From Acidobacteriota bacterium (GTDB lineage: Bacteria; Acidobacteriota; Vicinamibacteria; Vicinamibacterales; JAKQTR01): 64,000 bases of DNA. Below the pieces are notes generated by a model that saw nothing but the letters and a program-made list of their open reading frames with translations, made no database searches and had not been told where the DNA came from. The stretch lies in assembly GCA_026393755.1 (NCBI GenBank), contig JAPKZO010000017.1, positions 1 through 64,000 on the forward strand, in the 5' to 3' direction. The translations under genes and the position numbers were made by a program. Positions 1 through 64,000 of the stretch are shown one piece after another (positions within the stretch are counted from its first letter, which is position 1; the number at the start of each line of letters is the position of its first letter).

Positions 1-34
1 CCCTCGACACGGCACGCGGCGTACGCTCAGCGTC

Positions 35-1864
35 CTATCGCTCGCCATGCAGACGCTGGCGCACCCCCGGTGGCGACACCGCGCCCTCACCGGTCTGCGC
101 CGGCTGATCGATCGGCTCGCGCGTGGCCTGCCCGTGCTTCGGCCTCCGCCGCCCACCCTCGACGACCGCCTCGCCCGCGCGTAGCGCCCCGCCAACACGC
201 ACCCCTTCCGCTGGGGGTGTCGACCGGGTCCGGCGCCCCGCGTCACAGCACACCACCATCTCCGTGGATACGGACGCCGACCGGCCCTCAACCGCGGTCC
301 CACCACGCAGCCAAACGCGCCTCAACGGAAACTGGGGGTGGGCAAGCCCGGTGGGCGGCTTGATCGCCCATGTATCCCCATCCGCGAATGAGACCCGGAC
401 CACTCCAAGCAACGCCATCTTGCCCGCGTTGAGCGTGCGCTGCCAGTCCAGGAGTTCACCGATTCGAAGGAATTTGGTCTCCACTTCGCCGGACTCCCCA
501 GGTGCCAGCGTCACGGGAATGGCTTCACTTGGGGTCAGAATCGCTGGTCCGGCCTCCGGCCGGCATTCCACGACAGCCAGGAAGGTCACGGCGGTCAAAT
601 GATGTTCCGAGACGTTCCGGAAACGGACGCGGGCAAACGCGTAGTCCAGGTTCGACGTCACCGAGATCAGTTTCACAGGTGAGCCGGGTTGCGATTCTGC
701 GAATCCAAAGGACACGCCGCGCGGACCCGCTACCTGGCCTGACTGCGCAGCCGACTGTACGGCCTGCCGACGCAGGGACGGCTGCCGGTGGGCATCGACC
801 GACGTCACCTGTTCGAGCGACGCCGCAAGCACAATCGCCCCGGTGGCGATCGTCAAGACGACTCCCGAAGCCACCGCCACGAACTTGCCTGGAGTGATCA
901 CTGGCATGACGTCTCCTTTCACGACGCGCCTGATTCTGGCGGCAAGACTCGGGGCCTGCTGGCCCATCGCTGCCGCCAACCATGTTCCGGAACTTCGACT
1001 CGCCAGCACGCCCAGCGCGCTCGCGTAGGCCTTGGGATCCCCGCACACCTGAATCGCTGCGTCGTCACAGCGTTGCTCACGCGCCTCCAACGCCTGCCTG
1101 GAAAGCCAGTGGGTGCCCGGACAGAAGAACAGGATGGCGCTCGATGCGGCCTGGATGACCGCCAGCCACGGGTCACCACGTCGCACGTGCTCCAACTCGT
1201 GAACCACGACTGATTCAAGTTGCTTCTGCGCCAGGCTGGCATCGACGTCGCGGGGCAACAGCAGCACCGGGCGTCTCCACCCGGCGACGGACGGAGCGTT
1301 GACCTCATCAGACAGGGCAACAACGATGGGCTGTTCCAGTTCTCTCAACCTCGCCAGTCTTCCGACGGCCTCGACAACTGGTCCCGACGTCACAGGCGTC
1401 GCCCTCTGTCTGATTCGCCAGCCGATCAGGACGCCGCCGACCAGTCGAATGGCCAGCAAGGCCACGCCGATCAGCCAGCCCGCGCTCACCCAACGCAGAG
1501 CCGGACTCAGGATGGCCACGGCGGATCGCGTGACATTGAATCGTGGACGTCCGGACGAGGCCGCGTCAGTAGCAACCAGAGAAGTCGTCGCGCCGTGCGC
1601 CACCGGCGCGGACGTCGTCGCTGCAGCAGTCGTTGAAGGGGGCACACGCTCGAGTCCCCACCATGTCGCCCCGAAGAGCAGCACGGATGCGACCAGCGCC
1701 CCGAGCGCGATGGCGTGACGCGGCGCCGGGGACCTTCCGCTGCGGGTGTGCAGGAAGATCCACATCCCCAGCGACAGGAGCGTGGTGTTGCACACCGCCA
1801 GCAGCAGCGCCCAGCCGAGCGCGTCAATGCGGCCGACAATGTCGATGAACGGAGGCCAGTTCAC
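35..1864 (-). CDS. BlaR1-like M56 membrane metallopeptidase (sensor)
   Basis: Predicted membrane zinc peptidase of the M56/BlaR1 family, which senses an envelope signal and relieves repression by its BlaI partner. The N-terminal third has several hydrophobic segments. The zinc motif HELEH follows (in VVVHELEHVRRGD), then hydrophobic segments near FFCPGTHWL and FVAVASGVVLTIATG, then an extracytoplasmic region. A GTG start overlaps the blaI stop as GTGA, so the pair is translationally coupled. The last ~100 residues become Arg/Gly-rich with no recognisable domain, so a frameshift near the 3' end is possible. The family call is firm; the inducer is unknown. Confidence 0.85.
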   Translation of the reverse strand: MNWPPFIDIVGRIDALGWALLLAVCNTTLLSLGMWIFLHTRSGRSPAPRHAIALGALVASVLLFGATWWGLERVPPSTTAAATTSAPVAHGATTSLVATDAASSGRPRFNVTRSAVAILSPALRWVSAGWLIGVALLAIRLVGGVLIGWRIRQRATPVTSGPVVEAVGRLARLRELEQPIVVALSDEVNAPSVAGWRRPVLLLPRDVDASLAQKQLESVVVHELEHVRRGDPWLAVIQAASSAILFFCPGTHWLSRQALEAREQRCDDAAIQVCGDPKAYASALGVLASRSSGTWLAAAMGQQAPSLAARIRRVVKGDVMPVITPGKFVAVASGVVLTIATGAIVLAASLEQVTSVDAHRQPSLRRQAVQSAAQSGQVAGPRGVSFGFAESQPGSPVKLISVTSNLDYAFARVRFRNVSEHHLTAVTFLAVVECRPEAGPAILTPSEAIPVTLAPGESGEVETKFLRIGELLDWQRTLNAGKMALLGVVRVSFADGDTWAIKPPTGLAHPQFPLRRVWLRGGTAVEGRSASVSTEMVVCCDAGRRTRSTPPAEGVRVGGALRAGEAVVEGGRRRPKHGQATREPIDQPAQTGEGAVSPPGVRQRLHGER

Positions 1865-2253
1865 TTCTTCCCCTTTTCGACGTCGTCGAGGATTCCACGA
1901 ATCTCGGCAAGCTCCTCCGCACGAATTCGTCTTCCAGCCAATGCGCTCTGGATGAGGCTCTGGGCAGATCCGTCGAAGACCTGATTTACCAGCGACCGCA
2001 CGATGTGCCGCCGGGTTCGCTCTCTGGATTCGTTGGGTTCGTAGACGTGGGCGCGGAATCGCTCCGAACGCCGGACGAGTCTCTTGCGGTGCATGACCTG
2101 CAATTGCTTGAGCACCGTTGTGTAGCCGACGGTCTTAGTCGGCTGGAGCGCCTCGAACACCTCCTTCACCGTGCTGGGCCCCAGTCTCCACAGCACGTTG
2201 AGGAGTTCTATTTCGGCGTCGGTCGGAGTGGGGATTCGAGGTTCAGGTGCCAT
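1861..2253 (-). CDS. BlaI/MecI/CopY-family transcriptional repressor
   Basis: Winged-helix repressor of about 130 residues. It opens with the family signature PTPTDAEIELLNVLW, followed by the recognition-helix region VGYTTVLKQLQVMHRKRLV and a C-terminal dimerisation helix set. It is paired with the downstream M56 sensor. ATG 2253 is chosen; a GTG six bases upstream is also in frame. The promoter -10 ends only ~10 bases upstream, so the mRNA is probably leaderless. Autoregulation is inferred from the palindrome inside its own promoter. In the family, cleavage of the repressor by the M56 partner lifts repression; here that is inference. Confidence 0.9.
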   Translation of the reverse strand: MAPEPRIPTPTDAEIELLNVLWRLGPSTVKEVFEALQPTKTVGYTTVLKQLQVMHRKRLVRRSERFRAHVYEPNESRERTRRHIVRSLVNQVFDGSAQSLIQSALAGRRIRAEELAEIRGILDDVEKGKK

Positions 2254-2262
2254 ATGCACGGG

Positions 2263-2291
2263 AACATACTACGACACATGTCGTATGTCAA
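2263..2291 (-). promoter_or_regulatory. blaI promoter with embedded BlaI operator
   Basis: On the minus strand TTGACA (2286-2291) and TATGTT (2263-2268) are separated by exactly 17 bp. The spacer contains the 16-bp site TACGACATGTGTCGTA (2270-2285): perfect 7-bp arms TACGACA/TGTCGTA in inverted orientation with a 2-bp centre. It matches the classical staphylococcal Bla/Mec operator at 13 of 16 positions by my alignment. A half-site TGTCGTA lies at 2299-2305, two helical turns away. Binding by the adjacent BlaI is inferred. Confidence 0.8.
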
Positions 2292-2438
2292 CGGCGATTG
2301 TCGTACTCGGCGATGCGGCACTCCCGATGTGCCGAAGTAGCGGACGACGCAGTGGTAGGCACATCGGTGGGGAACTCCGCACTAACGGGCACCACTTGGC
2401 ACCGCTGAGCACCGCATCACCACGCGAGTCCATTCGAC

Positions 2439-2655
2439 ATGTCGCGCATCATCCAGCGAATTCGCGTGGCGGCAGGTCCGAAATCGCGTGGCGCGACGTG
2501 ACCGTACTGTTCAGCGACGTGCTGGATCTTCTGGCCGCCGGCCTGAACCGCGAACATGTGCTTGACGAGCTGCCTGATCTCCAGCCGGGGGACGTTGCGG
2601 CCTGTCTGCAGTTTGTGCCAGCAAGCGGCTGGACCATCCCGTCATTGCCGCGTGA
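2439..2655 (+). pseudogene. Frameshifted DUF433-family antitoxin remnant
   Basis: Three reading frames together rebuild a DUF433 (VapB45-like) protein of usual length. ATG 2439 opens a first-frame N-terminus that stops at a TGA. A second frame gives DVLDLLAAGLNREHVLDELPDL and QPGDVAACLQF (adjacent pieces, ~2516-2610). A third gives ASKRLDHPVIAA and a stop at 2653-2655. DUF433 proteins are normally encoded next to a PIN-like toxin; no toxin gene is seen here. Two frameshifts in ~220 bp indicate decay rather than one sequencing error. The rest of 2306-2685 holds nothing else I recognise. Confidence 0.7.
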
Positions 2656-2685
2656 ACGTCCACAACCCCGGAACGTCTGACTACG

Positions 2686-3105
2686 CTACCGGGACAGCCA
2701 GGTGTCGACGCCGCGAAGGTACTCAGGGACGTCGTGCACGGCCTGACGAACCGCCTCGAACAGTTTCTGTGGGTCGATGTCGTCGTACTCGTGGGCTATT
2801 CGGTTTCTGAGGCCCGCGCAAGCGGCAATCCGCTGGCCACACTCGCTGGGGTAGACGCCCAACGCAGACAACTGGATGAATGACTGATAGTAATCGGGCG
2901 GCGGTGCCTGCCCCGATTCGGTGAGCAAGTGGTAGTTGATGTCGATCATTCTGCCCACCGCTCGCTCGATGTATCGTTCGGCGATGACCGCGTTGATCGA
3001 GGACTCGAGGAACACGTCGGGCGTCATGTCGGCGAGCCCCTGCAGAGCCTCGACGTCCTTCGTAATCAGGAGGATCTTCCTGGTGACCAACTCAGTGTCG
3101 ATCAT
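2686..3105 (-). CDS. hepT: HepT-like RNase toxin (DUF86)
   Basis: All-helical HepT/DUF86 protein of 139 residues, the RNase toxin of the HepT-MntA system. The R-x4-H-x-Y motif is present as RNRIAHEY, and its Tyr is the residue MntA adenylylates in characterised systems. ATG 3105 is chosen because it gives the family's normal length and overlaps the mntA stop as ATGA. An upstream in-frame start would add 46 residues read through mntA. Antitoxin first, toxin second, with coupling, fits a working type VII toxin-antitoxin module. Confidence 0.88.
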   Translation of the reverse strand: MIDTELVTRKILLITKDVEALQGLADMTPDVFLESSINAVIAERYIERAVGRMIDINYHLLTESGQAPPPDYYQSFIQLSALGVYPSECGQRIAACAGLRNRIAHEYDDIDPQKLFEAVRQAVHDVPEYLRGVDTWLSR

Positions 3106-3500
3106 CGCGCGGCCATTCGCTGGAGAGAACGTCTGACATAGGATCGCTCGGCAGCCAGGAAACGCCGGTGATCCTGGTAACGTCTGAACGCATACATCTT
3201 CAGTTCGGCCAGCACGCGGGGCGAGCCATACAGCAGCTGGCATCGCTCGACTATCTTCTTCAGGAACAGCGGGTCGGCGTGGTTGATGACGGCGACATCA
3301 AGCTCCTGCCCGCGGTAGAGACCCTGGAGATCGACGCTGAGCGCGGCCACTCGCGCCAGCAATTCGTGATCGTCCTCGAACAACGCGGCGATGTCGAGAT
3401 CGCTGTTCGCATGGGCGCGTCCAGACACGGTCGAACCATGTTGCACCAGCAGGCGCACGCGGTGGCGACTGGCAATCTCGCTCAAGCTTGCGATGTCCAT
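3102..3500 (-). CDS. mntA: MntA-like minimal nucleotidyltransferase antitoxin
   Basis: Minimal nucleotidyltransferase (MNT) of 132 residues. It carries the GSx10SDxD catalytic signature (GSTVSGRAHANSDLDIA) and a third carboxylate in LDVAV. In the family it AMPylates HepT and so neutralises it. ATG 3500 has a GAAGG ribosome site; a TTG 18 bases further upstream is less likely. It overlaps hepT by 4 bp. A TATAAT box 17 nt upstream of the start lies inside a 168-bp repeat, so the module may have acquired its promoter from that element. Confidence 0.88.
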   Translation of the reverse strand: MDIASLSEIASRHRVRLLVQHGSTVSGRAHANSDLDIAALFEDDHELLARVAALSVDLQGLYRGQELDVAVINHADPLFLKKIVERCQLLYGSPRVLAELKMYAFRRYQDHRRFLAAERSYVRRSLQRMAAR

Positions 3501-3510
3501 GGGCGACCTT

Positions 3511-3678
3511 CGCGCCAATTATAGCCCGCGTACCGCTGTTTCGTACTTCCGTGCGGAACTCGATCCGCAGCCCTGCGCTACCCGGCTGCCGAACCGCCTG
3601 ACCTCGAACCCGACGGCCTCGCGGCTGGTCTCTGCGTTGCCAGCCAGCCGCTGGATCAGCCAGTCATTGCCGCGCGAA
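3511..3678. repeat. 168-bp direct repeat, copy 1 (contains DUF433 tail)
   Basis: This segment recurs at 4567-4734 with no indel and, by my count, about 14 mismatches in 168 (roughly 92% identity). Its last ~80 bp encode, in one plus-strand frame, DLEPDGLAAGLCVAS and QPLDQPVIAAR, recognisably a DUF433 C-terminus. No intact DUF433 gene precedes it. Between 3501 and 3896 there is only this repeat and a nucleotidyltransferase tail. Confidence 0.85.
3518..3523 (-). promoter_or_regulatory. -10 box of the mntA-hepT operon
   Basis: Perfect minus-strand TATAAT followed 17 nt later by ATG 3500, with GAAGG between them. No good -35 hexamer is seen at 16-18 bp. The second copy of the surrounding repeat has CATAAT at the equivalent position. 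Confidence 0.5.
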
Positions 3679-3749
3679 ATTCTGGGGCGGCGCTCAATTT
3701 GCTTAGGGTTTCGGTGCTTGAACGCCCGGAGCGTTAACGCCATCATCAT

Positions 3750-3860
3750 CGGGTTGCCGGACACTTCGGCGCCGAGCCCGTCTTTTACCTCCGTCGCGAC
3801 GAGTTCATCCGGAACAAACAGGCTGTCGGACGCCCGCAGGATCTCGCGGCCGCATTCAAC
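3750..3860 (+). pseudogene. 3' remnant of a nucleotidyltransferase-like gene
   Basis: The plus strand encodes HFGAEPVFYLRRDEF then IRNKQAVGRPQDLAA, matching the C-terminal tail of the intact nucleotidyltransferase ending at 4509 (RDSFIRNKRATGRAKDLGDIEDLE) and the second severed tail near 7450. The catalytic N-terminal domain is absent. The frame stays open into the next gene without a stop. It is most simply a truncated paralogue left by recombination. Confidence 0.6.
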
Positions 3861-3863
3861 CTC

Positions 3864-3890
3864 TTGCTGGCCCTGACATTCCGGTACAAT
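3864..3890 (+). promoter_or_regulatory. Promoter of the small-protein/nucleotidyltransferase pair
   Basis: TTGCTG (3864-3869), a 15-bp spacer and TACAAT (3885-3890), with ATG at 3897. Transcription would begin almost at the start codon, so a leaderless mRNA is likely. The short spacer lowers confidence. Confidence 0.4.
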
Positions 3891-3896
3891 ACGGGG

Positions 3897-4121
3897 ATGG
3901 ATGCCAGCCGTGCCGCCGCTCGGCGCGCCCGGGTCACGGTTCGCCGGTTCGCGTCCACCGCGGACGCCGAGCGACACGACGCTGAATACTGGCTCACACA
4001 GCCTGCGTCGGAGCGGTTTCTCCAGGTCTGGCGACTGAGCGTCGATGTATGGCAGTGGCGGGGCGAGCGTCCGAATGAACCAGGACTTTGTCGATCTCTT
4101 GCAGTCGTTCATCGCCCATGA
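3897..4121 (+). CDS. Small protein paired with nucleotidyltransferase (putative TA partner)
   Basis: Basic 74-residue protein with a central helical stretch (ADAERHDAEYWLTQP, then ASERFLQVWRLSVDVW) and the ending EPGLCRSLAVVHRP. From memory, small proteins with an EPGL-R-hydrophobic-RP ending are often encoded just upstream of DUF6036-type nucleotidyltransferases. Here it overlaps that gene by 47 bp, so the two are co-expressed. A role as one half of a toxin-antitoxin-like pair is inference. ATG 3897 is chosen because a -10 box lies just upstream. Confidence 0.65.
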   Translation: MDASRAAARRARVTVRRFASTADAERHDAEYWLTQPASERFLQVWRLSVDVWQWRGERPNEPGLCRSLAVVHRP

Positions 4122-4509
4122 CGTTCGTTTCATGGTCGTGGGCGCCTACGCGCTTGCGGTCCATGGTCGGCCGCGGGCGACCGGCGACATCGACGTCTGG
4201 ATCGACGCGACCCCTCAGAATGCTGCCCGGACCATGTCGGCGCTGGCCGAATTCGGCGCGCCGCTTGGAGAGATTTCCGAGGCTGACTTTGCTGTTCCTG
4301 GCGTGGTCTACCAGATGGGAGTGCCGCCTGGACGTATCGACGTCCTGACCAGCCTGACTGGCATCACGTTCGCCGAAGCCTGGCCGGACCGAGTTCATCA
4401 GACACTGGGCGACATGAGCGTCCCCGTCCTCGGCCGCGACTCCTTTATTCGAAACAAGAGAGCAACCGGTCGCGCCAAGGATCTGGGCGATATTGAAGAT
4501 CTGGAGTAA
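4075..4509 (+). CDS. Nucleotidyltransferase-fold protein (DUF6036/AbiEii-like)
   Basis: 144-residue protein. It shows VVGAYALAVHGRPRAT followed by GDIDVWID, the GG/GA..DxD pattern of minimal nucleotidyltransferase folds such as DUF6036 and AbiEii relatives. It ends RDSFIRNKRATGRAKDLGDI, the family's usual C-terminal helix. ATG 4075 is preferred over an upstream in-frame start at 4045 because the family begins near MNQDF. The start lies inside the preceding small gene. Tails of two paralogues survive at 3750-3860 and 7399-7545. Toxin-like or phage-defence activity is inference from the fold and neighbourhood. Confidence 0.75.
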   Translation: MNQDFVDLLQSFIAHDVRFMVVGAYALAVHGRPRATGDIDVWIDATPQNAARTMSALAEFGAPLGEISEADFAVPGVVYQMGVPPGRIDVLTSLTGITFAEAWPDRVHQTLGDMSVPVLGRDSFIRNKRATGRAKDLGDIEDLE

Positions 4510-4566
4510 ACGCTCCATCGTCTCTTTGCTCCGATATTCCTCCACTGAACCGTCATCCGAATCGTT

Positions 4567-4734
4567 CGCGCCAATTATGGCCCGCGTACCGCTGTTTCGC
4601 CCTTCCGTGCGGAACTCGATCCGCAGCCCGGCGCTACCCGACCGCCGAACCACCTGACCTCGAACCCGATAGCCTCGCGGCTGGTCCCCGCGTTGCCACA
4701 CAGCCGCCGGATCAGCCAGTCATTGCCGCGCGAA
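4567..4734. repeat. 168-bp direct repeat, copy 2 (contains DUF433 tail)
   Basis: Second copy of the element at 3511-3678, in the same orientation. In the matching frame it encodes DLEPDSLAAGPRVA then TQPPDQPVIAAR, again a DUF433 C-terminus without a gene body. The two copies flank the intact small-protein/nucleotidyltransferase pair, so recombination between them would excise that pair. Confidence 0.85.
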
Positions 4735-4757
4735 CATCTGGCTCCGGAAGCGCCGCG

Positions 4758-7349
4758 TCACCTCAGGCCCTCAACCACATAGAGATCTGAGAGACGCCGA
4801 GCAAAACTGTAGATGTAAGCCTCGCCGTCGGGCGTCACATAGTGGCTGTCGGGAGGCCAGACACCCGTCGCGTCCGCGGGGCCGATCTCTTTCCAGAATT
4901 CCCGCCGTCCGGTCGCCGGGTCCACGAGAAATACTCGGGTTCTGGGTCCTCCCGACCGCGCAAAGACGTAGAGCCAGCCGTCCTTGCTCCGTCCGAAGGA
5001 CGTCTCGTTCGGTGAGATGCCGTGGATCGGTTTTGGATTGCCCTCCGTCAAGGACTGCAGAAACGGTTGTCCTGAAGAGTCTCTGACGACGATCCGTTCT
5101 TCAGCCAGCGTCAATCCCGCGTCCGAAATGCCGGTCAGCATTCCCTCTCCGAATGCCCTCGGCGTCCCGCCGGCGTTGATGTCCTGCATGTACATCTTCG
5201 GCGCTTCGCCGGGCTTCATGGCGCTGAAGATGATCGTCCGGCCACCCGGGCCGAAATACAGGGCCTGGTACGTGAGGGGTTCGGTCGGCAACTCTCTCGG
5301 CTGACCAGCCCCGGTGGGCAGCAGGACGATGCGCTGGCTTGGCGTTCCGTAGTGCGCGATGGTCAGGATCCACTTGCCGTCCGCCGACAAGTCGAAGGCG
5401 CTGCCGCTGCCGATCCGTACGGGCACTGAACCGTCCATCGCACGGAGGTACACGCTGTACTCGCTGCCGCCTCCCTCTCCCTGTTCGTTGAAGACCAGCC
5501 TTTTCCCATCGGTCGCCAGCTGTGCGGGAGCCGAGGTGTCCATCCAGGACAAGTCACGGTCCTCGACGGCCCCCGGCGCGCGCCCCCACAGCTCTCGGCG
5601 GCGCAGCTCCTGCGCCAGAAGAACACGGCCGTCCGCCCCGATGTCGAACAGATGAATGCCCGTCAGTGTCCGGAAGACGATCCGCTCCCGGCCAGAAAGC
5701 GTCACGGCGTAAAGGTCCTTTGCCAGGCCATTGCGTCCGCCGGCGAACCAGACCTCCTCCCCACTTGGCGACCAGGCTAGGCCGTTGGTCATCGTGAGTG
5801 ACGTGGCGAGGACGGTCCGCTGGCCGCTGAGATCGACGATCGAAACGGCGCTCTTGAAGAAGCCAACCGACAGGATGTCCAAGAACGCGATCCTGTCTCC
5901 GCGCGGCGAGAAACGAGGATTGGCGATCAGCCCCCCCGTTTCGTACAGGACGCGACCGATCGGACACTCGAGCCTGGACTTTCCGTCGAGGAAGCGGACG
6001 ACGGCGAGCTGCTTGCCGTCCGGAGACCATTCTGCAAACTGGACGGCCTCGGCGAGGTCACGTGCCGACCCGCCTGCAAGAGGCGCCCTCGCGAGCATCC
6101 CCTCCTGGGCGGTCGGTTGCGTGGCGATGAACGGAACAGCATTGCGCAGCAGCGCCATGTCGCCCGTGGCGGACACGGCCGCCAGCACCGTGCCGGGGAA
6201 ACCGAGGGCGCGCGACTCTGTGCTGTCGAGCCGCGTCGAAAAGACCTCGTACGGGCTCCCGTTCCACGAGGCGCTGTAGACGATGGTCTGGCCGTCGGGG
6301 GCGAAGCGCGCCGCGTCAACCTGACCGTGTCGGTACGTGAGACGCGTGATCCTGGAAGGACCGGATGGCCCGCTCGATCGGCCGACGACGAACGCGGCCG
6401 CCAGCGCGGCGGCGACGGCCAGAACGGCCGCAATGGCCATCCATGGCCGCCTCTTGCGCTGGGTCACGGCCGCTGACGGCCCGGTCGCCACACTCGAGCC
6501 CGACATCGCCTCGAGGGCGAAGGCGACATCGCGCGCCGACTGGAAGCGCTCGTCGGGGTTCTTCTCCAGGCACCTCCGCACGATGCGATCGAGCGAGGGC
6601 GGGATGTGAGCGGCGGCCGTCGTCGCCAATTCCGGAGGGTCCTCTTTCAGCACCGCGCTCGCCGTGTCGGCCGGCGTCGCGCCCTGGAACGCGCGCCGCC
6701 CGGCCAGCAGTTCGTAGAGCACCGCCCCGAACGCGAAGATGTCCACGCGGTGATCGATCGGCTGACCGCGGATCTGCTCTGGCGCCATGTACCCGACCGT
6801 GCCCATGACCATCCCCGGTTCGGTCGACATGTTCCTCGTGGTCACCACGGTTGCATCCGCTGGCGCGGCCTGACGCTGCTTCGCGAGTCCGAAATCCAGG
6901 ATCTTCACGTGCCCGTCCCGCGTAACGAACACGTTCTCGGGTTTGATATCGCGATGCGTGATCCCGCCCGCGTGCGCCGCCGCCAGGCCCGCGGCAATCT
7001 GCAGCGCGTACTCGACGGCCTTGCGGGGTGGCACGGCCGCGCCGCCCATCAGTTCCCGGAGGGTCTGCCCTTCCAGCAGCTCCATCACCGCATAGGGCGT
7101 GCCCCGCTCAACCCCGAAATCGTGGATGCCGAGAATATTGGGATGCGAAAGCGTGGCGACGGCCTGCGCCTCCCGCTCGAACCGTGCGAGAGCGGCCGGG
7201 TCCGTCGCGAGCGCCTCGGACAAGATCTTGATCGCGACCTCGCGCTCCAGCTTCGTGTCGCGCGCGCGATACACGGCTCCCATACCGCCTTCGCCGAGCG
7301 GGGACACGATACGGTAACGGGACAGCACGAGCCGGGCGGTCACAGACAT
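4758..7349 (-). CDS. Ser/Thr protein kinase with C-terminal beta-propeller
   Basis: Membrane-anchored Hanks-type kinase of 863 residues. The kinase domain has the glycine loop GEGGMGAVY, VAIK lysine, HRDIKPEN catalytic loop and DFGLAK, all intact (residues ~10-275). After a linker comes one transmembrane helix (WMAIAAVLAVAAALAAAFVV), then TolB/WD40-like repeats with WSPDG and FSPRG blades. The extracytoplasmic propeller presumably senses a ligand. ATG 7349 is chosen: an upstream in-frame start would add 85 residues of non-kinase sequence antisense to a gene remnant. The architecture is typical of Acidobacteriota. No dedicated substrate is adjacent. Confidence 0.92.
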   Translation of the reverse strand: MSVTARLVLSRYRIVSPLGEGGMGAVYRARDTKLEREVAIKILSEALATDPAALARFEREAQAVATLSHPNILGIHDFGVERGTPYAVMELLEGQTLRELMGGAAVPPRKAVEYALQIAAGLAAAHAGGITHRDIKPENVFVTRDGHVKILDFGLAKQRQAAPADATVVTTRNMSTEPGMVMGTVGYMAPEQIRGQPIDHRVDIFAFGAVLYELLAGRRAFQGATPADTASAVLKEDPPELATTAAAHIPPSLDRIVRRCLEKNPDERFQSARDVAFALEAMSGSSVATGPSAAVTQRKRRPWMAIAAVLAVAAALAAAFVVGRSSGPSGPSRITRLTYRHGQVDAARFAPDGQTIVYSASWNGSPYEVFSTRLDSTESRALGFPGTVLAAVSATGDMALLRNAVPFIATQPTAQEGMLARAPLAGGSARDLAEAVQFAEWSPDGKQLAVVRFLDGKSRLECPIGRVLYETGGLIANPRFSPRGDRIAFLDILSVGFFKSAVSIVDLSGQRTVLATSLTMTNGLAWSPSGEEVWFAGGRNGLAKDLYAVTLSGRERIVFRTLTGIHLFDIGADGRVLLAQELRRRELWGRAPGAVEDRDLSWMDTSAPAQLATDGKRLVFNEQGEGGGSEYSVYLRAMDGSVPVRIGSGSAFDLSADGKWILTIAHYGTPSQRIVLLPTGAGQPRELPTEPLTYQALYFGPGGRTIIFSAMKPGEAPKMYMQDINAGGTPRAFGEGMLTGISDAGLTLAEERIVVRDSSGQPFLQSLTEGNPKPIHGISPNETSFGRSKDGWLYVFARSGGPRTRVFLVDPATGRREFWKEIGPADATGVWPPDSHYVTPDGEAYIYSFARRLSDLYVVEGLR

Positions 7350-7398
7350 CAGCGCCCTTCGATTCAGGTCGGCCAGACCGCCCGCGCGGCGGCGTGGC

Positions 7399-7545
7399 GT
7401 GGTGAAGAAGCTACCGGGGTTGGGTGAGAACGTCAAGTTCGGCGCCAAACCGGTGGCCTGTCTCGCCCGCAGCGACCTCGTCCGAAAAGCGCAGGCGGTC
7501 GGACGTCCCCAGGATCTGGTCGATATCGACGCGCTGATCCAGCCG
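7399..7545 (+). pseudogene. Second severed nucleotidyltransferase 3' end
   Basis: The plus-strand frame reads KFGAKPVACLARSDLVRK and AQAVGRPQDLVDIDAL, alignable with the tails at 3750-3860 and 4440-4509. The nucleotidyltransferase core is missing. It lies between the kinase start and the next gene, so the kinase gene sits between fragments of one gene family. Confidence 0.6.
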
Positions 7546-7606
7546 GACGGTCCGGAGTCGCCGGCCACTGGTAAACTTCCGGCGTCGAAGTTCCGTCCAA
7601 CCATAC

Positions 7607-9811
7607 ATGTCCCGTGATCTGCACCAGCTTGTGCCTGCTCTCGTCGCCATCTTCACGCTGGCCGTCCCCGGCGCCGTCGCCGCCGCCGATTCGCCGCCCC
7701 CGACGATGGTGTTGCGCTTTCTCGACAACCCCCCGAAGATCGATGGCCGCCTGGACGCCGGCGAGTGGCCCGCTGAGCCTCTGCCAACAGGCGAATGGGT
7801 CTCCTACAACCCTCTCTACGGCGAACGCCTGCCCCACCAGACCACGGTGTGGGTCGGGTACGACAAACGGTACTTCTACTTCGCCTTTCGCTGCTCCGAT
7901 CCCGATCCGTCAAAGATCAAGACGACCATCGCTCGCCGCGACAACATGTTCAACGACGACTGGGTCGGTCTCAAGCTGGACGCCATGGGAAACGGTCAGA
8001 CCTCCTACGACATGTTCGTGAATCCCAGTGGCGTGCAGGGCGATATCCTGACCAGCGCGGCGAAGGGCGAGAACTCGTCTGTGGATTGGATCTGGGACAG
8101 CGCGGCGAAGCTGACGCCAGACGGCTACACGGTAGAGATTCGAGTGCCGGTGCAGAGCCTTCGGTTCAAGAGCGGAGCCGACGTACCGATGCGCGTCCTG
8201 TTCTGGCGCCGGATCAGCCGGCTCGGCATGTCGGTATCGTGGCCCGACCTTCCCCCTGGCAAGTCCGCCTTCGAGCGAGAGGCGACGATGATGGTGCACG
8301 ACTTGGCGTGGCCGGGTGTGCGCGAAGTGATGCCGGCCGTCACCGAGTCGGTCAACCAGACCCGTACCGCGCCCGATCAGTGGTCGGCTGCCGATGGGAC
8401 GACCAACATCGGTGTCAGCGCGAAGCTCGGCATCACGTCGGCGGTGACGCTCGACGGCACCATCAATCCGGACTTCAGTCAGGTCGAAAGCGACAGCTTC
8501 CAGGTCCAGGTCAACCAGCGATACCCGGTGTTCTTCAGCGAGAAGCGGCCGTTCTTCATGGAAGGGATGGGCGTCTTCGAAGTCTCCGGCACCGGCGGTG
8601 ACGGCAACATGGCGACCGCCGTCCATACCCGGCGCATCGCGGATCCGCTGTTCGGCGTGAAGCTGTCCGGCACGGTCGGCCGGGTGACATTCGGCACGAT
8701 CAGTGCCTCTGACGACGCGGCGGGCCGGCTCGATCCGCAGTTCGAGGGGAAGCGCAAACTGTTCAACATCGTGCGCGCGACCTACAGTTTGGCGCCGAGC
8801 AGCTACCTCGGCGCCATCGTCACGGAGACCGACTTCGCGGGCGGCAACAACCGGGTCGCCGGCGGCGACATGTCGCTTCGGATTGGGTCCCATCAGCAAA
8901 TCAACGCGACGGTGCTGCGGTCCTCATCAACCGATCCCGGGGCCGGGGCCTCGTCCCGGACTGGGGCGATGGCCCAGGCGAGCTACGCGTACGACTCGAA
9001 GCGAGTGGGATTTGCCACGCAAGTCGAACACTACGATCGGGACTTTCAGATGGATACCGCCTTCTACAACCGCACGGGGATCACGGGCGGCTGGATGTAC
9101 GGCGGCCTGAACTTCTACCCGGACAAGACCCGCACGCCATGGCTAAAGAAGATCAATCCATTTGTGTTCCTGCAATACGTGCGCGATCGTGTGCAGGCGG
9201 GGCACGACAATCTGCAGGTCTTTGCCATCCGGTCGAACTTCACCCGCAACGGGAGCCTGCGAGCCGACGTCATCCACATACAGGAAGCCTGGGCGCATCG
9301 GGAGTTCGACCAGCGCTCGTTCCGCCTCCAGGGCAACCTGCAGATGACTAACTGGCTGTACCTCAGCGGCCAGGTCAGGGCCGGCAACGGCCTCTACTAC
9401 GATCCGGTCGCCCCCTTTGTCGGTCCCTCGGCCATGCAGTCCGTCACTGTTCTGCTGCAGCCAAGCGCGCGCTTCGCACAAAACGTCTCTGTTCAACGCG
9501 TGACGCTGGATCGACCCGGCGGTGCCGGCCGCGTCTATGACGCCCGCGTCGTCAACACGAAGACCACGTACCAGTTCTCAGCCCGGTTCGCCGTCCGTGG
9601 AATCGTGCAGTACGACAGCGGGGACAGGCGGGTCCTTGGCGACTTCATGTCATCGTACGAGGTGAGGCCGGGGACCGTGTTCTACGCGGGATATGGAACC
9701 CTGTTCGAGAAGCGTGACTACCGCGAGCAGGCGTGGATCCCGGGCGAGGGTTCGTACCTCACCACCAGCCGCGGGCTCTTCATCAAGGCGTCGTATCTGC
9801 ATCGCTTCTAG
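7607..9811 (+). CDS. DUF5916 outer-membrane protein with CBM9-like N-terminus
   Basis: 734-residue secreted protein with signal peptide (ALVAIFTLAVPGAVAAA). Residues ~35-210 resemble a carbohydrate-binding family 9-like sandwich (IDGRLDAGEW, then WVGYDKRYFYFAFRC). The rest is a DUF5916 region with its hallmark INPDFSQVESDSFQVQVNQR and RPFFMEG, then alternating aromatic strands ending in a C-terminal Phe, as in beta-barrels. Function is unknown; the barrel suggests an outer-membrane location. No clear ribosome site precedes ATG 7607. Confidence 0.85.
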   Translation: MSRDLHQLVPALVAIFTLAVPGAVAAADSPPPTMVLRFLDNPPKIDGRLDAGEWPAEPLPTGEWVSYNPLYGERLPHQTTVWVGYDKRYFYFAFRCSDPDPSKIKTTIARRDNMFNDDWVGLKLDAMGNGQTSYDMFVNPSGVQGDILTSAAKGENSSVDWIWDSAAKLTPDGYTVEIRVPVQSLRFKSGADVPMRVLFWRRISRLGMSVSWPDLPPGKSAFEREATMMVHDLAWPGVREVMPAVTESVNQTRTAPDQWSAADGTTNIGVSAKLGITSAVTLDGTINPDFSQVESDSFQVQVNQRYPVFFSEKRPFFMEGMGVFEVSGTGGDGNMATAVHTRRIADPLFGVKLSGTVGRVTFGTISASDDAAGRLDPQFEGKRKLFNIVRATYSLAPSSYLGAIVTETDFAGGNNRVAGGDMSLRIGSHQQINATVLRSSSTDPGAGASSRTGAMAQASYAYDSKRVGFATQVEHYDRDFQMDTAFYNRTGITGGWMYGGLNFYPDKTRTPWLKKINPFVFLQYVRDRVQAGHDNLQVFAIRSNFTRNGSLRADVIHIQEAWAHREFDQRSFRLQGNLQMTNWLYLSGQVRAGNGLYYDPVAPFVGPSAMQSVTVLLQPSARFAQNVSVQRVTLDRPGGAGRVYDARVVNTKTTYQFSARFAVRGIVQYDSGDRRVLGDFMSSYEVRPGTVFYAGYGTLFEKRDYREQAWIPGEGSYLTTSRGLFIKASYLHRF

Positions 9812-9854
9812 CGTCGAAATCAACCGGATGCCGGTCCATCGCGAGACCCTGGGG

Positions 9855-10010
9855 TCACGACCGGGCACACCGCATCCCAGAGCACGCCTGAACGACCGCA
9901 GCCCGAAAAGCCTCGAACAGCGGTGCGGAAGAGCCAATCAGCCCTTTTGACAGCTGCTTCAGCCAGGCCAGCGACGCCGCTACGATCGACGCGACAAGCA
10001 ATCTGCGCAT
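9855..10010 (-). CDS. Small hypothetical protein, one N-terminal hydrophobic helix
   Basis: 51-codon frame, chosen because ATG 10010 has a strong AAGGAGG ribosome site about six bases upstream. The product starts MRRLLVASIVAASLAWLKQL, a membrane or signal helix, followed by a short tail ending CSGMRCARS. It is divergent from the TIGR04076/aldehyde oxidoreductase operon and shares its upstream region. No family recognised. The ribosome site makes it more credible than other short frames here. Confidence 0.5.
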   Translation of the reverse strand: MRRLLVASIVAASLAWLKQLSKGLIGSSAPLFEAFRAAVVQACSGMRCARS

Positions 10011-10044
10011 TCGACGCCTCCTTCTCCGATGACTCTCCGTCGAG

Positions 10045-10050
10045 TATGAT
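10045..10050 (+). promoter_or_regulatory. -10 box of the aldehyde ferredoxin oxidoreductase operon
   Basis: TATGAT in an AT-richer patch, 31 nt before ATG 10082. Only a weak -35 (TTCTCC) is seen 17 bp upstream. Confidence 0.4.
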
Positions 10051-10081
10051 AACCGTTTCGCAGCGACCAAGAGGAAACGGG

Positions 10082-10366
10082 ATGGCCAGGATCAAGGTGT
10101 CGGTCGAACGTGTCGGCGGCTGCTGTAATCTGCCGATGATGGTCGGCGATTGTTTCTACCTCGACGGGTCGAAGCTGTCGGTTCCCGATGGGAAGTTCGT
10201 CTGCATGTGGGCGCTGCAAACCATGATGCCTGTCTTCCCCATCATGAACGTTCAGGACCGGCTGGAGCCCAGCCATTGGGTCCATGCCGTCAGCCACTTC
10301 ACCTGCCCGGATCCGAAAGGCCAGGTCGTGTTCCGGCTGGAGAGGCTGGCTGATGATTCGGATTGA
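10082..10366 (+). CDS. TIGR04076 family protein
   Basis: 94-residue protein matching the TIGR04076 pattern: an early Cys region (GGCCNLPMMVGDCF), central CMWALQTMMPVFPIM, and terminal FTCPDPKGQVVFRLER. The biochemical role of the family is not established. ATG 10082 has a GAGG ribosome site; an upstream in-frame start lacks one. It overlaps the ferredoxin gene by 14 bp and opens an operon with an aldehyde ferredoxin oxidoreductase. The conserved cysteines and context suggest a metal or redox accessory function, which is inference. Confidence 0.75.
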   Translation: MARIKVSVERVGGCCNLPMMVGDCFYLDGSKLSVPDGKFVCMWALQTMMPVFPIMNVQDRLEPSHWVHAVSHFTCPDPKGQVVFRLERLADDSD

Positions 10367-10871
10367 CGCCAGCAAATGCACTGGCTGTCGCTGTTGCGAG
10401 GCAGCGTGCGCGTTTCACCATACCGGCAGCGGCGGCCGGCTTCTCTCTCGCATCCGGGTCGTCAATCTCTATGAGCTCGGCGTGGACGCGCCCGTCGTCT
10501 GCCCGCAGTGCGCGGAGCGTTACTGCCTCGCGTGCCCGGACGACGCGCTCACGCTTGGTCCGCTCGGCCAGGTCATCGTCTCGCCCACGTTGTGCTCGGA
10601 ATGCGGTGCCTGCACCCGGTCGTGCCCGATAGGCGCGATAGAACCGGTGGACGGCATCGCGTACGTCTGCGACCTGTGCGGCGGACAACCCCGATGCGTC
10701 GACGCGTGCACGCAGGGCGCGATCGTTTTCGCGCCAGGGGCGGGCGGCAAGACGGTTCTCGCCTCGTTCAAGGTAGACAGCGAGCGGCTGGCGCCGAGTC
10801 ACAAGCGGGCAATCTTCGTCCGGGCGCTCGGCCTGTCGGTACGCGAAACCTGGGGCGTGACCCGTGGCTGA
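10353..10871 (+). CDS. Four-cluster [4Fe-4S] ferredoxin, electron-transfer subunit
   Basis: 172-residue polyferredoxin of the HycB/DMSO-reductase-B type. It shows four cysteine groups: CTGCRCCEAAC, CPQCAERYCLACP, CSECGACTRSCP and CDLCGGQPRCVDAC, enough for about four clusters. It lies upstream of the oxidoreductase catalytic gene and overlaps it by 8 bp, so it is probably the dedicated electron acceptor. ATG 10353 has a GAGAGG site and lies within the end of the preceding gene. Cytoplasmic: there is no signal peptide. Confidence 0.9.
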   Translation: MIRIDASKCTGCRCCEAACAFHHTGSGGRLLSRIRVVNLYELGVDAPVVCPQCAERYCLACPDDALTLGPLGQVIVSPTLCSECGACTRSCPIGAIEPVDGIAYVCDLCGGQPRCVDACTQGAIVFAPGAGGKTVLASFKVDSERLAPSHKRAIFVRALGLSVRETWGVTRG

Positions 10872-12660
10872 CGGTACGTGCGGCTACGGGGGCCGGATCC
10901 TCCGCGTGGACGTGACCTCGCGCCGGTTCGAGATCGAACGTCTGGATCCGCGGTGGATCAAAGACGTCATCGGCGGGCGCGCCGCCAACACGAAGCGGCT
11001 TGCCGAAGATCTCGATCCGGCGTCCGATCCGATGGGCCCCGACAATGTCCTCATCTTCGGGATCGGCCCGCTCACGGGCACGCTGCTGCCGGCGTCGGCG
11101 TACTACACGGTCACGGCGCGGTCGCCTCTGACCGGGATCCTGGGCGACTCGGCCGCGGGCGGCCACTTCGGCCCTGAACTCAAGTTGACGGGTTTCGATC
11201 AGATCGTCATCACCGGGTGCGCCGATGCCCTGTCGTACCTGCTCGTCACCGAAGACGGCGTGAAGTTCGTCCCGTGCCCCGAACTGGCCGGCCGCAACGT
11301 CGTCGAGACGACGGCCGCCATCCGTCAGGCCCATGGCGACTGGGACATCCAGGTGGCGGCGATCGGCGTCGCCGGAGAGAACCGCGTACGCTTCGCCGCG
11401 CTCGTATCGAGCGGCAATCGCGTGAACGGCCGCGCCGGGATGGGCGCGGTGATGGGGTCGAAGAACATCAAGGCGATCGCGGTGCGCGGCACGCGCCCTG
11501 TGCGTCTCCACGACCCGCTCCGGTTCCTCGACGAGGTGCGCAAGGTCCACCGCGCGATCCTCGATCATCCTGAGTACGAGAAGCGCCGGCGTCTCGGGAC
11601 GACGATGCTGATGCAGGATCTCAACCGCGTCGGGATCTTGCCGACGCGGCATTTTCAAGAGGGCCTTTGCTCGTACGTCAACGAGGTGTCGGGCGAGACG
11701 CTGGCATCCACCTTCAAGGTCAAGAACAAGAGCTGCTACAACTGTCACGTCCATTGCTCGCGGTACTACGTCTGCGAGGGGGTCGAGGCCGAAGGGCCGG
11801 AGTTCGAGACGCTGTGCGGCTTCACGTCGCGCATCGGCAGCCGCAGCCTGCCGTTCGCGTTGGAGATGAACCGGACCCTGAACCAGTACGGGATGGATTC
11901 GCTGGCCGTGTGTGAAATCGTCGGCTGGCTGATGGAGTGCCAGGAGAAGGGCCTGGTGACGCCAGACGACGTGGACGGCATGCGGATCTCGTGGGGCGAT
12001 TGCGACGTGGTGCGCCGGCTGGTTGAGCTGATCGCGCACCGGCGCGGGATCGGCGACGCGCTGGCTGAGGGCGCGACGCGATTCTCCAGGCGCTTCTCCG
12101 AAGCCGCGCAGAAACTGGTGATGCAGGTCAAGGGCCTGGACATCATCTGCGGCGATCCCCGGGGCATCAAGGCCTACGGCCTGACCTATGCGGTGGCGTC
12201 GCGGGGCGCCGACCACCTGCGGGCCGAGCCGTATTTCGAGCTGACGGAGCGATGGGAGGTGGCGCGGCAGAGATTCGGAACCGAAAAGGCTGCCGACCGT
12301 CTGGCCGAGGAGGGCAAAGCGGCGCTGGTCACCTACTCGGAGAAGATCGCGCTGCTCACCGACTCGCTCACGATGTGCAAGAACGTCGGCCTCTGCATGG
12401 ACGTGATCAACCTCGAGAGCGCCTCATCGCTGCTGGCGGCGGCAACCGGCGTGCGGTACACGCCCGACCGGCTCGAGGCGCATTTCGGCGAGGCGGTGGA
12501 ACGCGACTTGCGGCTGAACCGGCGTTTCGGCGTCACGAAGGCGGACGATACCCTCCCCGATCGATTCCTCTCTGAACCATTGACCGAAGGTCCTACGCGC
12601 GGCTCGGTGGTCGATCTGCCCAGGATGCTCGACGAGTACTACCGGCTGCACGAACCATGA
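10864..12660 (+). CDS. aor: Aldehyde ferredoxin oxidoreductase (tungsten enzyme)
   Basis: 598-residue member of the AOR family, which oxidises aldehydes to acids with a tungstopterin and one [4Fe-4S] cluster. The cluster ligands are visible: C291, C294 and C298 in SCYNCHVHC, and C505 in DSLTMC, the usual DxxxxC position. The N-terminal start YGGRILRVDVTSR and the block VNGRAGMGAVMGSKNIKAI are family-typical. It begins with GTG inside the ferredoxin gene and ends overlapping the permease as ATGA. The actual aldehyde is unknown; the linked amino-acid permease hints at aldehydes from amino-acid degradation. Confidence 0.92.
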   Translation: MADGTCGYGGRILRVDVTSRRFEIERLDPRWIKDVIGGRAANTKRLAEDLDPASDPMGPDNVLIFGIGPLTGTLLPASAYYTVTARSPLTGILGDSAAGGHFGPELKLTGFDQIVITGCADALSYLLVTEDGVKFVPCPELAGRNVVETTAAIRQAHGDWDIQVAAIGVAGENRVRFAALVSSGNRVNGRAGMGAVMGSKNIKAIAVRGTRPVRLHDPLRFLDEVRKVHRAILDHPEYEKRRRLGTTMLMQDLNRVGILPTRHFQEGLCSYVNEVSGETLASTFKVKNKSCYNCHVHCSRYYVCEGVEAEGPEFETLCGFTSRIGSRSLPFALEMNRTLNQYGMDSLAVCEIVGWLMECQEKGLVTPDDVDGMRISWGDCDVVRRLVELIAHRRGIGDALAEGATRFSRRFSEAAQKLVMQVKGLDIICGDPRGIKAYGLTYAVASRGADHLRAEPYFELTERWEVARQRFGTEKAADRLAEEGKAALVTYSEKIALLTDSLTMCKNVGLCMDVINLESASSLLAAATGVRYTPDRLEAHFGEAVERDLRLNRRFGVTKADDTLPDRFLSEPLTEGPTRGSVVDLPRMLDEYYRLHEP

Positions 12661-14048
12661 CGTCACCAGGCGATCGACTGGTCGAGCGCGAGGGCGGTCT
12701 TCAGCGGCAACTCACCCGGCGCCACATGACGATGATCGCGATGGGCGGCGCGATTGGCACCGGACTGTTCCTCGGCAGCGGGATGGCCGTCGGACAGGCC
12801 GGCCCGGCGGTGATCGTCTCCTACGTGCTGGGTGTCGGGCTCTGCCTGATCATGATGTATGCGCTGGCCGAGATGGCGGTGGTCCATCCGACAGCCGGTT
12901 CCTTCGGCGTCTATGCCGAGATCTACCTCAACCCCTGGGCGGGGTTCGCCGTCCGCTACACCTACTGGTTCGCGCAGGTCGTGGCGGTGGGGGGCGAGGT
13001 GACGGCCGCCGGCATCTACACGCAGTTCTGGTTCCCTGACGTGTCGCTCTGGATCTGGGTCGTCGCGTACTCGGCCGCACTCATTCTCGTCAATCTGACC
13101 GCGGTCCGGCTCTTCGGCGAGGTCGAATACTGGTTCGCGATGATCAAGGTCTCGGCGATCCTCGTCTTCGTCGTGCTCGGGACCGCGTATGTGTTCACCG
13201 GGTTCGGTGCGGTCGCGCCCGTCGGGCTCACCAACCTCTTCAATCCGGCGACCGGCGGATTCGTGCCGAATGGGGCTGCGGGGATCATGAAGGCGATGCT
13301 CGTCGTCATGTTCTCCTTCTACGGGATCGAGATCATCGCGGTGACCGCAGGCGAGGCGATGGACCCCGAACGCGAGGTGCCGCGCGCGCTCCGGAGCATC
13401 GTCATCCGCCTCGGCCTGTTCTACATCGTGGCGATCGCACTCGTGGTGGCGATCGTGCCGTGGCAGCGGGCGGGTCTGGCGGAGAGCCCGTTTGTGACCG
13501 TGTTCCGATCGCTCGGGGTGCCCTTCGCCGCCGGGCTCATGAACTTCGTCGTCCTGACAGCCGCTCTGTCGTCGATGAACACCAACCTGTACCTCACGGG
13601 CCGGATGTTGTTCTCATTGGCGCGCAGCGGATTCGCACCGGCGGCATTCGGCCGCCTGTCGCCGCAGGGTTCGCCGAGAAACGCGATTCTGTCCTCGACT
13701 GTCGGTCTGGCGCTGGCCGCGGTGCTGGCGGTGGAGTTTGCCAGCTCCGCGTATCAGTGGCTGTTCGGCATCGCGATCTTCGGGGGCATCCTGGTGTGGA
13801 TCACCGTGCTGGTGACGCTGCTGGCGTTCAGGCGAACGCGAGCGAGGCAGGGACTGCCACCCGGCCGGGTCCGCATGCCCTTCTACCCCTGGCTGCCGCT
13901 TGTCGGAATTGCCGCGCTCCTGCTGGTCCTGGTGGACTGCTTCTTCGTCGGTCTGGGCATCGCATGGGTGGCAGGCGGCATCTGGCTCGCCGCGGTCTCG
14001 TTCGCCTACCTGGCATTCCGAGCGCGACGCGCCCGCCGCGCGGCGTAG
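12657..14048 (+). CDS. Amino-acid permease (APC superfamily)
   Basis: 463-residue transporter with about 12 hydrophobic helices. Helix 1 carries the APC signature GGAIGTGLFLGSG, and the helix 6 region has SFYGIEIIAVTAGEA, typical of the amino-acid transporter (AAT) family. A short soluble N-terminus (RQLTRRHMTMIAMGGAIG) is also family-like. ATG overlaps the aldehyde oxidoreductase stop by 4 bp, so it is the last gene of that operon. Substrate cannot be read from sequence. Confidence 0.9.
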   Translation: MTSPGDRLVEREGGLQRQLTRRHMTMIAMGGAIGTGLFLGSGMAVGQAGPAVIVSYVLGVGLCLIMMYALAEMAVVHPTAGSFGVYAEIYLNPWAGFAVRYTYWFAQVVAVGGEVTAAGIYTQFWFPDVSLWIWVVAYSAALILVNLTAVRLFGEVEYWFAMIKVSAILVFVVLGTAYVFTGFGAVAPVGLTNLFNPATGGFVPNGAAGIMKAMLVVMFSFYGIEIIAVTAGEAMDPEREVPRALRSIVIRLGLFYIVAIALVVAIVPWQRAGLAESPFVTVFRSLGVPFAAGLMNFVVLTAALSSMNTNLYLTGRMLFSLARSGFAPAAFGRLSPQGSPRNAILSSTVGLALAAVLAVEFASSAYQWLFGIAIFGGILVWITVLVTLLAFRRTRARQGLPPGRVRMPFYPWLPLVGIAALLLVLVDCFFVGLGIAWVAGGIWLAAVSFAYLAFRARRARRAA

Positions 14049-14117
14049 GCGGGCCCCAACGCGACCTCCCGGCGCTTCACGGACGACCGCACCTTGCGCC
14101 ACGTGTGGACGTGCCGG

Positions 14118-14147
14118 TTGAGTCCGCGTCGGCCAATCGCACATAAT
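14118..14147 (+). promoter_or_regulatory. Promoter of the ferredoxin-methyltransferase gene
   Basis: TTGAGT (14118-14123), an 18-bp spacer and CATAAT (14142-14147). ATG 14156 lies 8 nt after the -10, so the transcript would be leaderless or nearly so. Confidence 0.5.
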
Positions 14148-14155
14148 TACTCTTC

Positions 14156-15505
14156 ATGGAACCATTTCGCTTTCACGTCTACGCGTGCGACCAGCAGAAG
14201 CCGGAAGGCGTACCGGGATGCGCGGCCCGCGGCTCGGCTGTGATGATCGACGCCCTCCGCAAAGAGATCGCGGCTCGCGGTCTCGTCAACCACGTTCAGC
14301 TGACCACGTGCGGATCACTTGGGCTGTGCGAGCGCGGTCCGAACCTGGTCATCTACCCCGATGGCATCTGGTACTCCGGCGTGAAGCCGGAAGACGTCCC
14401 GGAGATTGTGGAAAGCCATTTCCAGCAGGGCCGCCCCGTGGAGCGGCTCGTCAACCGCGACGCGTCGGCGCTCGAGAACGAGATTCGAACCAATCGCGAC
14501 AAGTACTTCGCCGGCCTGCGGGCGCGCGATGCCGCCGGCGTCATGCCCGATGACCTGATGCAGACGATCCGCGGCTTCCAGGACAGCCGCGTCGTGCTGA
14601 GCGCGATTGAACTCGACGTCTTCTCCGCTGTCGGAGACCGGGCAACCGCCGCGCAGGTCGCGAAGACGATCGGCGCCGATGAACGTGCGACGGAGATGCT
14701 CCTCAACGCGCTCACGGCGCTTTGCCTGCTCGTCAAGAAGGACGGGGTGTTCAGTGTAACTCCCGCATCGAAGCGGTTTCTCACCGCCGGCGGGCAGAAC
14801 GACGCCCGAGCCGCGATGATGCACTACATCGGCCTGTGGCAACGCTGGTCGACGCTGACCGGGGCGGTGCGTTCCGGAACAGGTGCCAAGGCCGATCGCG
14901 AAGCCGACTGGACGCGCTGGTTCATTGCCGCCATGCATCGGAACGCGTCGGAACGGTCCCGCGCGGTCGTCGAGGCCGTGGGCACCACCGGCGTCGCGCG
15001 CATGCTCGACGTCGGAGGCGGATCGGGCGCGTACTCGATCGCATTCGCGAAGGCGAGCAATGCCCTGCACGCCGAGGTGTTCGATCTCGATCCGGTCCTG
15101 CCGCTCGCCCGCAGCTACATCGCCGAAGCCGGTGTGGAATCGCGCGTGACCACCCGCCTCGGCGACCTTCGCCGCGACGCGTTCGGCGAGGACTTCGATT
15201 TGGTGCTGCTCTCGGCGATCTGCCACATGCTCGGCCCCGACGAGAACCGCGACCTGCTCAAGCGCTGCTTCGCCGCCCTGCGTAGCGGAGGCCGCGTCGT
15301 CGTGCAGGACTTCATTCTCGACTCGACGAAGACGGCACCCAAGGCGGCTGCCCTCTTCTCGCTGAACATGCTCGTCGGAACAGAGGCAGGCGCGAGTTAC
15401 TCCGAGGATGAGTACCGGGCGTGGATGATCGAAGCGGGCCTCCGGGATGTGAGCCGGATCCGTCTCGTCGGCCCGACAGGTCTGATGATCGGCAGCCGAT
15501 CCTGA
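14156..15505 (+). CDS. [2Fe-2S] ferredoxin domain fused to a methyltransferase
   Basis: 449 residues, two units. Residues 1-~105 are a thioredoxin-like [2Fe-2S] ferredoxin: C11 and C22, then C52 and C58 in TTCGSLGLC, then NLVIYPDGIWYSGV. The last pair is C-x5-C rather than the usual C-x3-C. From ~125 comes an O-methyltransferase-like dimerisation winged helix (VVLSAIELDVFSAVGDRATA), then a Rossmann SAM domain with LDVGGGSGAYSIAFAKA. The substrate is unknown. The fusion suggests redox-dependent methylation. It follows the aldehyde oxidoreductase operon but has its own promoter. Confidence 0.8.
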   Translation: MEPFRFHVYACDQQKPEGVPGCAARGSAVMIDALRKEIAARGLVNHVQLTTCGSLGLCERGPNLVIYPDGIWYSGVKPEDVPEIVESHFQQGRPVERLVNRDASALENEIRTNRDKYFAGLRARDAAGVMPDDLMQTIRGFQDSRVVLSAIELDVFSAVGDRATAAQVAKTIGADERATEMLLNALTALCLLVKKDGVFSVTPASKRFLTAGGQNDARAAMMHYIGLWQRWSTLTGAVRSGTGAKADREADWTRWFIAAMHRNASERSRAVVEAVGTTGVARMLDVGGGSGAYSIAFAKASNALHAEVFDLDPVLPLARSYIAEAGVESRVTTRLGDLRRDAFGEDFDLVLLSAICHMLGPDENRDLLKRCFAALRSGGRVVVQDFILDSTKTAPKAAALFSLNMLVGTEAGASYSEDEYRAWMIEAGLRDVSRIRLVGPTGLMIGSRS

Positions 15506-15510
15506 ACCGT

Positions 15511-16383
15511 CTACCGCTTCGGCTCCGGGCAGAACCCCGGCGCAAACCCACGGGCCCGTTCGCGGCGATCAAGGACCTCATCACCAGGCTGGACCGCCGG
15601 CAGGACGCCCAGACGCACGAGCACTGTGCGGTACTCATAGCGGAGGGTCAGCGATGCGGCCGGCGTGTCCTCCAGGTCGAGCGAGATGGCGGTCACCGCG
15701 TGGTCGATCGACCGGCCCATACCGGTCGCGGCGTACTCGGCCGACTGGGCCGCCACAGATGGCGCTGCACCCGGTGCCGCCTTCGCCGCCTCCGATCCAC
15801 GCCGCGCCGCGGCTGCGTCAGCGGAGCCGGCGGCACCGGCTCCTTCCGCGTTGCGCGACGCTCCAGAGGGCGCCGCGCCCTCCCGCGACCGCGAGTCCCA
15901 CGCAGTGACTGGCATCGGCTTCGGCAGCCGCTCGCGGAAATACACCGCCGAGATGACGCCGAGGTCCTCAATCCTGCCCAGGCTCGCGCCGTAGGAGCGC
16001 GCTTCGGTGGTGAACTCGAAGCGCCGCGCATCCGACAGGCTGGTCTGCCATCCGCTGATCACGACGGTTCCGTACGGCTCGATCACCCACTTGCGGGCGG
16101 CGGCGGCCGTCGTGTGGCGCGCGTCGATCGTGTTGAGGCCATCGACCGAGAGCGCGACGGCCACCCGGACGGGATACGGATTGGTCACGCGGATGGCGTA
16201 GGGCCGTCCCTTGAGCGCCTCGATGTACGAGGTTCCCCGAGCCGTGTACTGGGGGCGAGGCGCCCCGTCAACCAGGATGTCGATGCGGGCGGCCGGCACG
16301 AACGGCCGAGAGTCTGCGGTGAGCCGACCGGAAGCCAGGATCCCAAGAACCAGCGCCAAGGCGAGCGGAATGCGGTGCAACAT
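15511..16383 (-). CDS. Secreted protein of unknown function
   Basis: 290 residues with a clear signal peptide (MLHRIPLALALVLGILASGR). Residues ~30-150 look like a beta-sandwich (RPYAIRVTNPYPVRVAVALS, and later WVIEPYGTVVISGWQTS). An Ala/Gly/Ser/Glu-rich linker (~180-230) follows, then a conserved-looking tail (LTLRYEYRTVLVRLGVLP). ATG 16383 is chosen over a longer frame because AGGAGG lies directly upstream. Its 3' end faces the methyltransferase gene with 5 bp between them. I do not recognise the family. Confidence 0.65.
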   Translation of the reverse strand: MLHRIPLALALVLGILASGRLTADSRPFVPAARIDILVDGAPRPQYTARGTSYIEALKGRPYAIRVTNPYPVRVAVALSVDGLNTIDARHTTAAAARKWVIEPYGTVVISGWQTSLSDARRFEFTTEARSYGASLGRIEDLGVISAVYFRERLPKPMPVTAWDSRSREGAAPSGASRNAEGAGAAGSADAAAARRGSEAAKAAPGAAPSVAAQSAEYAATGMGRSIDHAVTAISLDLEDTPAASLTLRYEYRTVLVRLGVLPAVQPGDEVLDRRERARGFAPGFCPEPKR

Positions 16384-16459
16384 ATCGTCCTCCTGCATAG
16401 AGAACGATGTCGCTCCGAAATCTTGCAGGCCGGTCGGGGTGGGGCCAGACCCGATCCGT

Positions 16460-18208
16460 TCACCGTCCCTGCGCGATGGGTGCAGGCCGAAGGTGGAACA
16501 GGTAGTCCGCGTCCGATCTGGTGACCAGTTCCCAATCGGGGCTTGCCAGCGCCTCAGCAATGATCCCCGCCGCCAGGTCAGGATACCGGGCGCTGTGCAG
16601 CACGACATAGTCGACGCCCAGTGCACGAAAGGTCTGCGTGCCGTTGGGGCCGGGAAACGCCGCCATGTGACTGATCACGCGAGAATACCCCGGGGGCTCC
16701 GCGCGGCCGAACCCATTCACGATTGGGTGCCAGTGCACCGTCGAGTACAGGAGATAGTCGGCTGGCAGCGTCCACTCTTCGCGCCGGTCGCGGTGGGTAG
16801 GAAGCGACACGACTGCATGTGCGTCGAGCGTGGCCAGATAGAGATAGACGGGCGGTATCGGCTCAGGCTTCGGTTTGCCCAGCGGGAAATCCACGACGTA
16901 CCATTCCGACAACATCACCGGGATCAGCAGGATGGTCGCGAGACGGCCCTTCCATCCGAACCTGTGGTGCAGCACGGTGGCGCCGGCACCGCCCAGCAAG
17001 GCCATCGACAACAAGAGTAATTCGGTAAAGCGGGCTGGGCACCTGAACGATGCCATAGACGGCACCCTGGCGAATAGATCGAATGGGTACCAACCTCCGC
17101 GTCCTTCTACGAACGCGGAAGACGGCCCGAGAGCCAGCAGGAGCGCCACCGCACCCAACGCCACCGAAAACACGGCGACAACCGGCGTGACTCCAGGCAG
17201 GCTCCGTCGCCGGATCGAAGGAATGGCGAGCACGCCGATGCCGATGCCAGCCAACAGCACTGCGACGGCGCCGAGGTACAGGGTCGTCTCGCCCCAGATC
17301 CAGCGCGGGCGGCCATCCCCGAGGCTGACCAGCCAACGTCCCATCCACGTGTTCAGCGGTGGATACAGCAGCGCCGTCAGATTGGCCGAGTACCTGGCTG
17401 CCTCTCCGAATCCCACGGCGGGCAAGGCCGAGTAGGGTCTGGCGAAGTAAGCAACAATGGGCAGCGTCGCGACGACGGCCACCAGGGACTGGCCTGCCAG
17501 CTTCAGCAAGCGCCGGCTGGGAGCCCCGGCGTTCGCCTGCCCGCGCCTCCCTCCCCACGTGGCGCCAATCCACAAGCATAGAAAGTACAGGGCGTTCGCC
17601 AGCAGAACCATGACGGCCATGTACCAGGAAGTCAGCACCTCGCACAGGATGGCCGCCGTCAGTGTGACCAGGCGAGGCCATGTCGGGCGAATGAACCACC
17701 GCTCGAGCGCAATGAGCGAGAGCGGAATCAGGAAGGCCCAGACCAGGTGCGCATGGGAATGCCCGTGCAGCATCCGGTAGTACGAGAATGCGTAGATCAG
17801 CCCGCCGGCCACCGCGGCCAGTCTGTCACGGACGTGGCGGTAGATCAGCGCATAGGCGGCCAGGCCGTTGGCGAACCACGACACCAGCAACACGATATTG
17901 AATCCGAGCACGGCGTTGCCGGTCGTGGCAAAGATGGGCAGCGTGAACAGGGACAGGCCAAACAGGTGCTCGTTGTAGGCGAGGCTCTGGACAGTCGGGT
18001 AGTAGTAGTTCGCCTGAAACAACGGCAGCCCGTGGAGCAGGGCGTGATTGTCCCACGCCAGCACCCACGCGCCAAGTCTCGCGTCGCCAGGATAAACGGC
18101 CGAACTCAGCTCGGAGAAGTTACAGAACGGCCCTGCCATGATGACGGTGGCAATGGCAAACACGGCGGCAACCGACAACCCGCGGAGGAACCGTGTCACC
18201 TGCTTCAC
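16460..18208 (-). CDS. Polytopic membrane protein, GT-C glycosyltransferase-like
   Basis: 582 residues with roughly ten hydrophobic helices. The first periplasmic loop contains YPGDARLGAWVLAWDNHAL, an acidic motif like those of GT-C lipid-linked sugar transferases, and a soluble C-terminal region follows. It starts with GTG 27 bp after the RND pump gene, so it may be co-transcribed, though no functional link is obvious. The GT-C assignment rests on topology and the acidic loop, not on a recognised family. Confidence 0.6.
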   Translation of the reverse strand: MKQVTRFLRGLSVAAVFAIATVIMAGPFCNFSELSSAVYPGDARLGAWVLAWDNHALLHGLPLFQANYYYPTVQSLAYNEHLFGLSLFTLPIFATTGNAVLGFNIVLLVSWFANGLAAYALIYRHVRDRLAAVAGGLIYAFSYYRMLHGHSHAHLVWAFLIPLSLIALERWFIRPTWPRLVTLTAAILCEVLTSWYMAVMVLLANALYFLCLWIGATWGGRRGQANAGAPSRRLLKLAGQSLVAVVATLPIVAYFARPYSALPAVGFGEAARYSANLTALLYPPLNTWMGRWLVSLGDGRPRWIWGETTLYLGAVAVLLAGIGIGVLAIPSIRRRSLPGVTPVVAVFSVALGAVALLLALGPSSAFVEGRGGWYPFDLFARVPSMASFRCPARFTELLLLSMALLGGAGATVLHHRFGWKGRLATILLIPVMLSEWYVVDFPLGKPKPEPIPPVYLYLATLDAHAVVSLPTHRDRREEWTLPADYLLYSTVHWHPIVNGFGRAEPPGYSRVISHMAAFPGPNGTQTFRALGVDYVVLHSARYPDLAAGIIAEALASPDWELVTRSDADYLFHLRPAPIAQGR

Positions 18209-18235
18209 ACCTCGGGCATCGCGGGGTTGGCGTCC

Positions 18236-21200
18236 TCAGACTCCGCTTGCGGGACCATCGGCGGAGACGCCGAGTGCCGGGAGCGCCGACGCTTTCACGG
18301 ATTTCCGATGATCCAGCCACGTCTGAAACCGCTCCATGTAGATGTAAAAGATCGGCGTCACGAAAAGGGTCAGCGTCTGCGACACAATCAGGCCGCCCAC
18401 CACCGCGAGGCCCAGCGGCCGCCGCGCTTCGGAACCGGCGCCCCAGCCGAGCGCGATCGGCAAGGTGCCCATCAGCGCCGCCCCCGTGGTCATCATGATC
18501 GGCCGGAAGCGGACGCGGCACGCTTCGTAGATGGCCTCGCTGGCGCTCAGGTTGTCCCGGCGCCGCGCCTCAATCGCGAAGTCGATCATGATGATGCCGT
18601 TCTTCTTCACCAGCCCCACCAGCATGATGACGCCGACGAAGGCGTAGATGTTCAGATCGTGCTTGAACAGCAGCAACGTCAGCAGCGCCCCGAAGCCCGC
18701 CGCGGGAAGGCCCGACAAAATGGTGAGCGGGTGGATGAAGCTCTCGTAGAGGATGCCGAGCACCACGTAGATGACGAAGATCGCGAGCGCGAGTACCCAC
18801 CCCAGGCCGGTCATCGAATCCTGAAACGCCTGCGCCGTGCCCTGGAAGCTGCCCGCCACGGTGGCCGGCAGCGTGTCGCGAGCGACGGCCTGCACACGCG
18901 CCACCGCGTCGCCCAGCGCGACGCCCGGCCGTAGATTGAATGACAGTGTCACCGACGGGAGCTGGCCGGTGTGGTTGACCGACAGCGGTCCAACGGTCTG
19001 ACGCGTGGAAACGATGGTCGAGAGCGGTATGAGCTTGCCGGCGGCCGTCTGCACGTACAGCATGGACAAGGCGGCGGGATCGCGCTGATACCGTGGCGCG
19101 ACCTGCAGGATGACCTGGTATTGATCGTCGGGCGCGAAGATCTGCGACACCTGCCGCGATCCGTACGCCGAGGTCAGCGCCAACTCGACCTGGTCCACCG
19201 TGAGGCCGAGCGTCGCAATCCGGTCGCGGTCCAGATCGACGGTGATCTGCGGGTTGCGGATCTGCAGATCGGACGTCACGTCTTCGATACCGTCGATGGA
19301 TCGCAGCGCGCCTTCGAACCGCGGCGCCGAGCGATACAGTTCCTCGGTGTCCGGATCCTGCAGCGTGTACTGATACTGGCTGCGCGTCATCATGCCGCCG
19401 ATGCGAATCGCCGGCGGATTGGTCAGAAACACCCTGATGCCCGGGATGCGGGCGAACTTCGGCCGCAATGCCTCGATCACCCGGTCGGCGTCGAGCGATC
19501 GCTCGGCGCGAGGCTTGAGGTCCACGTTCAGGCGGCCGCCGGACCCGAACACATTCGCGGTGTAACCGGCGACGTTGTCATCGCCTGCCAGGACGTTCAT
19601 CACGTCCTTGACGCGGGCGACGCTGGCCTCGAACCCGAGTCCCTGCGCGGTCTCAATCTGGCCGCTCAGCTGGCCGGTGTCCACGCTGGGAATGAACCCC
19701 ATCGGGATGATCGTGAACAGATACACGGTGCCGGCGAGCACGAACCCCAGCACCACCATGGTGGTGCCCTTGAATCGGATGGTCTGCCGCAGCGACCACG
19801 AGTAGCCCCTCAGCCACCCGTCGAACATCCGCTCCATCACGTTGTAGAAACGCCCATGCCGAATCGCGTGGGGCGCCTTCAGGAACCGGCTGCAGAGCAT
19901 CGGCGTCAGCGTCAGCGACACGAGCCCGGACACGAGAATGGCCGCACCGATCGTCACCGCGAACTCGTGCATCAGCCGGCCGACGACGCCGCCCATGAAC
20001 AGCACCGGAATGAAGACGGCGGCCAGCGAGAGCGTCATCGAGATGATCGTGAACGCGATCTCCTTCGAGCCGTCGAGCGCGGCTTGCAGCCGCGGCTTCC
20101 CCATCTCCATGTGCCGGACAATGTTCTCCAGCATGACGATGGCGTCGTCGACGACGAACCCGACCGAGAGCGTCAGCGCCATCAGCGACAGATTGTCGAG
20201 GCTGTAGCCGAAGACGTACATCACCGCGAAGGTGCCGACGATCGAGAACGGCAGCGCGAGACTGGGAATGATCGTCGCCGACACGTTCCGCAGAAACAGA
20301 AAAATGACGAGGACGACGAGGCACACGGTCAGCAGCAGCGTGAACTTCACGTCGTCGACCGAGTTGCGGATCGGCACCGACCGATCGCTCCGGACCCTCA
20401 GCTGGACCGATGCGGGAAGCTGCTGCTCGAGTTGAGGAAGCAGCGCCTTGATGCGCTCGACGACTTCGACAGTGTTGGTGCCAGGCTGCCGCTGGATCGC
20501 GAGGTAAATCGTCCGGGACCCGTTGTACCAGCCGGCGTTGCGCTCGTTCTCGACGCCGTCGTAGACGTGCGCCAGTTCGTCCAGACGGACCGCGCTCCCG
20601 TTCCGATACGCGACCACGATCGAGGCGTATCCTTCGGCGTTCAGCAGCTGTCCTGCGGCCTGGATGACGTAGTTGCGGTCGGGCCCGTACAGCGTCCCGG
20701 TCGGGCGGTTGACGTTCGACGAGGCAATCGACTGCGCCACCTGGTCGATGCCGATCTGCCTGGACGCGAGCTGCTGAGGATCGACATCGACGCGCACGGC
20801 ATACTTCTGCGACCCGAACACATTGACCTGCGCCACGCCCGTGATCATCGAGAGGCGCTGCGCGAGGAGGTTCTGTGCATACCGATCGAGCTGCGAGAGT
20901 GGCAGCGTGGACGAACTCAGCGTCAGGAACAGCACCGGTGAGTCTGCGGGATTGACCTTCTGGAACGACGGTGGCGAGGGCATCCCCGGCGGCAGCTGTC
21001 GCTGTGCCCGCGCAATCATCGACTGGACGTCCTGGGCCGCCGCGTCGATCGACCGGCTCAGGTCGAACTGAATCGTGATATTGGTGCCGCCTTGCGTGTT
21101 GCTGGAACTGATGGAACTGACGCCCGCAATGGTCGAGAACTGCTTTTCGAGTGGCGTCGCGACCGAGGCCGCCATCGTCTCGGGACTGGCACCCGGCAGA

Positions 21201-21349
21201 TTCGCGTTCACCTGGATCGTCGGAAAATCGACGGTCGGCAGATCGTTCACCGGCAGCAGCCGGTAGCCCATCACTCCGAAGATCAGGATCGAAAAGACCA
21301 GCAGCGTCGTCGCCACGGGGCGACGGATGAAGGGTTCCGCAACGTTCAT
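18236..21349 (-). CDS. RND efflux transporter, inner-membrane subunit (AcrB/MdtBC type)
   Basis: 1037-residue HAE1-type resistance-nodulation-division pump. The N-terminus MNVAEPFIRRPVATTLLVFS is classical. The proton-relay aspartate pair sits in GFVVDDAIVMLENI, and the C-terminal half repeats the fold (LVGLVKKNGIIMIDFAIEARR). It would export drugs or hydrophobic compounds using the proton gradient. The start follows the adaptor gene by 12 bp with a GAGG site. No outer-membrane TolC-type channel is encoded alongside, so that component must come from elsewhere. Confidence 0.95.
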   Translation of the reverse strand: MNVAEPFIRRPVATTLLVFSILIFGVMGYRLLPVNDLPTVDFPTIQVNANLPGASPETMAASVATPLEKQFSTIAGVSSISSSNTQGGTNITIQFDLSRSIDAAAQDVQSMIARAQRQLPPGMPSPPSFQKVNPADSPVLFLTLSSSTLPLSQLDRYAQNLLAQRLSMITGVAQVNVFGSQKYAVRVDVDPQQLASRQIGIDQVAQSIASSNVNRPTGTLYGPDRNYVIQAAGQLLNAEGYASIVVAYRNGSAVRLDELAHVYDGVENERNAGWYNGSRTIYLAIQRQPGTNTVEVVERIKALLPQLEQQLPASVQLRVRSDRSVPIRNSVDDVKFTLLLTVCLVVLVIFLFLRNVSATIIPSLALPFSIVGTFAVMYVFGYSLDNLSLMALTLSVGFVVDDAIVMLENIVRHMEMGKPRLQAALDGSKEIAFTIISMTLSLAAVFIPVLFMGGVVGRLMHEFAVTIGAAILVSGLVSLTLTPMLCSRFLKAPHAIRHGRFYNVMERMFDGWLRGYSWSLRQTIRFKGTTMVVLGFVLAGTVYLFTIIPMGFIPSVDTGQLSGQIETAQGLGFEASVARVKDVMNVLAGDDNVAGYTANVFGSGGRLNVDLKPRAERSLDADRVIEALRPKFARIPGIRVFLTNPPAIRIGGMMTRSQYQYTLQDPDTEELYRSAPRFEGALRSIDGIEDVTSDLQIRNPQITVDLDRDRIATLGLTVDQVELALTSAYGSRQVSQIFAPDDQYQVILQVAPRYQRDPAALSMLYVQTAAGKLIPLSTIVSTRQTVGPLSVNHTGQLPSVTLSFNLRPGVALGDAVARVQAVARDTLPATVAGSFQGTAQAFQDSMTGLGWVLALAIFVIYVVLGILYESFIHPLTILSGLPAAGFGALLTLLLFKHDLNIYAFVGVIMLVGLVKKNGIIMIDFAIEARRRDNLSASEAIYEACRVRFRPIMMTTGAALMGTLPIALGWGAGSEARRPLGLAVVGGLIVSQTLTLFVTPIFYIYMERFQTWLDHRKSVKASALPALGVSADGPASGV

Positions 21350-21361
21350 GATGTCCTCAGG

Positions 21362-22675
21362 TTACCGGCTGCCCTGCCGGCCGCCGTTGCCGGTCGTCTG
21401 GGTTCCGCCCGGGCGGCCTCCCGGCCCGCGGCCCGCGTTGGCGTCGGTCCGTTCCGACACGCTCGCGCCAGGCGTGAGGCGAAGCTGCCCGTCGGTCACC
21501 ACCACCTCTCCGGCGGAGAGTCCCTCGGCCACAACGACGGCGTCACCCTGCTGCCGGTCGACCCTGACCGGCCGCATTTCGACCGTGCGATCCGGCTTCA
21601 CGACGTAGATGAACTGGCCGTCCTGGGACATCTGAACGGCGGTTGCGGGCACGAGCAGCGCGTTGGCCTCGGTGGTCAGTTGAAGTGTCACCTGCACGAA
21701 CGCGCCCGGCCACAACTGGCGATCGCTGTTCGGGAACGTCCCCTTCAAACGGATCGTCCCGGTCGTCGAATCGACCATGTTGTCGATGAAACTGAGGACG
21801 CCCCGGGCAGAGACCGTGGGGGCGCCTGGCGATGACGCCTCCCCGGTTGAGCCGCTAGTCCCTGGAGGCGTAGCGCTCGCGTCACCCTCGGCCGGCGCGA
21901 TCGGGTCCGATGGCGCGGGCCCGGCCGTGGTGACCGGAAGCGGCTTCTGCGCCTGGTAGCGACGGATGTCGGTCAGGTAGCGGCCGGGGACGGCGAAGGT
22001 CACGTAGACGGGCGACAGTTGGTTGATGACGACGAGCGCCGTCGTGTCGTTGGCCCGGATCAGGTCTCCAACGTGCGCACCGAGTGTTCCGGTCCGTCCG
22101 TTGATCGGGGACTTGATGTCCGTATACTGAAGGTTCAGCCGCGCACCTTCGAGTGCGGCCTTGTCAGCCGCGACGGTGGCAGCCGAGGACTCGACGCCGG
22201 CGAGTTGAGTGTCGTTTTGATCGCGCGGAATCAGCCCGCGCTTGAACAGCGTCTCGGTTCGCGCCTGTTGGGCCCGCGCGTTCTGCAGCGTCGCCGTGTC
22301 GCGCGCAAGAACGGCTTCAGCCTGCTGCACGGTCGCCAGAAACGGCCGGGAATCGAGACTGAAGAGCGGCTGGCCGATGGCTACCTCCTGGCCCTCCGCG
22401 AAGTGAACGGCGCTCAACTGGCCCGTCACCTGGGATCGAATCTGCACGCTGGACATCGCCTCGACCGTCCCGACAACCTGGAGCGTCACCGGCACGGCCC
22501 GCTGCTCGACGCGCGCGGTGACGACGGGCACAGGGCCGGCAGCTCCACGTCCACCGGCCCGGCCAGACTGGCTGCCAGCCGACGATCCGTCGGCGCGGCT
22601 GCCGGAAGACGAACACGCGGCCAGCAACAACGGCAGAGCAACGACCGACGCAACGCGGCAGGAGTGTCTGAACAT
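21362..22675 (-). CDS. RND efflux periplasmic adaptor (membrane fusion lipoprotein)
   Basis: 437-residue HlyD/AcrA-like adaptor. A lipoprotein signal with lipobox LLAAC is followed by a Gly/Arg-rich linker, lipoyl halves (VVGTVEAMSSVQIRSQVTGQ; NGRTGTLGAHVGDLI), an alpha-hairpin rich in Ala/Gln/Thr, and a beta-barrel. The barrel carries an unusual Pro/Ala/Ser-rich insertion (~residues 245-290: GPAPSDPIAPAEGDASATPP). First gene of the pump operon; a TATACT box lies 8 nt before its start. Confidence 0.93.
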   Translation of the reverse strand: MFRHSCRVASVVALPLLLAACSSSGSRADGSSAGSQSGRAGGRGAAGPVPVVTARVEQRAVPVTLQVVGTVEAMSSVQIRSQVTGQLSAVHFAEGQEVAIGQPLFSLDSRPFLATVQQAEAVLARDTATLQNARAQQARTETLFKRGLIPRDQNDTQLAGVESSAATVAADKAALEGARLNLQYTDIKSPINGRTGTLGAHVGDLIRANDTTALVVINQLSPVYVTFAVPGRYLTDIRRYQAQKPLPVTTAGPAPSDPIAPAEGDASATPPGTSGSTGEASSPGAPTVSARGVLSFIDNMVDSTTGTIRLKGTFPNSDRQLWPGAFVQVTLQLTTEANALLVPATAVQMSQDGQFIYVVKPDRTVEMRPVRVDRQQGDAVVVAEGLSAGEVVVTDGQLRLTPGASVSERTDANAGRGPGGRPGGTQTTGNGGRQGSR

Positions 22676-22683
22676 ATCCCTTC

Positions 22684-22689
22684 AGTATA
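22684..22689 (-). promoter_or_regulatory. -10 box of the RND efflux operon
   Basis: Minus-strand TATACT, then GAAGGGAT and ATG 22675. The expected transcription start is within a few bases of the ATG. No convincing -35 and no nearby regulator gene. Confidence 0.4.
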
Positions 22690-22698
22690 GCCGGACCG

Positions 22699-25600
22699 CT
22701 ACTTGACCGTTCGCGGGTCTCGGTTCGCGTCCTTCTCAAGGAAGGGCACGCCCTCGGCAAACCACTTCGGCGCCGGGGCACCCTTCAAATAGTGATTGAA
22801 GAACTGAAAGTAGCGAATCGTCAGGTCCTTGCGGTTGGCCATGCCTCGCAGGCCGTGCCCCTCACCCGGATAGGCCAGCAGAACGGCCTTCTTGTTGTTG
22901 TAACGAAGCGCGTTGTAGAAGCCGAGCCCGTTCGTGAACGACACGGTGGGGTCGGCCGTGCCGTGCATGATCAGGAATGGCGCCGTCACTTCAGGCACGT
23001 GCGTGAGCGCCGACTCGAACCGGTACATCTCCGGCTTGTCCCACGGTGACACGCCCTCGCGCCCTTGACTAAAGAGATAGTAGTCGTGTCCGTTGGCGCC
23101 GCTGCCGCCGCTCACCTGGTACGACCAGCCCCAGTTCTGGTTGAAGTCCACGGTCAGGTCGGTCACGCCCGCGCCCATTCCGACCGCGGCAAACAGCCTC
23201 GACCGTGTGCCGATGAAGGCCGCGCCTTCGCCGCCGTAACTGTGCCCGTTGATCCCGATGCGCTTCGGATCGACGTAGCCCATCTCGATCACCTTCCGCA
23301 CGGCCGCCTCAACACACTCGAGCATGTCGCTGTGCGACGCGCCGGTCCGGAAGTAGATGTCCGGCATCATCGTCACGTAGCCCTCGCTCACCGCCTGGAT
23401 GGGCGACGAGCCCATGCTGCTGAGGTAGCTCGGCGCGTTGTAGCGGTTGAGGTTCTGGGAATTCTTCTCGTAGAAGTTCACCAGCATCGGGCGCTTCTCG
23501 CCGGGCGTGTAGTCGTCGGGAATCGAGAGAATCCCCTGCAACCGCACGCCGTCCTTGTTCTTGAAGTCGAACAGGAGCCGATGACCCCACAGGTACTCGG
23601 CCTGCTGCGGGTTGGCATTGGTGATCTTCCTGGCATCCTTGAAGTTCGAATCCGAAACGCGCAGGTCCGGGAACTCGACATACGTCTGACGAGTGAACAG
23701 GAACTTGTCCGCCTTGGCAGCCTTCACAGGATTGCTGAACGCCGCGTCCTCGTACACAACTTCCTTCAGTTGGCCGGCAGCCAGCTCGTAGAAGCCGGCC
23801 TTCTTGGTGTATTCGCCGTACGCCGAGAGTGTGATCGGCTTCGTGAGGTCAATCGTGGCACGCATTCCGGCGCCACCGCCGCGTCCACCGCCTGGGCCCC
23901 CCGGGCCCGGCTGGCCTCCGAGTTGCGGATCGAGCGGTTCGGTCCGGACATAGCGGAACCGGATCTCCTGCTTGGCGCCGACGCCGTTGGTGAGATTGCG
24001 CGCAGCCGATCCGTCGAGCGGAAGCAGCCACAGGTCGTACCGGTGCTGGACGATGACTCCTTTGCCGTCACTGGCGTACCCGGCGATGCCGTAGGAAGGC
24101 CGCGGGCCGGGGTGGTCGAATTCCATGTCGGTGAACTTCGCCGCCGTCGTCCCGCCGAGCGTGCGCGACGTCCCCGCGTCGAGATCGTAGTCCTGGTAGT
24201 TGTTGTCCTTCCAGTAGAGGAAGTGATGGCCATCGGGCGAAATGCCGAACGTGTGGCTGCCAGTTGACGTGTTGATGAGCTGGCTCTTCAGCATCAACGT
24301 GCGTTCGCCCGTCGTGGTGTTGACGCGATAGATATCGGCGGCCGCACGCTTGTAGTCGGACACATAGCCCCGGGTGTCGCGGCCGACGGCCCAGCGGCCA
24401 TCAGGCGCGACGTCGAGGTCGCGCATCGTCGAATCGGCGAGCTTGACGAACTTCGCGCCAGACACGTCGAACGCCTGGCGGAACGTGAAGTTGCGATCCT
24501 GCTCGGCGCGAATCATCTGCATCGACTGGATGCGCTCGTCGCCCGTGTTCCAGACGTCCACGTCGGCGGCCTCGTCGGTACCGCGGCGGCGGGTCGTGTC
24601 GGGAGCCGCCACCTGCTCCTTGATACCGAAGAAGACACGCTTCTTGTCATCACTCCAGGAGAGCGTCGCGCGATCGCTGACCACCCAGCCCTTCGGAAAG
24701 CCTTCCGCCTTGGCGGGATCGAGCGTCACCGCGGCTGGCTCCGCGTCGAGCGCCGCCTGCACATTCGGGAACGCGACGAGCAGGTTGTCGCGCTCGCTCA
24801 TCTTGTCGACCGCCACGCCCTTCAGCACGGCGAGCGCCGCACCGTCTTCGCTCCATGCGAGGCGATTGTAGCTGCGCGCCGCGTTGTCCAGCGGCTGGAC
24901 GCGGCCGGTGCGCAGGTCGATCAGGAAGAGTCCGTTGCCGTCCTTCTGGACGGCATCGACTGTGTACGCGAGGAGGGTGCCCTCCTTGTTGAAACTGATG
25001 TCGCCGACGCTGCCGATGTGTTGACCGCGCCCGGTCTTCAGGCTGTAGAGCGTGGCATCGACACCACGGGGCGCCGTGGCATTCGCGCCTCCCACGCCAG
25101 ACGTGGCCGCCGGTGGGGTGCCGTCAGGGGCACCGCCCGGGTCGCTGCCCGCGCCGCCGCGACCGCCTGCGGCGCCAGCTGCGCCGGCCGCGCGCCGCCG
25201 CAGCAGCAGATAATTCGCATCCGCCGAGAAGGTGAACGACTCGACGTCCTGCCACGACTGGATCGCGCCGGTGGCCAGACTGCGCAGGTCGACATGCTGC
25301 GGAGGCGGCGGTGGTGGGGCCGCAGCACCACGACCGGCCGGACTGCCCTGTCCGACCTCCTGGGTGTCACCGCCCGCTGGCGTCGCGCCGGTCTCTCCAC
25401 CGCGTCCCCCACGCCCTCCCCTGCCGCCGCGGCCGCCGCTCGGATCAACCGAGTACGCGATCCACTTCGAATCGGCGGAGAACTTCGCGCCCGTGGCGTT
25501 CGGAATCTCGATGTCCTGATTCGTCGTGAGATTCAGCACGTGCTGAACCGGCTTGGCATCGGCCGTGGGGGTGTTGGTCAACGAGAGACCGTAAGCCACC

Positions 25601-25833
25601 CAATTGCCGTCGCCCGAGATCTCCTGGCCAGAGATGCTCCGCCATTTCGTGTAATCGTCGACGGTGAGGGCCTTCTTGCCCGCGGCCGGCGCCTGCGCCT
25701 GGGCTGGGGTCGGCGTCTGGGTCGCTGCCTGTGCGGCAGGCCAGGCGTACAGAAGGCGCAGCACGATGACGAACGCGAGTGCCAGACCAACTGGTCGGCG
25801 GTACATCCCGAATCTCGTGGCAACCTGGTACAC
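22699..25833 (-). CDS. Secreted S9-family prolyl oligopeptidase-like peptidase
   Basis: 1044-residue exported serine peptidase of clan SC, family S9. A signal region (VGLALAFVIVLRLLYAWPAAQA) and a long beta-propeller part precede the C-terminal alpha/beta hydrolase. Nucleophile S865 sits in GHSYGG, the Asp is likely in HGTADPTV, and the His in YPGEGHG. Two low-complexity inserts in the propeller are rich in Gly-Arg (~residues 125-160) and Gly-Ala-Pro (~210-250). GTG start with an AAGGAG site about 8 nt upstream. With the M28 enzyme it fits extracellular protein degradation. Confidence 0.92.
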   Translation of the reverse strand: MYQVATRFGMYRRPVGLALAFVIVLRLLYAWPAAQAATQTPTPAQAQAPAAGKKALTVDDYTKWRSISGQEISGDGNWVAYGLSLTNTPTADAKPVQHVLNLTTNQDIEIPNATGAKFSADSKWIAYSVDPSGGRGGRGGRGGRGGETGATPAGGDTQEVGQGSPAGRGAAAPPPPPPQHVDLRSLATGAIQSWQDVESFTFSADANYLLLRRRAAGAAGAAGGRGGAGSDPGGAPDGTPPAATSGVGGANATAPRGVDATLYSLKTGRGQHIGSVGDISFNKEGTLLAYTVDAVQKDGNGLFLIDLRTGRVQPLDNAARSYNRLAWSEDGAALAVLKGVAVDKMSERDNLLVAFPNVQAALDAEPAAVTLDPAKAEGFPKGWVVSDRATLSWSDDKKRVFFGIKEQVAAPDTTRRRGTDEAADVDVWNTGDERIQSMQMIRAEQDRNFTFRQAFDVSGAKFVKLADSTMRDLDVAPDGRWAVGRDTRGYVSDYKRAAADIYRVNTTTGERTLMLKSQLINTSTGSHTFGISPDGHHFLYWKDNNYQDYDLDAGTSRTLGGTTAAKFTDMEFDHPGPRPSYGIAGYASDGKGVIVQHRYDLWLLPLDGSAARNLTNGVGAKQEIRFRYVRTEPLDPQLGGQPGPGGPGGGRGGGAGMRATIDLTKPITLSAYGEYTKKAGFYELAAGQLKEVVYEDAAFSNPVKAAKADKFLFTRQTYVEFPDLRVSDSNFKDARKITNANPQQAEYLWGHRLLFDFKNKDGVRLQGILSIPDDYTPGEKRPMLVNFYEKNSQNLNRYNAPSYLSSMGSSPIQAVSEGYVTMMPDIYFRTGASHSDMLECVEAAVRKVIEMGYVDPKRIGINGHSYGGEGAAFIGTRSRLFAAVGMGAGVTDLTVDFNQNWGWSYQVSGGSGANGHDYYLFSQGREGVSPWDKPEMYRFESALTHVPEVTAPFLIMHGTADPTVSFTNGLGFYNALRYNNKKAVLLAYPGEGHGLRGMANRKDLTIRYFQFFNHYLKGAPAPKWFAEGVPFLEKDANRDPRTVK

Positions 25834-25844
25834 GGGCGATCTCC

Positions 25845-25968
25845 TTCAGGGGTCGGGTCAAATTATGTGTAGAGTCTCGGAGAGCTTACAGAATTGTAAT
25901 CGTGGGTTGCAACCTACGGACTCGTCATTGGCTCGAGACTCCGTCGATCATTCGTCTCGACCCCTGAA
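25845..25968. repeat. Inverted repeat bracketing the S9/M28 intergenic region
   Basis: 11-bp perfect inverted arms TTCAGGGGTCG (25845-25855) and CGACCCCTGAA (25958-25968), about 102 bp apart, enclose an AT-richer segment. The left arm overlaps the S9 ribosome site (AAGGAG). It resembles a small MITE- or REP-like element. Confidence 0.5.
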
Positions 25969-25974
25969 CTCCGC

Positions 25975-27447
25975 CTAACGGCCCGTCATCAGGCGCAACG
26001 CACTCAGCAGCCCGACGCGCGCGCACCAGCCCATATCGGACGGCTCAGTATCGGTGGTGTTGGCCGGCGTGTCGCCCACCGAGTGGTAGAACGGGTCGCC
26101 ATCCACCGTGATCTTGCCCGGCTTCTCATCGGGGTACCAGTTGAGCGGCGGGAACCCCTCAGTGAGCGCCACTTCGTTGGGCTTGTCCCATGCCGAGGTG
26201 TAGAGCGTGACTGACGGATAGAGCGTCGCTCCCGGCGTCCTCGTATTCTGGAACACGTAGGAGTCGGTGCCGCCCTGTGACTTGATGCTGGCGGCATGCT
26301 CAGGAAACCCGCGCGTGCTGAGATGGTCCTTCATCACGGCCCGCGCCAGCGTGATGACGGCCGTGTTCACCGCGACGTCGTCTGGCTCCACGTAGAGCGC
26401 GTTTCTGGTCGATCCGAAGCCCGCCTGGTCGTAGTTGAACACGGCTTGCAGCTTGGACGCGTCCCTGTCCATCGCCGCGTAGTACTCGCGCGTGGACGAC
26501 ATCTCGCCCCCCCACGCCGCAAAGCGGATGTCCCACGCGGGATGCGCCAGCCTGCCCGCCTTGATGGCCGCGGCGGCGGTCCGCGCGATCTCGAGGATCG
26601 TCGCGACACCCGACGCGTTGTCGTCGGCACCAGGGCCGCCCGAGTCGGAATCGCCGTGCGCGCAGAACAGGACGTACTTCGTACGATCCTTGCCCGGAAG
26701 CGTCGCCACGACCGTCTCTCCGGGCGCGTTGCCCGACTTGGCGTCGAGCGCAAACGTAATGCGGACCTTCTCGCCTGCGGCTACGCGCTCGCGGATCGGG
26801 TTTGCTTCACGAGGCGACAGAACGAACACCGGAATCGTCCACGTACCGCGCGACCGCCCGATGTTTGGCCAGCCGGATGAGGAGACGCGGCCGTCGAAGA
26901 GCACCGCCACGCACCCGCTGGTGGTGGTGGGCGTGGGATTGCTGGAGACCAGGCACACGGCTCCTGGCGCGGCCTCCACCGAGAGCAGCCCCTCGCCCTT
27001 TCCTGACGGCGCTCCGAAGTTGGGCCATGTCGTCTTCAGCACCAGCGGAGCCGCAGCCGGGCGTCCGGCTGGCGTAGAGTCGCTGAGGGCACGAATGTCC
27101 CACGACACCGGTTGATACCAGTCGCGCGGCGTGTCCTGCCGGATCACCACCTCGAGTCCTGCTTCCTTGAACGCCGCCGCCAGCCACGCGGCCGACTCGT
27201 GATTCGACGGCGTCCCGTACATGCGTGTGCCGATTCCCACGAGACGACGCACCGTCTCCACCATCCGCTGCTCGGAGACGGTCGCGGCAAGGGCCCGCTC
27301 AGCGGCGAGATTCGGTGCCGGTGGTGTTTTCGGGGCTGGCGCAGTCTGTGCCGACGGGGCCGCCACACCGAAGGCGAGCACGAAGCCAGCGACGAGAGAC
27401 GGCGACAGGATCAGACGGCGCAGGACACGAATGCCATTCAGGGACAT
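25975..27447 (-). CDS. Secreted M28-family zinc peptidase
   Basis: 490-residue exported aminopeptidase-like enzyme. After the signal peptide (LILSPSLVAGFVLAFGVAAPSA) there is a PA-like inserted region, then the M28 core. Metal ligands are visible in FCAHGDSDSGGPGADDNASG (His and Asp). The GE dyad appears as WGGEMSS, and a late His lies in DPFYHSVGDTPAN. ATG 27447 has an AGAGG site. It sits upstream of the S9 peptidase on the same strand, separated by the inverted repeat. Confidence 0.88.
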   Translation of the reverse strand: MSLNGIRVLRRLILSPSLVAGFVLAFGVAAPSAQTAPAPKTPPAPNLAAERALAATVSEQRMVETVRRLVGIGTRMYGTPSNHESAAWLAAAFKEAGLEVVIRQDTPRDWYQPVSWDIRALSDSTPAGRPAAAPLVLKTTWPNFGAPSGKGEGLLSVEAAPGAVCLVSSNPTPTTTSGCVAVLFDGRVSSSGWPNIGRSRGTWTIPVFVLSPREANPIRERVAAGEKVRITFALDAKSGNAPGETVVATLPGKDRTKYVLFCAHGDSDSGGPGADDNASGVATILEIARTAAAAIKAGRLAHPAWDIRFAAWGGEMSSTREYYAAMDRDASKLQAVFNYDQAGFGSTRNALYVEPDDVAVNTAVITLARAVMKDHLSTRGFPEHAASIKSQGGTDSYVFQNTRTPGATLYPSVTLYTSAWDKPNEVALTEGFPPLNWYPDEKPGKITVDGDPFYHSVGDTPANTTDTEPSDMGWCARVGLLSALRLMTGR

Positions 27448-27671
27448 CAGCTACCTCTGGGAGCAGCATATAGTGGCCGGGACGGAGAACGTACGGAGTC
27501 TCGGCATAATCGCAGAAATGTCACAGGCCGCATTGCCGCTCACCGCGCGCCAAGACCGCGGAGAACTTGCCCATCGATGCGAGCGAAAGCGGGGGCGCGG
27601 CCGAAGAATGACACAGGCAGCCGGGGGGGGGCCGATCCAGACCTCGGTCGGTGGATTCCGAGTCGTCACTG

Positions 27672-28046
27672 CTACGACCTGTCGGTGGTCAGGTGATACC
27701 CGAAGCCGGCGGCAAGGAGCGCTTCAATCACCACGACGATCCAGGCCCTCGGGCCGATCGTGCCGCCGAGCACACCGACCAGCGTGACCGCCGTCAAGAC
27801 CAGCGTCAAGACCAACCCGCCCGTCACAATGGCACGGCGCGCGGGCGAGGCTGATGCGCCGCGGGCGACCCACAGGATCGTGGAGTAACCGAAGAACATC
27901 GCGCCGCACCGCCGCGCCATGTAGACAGTTGCCGCGTCGTCCGGGAGACCCCAGTCAGCCAACATGAACGATGGAGCGAAGAGCCACGCCACGCCGAGGA
28001 GTCCCGTAATAACGGCGCCAATGGTGAAGAGCGTTTTGATCGACAC
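27672..28046 (-). CDS. Small four-helix membrane protein of unknown function
   Basis: About 124 residues with four hydrophobic segments (LFTIGAVITGLLGVAWLF; MFFGYSTILWVARG; AIVTGGLVLTLVLTAVTLVG; WIVVVIEALLAAGFGYHL). Conserved-looking residues are LPDDAATVYMARRCGAMFFG. GTG 28046 with AAAGGG about seven bases before it is preferred to a TTG five codons upstream. A minus-strand TATACT at 28130-28135 is a possible -10. No family assigned. The flanks (27448-27671 and 28047-28192) show nothing else. Confidence 0.6.
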   Translation of the reverse strand: MSIKTLFTIGAVITGLLGVAWLFAPSFMLADWGLPDDAATVYMARRCGAMFFGYSTILWVARGASASPARRAIVTGGLVLTLVLTAVTLVGVLGGTIGPRAWIVVVIEALLAAGFGYHLTTDRS

Positions 28047-28192
28047 GAGCGACCCTTTCAATCAGTCTGGACCCGAATGCTACCTCTGTGCCCACGTCGC
28101 GCGTCCTTTCCTCGAACTCTCTGCTCGTGAGTATATGACGATCAAGCTGGCCAAACGGTCGGAATTCTGGGGGTGACGTTGCGACGTAGAAT

Positions 28193-28858
28193 ATGGCCCA
28201 CGCCATGACCCACGCGCCATCCACCGACGCTCTCGCCCGCACACTGTGGAACTACATGCTCCTGCGCCAGACGCTGGTCGAGAGCGACGTCATCGTGGCG
28301 CTTGGCAGCAACGATCTGCGCGTCGCCGAGCACGCGGCCGATCTGTTCCTGCGGGGGTTGGCGCCGTTGCTTGTCTGCTCGGGCCACCTCGGCCGCCTCA
28401 CCTCGGGGCGATTTCATCGAAGCGAAGCCGAGCTGTTCGCCGACGTCGCGGCCGCCCGGGGAGTTTCACGCTCTGCCATTCTGCTCGAAGCGCGCTCGAC
28501 CAACACCGGCGACAACATCACGTTCTCCCGTGCCCTGTTGAAACAGCGAGGCGTCGATCCGCAACGCGTCATCCTCGTTCAGAAGCCGTATATGGAGCGA
28601 CGCGCGTTGGCGACCTTCCGGCAACGGTGGCCAGGCACCGATGTCCTCGTATCGTCGCCGCCAATCGACTTCGACCACTACCCCACCGTGGAGCTCCCCA
28701 AAGCTCTCGTGATCAACATCCTGGTTGGCGACGTGCAGCGGATTCGGGTCTATGCGGATCGCGGATTCCAGATTGCTCAGCCGATGCCGGATCACGTGTG
28801 GGAGGCGTGGGAGGAATTGGTCGCCAGGGGCTACACGACGCACCTCGTGCGGGACTGA
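28193..28858 (+). CDS. YdcF/DUF218 family protein
   Basis: 221-residue protein with the DUF218 core: DVIVALGSNDLRVAEHAADL, LLVCSGHLG, SEAELFADVAAARGV, RSTNTGDNITFS and VILVQKPYMERRA. E. coli YdcF binds S-adenosylmethionine, but the reaction of the family is unknown. No signal peptide, so probably cytoplasmic. A TAGAAT box at 28187-28192 suggests that ATG 28205 may be the real start on a nearly leaderless mRNA. Confidence 0.85.
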   Translation: MAHAMTHAPSTDALARTLWNYMLLRQTLVESDVIVALGSNDLRVAEHAADLFLRGLAPLLVCSGHLGRLTSGRFHRSEAELFADVAAARGVSRSAILLEARSTNTGDNITFSRALLKQRGVDPQRVILVQKPYMERRALATFRQRWPGTDVLVSSPPIDFDHYPTVELPKALVINILVGDVQRIRVYADRGFQIAQPMPDHVWEAWEELVARGYTTHLVRD

Positions 28859-28951
28859 TCGCGCCCCGAGAGTACTCCGCGATTGAATCCCCGTGCGGTT
28901 GACGCTACGCTGCTCGGTAGGGCGCCGCATTGCTCGATGGAGGAGGGCCGC

Positions 28952-30223
28952 ATGAGACGTCGACTGTTTCTCGAAGGACTGGGCGGCGCGGCTGGCGCAC
29001 TGATGCTGCGGTCCGGAACCGCTGATGCGGCGGCGCTCGCGCCGATCGTTTCGACCCAAGCCAGTCAGACTCCAAACTGGTCGCTCATCAGATCACAGTT
29101 CCGACTGCCCCGCGACACCGCGTACTTGAACACCGCCGGACTCGGCGCATCGCCGGTCGTCGTCATCGACACGGTGAAGGCGCGCATGGACCGCGAAGAG
29201 GAGAATCCCGCTCCCGGGCACAACGAAGACGACTGGCGGCGCATCAGGGGAAAGTGCGCGGCGCTCCTGGGTTCGGAGTGTCGCGGCCAAGACATCGCGT
29301 TTCTATCGACGGCCACCGAGGGCATCAACGCCATCCTCAATACGGTTCCGCTCGGGCAGGGTGACGAGATCGTCACATCGACCCACGAGCACGCCGGGCT
29401 GGTCATTCCATTGCTGCACAAGATGCGGACCACCGGCTGCGTGGTGCGGACGTTCGAACCGGATCTCGTTCGTGCGCGGGGCAATACCGACCGCATTGCG
29501 GCCGTCACGACTGCGCGAACGCGCCTGATCTTCATCAGCCATGTGACGTGCACCACCGGCCAGCTCATGCCAGTTGCGGAGATTGGCCGATTCGCGCGTG
29601 ACCGGGGCATCACATTCGCGCTCGATGGCGCGCAATCGCTGGGCCACGTCCCGTTCGACGTCAGCCGCACGTTCGCCGATTACTACGCGGCGAGCGGCCA
29701 CAAGTGGGTGATGGGACCGAAGCGGACGGGCCTGCTCTACGTGCACCCCGACCGCCAGGCGGCGGCCGTACCCACTGTGGTCGGCGCCTATTCAGACGAA
29801 AGCAGCAACCTGTTCGCGCGGACGCTGACGCTCAGGCCCAACGCGCAGCGCTTCGAGTACGGGACACAGAACAACGCCCTGATCTACGGCCTCGAGGCCG
29901 CCGTGGACTACGTCTCGGGGCTTGGCATGGAGGCGTTGTGGCAGCGCAACAGGGCCCTCGCTGAACGCTGCCGGGCGGGACTCCAAGGACTCAAAGATGT
30001 CGAGATCCTGTCGCCGGCAGACGCCGACAGCCGCACCGCGATTCTCACGTTTCGTGTCGGGGGTCGGGACAACGGCTCCGTGGCCTCGTCGCTGATGGGC
30101 CAGCGGCTTCGCGCGCGGAGCGTCAAAGAGGGCGGGCTCGACGCCGTGCGCGCGTCTTTCCACGCGTGCAACGATGAGACCCACGTCGATCGCCTGATCG
30201 CCGCCGTCTCAAACCTCAGGTGA
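28952..30223 (+). CDS. Tat-exported class V aminotransferase
   Basis: 423-residue PLP enzyme related to cysteine desulfurase and isopenicillin-N epimerase. The PLP lysine is in SGHKWVMGPKRTGLLYV and the cofactor aspartate in FALDGAQSLGHVP. The N-terminus MRRRLFLEGLGGAAGALML is a twin-arginine signal. ATG 28952 is chosen for its GGAGGAGG site. Export of a folded cofactor enzyme fits the Tat route. Its 3' end overlaps the convergent proline dehydrogenase by 8 bp. Exact substrate unknown. Confidence 0.87.
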   Translation: MRRRLFLEGLGGAAGALMLRSGTADAAALAPIVSTQASQTPNWSLIRSQFRLPRDTAYLNTAGLGASPVVVIDTVKARMDREEENPAPGHNEDDWRRIRGKCAALLGSECRGQDIAFLSTATEGINAILNTVPLGQGDEIVTSTHEHAGLVIPLLHKMRTTGCVVRTFEPDLVRARGNTDRIAAVTTARTRLIFISHVTCTTGQLMPVAEIGRFARDRGITFALDGAQSLGHVPFDVSRTFADYYAASGHKWVMGPKRTGLLYVHPDRQAAAVPTVVGAYSDESSNLFARTLTLRPNAQRFEYGTQNNALIYGLEAAVDYVSGLGMEALWQRNRALAERCRAGLQGLKDVEILSPADADSRTAILTFRVGGRDNGSVASSLMGQRLRARSVKEGGLDAVRASFHACNDETHVDRLIAAVSNLR

Positions 30224-31145
30224 AGAGGCTCTTGAGGACGAACCAGACATTGGCGGGGCGTTCGGCCAGCCGTCGCATGTACCAGGGAAACCAGAACGTG
30301 CCATACGCGATGAGCACGCGCACGCTGGCGCCATCCTTGACGAGGCGCAACTGTTCGTCGCGCTGGATGCCGTACAGCATGTGCACCTCGACGCCGCGCG
30401 CCGGGACGCCGGCCCGTTCGGCGTGCGCCTGGATGCGAGCGATCAGCGGCACGTCGTGCGTGCCGAAGACGGGGCGGAAGCTCGCTTTGCGCCCAGACGG
30501 CTCAAGCATCGCCGCCGCCAGCGCGAAGTAGTGCTTGTCGACGTCTGCCTTCTTCGCCATCGCGACCGTCGCCGGCTCCTTGTAGGCGCCTTTGACAAGT
30601 CGCACCCCGATCCCCTGCTCACGCAGCGCCTTCAGGTCGTTCATGGACCGATGGAGGTAGGCCTGCAGGCACACGCCCACGTTGTCGAATTGCGCGCCCA
30701 GCCGCCGCGTCAGGTCGAGCGTCGCCTCGACGTACTGGGACTGTTCCATGTCGATCCACAGGTAGCTGCCCGCCGCCTTCGCGCGAGCAGCCAGCGAACG
30801 GAGATTCTCGAAGCACCGTTCTGGGTCGAGGTCGAGACCGAGCTGCGTTGGCTTGACCGAGGGTTCGCAGGGGATGCCGGCCGCCTTGATCCGATCGATC
30901 GCGCCGAGGTAGTGCCCAGTGACGTACTCCGCTTCGGCCCAGTCGCTCACGTTCTCGCCGAGGCGCGTGAACGTCGCGTAGATGCCTTGAGGCCTCAGCA
31001 CCTCTGCCGCGGCGAGCATGTCTTCGAAGTTCTCGCCGGGCATGAATCGCCGGGCGGCCCGCTTCACGAACCACAGGCTCTGGCCGTGGCTGCGCATCCA
31101 TCGGTTCTCGGATATCGCCAGCAGCACGCTCCGCATGACGCTCAT
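30216..31145 (-). CDS. Proline dehydrogenase (monofunctional)
   Basis: 309-residue FAD-dependent proline dehydrogenase, oxidising proline to pyrroline-5-carboxylate. Barrel motifs LWIDMEQSQYVEATLDL and RLVKGAYKEPATVA are present. The proline-binding signature at the C-terminus is YGTFWFPWYMRRLAERPANV, with the Arg pair. It lacks the PutA DNA-binding and P5C dehydrogenase parts, so the partner must be elsewhere. ATG 31145 has an AGGGAGG site. Confidence 0.93.
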   Translation of the reverse strand: MSVMRSVLLAISENRWMRSHGQSLWFVKRAARRFMPGENFEDMLAAAEVLRPQGIYATFTRLGENVSDWAEAEYVTGHYLGAIDRIKAAGIPCEPSVKPTQLGLDLDPERCFENLRSLAARAKAAGSYLWIDMEQSQYVEATLDLTRRLGAQFDNVGVCLQAYLHRSMNDLKALREQGIGVRLVKGAYKEPATVAMAKKADVDKHYFALAAAMLEPSGRKASFRPVFGTHDVPLIARIQAHAERAGVPARGVEVHMLYGIQRDEQLRLVKDGASVRVLIAYGTFWFPWYMRRLAERPANVWFVLKSLFT

Positions 31146-31271
31146 GGCGGTCGCCTCCCTCGGGTGCCCCGTAGAATATCTCTAAACGGGGCCGTACGGT
31201 ACCGAGGACGCCGACAGTGAGCAGCACCCGCAAGGCGGGGTTCGCGGTTCGGCAAGAACGCGCAGAAGCCC

Positions 31272-33614
31272 CTACATCAGCGTGAAATTGACCGTCACCG
31301 TCATCACGACATTCAGCGGGACGTCGTTGACCTGTGTAGGCGTAAATTCCCACTGACGGACGGCATCAAGCGCCGCCTGGTCAAGCAACGGAATCGACCG
31401 CAGCACCTTGGCATCGATCACTTTCCCGTCTTTGCCGATCACCACTTCGAGAATGACGACGCCCTGGACACCGGCGTCTTTTGCCTCCGCTGGATACACC
31501 GCCTTTACGTCGACGACCTTGGTCGGCGGCCGGATGCCGCCGCCTACGCGGACCGTGTCGGGAGGAAGTGGCGGTGGCGGAGGATACGCAGTGCCTCCTG
31601 AAACGACACCGCCGGTGACGCCCCCTGGCACGCCTCCCGTCACTCCTCCTGCGATACCGCCTGGTACGCCTCCCCCTACTCCGCCGCCGACGCCCGTCCC
31701 GAAGCCGCTACCGGCGCCCACGCCCGTTCCAGAGCCAGACGCGCTGAGCGTGAAGTTGACGGTCATCGTCGCGATCACGGGAATAGGCGCACCGTTCAGC
31801 AGCGTCGGGACAAACTCCCACTGGCGGACGGCGTCAAGCGCGGCCTGATCGAGCAGCGGAATCGAGCGCAGTACGCGCACGGTGCTCACTCTGCCCTCTT
31901 CGCCGATGACCGCTTCGACGATGACCACGCCCTGCACGCGGGCGTTGAGTGCGACGGCCGGATAAACCGGCTTCACGTCCTTGAGCTTCTTCGGGGGAGC
32001 GATGTGGCCTCCGACCCTCACCGCGTTTGGCGGAATCTCGGCCCACTGATGCTGCTCATTCATCGTGCCTGTCTGCTGACTCGGTGGCAGACCTGGCACG
32101 AGCCTGGCGGTGGCTCGGTCCGAGTCGAATTCGCACCCGATGGTGAAGTTGGCGAACGCCCTACCGAGGGGCTTGAACTTCGTCTGGCGCACTGCCTCAA
32201 GGGCGGCGTCTCGAAACGGATCGAACAGCCGCGCGGCCATGCCATCGGCGCGTGACTTCGCCTCGAACGCAATCTTGTTTGCGTGGATCGCAAAGCTCGT
32301 AGCCTGGGCAGTGATGACGTTACCTGACGCGTCGATGCCCGCCGCCACAGTGACCGTCCCGCTCCATCCCGCCTCCAGCGCGTCGGGCGGATAGATCACG
32401 GTCCCCAGCCGGGTAATCTCGGGCCAGGCCGGGCCAGCCGGCCCGGTCATCATTCCGGGCCGCGGTGCCTGCGAGTTCGGCCCCGCGGTCGGTTTGCTCT
32501 GAGGCTTGGCCGTCGCGGATGCGGACGGAGCGTCTGGCCGCTTCAGGGCAGCCGGCGTGGTCGCCGGCGCGGAATACGCCTGAACCTCCCCGACGACTGG
32601 CGGTTGAGCGCCGTCAGCCCAGAGCGGAAAGGCCTGCACAATCAGCCAACCTCCGCACGCGAGCAAGATCAGCACGACGGCAAACGACGCAGCGAGACGA
32701 AAGCGTGACATCGGCGTCTCCTTGATGAGCATCGCCACCCGTTGACGCAGGTGGCCGTGTTTCAGAAACAGGGCGGCCGGTTGAAGCATCGGCGCCGGTC
32801 CGGTGGCGGCCAGCCTCAACAGCGCGTGCAAGTACGACCGGCGATCTCCGATCAACCGTACGACCTCGCGGTCGATCACCTGTTCGGCGGTGAGGTGAAT
32901 CTGGTCGGTCAGCCACCAGATCGCCGGATGGAACCACAGAACCGCGCACACAAATTCTTCGGCCAGCGCGCGCAACCAGTCGCGTCGCCGCACGTGCAGC
33001 AACTCATGACAGGCGATGGCAGACTGTTCGGCCGGCGCATACTCCAGGAACCCATCGGGAACCAGGACCACGGGCTGGCGCAGACCAAAGGTGACGGGCC
33101 TCTGGACTCGGGGCGATACGCGGAACGATGCGGTGGCCCCCACGACGGACTCGGCCACCCCGACGGCCGCCGGCTGGGGCTCAAGCGCCTTGGATGAGCG
33201 CCGAAGCCTCATCAGCGAAATCAGACCCAGTCCCAGCCAGCCGGTGCGGCAGACGACGCCTATTGCGAGCACCCCGATGGCGATCGGCCGCCACGGAGCC
33301 GACGATGACGGAGCCGGCCCCGCAGCCGTATACCCTGAGATTGCCACCGAGGGCAGCTCAGCCCGAGCGTCGACAGGGCTCGACGCCGCAGCGGGAGGCC
33401 GGGCGTCGACCGACGCCAGGGAGCCCGCCGGCGCGACCGCCCACGGCTGGAGCAGCGGCAGCGCCACACATACGAGGAGCAAGGTGCGGAGGAAGATCAG
33501 CCTGGCGCCGGGTTCCCGTACCCGCAGCCATACCAGCAGCAGCCCGCCAGCCGCCACGATGGCAGTCACCTGGACGGCCCAGGCCAGAAGGTTCGCCAAC
33601 GACCACTGGAACAT
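31272..33614 (-). CDS. M56 (BlaR-like) peptidase fused to three TonB-C-like domains
   Basis: 780 residues. Residues 1-~310 are the M56 membrane domain with zinc motif HELLH (CHELLHVRRRDW). From ~385 come three successive TonB C-terminal-like units: EITRLGTVIYPPDALEAG, PPKKLKDVKPVYPAVAL and PPTKVVDVKAVYPAEA. The last two share a nearly identical block (VLRSIPLLDQAALDAVRQ). A Gly/Val/Pro-rich stretch (~650-690) joins them. The layout suggests envelope sensing coupled to TonB-like contacts. It follows blaI by 2 bp. Signal unknown. Confidence 0.88.
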   Translation of the reverse strand: MFQWSLANLLAWAVQVTAIVAAGGLLLVWLRVREPGARLIFLRTLLLVCVALPLLQPWAVAPAGSLASVDARPPAAASSPVDARAELPSVAISGYTAAGPAPSSSAPWRPIAIGVLAIGVVCRTGWLGLGLISLMRLRRSSKALEPQPAAVGVAESVVGATASFRVSPRVQRPVTFGLRQPVVLVPDGFLEYAPAEQSAIACHELLHVRRRDWLRALAEEFVCAVLWFHPAIWWLTDQIHLTAEQVIDREVVRLIGDRRSYLHALLRLAATGPAPMLQPAALFLKHGHLRQRVAMLIKETPMSRFRLAASFAVVLILLACGGWLIVQAFPLWADGAQPPVVGEVQAYSAPATTPAALKRPDAPSASATAKPQSKPTAGPNSQAPRPGMMTGPAGPAWPEITRLGTVIYPPDALEAGWSGTVTVAAGIDASGNVITAQATSFAIHANKIAFEAKSRADGMAARLFDPFRDAALEAVRQTKFKPLGRAFANFTIGCEFDSDRATARLVPGLPPSQQTGTMNEQHQWAEIPPNAVRVGGHIAPPKKLKDVKPVYPAVALNARVQGVVIVEAVIGEEGRVSTVRVLRSIPLLDQAALDAVRQWEFVPTLLNGAPIPVIATMTVNFTLSASGSGTGVGAGSGFGTGVGGGVGGGVPGGIAGGVTGGVPGGVTGGVVSGGTAYPPPPPLPPDTVRVGGGIRPPTKVVDVKAVYPAEAKDAGVQGVVILEVVIGKDGKVIDAKVLRSIPLLDQAALDAVRQWEFTPTQVNDVPLNVVMTVTVNFTLM

Positions 33615-33616
33615 CC

Positions 33617-33988
33617 TTAGACCTCCTCGATCTCCCTGGCCAATGTCTCGAGTTCCTTCCGGGTTAGACGCCGATCTTTGACAAGTTGCACCAGGAGAGG
33701 CTGGGCTGCGCCGTCAAAGACGCGGTCGACGAACTCGCGTACCATCGATCGGACAGCGGCCGATTCGGGTCTGGTTGGCCGGTAGACATAGGCCCGGTCG
33801 TCGCGCCGGCGTTTGACGTGCCCCTTCCCTTCCAGCACGCCCATCATCGTCATGACGGTGGTGTAGGCGACTTTGCGGCGCTCGCGGAGCACCTCGTAGA
33901 CGTCGCGGACGGTCGCCTCCTGCTTCTGCCAGACCACCTTCATGATCTCGAGTTCGAGCGGGGTGAGGATCGCGGCCTTCGGTCTCAT
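33617..33988 (-). CDS. BlaI/MecI-family transcriptional repressor
   Basis: 123-residue winged-helix repressor starting MRPKAAILTPLELEIMKVVW. The recognition region is VAYTTVMTMMGVLEGKGHVK and a C-terminal dimerisation part ends EIEEV. ATG 33988 is chosen by homology; a longer frame to 34165 would run through the promoter. Its stop is 2 bp from the M56-TonB gene, whose ribosome site (AAGG) overlaps it. A 16-bp palindrome sits four bases upstream of the start codon, so autorepression is likely. It is only distantly similar to the BlaI at 1861-2253. Confidence 0.92.
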   Translation of the reverse strand: MRPKAAILTPLELEIMKVVWQKQEATVRDVYEVLRERRKVAYTTVMTMMGVLEGKGHVKRRRDDRAYVYRPTRPESAAVRSMVREFVDRVFDGAAQPLLVQLVKDRRLTRKELETLAREIEEV

Positions 33989-33991
33989 ATG

Positions 33992-34027
33992 TACTAATAC
34001 CTTAGTATGTAGTATAAGGTTTGTCAA
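33992..34027 (-). promoter_or_regulatory. blaI-M56/TonB promoter and operator
   Basis: On the minus strand TTGACA (34022-34027), a 17-bp spacer and TAAGGT (33999-34004). The palindrome TACTAAGGTATTAGTA (33992-34007; arms TACTAA/TTAGTA) covers the -10 and start site. A TACTACAT half-site like the classical Bla operator lies in the spacer. ATG 33988 is ~10 nt from the -10, so the mRNA is probably leaderless. Confidence 0.7.
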
Positions 34028-34121
34028 GCCCCGGATGGACACGGTTCGGGATTCGGGCGGAACAAAGGCGAGGCGCAGAGCGCCGCGGTCATGATACGCT
34101 CTTGCGACAGGATGGACGTCG

Positions 34122-34973
34122 ATGATCCCACCTGATCCAACTCGAGAACGCCGAACGCCGCGCATCCGGCGCGTGCCCAGTTTGTTTGTCTCGCACGGAT
34201 CCCCGCTGACGGTGGTCGACGCGGACTACGCGAGCACGTTGCGCAAGTTCGGGTCACGCCAGAAGAACCTGCGTGCCATCATCATCGTTTCTGCCCACTG
34301 GCAGACCACGGGACAGATCCACGTTTCGAGCCATCCTGCCCCGCACCTCGTGTACGACTTCGTCGGCTTTCCGAGCTGGCTCTACAGTTTTTCGTACACC
34401 GCTCGGGGCGATCGGGCCATGGCGCAGACCGTCGCGCTCAGGCTGCAGCGCGGGGGCGTCGATGCCAGGCTCGATCCCGAGCGCGGGCTCGATCACGGTG
34501 TGTGGGTGCCGCTGAGCATCGCCTTTCCCGAGGCGGACATTCCCGTTGTGCAGATCTCGCTGCCGAGCCCCTCACGGCCGGAGACGCTGCTCGCGATGGG
34601 TCGATCGCTGGCGTCGCTCCGGTCGGAGAACGTGCTGCTCGTCGGCTCGGGCGGCCTGGTGCACAACCTCGCGAGGCTGCAGGACGACACACCCGACGAC
34701 ATCGCCGACGCGTGGGCCGCTGAGTTCGACACGTGGGCGAGGGAACAGGCCGGCAAGATGAACACGGCGGGGCTTGTGGACTACCAGCGCCTGGCGCCGC
34801 ACGCGGCGGCTGCAGTGCCCACGTCGGAGCACTACGATCCGCTGTTGTTCATCATGGGAACCGCCATCTCAGGCGATACAGTGATGGACGTATATGAGGG
34901 ATTCCGGTACGGTTCGCTGTCTCTGAGGTCGTTTGCGCTGGCTGGAAGACGACGCGAGGACAGAGGCTACTAA
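34122..34973 (+). CDS. DODA-type class III extradiol ring-cleavage dioxygenase
   Basis: 283-residue LigB-superfamily protein related to 4,5-DOPA dioxygenase (YgiD/DODA), a non-haem metal enzyme cleaving catechol rings. Conserved His positions are seen in FVSHGSPL, VSAHWQT and LDHGVWVPL; the last is the most diagnostic. The C-terminus YDPLLFIMGTAI is also family-like. The region to the left carries the divergent blaI promoter. The natural substrate cannot be told from the sequence. Confidence 0.88.
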   Translation: MIPPDPTRERRTPRIRRVPSLFVSHGSPLTVVDADYASTLRKFGSRQKNLRAIIIVSAHWQTTGQIHVSSHPAPHLVYDFVGFPSWLYSFSYTARGDRAMAQTVALRLQRGGVDARLDPERGLDHGVWVPLSIAFPEADIPVVQISLPSPSRPETLLAMGRSLASLRSENVLLVGSGGLVHNLARLQDDTPDDIADAWAAEFDTWAREQAGKMNTAGLVDYQRLAPHAAAAVPTSEHYDPLLFIMGTAISGDTVMDVYEGFRYGSLSLRSFALAGRRREDRGY

Positions 34974-34974
34974 T

Positions 34975-35052
34975 AGAGTCTGGGGACGGGTTAGTTTTCC
35001 ACAGCCGCGCGAAATCGGCGTACCTGAGGAAAACTGACCCGTCCCCAACTCT
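34975..35052. repeat. Imperfect inverted repeat (REP/hairpin element)
   Basis: Arms of about 25 bp (34975-35000 and 35028-35052), both built on GGGGACGGG followed by TTAGTTTTCC or TCAGTTTTCC. They differ by one mismatch and one 1-nt indel and are separated by 27 nt. It begins at the stop of the dioxygenase gene, so it may act as a terminator. It looks like a dispersed REP-type element. The rest of 34974-35305 holds no gene I can support. Confidence 0.7.
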
Positions 35053-35305
35053 GTACAAGACAGTAGCCCGTCGCCCGTACCCCAAGGATCCTGGCCCCCA
35101 TCATTCACCTCAGAGCCCGAGCGGCGGGCTGCTGTCAGTTCTATTCGCAATTGCGGTGCCAACAGGCCAGATTCGCCATTTCCCCGGATTTCGCTGAATT
35201 TTCTAACGGCGCCCACTTCGGCGAAGACGGTCGCTTGCGGAAATCCGACGATCTGCCGAATCGCCGTCGTGAGCGGAGTTCGGGAACGGGACTCGGGGTT
35301 CGGCC

Positions 35306-35512
35306 TTAAGGATTCGGGATTCGGGTGGGGGGCCGCCTTATGACGGCGTCGGCGACCAGGCGGGCCATCTCAGACCCCGCCACGCGGGGACCGTCCGGCC
35401 TTTCCAGCAAGTCCCCGGTTCTGGCGCCCGCGTCGAGAACAGCTCCCACTGCCCGTTCGGTTGCGACGGCCTCCGCCTCCAGGTTGAAGCTGTGCCGCAG
35501 GACAATTGCTGG
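35306..35512 (-). pseudogene. leuB (3-isopropylmalate dehydrogenase) 3' remnant
   Basis: Directly after the mmsA stop, the minus strand reads IVLRHSFNLEAEAVATERAV, GAVLDAGARTGDLLE, then SEMARLVADAVIRRP and a TAA at 35306-35308. This is the C-terminus of 3-isopropylmalate dehydrogenase (families end like LLRYSFNLEAEA...VLDxGYRTxDL...EMGDLI). There is no start codon and the catalytic body is missing. Confidence 0.75.
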
Positions 35513-37042
35513 TCACCGCCCGTCGGGCATGGAGATCATGCCATCCCAGGAGTTGACCACCTTCCCCGCGCGCGCCTCCTCGTCGGAGAACCAATGCGCC
35601 GTCACGCTCTTCAGCCGCGTGAAGAACCGCACGCCATCCGTGCCCATCGTGTGCAAGTCGCCGAAGAACGAGTTCTTGTGGCCCGTGAAGCCAAACACAC
35701 CCAGCGGCACCGGAATGCCCACGTTGATGCCCACCATCCCGCCGTGCGTCCGGTGAGCGAACTCCCGTGCGTAGTAACCGCTCCCGGTGTAGATCACCGA
35801 GCCGTTGGCGAACTCATTGGCATTCATCAGCGCCAGCCCGGTCTCGAAGTCCGGCACTCGCTTGATGCAGAGCACCGGCCCGAAGATCTCTCGGTCGCCA
35901 ATCGTCATGGCCGGCTGGACGTGGTCGAACAGCGTCGGCCCCAGATAGAATCCCCCTTCGTAGCCGGGCACGGTGGCCCCACGACCATCCAGCACCAGCG
36001 TCGCGCCCTCAGTGACACCCTTCTCAATCCACGCGACAACGGACTGGCGGTGGTCGGCGTTCACCATCGGCCCGAGCTGGCTCGTCCTGTCGTACGCCGG
36101 GCCCATCTTCAGTTCCCGCATCAGCTTCACGAGCCACGCGACCAGTTCGTCGGCGATGGCCTCCTCGGCGACGACGGCCGGCAGCGCCATGCAGCGCTCC
36201 CCGGCGCACCCGCACGCGGAATTCACGATGCCGCGCGCCGTCCGCTCCAACGCAGCGTCCTTCAGTACCAGCGCGTGGTTCTTGGCTTCCGTGAGCGCCT
36301 GCACGCGCTTGCCTGCCGCCGCGGCGGTGGCGTAGATGTGCCGGCCCACCGACGTGGAGCCCACAAAGGTGATCCCTTTCACGTCCGGATGCGTCAACAG
36401 GATCTCGGCCTCGCGGCGCGAGCAGGTCACGACGTTGATGACGCCTTTCGGCAGCCCGGCTTCCTGCCACAACTCGGCGATGCGCATCGAGGTTCGGGGC
36501 GTAAAGCTCGCGGCCTTGAGCACGAAGGTGTTGCCTGTGGCGATGCAAAGGGGTGCCATCCAGCCCATGGGGATCATGCCCGGGAAGTTCCACGGCGCGA
36601 TGCCCACAAAGACGCCCATCGGTTCCACGAACTGCGCGGTGTCGTATCCCGGCGTGCAGTTCATGAGCGCCGGCCCCTTCATCAGGTGCGGGATGCCACA
36701 GGCGAACTCCACCACCTCGACCACCTTGAGGACGTCGCCCATGGCCTCGTCCCACACCTTGCCGTTTTCCTCCGCACACAGGTGTGTCAGTTCTTCCAGA
36801 TGTCGATCCAGCAGCGCCTTCATCCTGAAGAGCACCTGCACGCGCTTGCTGGCGGGAGTGTCGGCCCACGCCGGAAACGCCTCCCGGGCAGCCACAACCG
36901 CCTCTTCGACCTCGGCCTCCGTGCACTGCGGCGCCTGGGCCATCACCCTGCCGGTGGAAGGATCGTAGACGTCCATCCACGTCGCGGTCTTCGATGGCTT
37001 CCATTCGCCGCCCGCAAAGTACCGGAGCTTCTCTGCCGTCAT
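35513..37042 (-). CDS. mmsA: CoA-acylating methylmalonate-semialdehyde dehydrogenase
   Basis: 509-residue aldehyde dehydrogenase of the MmsA class, converting (methyl)malonate semialdehyde to propionyl- or acetyl-CoA in valine, inositol and beta-alanine breakdown. Catalytic C284 is in GERCMALP, and PWNFPGMIPMGWMAPL and FVGSTSVGRHIY are class-typical. ATG 37042 with GGGGAG upstream is preferred to a start 26 codons earlier. Flanked by leuC and leuB fragments on the same strand. Confidence 0.93.
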   Translation of the reverse strand: MTAEKLRYFAGGEWKPSKTATWMDVYDPSTGRVMAQAPQCTEAEVEEAVVAAREAFPAWADTPASKRVQVLFRMKALLDRHLEELTHLCAEENGKVWDEAMGDVLKVVEVVEFACGIPHLMKGPALMNCTPGYDTAQFVEPMGVFVGIAPWNFPGMIPMGWMAPLCIATGNTFVLKAASFTPRTSMRIAELWQEAGLPKGVINVVTCSRREAEILLTHPDVKGITFVGSTSVGRHIYATAAAAGKRVQALTEAKNHALVLKDAALERTARGIVNSACGCAGERCMALPAVVAEEAIADELVAWLVKLMRELKMGPAYDRTSQLGPMVNADHRQSVVAWIEKGVTEGATLVLDGRGATVPGYEGGFYLGPTLFDHVQPAMTIGDREIFGPVLCIKRVPDFETGLALMNANEFANGSVIYTGSGYYAREFAHRTHGGMVGINVGIPVPLGVFGFTGHKNSFFGDLHTMGTDGVRFFTRLKSVTAHWFSDEEARAGKVVNSWDGMISMPDGR

Positions 37043-37069
37043 GCCCATCTCCCCTGATGTCGATTGCTT

Positions 37070-37075
37070 AGTATA
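37070..37075 (-). promoter_or_regulatory. -10 box of mmsA
   Basis: Minus-strand TATACT 27 nt before ATG 37042. No matching -35 at 16-18 bp. Confidence 0.35.
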
Positions 37076-37204
37076 TGGTCGATCCACGCCTTGGGCGCTG
37101 CAAGGGTCAGCGGAGTGCATGGGGTGCTGTGGTGGTCCGTCCGGCGCTGGCGATCGGCCCCACGCGGCCCGGGCGTTTCTCGCCGTGGCGACCGAAATGA
37201 CCGG

Positions 37205-37291
37205 CTAGAAGCCGGCGATGTAGGGCAGACCGGTCGGCAGGCGGCGGACGGTGTGCAAATCCCAGACCTTCTTGAGCAGCGTCGCTCCCAT
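37205..37291 (-). pseudogene. leuC (isopropylmalate dehydratase large subunit) 5' remnant
   Basis: Minus-strand ATG 37291 opens 28 codons, MGATLLKKVWDLHTVRRLPT then GLPYIAGF, ending at TAG 37205-37207. LeuC proteins begin MG-TL--KVWD-HTVR-LP-G, so this is a LeuC N-terminus cut off after about 28 residues. It lies between the ferredoxin gene and mmsA; the remainder of 37043-37204 shows no further LeuC sequence. Confidence 0.65.
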
Positions 37292-37309
37292 GAATGTCCC
37301 GCCGGTCGT

Positions 37310-37693
37310 TCAGCCGTCCCCGAGGGGTCGTTCCACGATCAACGCGTCGGCGACGGTGCGGCCGCCAATCAGGTGCTCCTGAATGATGCGTTCGAGCACG
37401 GGCGGGTCGCAGTGCGCGTACCACGCGCCCTCAGGGTAGACCACCGCGATGGGGCCCGCCGTGCAGATGCGCAGGCAGTTCGCCTTGGTGCGAGCCACAC
37501 CGCCCTGCCCGGACAATCCGAGTTCGCTCAGGCGGGTCTTCAAGTACTCCCACGCGACCAGCGATCGCTCCCTGTCGCAGCACTTCGGAATGGTCTGGTC
37601 GCAACAGAGAAAGATGTGGCGCCTGGCGACCGGAATGCCGATGCGATGGGCCTTTTCGACCTCGGGCCTTCCGGCGGGCGCAGTCGATGACAT
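37310..37693 (-). CDS. Thioredoxin-like [2Fe-2S] ferredoxin
   Basis: 127-residue ferredoxin of the thioredoxin-fold class. Cysteines lie in [12 protein letters not shown] and in [10 protein letters not shown], the canonical C-x3-C pair, followed by [15 protein letters not shown]. It is related to, but distinct from, the ferredoxin domain at 14156 (C-x5-C there). The protein is cytoplasmic. It is divergent from the POT transporter, with a leuC fragment downstream. The partner enzyme is not evident. Confidence 0.88.
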
Positions 37694-37814
37694 AGTCCTA
37701 CCATTCTACTGCCACCCTGAAGTACGCTTCAGCCTAGTCAGGCCCCACGGAGTCTCGCAGCACCAGAATCAACATTCCCGCTTCCAGCATCGACGGGTCA
37801 GGAGGAGCGTCCCT

Positions 37815-39296
37815 GTGGCCGAGTCAGAGCCCCGCAAGAGTTTTCCGCGCACCTTCTGGACCGCCAACGTCATGGAGTTGTTCGAGCGGGCGGCCTACTA
37901 CGGCATGAACTCCGTGCTGGCGGTCTATCTCAGCGGCACTGCGGCATCGGGCGGTCTGGGGTTCGACGAGCAGTCGGTCGGTTTCCTGCAGAGCATCGTC
38001 TACGCACTCACGTACGTGCTGCCCATCCTCGGAGGTGCGCTCGCCGACCGGTACGGCTATCGGCGGATGCTGATGGTGGCGTTCTCGCTGCTGGCCACGG
38101 GGTACTTCGCCGCCGGTTTCATGTCGAGCTATGCGCTGGTCTTTCTGGCACTTCTCCTGATGGCCACGGGGTCGGGCCTCTTTAAACCCATCATCTCAGG
38201 CACGATCGCCCGCACGACCGACGACAGCAACTCGGCGTTCGGTTTTGGCATCTACTACTGGATGATCAACCTGGGGGCGTTCCTGGCTCCGCTGGTGGTC
38301 AGCTGGCTCAAGGGGTTCTCCTGGCAATACGTCTTTACCGCCTCGGCGCTTTACTGCGCCCTGATGCTGCTTCCTACGCTTCTGGTGTACACGGATCCGC
38401 CGAAGCCCGACAACACAAAGACGTTCAAGCAGGTGCTCGTCGGCGCGGCCGAAGTGCTCGGAGACGCTCGCTTCATGCTGATGATCGTGGTCTACTCGGG
38501 ATTCTGGATCCTCTACTTCCAGAATTTCGGGTCGGTGCTCTGGTACCTCCGCGACTTCATAGACAAGGCTCCCGTGAGCGCGGCGGTCACCTCGATGCTG
38601 GGCACGCTCGGCCTCCATGTCGCCTTCACCTTCGACGCTGAACACGTCACGTCAATCAACGCCGGCACGATCATCCTGCTCCAGGTGTTCGTCAGCCGGC
38701 TGGTCAAGAACACGCCGGCGCTGCCGACGATGGTGTCGGGCATGGCCATCGGGGCGGTCGGGTTCCTGCTGCTGGCCTCGTCGCAGAACCCGTGGATCTT
38801 CATCCTCGGCATCGCCGTCTTCTCGATCGGCGAGATGACGGCGCACCCGAAGTACTACAGCTTTGTCGGGCTGGTCGCCCCTGCCGATCGGAAGGCGGTC
38901 TACATGGGATTTGCGTTCCTCTACGGCGTCATCGGGTCGCTGCTGGGATCCAGTTTCGGCGGGTACCTGTACGCAACGATGCTGAAGCCGACGATGGGGC
39001 TGCCGACGGCCGCGGAGACTGCGCGGAATTTCTGGTTGATCTTTGCGGCGCTCGACGTCGTCGCGGCGGCCGGCCTCATCTGGTTCAACCGCACCTTCAG
39101 CGCTGACACGGCCCGGACCCGGAGCCTGGCCCGGACGGTCATGTACGGCGTCTACGGCTTCGTGCTCCTGATTGGCGCGTGGTTCTGCTATTCGGCCTTC
39201 ACCGCCGATCCGATCCAGTACAAGTCGGCCGTCCAGGCGATCATCTTCCTCGCACTTGGAACCGGGGGCCTGCTGATGAATCGGGGGCGGGGATAG
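37815..39296 (+). CDS. POT/PTR-family proton-dependent oligopeptide transporter
   Basis: 493-residue major facilitator with about 14 helices. The ExxER proton motif of helix 1 is intact (VMELFERAAYYGMNSVLAVY), and GGALADRYGYRR matches the loop 2-3 motif. It imports di- and tripeptides. GTG 37815 is chosen: AGGAGG lies upstream and the family starts ~15 residues before ExxER. A longer frame to 37449 would overlap the ferredoxin gene antisense. Peptide uptake fits the peptidases in the window. Confidence 0.88.
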   Translation: MAESEPRKSFPRTFWTANVMELFERAAYYGMNSVLAVYLSGTAASGGLGFDEQSVGFLQSIVYALTYVLPILGGALADRYGYRRMLMVAFSLLATGYFAAGFMSSYALVFLALLLMATGSGLFKPIISGTIARTTDDSNSAFGFGIYYWMINLGAFLAPLVVSWLKGFSWQYVFTASALYCALMLLPTLLVYTDPPKPDNTKTFKQVLVGAAEVLGDARFMLMIVVYSGFWILYFQNFGSVLWYLRDFIDKAPVSAAVTSMLGTLGLHVAFTFDAEHVTSINAGTIILLQVFVSRLVKNTPALPTMVSGMAIGAVGFLLLASSQNPWIFILGIAVFSIGEMTAHPKYYSFVGLVAPADRKAVYMGFAFLYGVIGSLLGSSFGGYLYATMLKPTMGLPTAAETARNFWLIFAALDVVAAAGLIWFNRTFSADTARTRSLARTVMYGVYGFVLLIGAWFCYSAFTADPIQYKSAVQAIIFLALGTGGLLMNRGRG

Positions 39297-39307
39297 GACG
39301 AGGGCGG

Positions 39308-40609
39308 CTACAAGTACTTCAGCTCAATGGCCTTCTGTTCGAGGTCCGCACGGAACTCAGGCGCCGCGACGTCAATCAGCGCCCTGGCTCGCTGCCGGAT
39401 CGTCTTGCCGTACAGGTCGGCGACGCCGTACTCGGTCACGACGTAGTGCACGTGATTGCGAGTGGTCACCACGCCGGCGCCGTGCTTGAGCATCGCCACG
39501 ATCTTGCTGAGGTTCTGCCCTTTCACCGTCGCGGTTGACGGCAACGCGATAATCGGCAGTCCGCCCTTGCTGCGCGACGCGCCGTAGATCATGTCCACCT
39601 GTCCGCCCACACCGCTGTAGATGCGCGGTCCGATGCTGTCGGCACACACCTGCCCGGTCAGATCCACCTCGATCGCCGAATTGATGGCGACCATCAGGTC
39701 GTTCTGCGCGACGATGAACGGGTCATTGACATACTCGGTCGGGTGCATCTCGATGATGGCGTTGTCGTTGACGAAGTTGTAGAGCCGCTTGCTCCCGATC
39801 ATGAAGCCAGCGATGACCTTGCCGGGGTGGAGCGACTTCCGCTCACCGTCGATGACTCCCTTCTCAACCAGGTCGACGATGCCATCCGAGAACAGCTCGG
39901 TGTGTACGCCCAGGTGTTTCCGATCCGTCAATTGCTTCAGCACGGCATCGGGGATCGCGCCGATACCTGTCTGCAGGGTCGCCCCGTCCGGAATCAGCTC
40001 GGCGACCTTGCTGGCGATCCGGATCGACAGATCCGAGGTGGCGGCCATGTTGACTTCCGGCAACTCGTAGTCCACCTCGACGACGTGGTCCAGCTTCGAC
40101 ACGTGGATGAAGGAGTCGCCCAGTGTCCTCGGCATCTTCGGATTGACTTCGGCAATCACGTATCGCGCCGACTGCGCCGCCGTCTTGGTGACACTGATTT
40201 CGACGCCGAACGAGCAGAACCCGTGCTCGTCAGGCGGGCTCACGTGAATGAGCGCGACATCGATCGGCAGATTGCCGTTCTTGAACAGCAGTGGAATTTC
40301 GGAAAGGAAGCACGGCGTAAAGTCGCCGCGTCCTTCGTGGACGGCCGCTCGCTGGGTATCGCTGATGAAGAACGTATTAATGCGTATATGGCCGCTCAAT
40401 TCCGGTGCGGCGTACGCCGCTTTGCCAAATGTCAGCACCTGTACCAGTTCGACGTCTTTCAGTTCCGGCGCTCGCCGGACCAGGGCCCCGATGACCTCCT
40501 GCGGCACCGAGCAGTTGCCGGTCATGAACACGCGCTGGCCGGACTTGATGTGGCTGACCGCGACGTCCGCCGTCACGACCCGTTTGCGATACGTATCCAT
40601 GAAGCTCAC
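39308..40609 (-). CDS. 4-hydroxybutyrate/acetyl-CoA CoA-transferase family protein
   Basis: 433-residue class I CoA-transferase of the acetyl-CoA hydrolase/transferase family. The catalytic Glu lies in HTELFSDG at position 238 from GTG 40609, the position reported for clostridial 4-hydroxybutyrate CoA-transferase. Oxyanion region GIGAIPDAVL and C-terminal ALPSTATVKGQNLSKI are typical. GTG 40609 has a GGAGGTGA site and overlaps the alanine dehydrogenase stop (GTGA). The acyl substrate is uncertain. Confidence 0.88.
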   Translation of the reverse strand: MSFMDTYRKRVVTADVAVSHIKSGQRVFMTGNCSVPQEVIGALVRRAPELKDVELVQVLTFGKAAYAAPELSGHIRINTFFISDTQRAAVHEGRGDFTPCFLSEIPLLFKNGNLPIDVALIHVSPPDEHGFCSFGVEISVTKTAAQSARYVIAEVNPKMPRTLGDSFIHVSKLDHVVEVDYELPEVNMAATSDLSIRIASKVAELIPDGATLQTGIGAIPDAVLKQLTDRKHLGVHTELFSDGIVDLVEKGVIDGERKSLHPGKVIAGFMIGSKRLYNFVNDNAIIEMHPTEYVNDPFIVAQNDLMVAINSAIEVDLTGQVCADSIGPRIYSGVGGQVDMIYGASRSKGGLPIIALPSTATVKGQNLSKIVAMLKHGAGVVTTRNHVHYVVTEYGVADLYGKTIRQRARALIDVAAPEFRADLEQKAIELKYL

Positions 40610-41715
40610 AGCGTCACCTCCGGCAAGCCCAGGTGCGATGCCAGCCGCGCATCGACGACGTGACCCTGGTGCGTTGCGACGCCGCGCCTGAGGGCTGGCA
40701 GGCTGGCCAGCGCGGGTTCGAATCCTTGGTTGGCCACGGCCGAGATATACGGCCAGGCCGCATTGCCCAGCGCGTACGTCGCAGACCGGGCGACGACTGA
40801 CGTCAGGTTCGGTACGCAGAAGTGCGTGACGTTCTCCGCGACAAACGTGGAATCCCGGATCGTGGTCGGCCGACTGGTCTCGACGCACCCGCCCTGGTCG
40901 ATGGATACGTCGATGATGACCGACCGCGGTTTCATCGAGCGGACCATATCTCGCGTCACGATGATGGGAGTGCGGACACCGGGAACGTGGATGGCGCCCA
41001 CGAGGACGTCAGCGAAGGCGACGACTTTCCTGATATTCGCGGGATGCGCCACCATCGACACGACGTGCCGGCCGATGCCGAGCCTGTTGTCGAGCGCCTG
41101 CAGCCTGCCAAGATCCTGGTCGAGAATGTAGACACTCGATCCAAGCCCGAGAAACGCTCGTGCCGCGGCGCTCCCGAACGTCCCCGCCCCCAGGATGGCG
41201 ACCTCGGCGGGAGGAACGCCCGCCAGGCCCGAAATCAGGATGCCTTTGCCGCCGTGATCGTTCTGGAGCAGCGAGCCGGCCACCTGCGGCATCATCAGGC
41301 CGCTCATGTGGCTGAACGGGACCAGCACCGGCAGCGTCCCGTCATCGCACTGGATGGTCTCATAGGCGATCGCCGTCACCTTTTTGGCCACGAGCCCATC
41401 CGCGCAGTTACGGCGCCGCGCGGCCAGATGCAGAAATCCCATCAGGATGGAGCCTTCGTTCAGCCAGGGAATCTCGGGCTCGGTGGGTTTCGAGACCTTC
41501 ACGACCAGGTCGGCCCGGCCGTAAGCCTCCTCACCCGAGTACACGATCTTCGCGCCCGCTTTCTCGTAGTCGACGTCCGGAAAACCTGCGCCGCGGCCGG
41601 CGTCCTTTTCGATCCAGCAGACATGCCCGGCCGCAGTCAGCATTTCGGCGGCGGCAGGCGCCAGCCCGACGCGGTGTTCGTCCGCACGCCGTTCGCGTGG
41701 CACACCAATGTTCAT
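40606..41715 (-). CDS. ald: Alanine dehydrogenase
   Basis: 369-residue NAD-dependent enzyme of the alanine dehydrogenase/transhydrogenase-alpha family. N-terminal MNIGVPRERRADEHRVGLAP, substrate region VFS-like VPFSHMSGLMMPQVAG, Rossmann motif AILGAGTFGSAAARAFLGLG and C-terminal NLTSVVARSATYALGNAAWP are all family hallmarks. It converts alanine to pyruvate and ammonia. ATG 41715 has AGGAGG. Translationally coupled to a CoA-transferase. Confidence 0.9.
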   Translation of the reverse strand: MNIGVPRERRADEHRVGLAPAAAEMLTAAGHVCWIEKDAGRGAGFPDVDYEKAGAKIVYSGEEAYGRADLVVKVSKPTEPEIPWLNEGSILMGFLHLAARRRNCADGLVAKKVTAIAYETIQCDDGTLPVLVPFSHMSGLMMPQVAGSLLQNDHGGKGILISGLAGVPPAEVAILGAGTFGSAAARAFLGLGSSVYILDQDLGRLQALDNRLGIGRHVVSMVAHPANIRKVVAFADVLVGAIHVPGVRTPIIVTRDMVRSMKPRSVIIDVSIDQGGCVETSRPTTIRDSTFVAENVTHFCVPNLTSVVARSATYALGNAAWPYISAVANQGFEPALASLPALRRGVATHQGHVVDARLASHLGLPEVTL

Positions 41716-41872
41716 ATGGATCCTCCTGTTATCGGTTCCCCATCCGTCCGAGGCTCAGCGCTCGAGTCCAGTGTGGTGGATCAAGGGGGGCAGAGCCGGG
41801 GGCGGGCGCCCGGGGCACTCGGGGGTGGTTGGAATGCCCGAGCCGTCCACTATTCTATATCAGCATCGACGC

Positions 41873-43900
41873 TCAACCGCCGAAGGTTTCCGCGTCCCAC
41901 TGCAGACCAAGGACGCTTGGAGGCGCCATGTAGCCCGCCAGCGCCGAGGCGGCCACCACCGCCGGGCTCGCGAGATACCCTTCGCCGCCGAGCCCCATGC
42001 GATTCTGCCAGTTTCGATTGAACGACGTGATGGCGCGCTGGCCCCGCGTCAGCGCATCAGGCCCCTGCCCGAAGCAGGGACCGCACCACGACCGGCGGAT
42101 CTGTCCGCCCGCGCCCTCGAAGACGTCGGCAATTGACTCGCCGCCAAGCCGGGGATCGGGCCGCCTGATCTGCTCCGCGACGCCAATCGAACCGGGGAAC
42201 ACAACCAGTGTCGTCACCGCACGCAGCAGCCCGAGCCTGCGCGCCGCGCGGATCACTCGGGCCGCGCTGAGCAAGTCGTCATACGAGCCGTTCGTGCAGG
42301 ATCCGATCATCGCCTTGTCAAACGTGATGCGCTCGCTGGCCACTTCCTCCGCCGGATACGCGTTCCCCGGGCTGAAGGGCTTGGCAATCATCGGCGTGAC
42401 CGCGCCCAGCTCAAAGAGTTCGTCGATTGCGTACACCGCTTCGTCACCTGGCCGCACGGTTGGGTACGGCAGCGTCAACATGCCCTTGGCCCGGTACCAC
42501 GCGTCGGTGGTCTCGTCGGCAGCGAAGATGCCGTTGAGCGCCTCGGCCTCCGCCATCATGTTCGCAATCGTGTTGCGATACGGAATTGGCAACTGGCGCG
42601 CGGCGTCCACGAACTCGACCGACATGCCCTGCGCCTGCTTCGCGCCCCACCGCCGAAGCAGTTCGAGCACGATGTCCTTGCCGCTCACCCAGGGCTGGAG
42701 CGCACCCGTGAATCGCACGCGCCGGTGGCGGGCGAGCGTGAAGTACACGTACCCCGTCGCCCAGCCGAAGCCGAGCGTCGTCGATCCGACGCCGAATCCG
42801 ATGGCGCCGTACGCACCGTACGCCCGGCTGTGGGAATCGGCGCCCGGAATGAACTGTCCCGGCATCACGAGCCCCTGCTCGGGAAAGTAGAAATGGAAGA
42901 TGCCGTCGCCCGCATTCGCATAGTAGGGGCGATCGAGCCCGTGCAGGCGGGCAAACGCCTGACCGATGGCGGTCTGGTGTGAGTCGGCCTCCACTCCGGT
43001 GAAGACGAAGTGGTCGTTGGCCACGGCCGCCTGTCGGGGAGCGATGAGGCCGCCGCCGGTGATCTGATTGAAGGTGTGGATGGCAAACGGCGCCGTGCCG
43101 TCCGATGCCGGCAGCAGGTCCGCATAGACCCTCAACGTTGCACCCGGGCGCACCTCGGCCTGCTTGTCGACGCGATGCGCCCAGACGATCTGTTCGGTCG
43201 TCGTCAGTCGCCGAGCCGTGTCGGCGTCCGGCCACACGATGGATGGCCGGACCTCGATTGAACGGCGAAGCTCGCGCCGCCCGACCGAGAAGATGCCGCC
43301 GGTCTGGCGGATCTCGTCTTCCTTGGGGGTCAGCGCGATCGGTGTGTACGAGGTATGCCGCGTCTCGTTGCGAAGGTCCCGGGTGGCAGGATCGAAGCTC
43401 AACTCGTCGCCGTCCCGGGCCTCCTGAACGGCCTCGGGACACTGCACCACGTGCAGACCGAGATTCAGCGCGTTGCGCCGGAAAATGTCGCCCATGTTGT
43501 GGCTGCAGACCACCACCATCTCCAGGCCCGCTTCGTCGGCGATACCCTTCAGCCCGGCTGGACTCATCTCACGCGAGGATCCGATGGCAAAGCGCTCGCC
43601 GGCAACCAGAAAGGTCTCGCCGCGATGCACACGGGCGCGGAAGTCCGGCATCAGGTACCGGAACGAACCGGCCTTCCACTTTTCGTCGAGCGTCTCGAGG
43701 CTTTCGGACACGCAATCGGCGGCCGGGGTGATCTGGTCGGTATCGATGGCATCCAGCTTCCTCCCGGGCACGTTCGGATCCCAGAAGATGAGGGCCTTGC
43801 CGTGCAGACGCCCTGCCGACCGAGCGCTCCTGACATTCTCAGCTGGCGCCTGCTCAACGGTCACCCCGGGCTTCAAGACCGCGGGTTGTATCGTGTGCAT
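41873..43900 (-). CDS. Aconitase-superfamily hydratase, swivel domain first
   Basis: 675 residues. Residues ~30-180 are a LeuD-like swivel domain (AIDTDQITPAADC; FAIGSSREMSPAGLKG). The LeuC-like catalytic part follows, with [4Fe-4S] cysteines in IGSCTNGSYDDL and WCGPCFGQGPDAL. This order (domain 4 before 1-3) is that of AcnB, but AcnB's N-terminal HEAT domain is absent; AcnA and mitochondrial enzymes have the swivel last. ATG 43900 is chosen because an earlier in-frame start lacks swivel homology. Aconitase, homoaconitase and isopropylmalate dehydratase activities are all possible. It follows the transpeptidase gene by 13 bp. Confidence 0.82.
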   Translation of the reverse strand: MHTIQPAVLKPGVTVEQAPAENVRSARSAGRLHGKALIFWDPNVPGRKLDAIDTDQITPAADCVSESLETLDEKWKAGSFRYLMPDFRARVHRGETFLVAGERFAIGSSREMSPAGLKGIADEAGLEMVVVCSHNMGDIFRRNALNLGLHVVQCPEAVQEARDGDELSFDPATRDLRNETRHTSYTPIALTPKEDEIRQTGGIFSVGRRELRRSIEVRPSIVWPDADTARRLTTTEQIVWAHRVDKQAEVRPGATLRVYADLLPASDGTAPFAIHTFNQITGGGLIAPRQAAVANDHFVFTGVEADSHQTAIGQAFARLHGLDRPYYANAGDGIFHFYFPEQGLVMPGQFIPGADSHSRAYGAYGAIGFGVGSTTLGFGWATGYVYFTLARHRRVRFTGALQPWVSGKDIVLELLRRWGAKQAQGMSVEFVDAARQLPIPYRNTIANMMAEAEALNGIFAADETTDAWYRAKGMLTLPYPTVRPGDEAVYAIDELFELGAVTPMIAKPFSPGNAYPAEEVASERITFDKAMIGSCTNGSYDDLLSAARVIRAARRLGLLRAVTTLVVFPGSIGVAEQIRRPDPRLGGESIADVFEGAGGQIRRSWCGPCFGQGPDALTRGQRAITSFNRNWQNRMGLGGEGYLASPAVVAASALAGYMAPPSVLGLQWDAETFGG

Positions 43901-43913
43901 CTTGCGTCCCGGT

Positions 43914-45599
43914 TCAGTATCCAAGCGCTCCGCCGTCCGGTGCGCGGCGATCGCAACCGCCCTCGAGCTTCTTGTCACGCGCATTGAGCACGATGACCTG
44001 AGCCACACCCTGCGCGCCGCCGGGCTGGAGCTGGTGTCCCAGGGCCTTCAGAATCGCGAGGGTGTCGGGCGAAAATCCGTTGCGCTCGTACGTGATGCGA
44101 TCCGGCAGCCACTGATGGTGGAACCGCGCAGCGTCAACCGCTTCCTGCGCATTCATCCCGAAATCGATCACGTTCAGAACCGTTTCAAGGACGGTATTGA
44201 TGATCGTGCGCCCGCCCGGGCTGCCTGTGACCATGAACAACTGTCCGTCCTTGGTCACGATGGTCGGCGTCATGCTCGACAACATGCGCTTGCCTGGCGC
44301 CGCCATGTTCGGTTCGGTGCCGATCAGCCCCGCTGCCGTCGTCAGACCTGGGCCCGCGTTGAAATCGCCCATCTCGTTGTTCAGCAGGAAACCCGCGCCG
44401 GGCACGACGATCATCGAACCGTAGCCGCCCTCGAGCGTGTAGGTCAGCGACACGGCGTTGCGCGCGTCGTCCACCACCGACAGCTGCGTGGTCTGGTCGG
44501 GCTCGATCGGCCATTCGAAACTGGTCGGCGCCGATACGGACGCGCGGTTGGGCTTGATGCCTTTTCGCAGGTCTGCGGCGTACGGCTTGGAGATCAGCCG
44601 TGCGATCGGCATCTGCGGATTGAACGCCGGGTCTCCCAGGTACCTGGCGCGGTCCGCGTACGCGCGGCGCATGGCCTCGGTCATCACGTGCACCGACTGT
44701 GCCGAACCGAAGCCGCTTGCCGCGAGGTCGTACCCTTCGAGCACGTTCAGCATTTCGATCAGGGCGGTTCCACCCGAACTGATGGGCGGCATGGACAGCA
44801 CGTCGTAGCCCCGGTACGAGCCCGTGATGGGTGTGCGTTGCTCGGGTTTGTACGCCTTCAAGTCGGCCCGCGTGATGAGGCCGCCGTTGGCCTTCATCTC
44901 CTTCTCGATGAGCATCGCGGTCTCACCCTCGTAGAAGCCGGCCGGGCCCTGTTCGGCAATTCGCGCGAGCGTGCGCCCCAGATCGGGTTGCTTGAACGTC
45001 TCGCCGGCCTCGTACGGCACGCCGGCCCTCGAGAACTGCGCGATCGACGCCGGGTACTTCTTCATCTCCGACAACACGCCTCTAAGCGAGCGGGACAGCC
45101 CCCCGGAGAGCACGAAGCCGTCGCGCGCCAGCGCCACGGCGGGTTCGACCAGCCGCTTCCACGGCAGCTTGCCGTGCTGTTTCCACGCCGCGTGCAGGCC
45201 CGCCACCGTGCCTGGCACGCCGACCGACAGATATCCCTGGTGATGGATCGTCGAATCGTACTTGCCGTCCTTGAGGAACATCGTCGGCGACGATCCCGCC
45301 GGCGCCATCTCGCGGAAGTCGTACGCGACCGGGTTGCCGGTGGCTGGCCGGTAGACGATGAACCCGCCGCCGCCAATGTTGCCGGCGGTCGGATGCACGA
45401 CCGCCAGCGCGAACGCGGTGGCGATGGCGGCGTCGATCGCCGTGCCGCCCTCCCTCAGCACATCGACGCCGGCCTTCGAGGCGATGGCGTTCTGGGAAAC
45501 CACCATGCCGTGCGGGGCGCGGGTTGGCACTGAGGCGGTCGTGGCGGGCCCGACGGCCGCCACGACCAGCAGCAGAACAATCAGCAGACGAGATTTCAT
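43914..45599 (-). CDS. ggt: Gamma-glutamyltranspeptidase
   Basis: 561-residue N-terminal-nucleophile hydrolase with signal peptide (LLIVLLLVVAAVGPATTA). The self-cleavage and nucleophile Thr is in DQTTQLSVVDDARNAVSLTY (T371 by alignment). ASKAGVDVLREGGTAIDAA and GNIGGGGFIVYR are family motifs. It hydrolyses gamma-glutamyl bonds, e.g. of glutathione, in the periplasm. ATG 45599 has AAGGAGAGGG. Lies 21 bp after a D-aminoacylase-type gene, same operon. Confidence 0.94.
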   Translation of the reverse strand: MKSRLLIVLLLVVAAVGPATTASVPTRAPHGMVVSQNAIASKAGVDVLREGGTAIDAAIATAFALAVVHPTAGNIGGGGFIVYRPATGNPVAYDFREMAPAGSSPTMFLKDGKYDSTIHHQGYLSVGVPGTVAGLHAAWKQHGKLPWKRLVEPAVALARDGFVLSGGLSRSLRGVLSEMKKYPASIAQFSRAGVPYEAGETFKQPDLGRTLARIAEQGPAGFYEGETAMLIEKEMKANGGLITRADLKAYKPEQRTPITGSYRGYDVLSMPPISSGGTALIEMLNVLEGYDLAASGFGSAQSVHVMTEAMRRAYADRARYLGDPAFNPQMPIARLISKPYAADLRKGIKPNRASVSAPTSFEWPIEPDQTTQLSVVDDARNAVSLTYTLEGGYGSMIVVPGAGFLLNNEMGDFNAGPGLTTAAGLIGTEPNMAAPGKRMLSSMTPTIVTKDGQLFMVTGSPGGRTIINTVLETVLNVIDFGMNAQEAVDAARFHHQWLPDRITYERNGFSPDTLAILKALGHQLQPGGAQGVAQVIVLNARDKKLEGGCDRRAPDGGALGY

Positions 45600-45620
45600 C
45601 GGCGTCCCTCTCCTTCGATC

Positions 45621-47237
45621 CTACTTCCGGGCTTTCTGGGCCACGTAAGCCGGGCCGTACAGCACGCGGCCTGGCCTGGCGGCGGTCATGTGCCCGTCCT
45701 CGAACACAACTGCTCCATTGACGATCACCCGGCTGACACCAACAGCATACTGGTGCGGCCGCTCGTACGTCGCCGTGTCGGCAATTCGATCGGCATCCCA
45801 GATCGCGATGTCGGCCTTCATTCCAGGCCGCAGCAGACCGCGATCGTGCAGGCCAGCGCGCCAGGCGGGGAATGATGTCATCCGCCGCACGGCATCGGCC
45901 AGCGTGATGACATGGCGCTCGCGCACATACCGCCCCAGCACGCGCACAAACGTGCCGTAACTGCGCGGATGCGGCGACGCCTGGCCGAAGACCGGCACTT
46001 CCCCATCCGATCCGATCATCGTCTCTGGTGCCTGGAGAATCCGCTCGAGATCGCCTTCGTCAATGGCGTGGAAGATTCCCTGTGCCCCGCCCTGCTCCAC
46101 GATCCACAGGACCGAGTCGGCCGCGTTCTCCAGCGTCGGCTCGGCGCCCCGCGCACGCGTGATCTCCGCAAGGTTCCTGCCGGCCAGTTTCGGATCCCAC
46201 GAACACGACGACACGGCGATGTTCTTCGCGTCTCCCCCGCCGCGCTCGAGCCGCATCGATTCGACGATGACCGGCTTCATCTTCGCTCGCAGCACAGGGT
46301 CCTTGATCCGCGCCACGACCTGGGCATTCGTGCCTTCGAGCGCCCAGGGCGGCAGCAGCACGCTGATGCTGGTTGCCGACGCGGTGTACGGGTACTGGTC
46401 GATCGTCACATCGACGCCACGGGCGCGCGCGTCGGCCACGAGCCGCAGCGTCTCGGTGCTCTTGCCCCAATTCGGGGTGCCGATGATCTTGTGGTGCGTC
46501 ACCTGCGTCGGCATATGGCCCTTTTCGCCGACGGCAATCGTCTCCCGGACGCTGTCGACCACGCCGGCCGCCTCGTTGCGCATGTGCGACTGATACATGC
46601 CGCCCATCGCTCCCGCGACCGCCGCCAGCGCCTCGATTTCCTCCGGGGGCGTGAAGACGCCGGGCACATAGACCAGGCCCGAGCTCAGGCCGAATGCGCC
46701 GTCCTTCATCCCGGCCCGCACGAGACCTTTCATCTTCTCCATCTCGTCGGGAGTGGCGGGACGGTTGACGCGCCCCATGACCGCCTCTCGCACCGAGCCC
46801 TGTCCGATGAACATGGCCCAGTTGGGTGTGATCTTCGTGGCGGCAATCCGATCGAGGAACGGCTTCAGCGGAACGGGAGATCCTCCGTCCGGTCCTTCAA
46901 ACAGCGTGGTGACACCCTGCCGGACGTAGTTGTCGGCCGTCGGAACTTCGAAGATCCCCCGCCGCGAGTGAGTATGGATGTCAATGAAGCCGGGCGACAC
47001 GACCAGGCCGCGGGCGTCGATTTCGCGCCTGCCCTTGCCGGCGAGAGCCGGGCCAATCGCGACGATGCTGTCGCCGGTGACGGCGACATCGGCGGCCACC
47101 CACGGGTTCCCTGCCCCATCAAGGACGCGGCCGCCCCGGATCACGAGGTCGTACGATGGCGATGGCGGCTGGGCGGCCCACGAGCCGAGCCCGACCGTCA
47201 CCAGCAGAGCCAACGCAACCACGAGCGCACGTTTCAT
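45621..47237 (-). CDS. Secreted N-acyl-D-amino-acid deacylase
   Basis: 538-residue amidohydrolase with signal peptide (ALVVALALLVTVGLGSWAAQ). Metal motif HTH in PGFIDIHTHSRRG, His pair in QVTHHKIIG, and late Asp in ETMIGSDGEVPVFG follow the D-aminoacylase pattern. It releases D-amino acids from N-acyl forms. ATG 47237 has a GAGGT site; a 72-codon upstream extension is not supported. It heads an operon with the transpeptidase and an aconitase-like gene, suggesting turnover of modified amino acids. Confidence 0.88.
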   Translation of the reverse strand: MKRALVVALALLVTVGLGSWAAQPPSPSYDLVIRGGRVLDGAGNPWVAADVAVTGDSIVAIGPALAGKGRREIDARGLVVSPGFIDIHTHSRRGIFEVPTADNYVRQGVTTLFEGPDGGSPVPLKPFLDRIAATKITPNWAMFIGQGSVREAVMGRVNRPATPDEMEKMKGLVRAGMKDGAFGLSSGLVYVPGVFTPPEEIEALAAVAGAMGGMYQSHMRNEAAGVVDSVRETIAVGEKGHMPTQVTHHKIIGTPNWGKSTETLRLVADARARGVDVTIDQYPYTASATSISVLLPPWALEGTNAQVVARIKDPVLRAKMKPVIVESMRLERGGGDAKNIAVSSCSWDPKLAGRNLAEITRARGAEPTLENAADSVLWIVEQGGAQGIFHAIDEGDLERILQAPETMIGSDGEVPVFGQASPHPRSYGTFVRVLGRYVRERHVITLADAVRRMTSFPAWRAGLHDRGLLRPGMKADIAIWDADRIADTATYERPHQYAVGVSRVIVNGAVVFEDGHMTAARPGRVLYGPAYVAQKARK

Positions 47238-47271
47238 GATGACCTCGCGTCTGAAGATGGCGTGGTTCGCG

Positions 47272-47277
47272 ATTATA
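47272..47277 (-). promoter_or_regulatory. -10 box of the deacylase-ggt-aconitase operon
   Basis: Perfect minus-strand TATAAT 34 nt upstream of ATG 47237. No strong -35. Confidence 0.45.
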
Positions 47278-47384
47278 GCAGCCGACCCGGACACGAAGGC
47301 AGCGTCAACAGAAGAATCTGGCCGAAACCCGTCTTGCGTGTATCGTAGGCGGTACAAGACGCTGGTTCGCACTTCGGAGGTGCC

Positions 47385-47678
47385 ATGTACGCGCTCGCCA
47401 TCGTTCGGTATCGCCGGCCCATTGAGGAAGTCCTCGCTCACTACGACGCCCATCGTGCCTATCTGCAGCAGCTGAAGAAGGAGGGGGTGCTCGTGGCATC
47501 AGGTCCGCTGGAGCCGCGTTTCGGCGGAGCACTTCTGTTGCGCGTGCCCGATGCCACGGCGCAAGAAGCGATGGACCGCATCAGAGACCACGACCCGTAC
47601 TGGTTGGCCGGTGTGGCGCAATACGAACTGCTCGGCTGGAACGTCAAGACCGGTCGCGAGGATCTCGATCGGGCTTGA
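47385..47678 (+). CDS. YciI family protein
   Basis: 97-residue ferredoxin-like-fold protein. AHYDAHRAYLQQLKKEGVLVAS carries the conserved His, and GPLEPRFGGALLL and DPYWLAGVAQYELLGW are family-typical. YciI proteins are small dimeric enzymes or accessory proteins of mostly unknown function. ATG 47385 follows GGAGG at good spacing. Single gene, divergent from the deacylase operon. Confidence 0.88.
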   Translation: MYALAIVRYRRPIEEVLAHYDAHRAYLQQLKKEGVLVASGPLEPRFGGALLLRVPDATAQEAMDRIRDHDPYWLAGVAQYELLGWNVKTGREDLDRA

Positions 47679-47826
47679 TGGCCCTGGATTCGCCCCCAAC
47701 GGCCATGAACGAGCCTCGATCACGACGTGTCAGAACCGGGCGCCCCTATCCCAGCCGGACGCAGAATTGTTGCTCACAGCTTCGGCGAACGAGCCATTTC
47801 TCTGATACCCTCACCGCAGGACCACC

Positions 47827-48819
47827 ATGCGAATCTTGATCGCCGACGACGAACTAATTTCCCGTCGCATGCTCGCCGCCGCACTCGGCCAGATGGGCCA
47901 CGAGGTGGTGGCCACCTCGGACGGGCAGGCGGCGTGGGACGTGCTTCAGCGAGAAGAGTTCAGCCTGGTCGTTGCCGACTGGATGATGGCGGGCACGGAT
48001 GGCCTGGAACTCGTGCGGCGCATCAGGGCGTGCGAATTCGACCACTACGTCTACTTCATCCTGTTGACGTCGCGCGCGGAGAAACAGGATGTGGTCATGG
48101 GGCTGGAGGCTGGCGCGGACGATTACATCATCAAGCCCTTCGATCGGGCCGAGCTGACGGTCCGCGTCAACTGCGGGCGGCGGATCATCGACCTCGAACG
48201 TGAACTGGCCGAGAAGAGCCGGCAGATGGCCCAGATGGCCAGGATGGACGGCCTGACAAACATCGGCAATCGACGGTTCTTCGACGAGACGCTGGATCAA
48301 TTCCACGATCACGCCCGCCGCTACGGCCACGCCTACAGCATGGCGATGATCGACATCGACTTCTTCAAGTCCTACAACGACCAGTTCGGTCACGCCGCCG
48401 GCGACACGGTCCTGCGGACGGTGGCCCAGTTGCTCAAGGCCAGCGGCCGTCCCTCCGATCTCCTGTTCCGCTATGGTGGCGAGGAGTTCGTCTGCCTGTT
48501 TCCCGAGACGGATGCCGACGGGGCCCGCGCGGCCGCCACTCGTCTGCATCGAGCCGTGGCCGACGCGCGTATTCCCCATCCCGGCAACCAGCCCGCTCGC
48601 GTCGTCACTATCAGTGTGGGGCTCTCCACGAGTTCGGTGAACTCTCCTGCGAGCGCGACTGAGGTACTTCGGGCGGCCGATGAGGCGCTGTTTGAAGCGA
48701 AACGCGGAGGGCGAAACCGCGTGGTGGCGGCGCCGATGACCGCCGCCGGCGGCCCGGGAACTGACGATCCGCCCGAATCGGGCACGTTGCCCGAGGTCGG
48801 CGGCCATGGTCGTGATTGA
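47827..48819 (+). CDS. Response regulator with GGDEF diguanylate cyclase
   Basis: 330 residues. The receiver domain (1-~120) has acidic pocket ADDE, phospho-acceptor D51 in VADWMMAG and Lys in IKPFDRAE. The GGDEF domain (~165-310) has active-site GGEEF (G217-F221) and an intact RxxD inhibitory site (R208-D211) five residues before it. It should make c-di-GMP, with product inhibition, upon phosphorylation. It ends overlapping a long frame of the next gene, a hybrid kinase; the two may be partners. Confidence 0.93.
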
Positions 48820-48953
48820 CGCTTTCCTGTTGCGGTCTCGGGGTGTCGCCGAACGGGGCAGACCGGTCGCGCGTCAACGACGCCCCGCCGGCATCGCTGG
48901 ATATTCCGGCCCGAAGCCAATCGGTGTTCGTCGTGGAGTCGTGGAGTAGAACC

Positions 48954-51900
48954 ATGATGGCAAAGTGTCGAAGACCGGCGCTGGCGCACCTGCCTGGTGC
49001 CGCGTTGTTGAGCATCGCGCTCACATGCCAGCCGGCGCTCGCCGCCGGGCCGGTCAAGGCGATTACGCAATACAACCAGCGAAACTGGCAGGCTGAAGCC
49101 GGCCTGCCTCAGCATTCCGTACTGGCCATTGCGCAAACATCCGATGGCTATCTCTGGCTTGGCACGCAGGAGGGGCTCGTCCGCTTCGACGGTGGCCGCT
49201 TCGTCGTCTTCGACAAGTCCAATACTCCGGCCGTCAGGCAGAATGCCATCTACGCGCTGGCGGCAACCCGCGATGGTTCGCTCTGGGCCGGCACGGGCGG
49301 AGGCCTGCTGCGATACAAGAACGGTGCATTCACAAAATATGGGAAGGCCGACGGGCTCGTCGAGGAGAACATCCAGTCGCTCCTCGAGGCCCGAGACGGC
49401 ACGCTGTGGATTGGCACCATCGGCTCGGGCGTCATGGCCTACAAAGACGGCCGGTTCTCGGCCCCGGCCGGCCAGCGGTCGTTGAGCCAAGGGCGCGTGC
49501 AGGCGATCTCCGAAGGTCGAGACGGCACGCTCTGGATCGCCACCAACGGTGGCGCGTCGGTGGGCCTGTACCGTCTTCGGGGTGGTACGGCGCTCAGGTA
49601 CACCACTGCGGACGGCCTGTCGAGCGACCGAGTCAACGCGGTCTTCGAGGATTCGGCAGGAACCCTCTGGGCCGGAACCGCCGAAGGGCTCGATCGGCTG
49701 CAGGATGGCCGGTTCGTCCACTTCCGAGGTCAGAACGGATCAGTGGACACTGCCGTTCGTGCTCTGCTCGAGAGCCAGGCAGGCGAGTTGTGGATCGGGA
49801 CTGAAACCGACGGCCTCCACCGGATTGTCGGTGATCAGGTCAGCCAATACAGACGCGAGAACGGACTGCCAGGCGATTCGGTTTGGAGCCTGTTCGCGGA
49901 CCGCGACAACGGCCTCTGGGTCGGAATGAACGACGCTGGATTGGTCTGCCTCTCGAGTGGTGTGGTCTCCGGATACACGATGAGTGAGGGATTGGCCCAC
50001 GATCAGGTGCGGACGATCTATGAAAGTCGCGACAGCAGCATCTGGATAGGCACAAACGGCGGTCTGTCCCGGCTGAAGAGCGGAGTGTTCACCAACTACA
50101 CCACGCGGAACGGCCTCATTCAGTCCATGATCCGCGCGGTTGTTGAAGATTTGCAGGGCAACATCTGGGTGGGAACCGACGGGGGGCTGAGCCGGATTCG
50201 GGACGGCCGGTTCACCAACTATGCGAGAACGGCGCGTGGAGAGATCGGCAGGGTGCGGACTCTGTACGTCGACCGTACCGGCGCCCTGTGGATTGGCACC
50301 GACGGGCAGGGGTTGATTCAGTTTTCGAACGGGCAGTTTTCGCACCCAAGCGAGGATACCGGCGTCGCCAGCGGCGTGGTCGCAGCCGTGGCGGAAGACC
50401 ACGAAGGATCCGTGTGGGTCGGCGGAAGCCGGGGGCTTATCGCATTCAGACCAGGGACCCTCCAGAACATCAAGTCCACTCCCACGATCCCGATCGATGC
50501 CATCCGGAGTTTCCGGGAGGATTCCGACGGGGTGCTCTGGATTGGCACCTTCGGGAACGGCCTCAGTCGACGGAAGGACGGCCGCCTCTCGACCATCACG
50601 ACTCGTGACGGCCTCTTCGACGACGTCGCGTACGTCATCGTGGAGGACGATCGGGGAAATCTCTGGATGACGTGCAACAAGGGGATCTTCCGAGTTGCCA
50701 AGCGGGAACTGAACGACTTCGCCGATGGAAAAGTGAACCACGTCACGTCGACGGTGTACGGCGTGGCGGACGGCATGAAGGCGGCGGAATGCAATTCGGG
50801 CTCGCCGGCGGGGCTGAGAACGCGTGACGGTCGATTGTGGTTTGCGACGATCAAGGGTGTGGCGATCGTCAATCCGGCCGATGCCGTCGCGCTTCACCGG
50901 GCACCGCCGATCGAGCTCGAAGAGGTTGTCGTCAACGGACAGACCTATGACCCGAGACAGCCGCTGGACGTCACTCGCGGCAAGGGTCATCTGGAATTTC
51001 ATTACGCCGGCCTGAGCCTGACGATGCCCGACAAGCAGATCTTCAGGTACAAGCTGGTGGGCTACGACACGAACTGGGTGCAGGCCGGCGCGCGCCGCGA
51101 GGCCTTCTACACCAACATCCCGGCCGGGAGTTACCAGTTTCTGGTGACCGCCAGCACGGGCGGAGATGCGTGGAACGCGAAACCCGAGTCAATCGAGATC
51201 CGCCTCCGGCCGCACTTTTACGAATCAGCCTGGTTCTTCGCCCTCACGGGGTTGAGCCTCCTCGGGCTCGTCGCAGGGATAGTCCGGCTGAGGCTGGGTC
51301 AGATCAAGGCTCGAGAGCGCGACCTCAGGCACCTGGTGGACGAGCGCACGGCAGCCCTTCAGCAGGAGGTCAGGGAGCGGGAACAGACACAGAGAGAGCT
51401 GGAACGGGCCAGGGACGTAGCCGACGCGGCCAACCGCGCGAAGAGCGAATTTCTGGCCAACATGAGCCACGAAATCCGGACGCCGATGAACGGCATCATC
51501 GGCATGACCGATCTGGTGCTCGACACCCCGTTGAGTCCCGAACAGCGGGACTACGTGGAAACCGTCAAGTTCTCGGCCGACTCGCTGCTCGCGATCATCA
51601 ACGACGTGCTCGACTTCTCGAAGATCGAAGCGGGCCGGCTGGATCTGGAGTCGACGGCGTTCAGCCTTCGCGATCTGGTGGCCGATGCCGCCAAGCCTCT
51701 GGCCGTCCGGGCCAACCAGCGCGAGATCGAGCTGATGTGTCATGTGTCCCCGGAGACGCCCGACGACTTCATTGGTGATCCGCTTCGACTGCACCAGGTT
51801 CTCACGAACCTGGTCGGCAATGCTCTGAAGTTCACCGAGCACGGAGAAGTGTTGATCGACGTGAGTGTCGAATCTGAGACCGACACGCACATCGTGCTCC

Positions 51901-53351
51901 ACTTCAAGGTGCACGACACCGGCATCGGAATTCCGCCGGAGAAGCAGACTCTGATCTTCGAGGCCTTCTCGCAGGTGGATGGCTCGACAACCCGCAAGTA
52001 CGGCGGCACCGGATTGGGGTTGACGATCTCGTCGCGGCTGGTCAGGCTGATGGGCGGCCGAATCTGGGTGGAGAGCTCGGTGGGCCAGGGAAGCACGTTC
52101 CATTTCAGCGTGCCGGTCGCGGCCGCGGACGAGGTTCTGCCGGCGGTGTCCGAGGCCGACCCCGCATCGCTGCTGGATCTGCCGGCGCTTGTGGTCGATG
52201 ACAACGCCACAAACCGGCGGATCGTGCACGAGATGCTGGTGCAATGGGGCCTGAAGCCCCTGACCGTCGAGAGCGGCCCTGCGGCGCTTGCCGCGCTGGT
52301 TCGCGCGGCTCAGGCCGGTCAGCCGTTTCCGCTTGTGCTGCTCGACGGGCACATGCCGGGACTGGACGGCTACGCCGTGGCGGAACGCATTCGACAGAAT
52401 CCGAAGCTGGTCTCCACGACCATTGTGATGCTGACCTCCGCCGCCGGGTCCGGAGAGGGCGACCTCTGCCGGCGTCTGGGTGTCGGCGCGCTGCTGACCA
52501 AGCCGGTTCGGCAGTCGGAATTGCGCGGTGCCATCCTGAAAGCGCTCGGTCAAATCGTTGGGACCGCTCCGCCGACGCCGTTGACCTCGGCTCCTGCGCC
52601 CCACACCCGCAGCCTCGATATCCTCGTGGCCGAGGACCATCCGGTCAACCAGCGTCTCGCGGTCAAACTCCTGGAGAAGCTGGGGCACAGAGTCACGGTG
52701 GCCAACAACGGGTTGGAGGTGCTGTCCTTGGTGGACGGGCGCGACTTTGACGTCGTGCTCATGGACGTGCAGATGCCAGAACTCAACGGGTTCGAGGCCA
52801 CAGATGCCATCCGCGTCCGCGAACGCGGAACGGGTCGGCACCTTCCGATCATTGCCGTGACCGCCCACGCCCTCAAGGGCGATCGGGAGAGGTGCCTGGC
52901 GGCGGGGATGGACGACTATATCTCCAAGCCCATCGCGCCCGGCGAGTTGCGGACAACGCTCGAAGGCCTGGCGACCGGGGCGCAGCCGTCCGCTGACACG
53001 GCGGCCAAACCCGTGTCGTCAAATTCGGTCATGGACCGGGACGCGGCCCTGGCCAGAGCCGGCGGCGATCTGCCTCTCCTCAAGGAACTGGCCGGGCTCT
53101 TCCTTGAAACGAGTCCACCGCTGATGGCGGAGATTCGACGGGCCGTCGACGCCCAGGACGCAAACGCCCTGCGGAACGCGGCGCACACGCTCAAGGGCTC
53201 GATCGCCAATTTCAGCGCTCGCCGCGCGGCCGATGCCGCGGCAGACCTGGAGGCGGTCGGCGCCCAGAAGACGTGGGAGCGCGCGGACGGACTCTGGAGC
53301 GTGTTGGAGCGAGAACTGGCCTTGTTCTGTCAGGCCCTTGGGAAAATCTAA
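48954..53351 (+). CDS. Hybrid histidine kinase with Reg_prop sensor propeller
   Basis: 1465-residue one-protein phosphorelay. Signal peptide, then ~14 Reg_prop propeller repeats (DGTLWIGT-type, residues ~40-640), a Y_Y_Y domain (~675-750), one transmembrane helix (~757-780) and a coiled coil. HisKA follows with H839 in [11 protein letters not shown], then HATPase (N box ~951; [15 protein letters not shown]). Two receivers have D1131 (LLDGHMPG) and D1271 (LMDVQMPE), and a C-terminal HPt has H1411 in AAHTLKGS. The propeller is extracytoplasmic; in Bacteroidetes relatives it senses glycans. ATG 48954 has GGAG; ATG 48957 is equally possible. Confidence 0.93.
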
Positions 53352-55060
53352 GAGGGTGTGCGCCAGATCTGAAACTGGCTCAGGACGGAACCGCCAACGA
53401 ATTCCCTCAGAATCGAGTTCTCGGGCACGACATCGGTGTGTGCAGGGCGGAACCATTGCAGGAATGACAGCAGCCGGTTTGCTTCGAGGAACTCGGGCGT
53501 GAACGGCCGCACCTGCAGCAGGAGCGGCTCGGCAAGGGGGCGGAGCACGGCCATCTCATACGTCAGTGACGAATTGAAGACGGCGTCGGCATTCTCCTGA
53601 AAGCAGAAGATATGCTGCTTCTCGCCCTGCACGACCGCAGGCCACCGGTGCAGCGTGTCGGCGGCGCGGTAGCCGCGCGTCGCGGCATCGCGCACGGTTC
53701 TCCGAATCAGCCGGCAATCGGACGTGCTGACGCGGTTGTGACGGTCCAGGTTCAACTGCGTCAACGCGGAGACATAGATGCGGAAGACAGATTCCGGCGG
53801 AATGGCGGTCGCCAGTTCCGGATTCAATCCGTGGATGCCCTCGACGATGATCAGGTGATCGGTGTCGAGCGTGACGGTCGACCCGGTTTCGCGGGTGCCC
53901 GTCATGAAGTTGTAGCGAGGCAGCGTCGTCGGCCGGCCATCGATCAGCGATCGGAGATTCGCGTTGAACAGATCCAGATCGAGCGCCCGGATGGTCTCGT
54001 AGTCGTACTCCCCGTTCGCGTCCCGCGGCGTCTGTGCGCGCTCCACAAAGTAATCGTCCAGCCCGAGCGGCATCGGCCGCAGACCGTTGGCCAGCAACTG
54101 GACGGCGAGCCGTTTGGAGAACGTCGTCTTGCCTGACGAACTGGGTCCCGCGATGAGCACGACGCGAATCCGGCGGCTCGAGGACGCGATCTCGTCAGCG
54201 ATGCGGGCCAGACCAGCCTCGTGCAGCGCTTCCGACACCAGCGAGATCTCGGGCAAGCGGCCCGCAACAATCGAGTCGTTCAGTGCGCCGACATTACTGA
54301 TGCCCAGGCGGTCATGCCAGTGACCGGCCTGCTCGAAGACGGCGAACAGCTTCGGGTACGGGGTGGTTGGTCTCACCACGGTGGGAGCCTGCTGGTGCGG
54401 GAACTGCAGCATGAACCCCGGTGGCATGGCCTGCAGGGCGAAATACCGCAGGCAGCCTGTCGACGGCACGATGTATCCCTGGAAGTAATCGCGCCGGCCC
54501 TTGAGCGAATACAGCTCGATGGTCGGCCGTTCGTGGTGGGCCAGCAGCCGGGCGGTATCGGTCTCGCCTCGCGCGTTGAACAACTCAACGGCATCGGCAA
54601 CGGGAACGGTTTCCCGCGTAATCGGCGCGTCCTCTGCCACGATCTCCCGCATTCGGCGCTCGATGGCCGCCAGATCGTCCTGCGTGAACGTCGTCCGTGC
54701 TCGTGCCTCGCAGAAGTACCCGGCGGTGGTAGTGGCCGAGTGTTCGATGTGGACGTCGGCATCCGGGAAGACGTCGGCGTTCGCGGCGACCATCAAGAAC
54801 ACCAGCGACCGGCGGTAAATGCGCGCCCCGTCGGCGCTGCCGGAGGAGAGCGGCGCGACGTCCGAGTCGTGTGACAGCAGCCAGGTGAGCTCGCGAAGCC
54901 GTCCATTGACAATGGCGGCCACGATAGGCACGTCGGGTTCCCCGTAGGCGGCGCGCAGAACGTCCCCGACAGGCGCACCGGGAGGGGCTTCGAAGATGCG
55001 TCCATCCGGGAATGTCGCCTGCACTCGAGTTCGCGGGACGCCTGGAGCGATGTTGTTCAT
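53348..55060 (-). CDS. Uridine-kinase-like nucleoside kinase with TGS/ThrRS-like N-terminus
   Basis: 570 residues. A TGS-like ubiquitin fold ([20 protein letters not shown]) precedes a region like the second additional (editing) domain of threonyl-tRNA synthetase ([16 protein letters not shown]). The C-terminal P-loop kinase has [21 protein letters not shown] and IVEGIHGLN. This architecture is known for phosphoribulokinase/uridine kinase relatives. It probably phosphorylates a nucleoside; the function of the tRNA-synthetase-like part is unclear. Its 3' end overlaps the hybrid kinase by 4 bp in convergent orientation. Confidence 0.87.
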
Positions 55061-55067
55061 GTCGATG

Positions 55068-57113
55068 TCAGCTGACTTTCCTGGTCGAGTCCCACCAGAG
55101 ATACACACAGATGGCCGCAAACATCCCCGCCGAGACCAGTTGCGACGCCGGGGCGAAGTCGAAAAACGGCGTCTTGATGAAGTTCTCCGCGTAGCACACG
55201 TGGAGGCTTCCGAACGACGGATACCAGCCGTCACAGGGAATCAGCCGCAGCGCCGCGCCGATTACGCCACCGAGGGCGCCGCCGGCCATGAACCCCGACG
55301 CAATGATCACGCCGCGCTCGCGCATCAACTGACCGCGTTGGCCTCCGGCGGCCACCGATCGTTTGTCAAGGTAGTGCGCCAGCACGCCGCCCACCAGGGC
55401 CGGCAGGTTCAATTCAAGCGGCAGATACATCCCGAGCGCGAAGGTCAGGGCCGGCACGCTCAGCATCTCCATCGTCACCGCGATCATGGCGCCCGAGGCA
55501 AACAGCAGGTACGCGACCGGCTGGTGGCTCATGAATCCTTCGACCAGCGCTTTCATGATCGACGCCTGCGGCGCAGCCAGCACCTGCTTGGTGCTGCCGG
55601 CGACGGCTTCACCGAACTGGTAGCCCTGGGCGAGCATGACGATGGCCAGTCCGGCGGCCAACGCGGAGGCGACGACGCCGAGCAGTTTGACGCGCTGTTG
55701 GGCGGCGGGCGTCGATCCGAGCCAGTATCCCGTCTTCAGGTCGGTAATCATCTGTCCCGACACCGAGAGCGCCGTGCACACCATGCCGGCAATCGCCATC
55801 ACAAAGAACATCCCGGTCTGACCCGACACGCCGAATTCCAGCAGGACCACCGACGAGAAGATGATCGTCAGCATCGTCATGCCCGATACCGGGTTTCGGG
55901 CCACCGTGGCAATCGCGTTGGCGGCCACCGACGCGAAGAAGAACGAGAAGACCAGCGTCATGGCCAGGCCGACCAGGAGCACCGTCAACGACGGCGCGAG
56001 CTGGCCGAAGAAGACGGCGATGCCGAGCGCCGACACCACGACGCCCAGCAACATGCCCATCAGCGGCAGGTCGCGATCGGTACGCTCCTCGGTGGCGGCT
56101 TTGCCGGCGCGAAACGCCTTGAACGCGATGCCGAACGACCCGGCCACGATGCGCAGCGACTTGATGATGCCGAACAGGCCGGCTGTCGCGATGGCCCCGA
56201 CGCCGACGAAACGGACGTAGCCGCGGAAGATCTGCGTCGCGGTCATGTCGGCGATGGGGATCGCCCCGGGCAACACGATCCCGTTCGGAAAGTTCTGGCC
56301 GATCATCCAGATGAGCGGCACCAGAACGAAGTTGGCGAGCACGCCGCCCGCGACGAGCAGCATCGACGACCGCAGTCCCATCACGTAGCCGAGGCCGAGG
56401 ATAAAGGCGACCGCGTCGAAACTCGTCGCGATCTTGGCCTTGTCGGCGAGTGACTTGACGACGGGGACGAAATGGAAATCGACGTACTCCTTCCACGGCT
56501 GGAACGTCGTCACGAAGAAATCGTAGATGCCGGCGATGACCGTCGCCTGCACGAGCAATTTGGCCTGCGAGCCTCCCTTTTCTCCGGTGATCAGCACCTC
56601 GGTGATCGCCGTGGCCTCAGGATAGGGAAACTGACCGTGCATCTCGCGCACGAAATAGCGCCGCAGCGGGATCAGGAACAGCAGTCCCAGGCATCCGCCC
56701 GCCAGGCAGATGAAGATGGTCTGCACCGGATGCGGGTTGAGGTTCAGGATGTAGAGCGCGGGCAGCGTGAAAATGGCTCCCGCGACTACCGCGCCTGACG
56801 TGCCCCCGATGCCCGTGATGATGACATTCTCGAGCAGCGTCGAACGGCGGCGGTAGAAACGGGCCAGGCCAATCGCCAGAATCGAGATCGGGATCGCCGC
56901 TTCCATCACCTGGCCCACCTTGAGCCCGGAGTAGGCCGACGCCAGAGTGAAGATCACGCAGAAGCCCAGGCCCCAAAGCACCGACCGCCACGTCGTTTCG
57001 GCCATCGCGGAGTTGGCCGGCACAACGGGCTGATAGGTCTCGCCCGGGTTGAGTGGCTTGTAGGCGTTGGCGGGAAGCGCGCTCGTTTCTGGCGCGACAA
57101 CGGGCGTGGACAT
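55068..57113 (-). CDS. OPT-family oligopeptide transporter
   Basis: 681-residue membrane protein with about 15 hydrophobic helices. N-terminal SVLWGLGFCVIFTLASAYSG then LKVGQVMEAAIPISI, and FPYPEATAITEVLITGEKGG, are OPT superfamily hallmarks. It is thought to import peptides or metal-peptide complexes. ATG 57113 has GGAGG. It ends 7 bp before the kinase start, so the two are probably co-transcribed. Confidence 0.92.
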   Translation of the reverse strand: MSTPVVAPETSALPANAYKPLNPGETYQPVVPANSAMAETTWRSVLWGLGFCVIFTLASAYSGLKVGQVMEAAIPISILAIGLARFYRRRSTLLENVIITGIGGTSGAVVAGAIFTLPALYILNLNPHPVQTIFICLAGGCLGLLFLIPLRRYFVREMHGQFPYPEATAITEVLITGEKGGSQAKLLVQATVIAGIYDFFVTTFQPWKEYVDFHFVPVVKSLADKAKIATSFDAVAFILGLGYVMGLRSSMLLVAGGVLANFVLVPLIWMIGQNFPNGIVLPGAIPIADMTATQIFRGYVRFVGVGAIATAGLFGIIKSLRIVAGSFGIAFKAFRAGKAATEERTDRDLPLMGMLLGVVVSALGIAVFFGQLAPSLTVLLVGLAMTLVFSFFFASVAANAIATVARNPVSGMTMLTIIFSSVVLLEFGVSGQTGMFFVMAIAGMVCTALSVSGQMITDLKTGYWLGSTPAAQQRVKLLGVVASALAAGLAIVMLAQGYQFGEAVAGSTKQVLAAPQASIMKALVEGFMSHQPVAYLLFASGAMIAVTMEMLSVPALTFALGMYLPLELNLPALVGGVLAHYLDKRSVAAGGQRGQLMRERGVIIASGFMAGGALGGVIGAALRLIPCDGWYPSFGSLHVCYAENFIKTPFFDFAPASQLVSAGMFAAICVYLWWDSTRKVS

Positions 57114-57127
57114 GTATCCTCCAGCTG

Positions 57128-57146
57128 AATGGGGTCAGACCCCATT
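57128..57146. repeat. Palindrome 1 (19 bp)
   Basis: Perfect palindrome AATGGGGTCAGACCCCATT around one central base, between the divergent OPT and DUF362 operons, 15 bp upstream of the OPT start codon. Either a dispersed REP unit or an operator. Confidence 0.8.
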
Positions 57147-57166
57147 GTCGAGGTCGCGCCGGAGAA

Positions 57167-57183
57167 ATGGGGTCAGACCCCAT
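57167..57183. repeat. Palindrome 2 (17 bp)
   Basis: Second copy, ATGGGGTCAGACCCCAT, centred 38 bp from the first. The two share 17 identical bases, and the DNA between them is unrelated. Confidence 0.8.
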
Positions 57184-57329
57184 CGGCGGGCGCGCACGAA
57201 GTCTACCGCAAGAGGCAGCGGCCTGCTCTGCCTATCCTTGTCCCGGTCACGCTATGATAGGGCGGTGGTCGGCCTCCAGGCACCCCTTTTCGCTGCCCGC
57301 CTGCGTTGCCAATCGTGAGGAGCGTGTCG

Positions 57330-58313
57330 ATGAACCCGCCTGCCCCCGACGACGCCCGCCGTCAGTTCCTGTTGCGCGTGCTCCGACTGGGCGCCGCCAG
57401 CGCCGGCACGATTGGACTGGGCGCGTACCTGGGCGGCCGGAGCCGGCGGCCGGAGGAAGGGGCCGCCAGCGGACTCGGCCGCGATCACGCCGTCGCGGCC
57501 AACGCGGCCCTGCCGCAGATGGTGGTCGCGCAGGGGCCGTCGCCGCGCCTGCTCGTCCAGAAGGCGATTGAAGACATCGGGGGCATGTCGCGCTTTGTGT
57601 CGGCGGCCGACACCGTGTTGATCAAACCCAACATCGCGTGGGACCGCTCGGCCGAGGAGGCCGCCACTACCAATCCAGAGGTCGTCGCCGAACTGGTGCG
57701 GCTGTGCCTGGGCGCGGGTGCACGTTCTGTCATCGTCACCGACGTCTCCTGCAATGATGCGGAGAGCTGCTTTGCGCGCAGCGGCATCGCCGACGCCGCG
57801 CGGCGGGCGGGTGCCGACGTGGTGCTGCCCGACAGCCGGCACATGCGGGAGGTGGATCTGAAAGGCGGCACGCTTGGAGTGTGGCCGGTGCTCGAGCCAT
57901 TTCTCGAGGCCACCAGGGTGATCAACGTGCCGATTGCCAAACACCACAGTCTGACCGGCGTTACGCTCGGTATGAAGAACTGGTACGGCATCATCGGCGG
58001 CAATCGCAGCCGCCTCCACCAGCGCATTCACGAGAGCATCGTCGATCTGGCCGCCTTCGCGCGCCCCACGCTCACCGTCCTCGACGCCAACCGGGTGCTG
58101 ATGCGGAACGGCCCGACCGGCGGCGGCGTCGACAACGTCGAGCAGCGCAATACCGTGATTGTGAGCACCGACCAGGTCGCCGTCGACGCGTATGCCGCCA
58201 AGGCGTGGTGGAATCTCGACATCTCGCGGCTTCGGTTCCTGCGACTGGCCGAAGAGCGTGGCCTCGGGACCACCGACTTCGCGTCGCTCCGGACGCACGT
58301 GCTGCAGGCATAG
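57330..58313 (+). CDS. DUF362 protein with twin-arginine signal (first copy)
   Basis: 327 residues. The N-terminus ARRQFLLRVLRLGAASAG is a likely Tat signal or anchor. The DUF362 core shows TVLIKPNIAWDRSAEEAATT, GARSVIVTDVSCNDAESCF, then NVPIAKHHSLTGVTLGMKN and WYGIIGGNRSRLH. The function of DUF362 is not established, though such genes often lie beside ferredoxins. ATG 57330 has GAGGAG about nine bases upstream; eight further codons are possible. It starts a four-gene operon with a membrane polyferredoxin. Confidence 0.85.
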   Translation: MNPPAPDDARRQFLLRVLRLGAASAGTIGLGAYLGGRSRRPEEGAASGLGRDHAVAANAALPQMVVAQGPSPRLLVQKAIEDIGGMSRFVSAADTVLIKPNIAWDRSAEEAATTNPEVVAELVRLCLGAGARSVIVTDVSCNDAESCFARSGIADAARRAGADVVLPDSRHMREVDLKGGTLGVWPVLEPFLEATRVINVPIAKHHSLTGVTLGMKNWYGIIGGNRSRLHQRIHESIVDLAAFARPTLTVLDANRVLMRNGPTGGGVDNVEQRNTVIVSTDQVAVDAYAAKAWWNLDISRLRFLRLAEERGLGTTDFASLRTHVLQA

Positions 58314-58317
58314 AACG

Positions 58318-60006
58318 ATGACCGGACCCACATGGCGCCGGCTGCGCCTCACGTCACAAGTCACGTTCCTCCTGATCTTCGTCTTCCTGCTGCTGCGGAC
58401 CGAGTTCCCGGGATCGGTGCGGTCGGCGGGCGCGGATGTGCGCGTGCCCTACCCGGTGGCCGTGTTTCTCGAGACCGATCCGCTTGTCGCACTCGCGACA
58501 GCCCTCTCCACCGGCACGCTCTATCGGCATCTGCTCTGGGCCGTGCCGTTCGTCCTGCTGGCGCTCGTCGTCGGGCGGGCCTTCTGCGGCTGGATGTGCC
58601 CGCTCGGCACGCTGCACCACGCCGTCTCCAGCATGAAGTCGGAGAAGAAGCGCGGACTGAAGCTGCTCGAGTCGAATCGGTACAAGCGGTGGCACAGCGC
58701 CAAGTACTACGTATTGACGATCGTGCTCGTGATGGCGCTCTTCGGCTCGGTGACGGGCCTGCTGCTCGACCCGCTGTCGTTTCTCGTCCGGTCCGTGACC
58801 ACCGCCGTACTGCCGGTCCTGAACTACGGCCTTCGAGCCTCGCTGGATTGGGCGCAACAGTTACCCCTCGGTCCTGCCGCGATCGGCGTGACCGGCGTCT
58901 CGATGATGCTCAACGCGACCGTGCTCAGCTTCCGCCAGCCGCACTTCCATCAGGCGTTCGCCATCGGGCTGTTGTTCACGCTGGTCCTCGCGCTCAACCT
59001 GCGCATTACGCGGTTCTGGTGCCGGGCAATCTGCCCGCTGGGCGCCATGCTGGGCGTGGTCTCGCGCTGGTCGTTTGTCCAGTTGCAGAAGCACGACGCG
59101 AAGTGCAACGACTGCAAGCGGTGTGAGCTGCACTGTCAGGGAGGCGATGATCCGATTCCGGGCGCCATGTGGCGGAAGGCCGAATGCCACCTGTGCATGA
59201 ACTGCCTCGGGGACTGCCCGGAAGGCGGGCTGTCGTTTGCGTGGTCTGGCCGGCCCGGCAGGCAGACACGCGAGACACCGCAACTCCAGCGGCGCGCCGT
59301 TGTCACGAGCCTCGTCGCGGGCGCCGTCGGACTTCCGCTGCTGCGCACGGGACCGGGCGTCAAAGCCGCGGGCGATCCGCTGTTGATCCGGCCTCCGGCA
59401 TCGGTCCCCGAGGAGCACTTTCTCGAACGTTGCATTCGGTGCGGAGACTGCATGAAGGTCTGCCCGAACAACGCGCTGCATCCTGCGTTGTTCGAAGCCG
59501 GCGTCGAAGGCCTGTGGTCGCCGGTGCTCGTGCCGCGAATTGGCTACTGCGAGCCGAACTGCACGTTGTGCACGCAGGTGTGCCCGACCGGCGCAATCTG
59601 GGAAATGACCGTCGCCGAGAAGATCGGCAGTCCGGCCAAGCTCGCGCCCGACGGGACGGTGCGGCAACCTGGACGGGAACCGAACCGCATCGGCACCGCG
59701 TTCTACGATCATGGCCGGTGTCTGCCATGGGCGATGGGTATCGAGTGCATCGTGTGCGAAGAATGGTGCCCGACGTCGCCGAAGGCCATCTACTTGGTGC
59801 CGGCCCAGGTAACGGATGCGACGGGCCAGCCCAGGACCGTGCGTCAGCCGTTTGTGGAACCCAAGCGCTGCACCGGCTGCGGCGCGTGTGAGTTTGCCTG
59901 CCCGATCAAGGGCCGGCCGGCGGTGTACGTCACCAGCGCCGGCGAGAGCCGTTCCAAAGCCAACCAGTTCCTGTTGCCAGAGAACCAGCCCCTGCAGAGG
60001 ACGTAA
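58318..60006 (+). CDS. Membrane-bound polyferredoxin (NapH/CcoG-like)
   Basis: 562 residues. An N-terminal membrane part with ~5 helices carries the paired motifs FCGWMCPLG and CRAICPLG seen in NapH/NosR/RdhC-type electron-transfer proteins. The soluble remainder has CNDCKRCELHC, CHLCMNCLGDCP, CIRCGDCMKVCP, CTLCTQVCP, CIVCEEWCP and CTGCGACEFACP, so four or more [4Fe-4S] clusters are likely. A second hydrophobic stretch (RRAVVTSLVAGAVGLPLL) precedes the last clusters. ATG 58318 follows the DUF362 stop by 4 bp. Probably moves electrons from the quinone pool to exported partners. Confidence 0.87.
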   Translation: MTGPTWRRLRLTSQVTFLLIFVFLLLRTEFPGSVRSAGADVRVPYPVAVFLETDPLVALATALSTGTLYRHLLWAVPFVLLALVVGRAFCGWMCPLGTLHHAVSSMKSEKKRGLKLLESNRYKRWHSAKYYVLTIVLVMALFGSVTGLLLDPLSFLVRSVTTAVLPVLNYGLRASLDWAQQLPLGPAAIGVTGVSMMLNATVLSFRQPHFHQAFAIGLLFTLVLALNLRITRFWCRAICPLGAMLGVVSRWSFVQLQKHDAKCNDCKRCELHCQGGDDPIPGAMWRKAECHLCMNCLGDCPEGGLSFAWSGRPGRQTRETPQLQRRAVVTSLVAGAVGLPLLRTGPGVKAAGDPLLIRPPASVPEEHFLERCIRCGDCMKVCPNNALHPALFEAGVEGLWSPVLVPRIGYCEPNCTLCTQVCPTGAIWEMTVAEKIGSPAKLAPDGTVRQPGREPNRIGTAFYDHGRCLPWAMGIECIVCEEWCPTSPKAIYLVPAQVTDATGQPRTVRQPFVEPKRCTGCGACEFACPIKGRPAVYVTSAGESRSKANQFLLPENQPLQRT

Positions 60007-61229
60007 TGAGGAAATCCCGCTCATATCGCTCAATGGACACCTCGACGACGGTCACACGGCGCGAATTCGTCAAGACCGTCGGCGTGTGCTCCGCCACGGC
60101 TGGCACGATCGTGCTCGGCGTGCCGAGCGCCAGCGACGCCCAAGCACCCGCGCCCGCGCCTCCGACGACCAACATCGACGACTTCATGAGGGTTCCGCGG
60201 GGCAAGCACGCACTGCCTGGCCCGTTTCCGGGCAAGGTGGTCGAAGTCAGGAACACGCGGGCCCTGGTCGACGACAAGCCGGACGGGAAGGTGGTTGGCG
60301 AGATGTTCGAACGAGGCGTCCGAACCCTGACCGGCAAGGACATGAAGCAGAGCTTCGACCTCCTGTTCGAACCGGGTGATGTCGTCGGAATCAAGGTGAA
60401 CCCGGTCGGGCCGCCGCTCATCCACACGAAGGTCGAGTTGACCCAGGCGGTGGTGCGCTGGCTCATGGACAACAAGGTGCCCGCCGACCACATCGTCATC
60501 TGGGATCGCTTCGACTACATGTTGAAAGATGCGGGCTACACGCCGGACAAGTTCCCCGCCGGCGTGACGATCGAGGGTCTGCAGACGATGGATGAAGAAG
60601 GCAACAAGTGGCGGGACGCATCTGGCAACCACGTCAGCATCAATAACTTCGATCGTAACGTGTTCTATTTCGCGAAGGGCGTCGTCGGCAAAGGCGTCAA
60701 GGGCTACAAGGACGATGAGTTCTACCTGAACCAGCACGTGTTCAACGGGGAATACTCGTATTTTGGCAAGCTGCTGACGACGAGGCTGACCAAGATCGTG
60801 AATCTGGCGGCGTTCAAGAACACCGGGCACGGAATCTCGATGGCAACCAAGAACCTGGGCTATGGATCGGCCTGCAACACCGGCCGGCTGCACGCTCCGC
60901 TCTTCTTCAACGTCTGCACGGAGGTGCTGGCGGCGCCTGTGGTCCGCGACAAGCTTGTGTTGAACGTGACCGATGCCCTCCGGGCGCAGTACGAGGGCGG
61001 CCCCGACAAGAACGCGCAGTTCGTCTACAACAACCACACGTTGTATTTCGCGACCGATCCGTTTGCGCTCGACATGGTCTGTCACAAGCAGATCATCGCG
61101 AAGAGAAAAGAGATGGGGATTGCCGTCAACGAGAATCCGCGATTCACCGAGTACCTCCGTTACGCCGAGAAGCTGGGCCTGGGGATGGTGGCGGATGGCA
61201 AGATCAACCACGTTCGGGTCGTCGCGTAA
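60006..61229 (+). CDS. DUF362 protein with Tat signal (second copy)
   Basis: 407 residues. VTRREFVKTVGVCSATAG is a classical Tat motif. The core shows DVVGIKVNPVGPPLIHTKVE, HIVIWDRFDY, IVNLAAFKNTGHGISMATKN, and DALRAQYEGG followed by ATDPFALDMVC. Start codon overlaps the polyferredoxin stop by one base (TAATG); ATG 60033 is an alternative that puts the Tat motif closer to the N-terminus. It shares only the family fold with the first DUF362. Role unknown. Confidence 0.85.
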   Translation: MRKSRSYRSMDTSTTVTRREFVKTVGVCSATAGTIVLGVPSASDAQAPAPAPPTTNIDDFMRVPRGKHALPGPFPGKVVEVRNTRALVDDKPDGKVVGEMFERGVRTLTGKDMKQSFDLLFEPGDVVGIKVNPVGPPLIHTKVELTQAVVRWLMDNKVPADHIVIWDRFDYMLKDAGYTPDKFPAGVTIEGLQTMDEEGNKWRDASGNHVSINNFDRNVFYFAKGVVGKGVKGYKDDEFYLNQHVFNGEYSYFGKLLTTRLTKIVNLAAFKNTGHGISMATKNLGYGSACNTGRLHAPLFFNVCTEVLAAPVVRDKLVLNVTDALRAQYEGGPDKNAQFVYNNHTLYFATDPFALDMVCHKQIIAKRKEMGIAVNENPRFTEYLRYAEKLGLGMVADGKINHVRVVA

Positions 61230-62158
61230 TGCGCCGCGGTTGGTTCTTTGCCTGCGTGGTTGGGACGATCCTGACTCTCGCGCTGTCTACGATGGCGGTT
61301 CAGGCGCTCGCAGCTGATGCGGCGATGGCGGCCCAGGCGGTGCCGCTTGACGCCGGCCTGCTGCCTGCCGATCGGTTCTTCGAGGGTTGGAGCAGGTCGG
61401 GTGGATCCCGAGTCTTCACGAAGGCCGATCTCTACGGGCGCATCGACGGCGGCGCCGAAGTGTTTCTCGAGATTGGGTTCGACCAGTTGCTCGTCCAGGC
61501 CTATCGTGCCGCTCCTGGCGGACCCGAGATCGTCGCCGAGGTCTATCGCATGAGCGACGCGACCGCCGCCCGCGGCATCTACCTGTCGAAGTGCGGCGCC
61601 GAGAAGCGCGAGCCGACGTTCCGCGAGCGTCACACGATCAATCGTTACCAGTTGATGTTCCAGCGCGATCGCTACTTCGTGATTGTCGGGAACACTTCGG
61701 GCAACGCCGCGACGCAACCGGCGCTGCTGAAGTTCGGCGGCGCGCTGGCGGCGAAGATGCCTGCAGACGGCGCCGTCGCGGTGTTGAACCTGCTCGACAA
61801 GCGGAACCTGGTGGCGGGTTCGGAGCGCATCATGCGGGGGGCGTTCGGACTGCAGGCGATCTATACGCTCGGCGACGGCGACGTGCTCCAGTTAGGCGGC
61901 ACGCTGGCGGCGGCAGCAGGCGACTACAGGATTGCCGGACTCGGTTCGGTCACGAAGATCGTCGCCAGCTACCCTACGCCGGCGGCCGCAGCCGCGGCAC
62001 TCCGCAGTATCAAGGCGCGGCTCGATTCGTATCTGAAGCCCACGCGCTCGACGAACTCGGGACTCGTGTTCCGGGATTTCGAGAAGAAGTACGGATCGGT
62101 CCGGCTCGACGGAACCCGGATCGAGATCGTCCTCCACATGACTGTCGAGCCGAAGTAG
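61229..62158 (+). CDS. Secreted DUF6599-like protein
   Basis: 309 residues with signal peptide (ACVVGTILTLALSTMAVQAL). The central signature TKADLYGRIDGGAEVFLEIG is the pattern I associate with DUF6599 (not verified). It has no cysteine motif for a cluster. Overlaps the preceding stop as TAATG and is the last gene of the operon, so it should be made with the DUF362 and polyferredoxin proteins. Function unknown. Confidence 0.75.
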   Translation: MRRGWFFACVVGTILTLALSTMAVQALAADAAMAAQAVPLDAGLLPADRFFEGWSRSGGSRVFTKADLYGRIDGGAEVFLEIGFDQLLVQAYRAAPGGPEIVAEVYRMSDATAARGIYLSKCGAEKREPTFRERHTINRYQLMFQRDRYFVIVGNTSGNAATQPALLKFGGALAAKMPADGAVAVLNLLDKRNLVAGSERIMRGAFGLQAIYTLGDGDVLQLGGTLAAAAGDYRIAGLGSVTKIVASYPTPAAAAAALRSIKARLDSYLKPTRSTNSGLVFRDFEKKYGSVRLDGTRIEIVLHMTVEPK

Positions 62159-62176
62159 TGACGCGCGGTCGGCGGG

Positions 62177-62731
62177 CTAACCGCCGATTTCCGGCCGAAG
62201 CCTCCGGGCATAAGAGAGCACGTCTTGAGGGACGCCCCGGGCGAGATTCGGGAACTCCATGTGCGCTGTCCGGCCGGCGTCGCGCTGGAAGCCGCACTTC
62301 TCGAGCACGTGCCAGGATGCTCGATGTTGTGGATGACAGAGAGCGTAGATCCGCACGACACTGATGCCGCTGGCCACCTCCACCATCGCTCTCAGCGCCT
62401 CGGTCGCGTAGCCCTTCCCCCACGCGTCCTTCGCCAGGACATATCCGGTCATCGCCGCACCGCCGGCTTCCAATGCGAGGCCCGTACTTCCAATCAGCCG
62501 GCCATCATCCAGCGCCCGAATGAGGTACGGCCCAGCCCCGTCGCGCTCCCACTGGTCCGCACTGAACGCGATGAACGCCTCCGTGTCAGTGACGGAGCGA
62601 TGAGTGGGCCACCCGAGGTAGCGTGTCACCTCGACATCGCCGGCGTACCGATTGAATACGTCGCCGGCGTCGCTCGCGGTCGGCGGCGAGAACGCGAGTC
62701 GACTGGTTTCGACTCGCACTGGCGCCTTCAT
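62177..62731 (-). CDS. GNAT acetyltransferase, RimJ/RimL type
   Basis: 184-residue acetyltransferase. N-terminal VETSRLAFSPPTASDAGDVF, acetyl-CoA loop region VLAKDAWGKGYATEALRAMV (R/Q-x-x-G-x-G/A) and NxxS-like ASWHVLEKCGF are family features. RimJ/L proteins acetylate protein N-termini or small amines; substrate not readable here. ATG overlaps the stop of the upstream hydrolase gene as ATGA, so it is co-translated with it. Confidence 0.9.
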   Translation of the reverse strand: MKAPVRVETSRLAFSPPTASDAGDVFNRYAGDVEVTRYLGWPTHRSVTDTEAFIAFSADQWERDGAGPYLIRALDDGRLIGSTGLALEAGGAAMTGYVLAKDAWGKGYATEALRAMVEVASGISVVRIYALCHPQHRASWHVLEKCGFQRDAGRTAHMEFPNLARGVPQDVLSYARRLRPEIGG

Positions 62732-64000
62732 GATTTCTGATCCGTCACTCCTGGCGGCGGGGCCTTAACCATGAGCACCGTCCGGGAGCTTTCGTTCCCG
62801 GTGCGATCCACGGCGCTCACCGCGACAGCCGTGATCGGCGTCGCCCCCGCCTCGAGCGTCACGCTCGTTCGGACACCGGGCACGATCTGGTGGGTCCACA
62901 CGCCATCGCGCTGCTGATACACGACCCACAGGAACGCAGCTTCCTCCCCCCGCGGCGTCCACGAGACGTCGAGGCCGCTCGCGCCCGTCTTCGCGCGCAC
63001 CTCGGGCGAGGCGGGCGGTGTGGCGTCGAGCCACGGACTCGCCGGAACCAGCGCCTGCCTGGCGTAGGGTCCGGTGAAGTACTGGCCCGTGCCTTCGAGC
63101 ACGCCCTTCAGCAGCCCTCCGGGCAGCGCGGTGTCCGTGCCCTGCAGCGCTTTCATGCTGAAGAACACGTTGCCCGGCGCATCAGGCACCATGCCGCGCG
63201 TAATCATGATCTGGTTGATGATCTCCCGCGCGCCCTCTTGGCTGCGTCCCTGGCCAATCGTCAGGCCCGGCCACAGATGCCTGGCGCGCGTGTTCTGCTC
63301 TTTCCACCAGCCGAGCAGCACCGGATAGCTCTGGGACACACGACCGATCTGCCAGTAGAGTTGCGGCGTGAAGTAGTCCACCCACCCTTCCGCGAGCCAC
63401 AGGCGCGCGTCGGCGTAGAGCTTGTCGAACTGGTCGTACCCCTGGATCGAGACTGGGATCCCCGGTCGCCAGATCCCGAACGGGCTGATGCCGAACTTGC
63501 AATGCGGTTTCGTCGCCTTGATCTCGAAGTAGAGCCTCTGGATGAAGCGATTGACGGCCTCGCGCCGCCAGTCGTTCCGCGCAAGGGTCCCGCCCGTAGC
63601 CCGGTACGCCGCGAAGCTCTTATCGTCGGGAAAGTCCTTGCCGTCGTTGTAATCCCAGTAGGGATAGAAGTAGTCGTCGAAGTGCACGCCGTCGATGTCG
63701 TAGCGGCGGACGACGTCCATGACCACCGCGATGGAATGATCCTGCACGCTCTTGAGCGCCGGGTCCATCCAGTAGTAGCCCTTGTCGCCGAGCTTTACCA
63801 CCATCTCGGGGTGGGCTCTGACCAGCGAGTTCGGCGCCAGGCCCTCGACGCCTCCCGGATGGGACGGGTGATTGGCGCGATAGGGGTTGTACCACGTGTT
63901 GAATTCGATGCCCCGCTTGTGCGACTCGGCGACCCAGAACTCGAGCGGATCGTAGTACGGGTTCGGGGCCTGGCCCTGTTTGCCGGTCAGGTAGGCCGAC
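62728..64000 (-). CDS. GHL10-like family 10 glycosyl hydrolase (5' end outside window)
   Basis: Partial: the frame stays open to the window edge. The visible ~424 residues belong to the glycosyl-hydrolase-like 10 (DUF187) family: ANPYYDPLEFW-type start, GIEFNTWYNPYRANHPSHP, DIDGVHFDDYFYPYWDYN with acidic candidates for catalysis, and WVDYFTPQLYWQIG. A fibronectin-III-like C-terminal module follows (~residue 310 on). Such proteins are usually secreted and act on polysaccharide or peptidoglycan. Coupled to the acetyltransferase by ATGA. Confidence 0.87.
   Translation of the reverse strand, partial: SAYLTGKQGQAPNPYYDPLEFWVAESHKRGIEFNTWYNPYRANHPSHPGGVEGLAPNSLVRAHPEMVVKLGDKGYYWMDPALKSVQDHSIAVVMDVVRRYDIDGVHFDDYFYPYWDYNDGKDFPDDKSFAAYRATGGTLARNDWRREAVNRFIQRLYFEIKATKPHCKFGISPFGIWRPGIPVSIQGYDQFDKLYADARLWLAEGWVDYFTPQLYWQIGRVSQSYPVLLGWWKEQNTRARHLWPGLTIGQGRSQEGAREIINQIMITRGMVPDAPGNVFFSMKALQGTDTALPGGLLKGVLEGTGQYFTGPYARQALVPASPWLDATPPASPEVRAKTGASGLDVSWTPRGEEAAFLWVVYQQRDGVWTHQIVPGVRTSVTLEAGATPITAVAVSAVDRTGNESSRTVLMVKAPPPGVTDQKS

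Follow-up and report, generated by a model that had tools for sequence, protein, structure and literature searches.

The window analysed here is a 64,000-nucleotide stretch of contig JAPKZO010000017.1 from an Acidobacteriota bacterium (assembly GCA_026393755.1), in which four tightly packed forward-strand genes encode a TIGR04076 family protein, the two subunits of a putative tungsten oxidoreductase and a permease. The features of the locus are as follows:

10070..10075, + strand: Shine-Dalgarno-like AGAGGA, read in the sequence six bases 5′ of the first start codon, which we take to be a ribosome site
10082..10366, + strand: TIGR04076 family protein, 94 aa (NCBIfam 59.9 bits, curated cut-off 33)
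10353..10871, + strand: WorS, small polyferredoxin subunit, 172 aa (PDB relatives 8c0z_C, 6x1o_B, 9mqx_E and 4z3w_E; Cys positions)
10864..12660, + strand: WorL, AFOR-family tungsten-pterin subunit, 598 aa, GTG start at 10864 (AFOR_N, AFOR_C; 1aor_A, 9mqx_D)
12151..12153, + strand: Gly430 codon of WorL, in the column of PfAOR Tyr427 (alignments; position computed from the gene start)
12214..12228, + strand: WorL His451 to Glu455, REP motif, in the columns of PfAOR His448 to Tyr452 (sequence and alignments)
12657..14048, + strand: APC-family amino-acid permease, 463 aa (PF00324, 332.9 bits)

Direct reading of the open reading frames confirmed overlaps of 14 bp between TIGR04076 and WorS, 8 bp between WorS and WorL and 4 bp between WorL and the permease gene, as an earlier note on this DNA had described. 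WorL scores 230.9 bits against AFOR_N (cut-off 29.8) and 336.9 bits against AFOR_C (cut-off 27), and WorS contains 17 Cys with four Cys sets that would suit four [4Fe-4S] clusters. No WorN, WorABC, FAD or bifurcation genes were identified in the operon and the next gene. In the combination of an AFOR large subunit with a polyferredoxin small subunit, in the four WorS Cys sets and in an operon that contains neither FAD nor bifurcation genes, WorLS resembles Class II WORs such as P. furiosus WOR5/ASOR and C. bescii GOR (classes as in PMC13328260), and from these protein sequences it is very probably a Class II ferredoxin-linked enzyme. It differs from those enzymes in the adjacent TIGR04076 and APC permease genes and, across its clade, in Gly or Ala at the position of Tyr427 and Glu at that of Tyr452. 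The permease gave its best NCBIfam match to GABA permease (TIGR01773) at 352.3 bits, below the cut-off of 678.1, and is assigned to the APC family PF00324 only. A methyltransferase gene (14156-15505) starts 107 bp past the permease gene; we left it outside the operon because the sole promoter-like site of our scan (14118-14147) precedes its start, and a tblastn search of 55 phylum loci gave no match to it. The terminator scan returned four terminator-like sites, all within genes, versus 1.8 expected, and Rfam gave no match on the window at gathering scores.

We examined the linkage of TIGR04076 to the oxidoreductase from the WorL side, using as query an alignment of six WorL sequences, five of them TIGR04076-linked, keeping the best 80 of at least 582 relatives from named genomes, scoring the fetched loci with a TIGR04076 profile and aligning WorL with four solved enzymes. 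A distinct group of WorL sequences, which we call REP, carries the motif RG-x-DH-x-R-x-EP together with Gly or Ala in the Tyr427 column (33 of 95 WorL sequences, the other 62 being without the motif). Among the best 80 of at least 582 relatives, TIGR04076 adjoins 16 of 24 informative REP rows versus 0 of 52 other loci (Fisher p 7e-11), and 43 of those 52 have at least 1 kb on both sides. The wider set of 95 gives 21 of 33 REP and 0 of 62 non-REP sequences, but since some of the 33 REP rows were fetched via TIGR04076 we restrict the linkage count to the WorL-fetched loci. The eight REP rows with no adjoining TIGR04076 are L130, L131, L133, L135, L136, L137, L140 and L141; the L130 contig stops at WorL, so a TIGR04076 gene beyond WorL would escape notice there. 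Two REP rows cut upstream (L119, L122) were kept out of the 24. Two further loci lie outside the WorL alignment: L134, whose WorL frame is split, has TIGR04076 adjoining, and L154, a REP member cut upstream and not counted among the 52 others, shows none. The linkage that the earlier note anticipated in other genomes is thus conserved, within one WorL clade.

A quick tree built from 104 sequences places all 36 REP rows (two identical pairs included) on one side of a single branch with SH-aLRT 100, and PfAOR and its relatives lie outside this clade. TIGR04076 is present in every row of the window's 20-row subclade, which includes some rows fetched via TIGR04076, except L119 and L122, where upstream DNA is cut. 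According to record titles, the linked loci include members of Aminicenantes, Thorarchaeota, a Thermoplasmatota MAG, Desulfobacula and other deltaproteobacteria, Chloroflexota, Phycisphaerae, Mesoaciditogaceae and Bipolaricaulota, and the linkage therefore spans bacteria and archaea. The WorL sequences of G035 and G048, two genomes of the window's phylum, group among Aminicenantes, a lineage placed within Acidobacteriota.

A sample of 297 genomes of the window's phylum, the window's own included, sets the scope of this linkage. TIGR04076 occurs in 41 of the 297 genomes with 52 matches in total, and AFOR_C in 100 of the 297, with three AFOR genes in the window's genome. The earlier note had called AFORs less commonly noted in Acidobacteriota; in this phylum sample their genes are not rare. 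We searched the surroundings of all 52 TIGR04076 matches (49 stretches and the window), some on contigs that end nearby, with the window's proteins and found an adjoining AFOR gene in 5 of 41 genomes (G000, G143, G048, G035 and G203), the remaining 36 having no AFOR neighbour. Both G048 and G035 have the order TIGR04076-WorS-WorL with 67% WorL identity; in G203 the order matches that of the window, a fused TIGR04076 pair preceding WorS, WorL and an APC permease; and in G143 a fused TIGR04076 pair comes after WorS-WorL. Two genomes, G041 and G245, encode REP-group WorS-WorL pairs and have no TIGR04076 match genome-wide, which together with the 8 of 24 REP rows above indicates that TIGR04076 is not always needed. 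In 16 of the 49 stretches the direct neighbour of TIGR04076 belongs to one gene cluster, whose tested member is an aldo/keto reductase. The adjacency that the earlier note proposed to count is therefore frequent within the REP clade and rare across the family, and because an AFOR gene adjoins in just 5 of 41 genomes, the TIGR04076 family as a whole is no AFOR companion. That the linkage ties TIGR04076 as a family to aldehyde oxidation, as the note's argument would imply, is not supported, given the same count and the missing second-shell Tyr of the REP group.

The phylum of the Desulfobacula locus provides a second sample, in which TIGR04076 occurs in 89 of 247 genomes. The six best WorL matches among the 247 genomes (865-895 bits) all have TIGR04076 no more than 0.6 kb upstream, and the genome of the seventh (G479, 644 bits) is without TIGR04076. 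This sample is not independent of the WorL-fetched loci, since four of the six top genomes were already in that set (G297 holds L126, the loci L258 and L260 match L123 and L127 exactly, and G333 shares the coordinates of L125), leaving G407 and G491 as new. Approached from TIGR04076, at least 8 of 30 loci with 1.5 kb flanks contain an AFOR gene, of which six are REP and two belong to another AFOR group with Thr or Ala in the Glu313 column (L249/L256 and L251/L257), and at least two further TIGR04076/AFOR pairs lie on the same contig about 1.1-1.2 kb apart (G379, G325). We rejected the TIGR04076 family as a general marker of tungsten enzymes, most family genes lying away from AFOR genes in both phylum samples.

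Gene order varies across the linked loci. In most linked loci, the window's included, TIGR04076 precedes WorS; in L062, L128, L129, L138 and L139 it follows WorL. It occurs as one domain or as two fused. Close or overlapping gene packing recurs in related loci, with the exception of L121, where about 1.5 kb separates TIGR04076 from WorS. In L132, a Mesoaciditogaceae locus, TIGR04076 is fused in frame to WorS, giving a protein of 242 aa with a TIGR04076 match of 79.6 bits at residues 1-89 and ferredoxin models that start near residue 107. In L141, WorS and WorL are in a single frame; a WorS-WorL fusion in L133 was rejected, WorS there lying in a different frame. These arrangements bear on the explanation that linkage reflects an inherited neighbourhood or block transfer and that TIGR04076 has no role with WorLS. 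The nearest relatives of the window WorL in the tree are from an archaeal MAG, Aminicenantes and Thorarchaeota, from which we conclude that the operon block moved between lineages, and many TIGR04076 genes stand apart from AFOR genes; both points agree with such a history. Two gene orders, single and double TIGR04076 forms, the WorS fusion and the presence of TIGR04076 next to a second group of AFOR genes (L256, L257) all stand against it, and we regard a role-free neighbourhood as very unlikely. Functional coupling of TIGR04076 to the REP-clade tungsten enzyme is, in our judgement, highly likely.

In the open-access literature searched, TIGR04076 is named in one paper, where a table suspects a role in redox reactions or iron-cluster metabolism. 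One explanation of its part in the coupling is that it forms a third structural or redox subunit that sits on WorS and uses three Cys to bind a metal or cluster. The L132 fusion, the tight packing of the genes and the invariance of Cys15, Cys41 and Cys75 in 22 of 22 aligned linked TIGR04076 domains would suit a subunit of this kind. In the AF2 model of the L132 fusion both domains are confident, but the linker at 94-102 scores under 50 and the TIGR04076 and WorS domains adopt no fixed packing (pTM 0.59); the WorS part matches solved small subunits (9mqx_G Z 22.1, 6x1o_B 19.8, 8c0z_C 18.3). A third subunit is also at odds with REP WorS-WorL pairs that exist without TIGR04076, with the absence of Cys41 from aldo/keto-reductase-linked TIGR04076 proteins, and with the solved WorLS complexes described in PMC13328260, which work without such a subunit. 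We consider it rather unlikely.

The predicted fold of TIGR04076 raises the possibility of an assembly factor. Sequence comparison of TIGR04076 with PDB entries found no relative (best E 0.37 for the single sequence and 0.49 for a profile of 22), and no Pfam family, PF02625 included, matched it at E 0.01. The AF2 model built from 22 sequences has pLDDT 89.4 and pTM 0.78, and a Foldseek search of the PDB with this model gave nothing at E < 0.001, with 3on5_A (E 0.078), 3on5_B and 2we7_A as the top ranks and 2we8_A sixth. These entries are XdhC/CoxI proteins, chaperones for xanthine-oxidase-type enzymes, and VIA-align likewise placed them first with Z 7.4 for 2we8 (rmsd 2.8 over 78 residues), 7.2 for 3on5 and 6.5 for 2we7 against 2.6 for the next row; Z of 7-8 is below the tool's safer level of 8 and is the usual best for models without a clear match, and could reflect a common arrangement. 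The TIGR04076 part of the L132 model gave Z 7.8, 7.7 and 6.8 against the same XdhC structures, a repeat and not an independent fold test because the two alignments have most of their rows in common. An XdhC N-domain profile built from 19 of 30 loci (the rest lying on the other strand or outside the extraction) matched only 2we7/2we8 and 3on5 in the PDB at E 0.01, and hhalign found no kinship between this profile and that of TIGR04076 (Prob 0.4); the likeness is accordingly kept as one of fold only. Over 74-79 residues (rmsd 2.2-2.9), then, the models of TIGR04076 have a shape like that of the XdhC N-domain, XdhC being a chaperone of the pterin cofactor; TIGR04076 differs from XdhC in lacking the remainder of the protein and any detected sequence kinship. 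By eye, Cys41 and Cys75 are placed like two conserved Cys of the XdhC N-domain, one before a helix and one before the last strand. XdhC binds Mo-MPT and hands it over to xanthine dehydrogenase, and the role of its conserved Cys82 is described as unclear (PMC2997495). An accessory gene near some WORs, WorX, is suspected by the authors of PMC13328260 of acting in cofactor processing; TIGR04076 is comparable as a small gene beside a WOR, but WorX is described there as ThiS-like and TIGR04076 instead matches XdhC N-domains in predicted fold. That TIGR04076 acts as a cofactor chaperone is, on these models, a tentative proposal.

We also compared the active sites of the REP enzymes with those of known tungsten enzymes. 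Over its full length WorL is closest, among solved large subunits, to AORs sensu stricto (PfAOR 1aor, 1aor_A 357.7 bits; Acetomicrobium WOR1 9mqx, 9mqx_D 355.4 bits; and Aromatoleum AOR 8c0z), and the window WorL keeps the four cluster Cys and, as Thr246, Glu315 and His451, the second-shell residues Thr243, Glu313 and His448 of PfAOR. Two residues are not kept, with Gly430 in place of Tyr427 and Glu455 in place of Tyr452. The changes hold throughout the 33 REP rows, where the Thr243 column is Thr in 25 and Ser in 8, Glu313 and His448 are invariant (33 of 33), column 427 is Gly in 18 and Ala in 15, and column 452 is Glu in all 33; Arg453 of WorL corresponds to a Lys/Arg common to AORs. Thr243, Glu313, Tyr427 and His448 form the second shell in most AORs, and proposed schemes let the Tyr bind the aldehyde (PMC12096430). 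Loss of this Tyr is common in the wider AFOR family, given that it is found in just 17 of 62 non-REP sequences. With Tyr427 changed to Gly/Ala and Tyr452 to Glu, plain aldehyde oxidation is not assured for the REP group, and on these alignments we treat it as uncertain.

These residues also weigh on the reading of WorLS as an ordinary AOR that either removes toxic aldehydes released in amino-acid catabolism or has a charged semialdehyde (succinate semialdehyde, for example) as its substrate, with the second-shell changes tuning specificity and TIGR04076 assisting in an unspecified way. The retained Thr246, Glu315 and His451 fit an enzyme of this type, as do the five POR-domain genes matched in the genome, the permease with GABA permease as its best sub-threshold name, and the likely role of PfAOR in oxidising peptide-derived aldehydes (PMC13328260). 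The change of Tyr427 to Gly/Ala in 33 of 33 REP rows does not, since in most AORs listed in PMC12096430 this Tyr is at most conservatively changed, and the same source associates Tyr changes with lost or new activity in WOR4, for which no activity is recorded, and in WOR5/ASOR, which acts on taurine. The operon, moreover, contains no aldehyde-forming gene. We find an ordinary AOR doubtful.

Genes near REP operons offer clues to the substrate. APC permeases occur beside the operons of the window, L072, L132 and L140. L071 has a Na+ symporter (PF00209), to which tblastn found relatives in L073, L117 and L120, and L126 has a LIV-type ABC transporter, with a relative in L124. Enzymes of amino-acid metabolism also recur, including TrpB-like PLP enzymes above the curated cut-off in L116 and L137, a Thr/Ser-dehydratase-like enzyme below cut-off in L131, a branched-chain transaminase in L128 and an Asp/Glu-racemase-family gene immediately 3′ of WorL in L123, L125, L126 and L127. 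An amino-acid transporter lies on the same strand within 8 kb in 10 of 34 REP loci versus 2 of 53 others (L154 among the others), a contrast obtained with transporter queries derived from REP loci; removal of the five query-giving loci reduces it to 5 of 29 versus 2 of 53 (p 0.09). Transporters of three families beside REP operons are therefore a suggestive amino-acid clue that is not statistically secure. The earlier note had tied the permease to an amino-acid source of the aldehyde; these transporters and PLP enzymes make an amino-acid link plausible, but the contrast with other AFOR loci is weak, and because of that contrast we hold an amino-acid-derived WorL substrate to be an evenly balanced possibility.

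The earlier note had suggested a search for tungstate transport genes elsewhere, and genes of tungstate type do exist in this genome: on the window's contig, 41 kb beyond the window, a TupA-like protein (202.5 bits, curated cut-off 400) is followed by a TupB-like permease (126.7 bits, cut-off 320), both below their curated cut-offs. A ModA above cut-off lies on contig C5 of the same genome, and a PF12849 match on C28 was rejected as TupA, being PstS-like.

Together, these data suggest a cytoplasmic Class II tungsten oxidoreductase, WorL and WorS, served by an accessory protein of its own and by a permease for uptake. An amino acid would be imported by the APC permease, and WorL, with tungsten held between two pterins in a pocket opened by the Tyr to Gly/Ala change and given an acid by the Tyr to Glu change, would oxidise a charged-group compound derived from it. 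Electrons would pass through the WorS clusters to ferredoxin, and TIGR04076, like an XdhC N-domain, may hold or hand over the pterin cofactor, or sulfur for the cofactor, during WorL assembly. Taken as a whole chain through the chaperone step, this scheme is possible but on balance unlikely to be correct in every part. A more specific version, which we think improbable, holds that the REP proteins are tungsten enzymes but not aldehyde oxidoreductases. Their substrate would be a zwitterionic amino acid, or a compound closely derived from one, anchored by Arg453 and Glu455 in the opened pocket, and TIGR04076, at times tethered to WorS, would be an XdhC-like chaperone loading or sulfurating their bis-pterin tungsten cofactor.

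According to PMC13328260, a physiological role has been defined for members of just five of the 92 WOR clades; the term 'TIGR' does not appear in the main text of that study. New here are the REP clade, its changed second shell, the TIGR04076-WorS fusion and the XdhC-like predicted fold. A clade whose enzymes have a constant small partner, an altered active site and uptake genes nearby narrows the search for both substrate and accessory factors, leaving one gene to delete or co-express and one compound class to assay. The outcome would also assign its first function to TIGR04076, which our two phylum samples contain in 41 of 297 and 89 of 247 genomes.

In loci from other genomes, WorS, the small polyferredoxin subunit, is fused to TIGR04076 in a Mesoaciditogaceae MAG and shares one reading frame with WorL, the tungsten-pterin subunit, in either order.

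L132:4311-5036, + strand, in-frame TIGR04076-WorS polyferredoxin fusion
L141:6420-9020, + strand, WorS followed by WorL within one reading frame
L157:2046-4469, + strand, WorL followed by WorS within one reading frame

Neighbors of REP WorS-WorL, the clade that includes the window WorL, comprise a TrpB-like PLP enzyme in one bacterial and one archaeal MAG and an Asp/Glu-racemase-family gene that starts 0-5 bp past the WorL frame in four loci (L123, L125, L126 and L127) and also lies close to WorL in L154. One Syntrophomonadaceae locus holds two WorS-WorL pairs, the second cut by the locus end.

L116:9946-11334, + strand, and L137:6196-7428, + strand, TrpB-like PLP enzyme (TIGR01415)
L136:16108-17802, + strand, second WorS-WorL pair

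Outside REP operons, TIGR04076 genes lie directly 5′ of AFOR genes of another group, in which the catalytic Glu313 column (PfAOR numbering) is Thr or Ala and with which no WorS was seen at either locus. Among the loci surrounding TIGR04076 genes in 297 genomes of the phylum (L061-L109), a TIGR04076 subgroup without Cys41 (window numbering) adjoins an aldo/keto reductase in 16 (for example L068, L088 and L094), often with an NhaC-like antiporter present.

L256:2357-4576, - strand, and L257:5052-7462, + strand, AFOR genes of another group

Within the window, the operon is flanked 270 bp 5′ by a DUF5916 gene on the shared strand and 3′ by a fusion gene assigned from domain matches, with an O-methyltransferase part (PF00891, PF08100) and an N-terminal thioredoxin-like 2Fe-2S ferredoxin domain scoring 73.1 bits, below the model cut-off. 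Beyond the window, the same contig encodes a tungstate-type TupA-like binding protein (L272) and, after it, a TupB-like permease; the TupA-like protein lies in a 530 aa frame, about twice the TupA model length of 266 positions.

7607-9811, + strand, DUF5916 protein
14156-15505, + strand, thioredoxin-like 2Fe-2S ferredoxin domain and O-methyltransferase fusion protein
G000:C17:105163-105849, TupA-like binding protein
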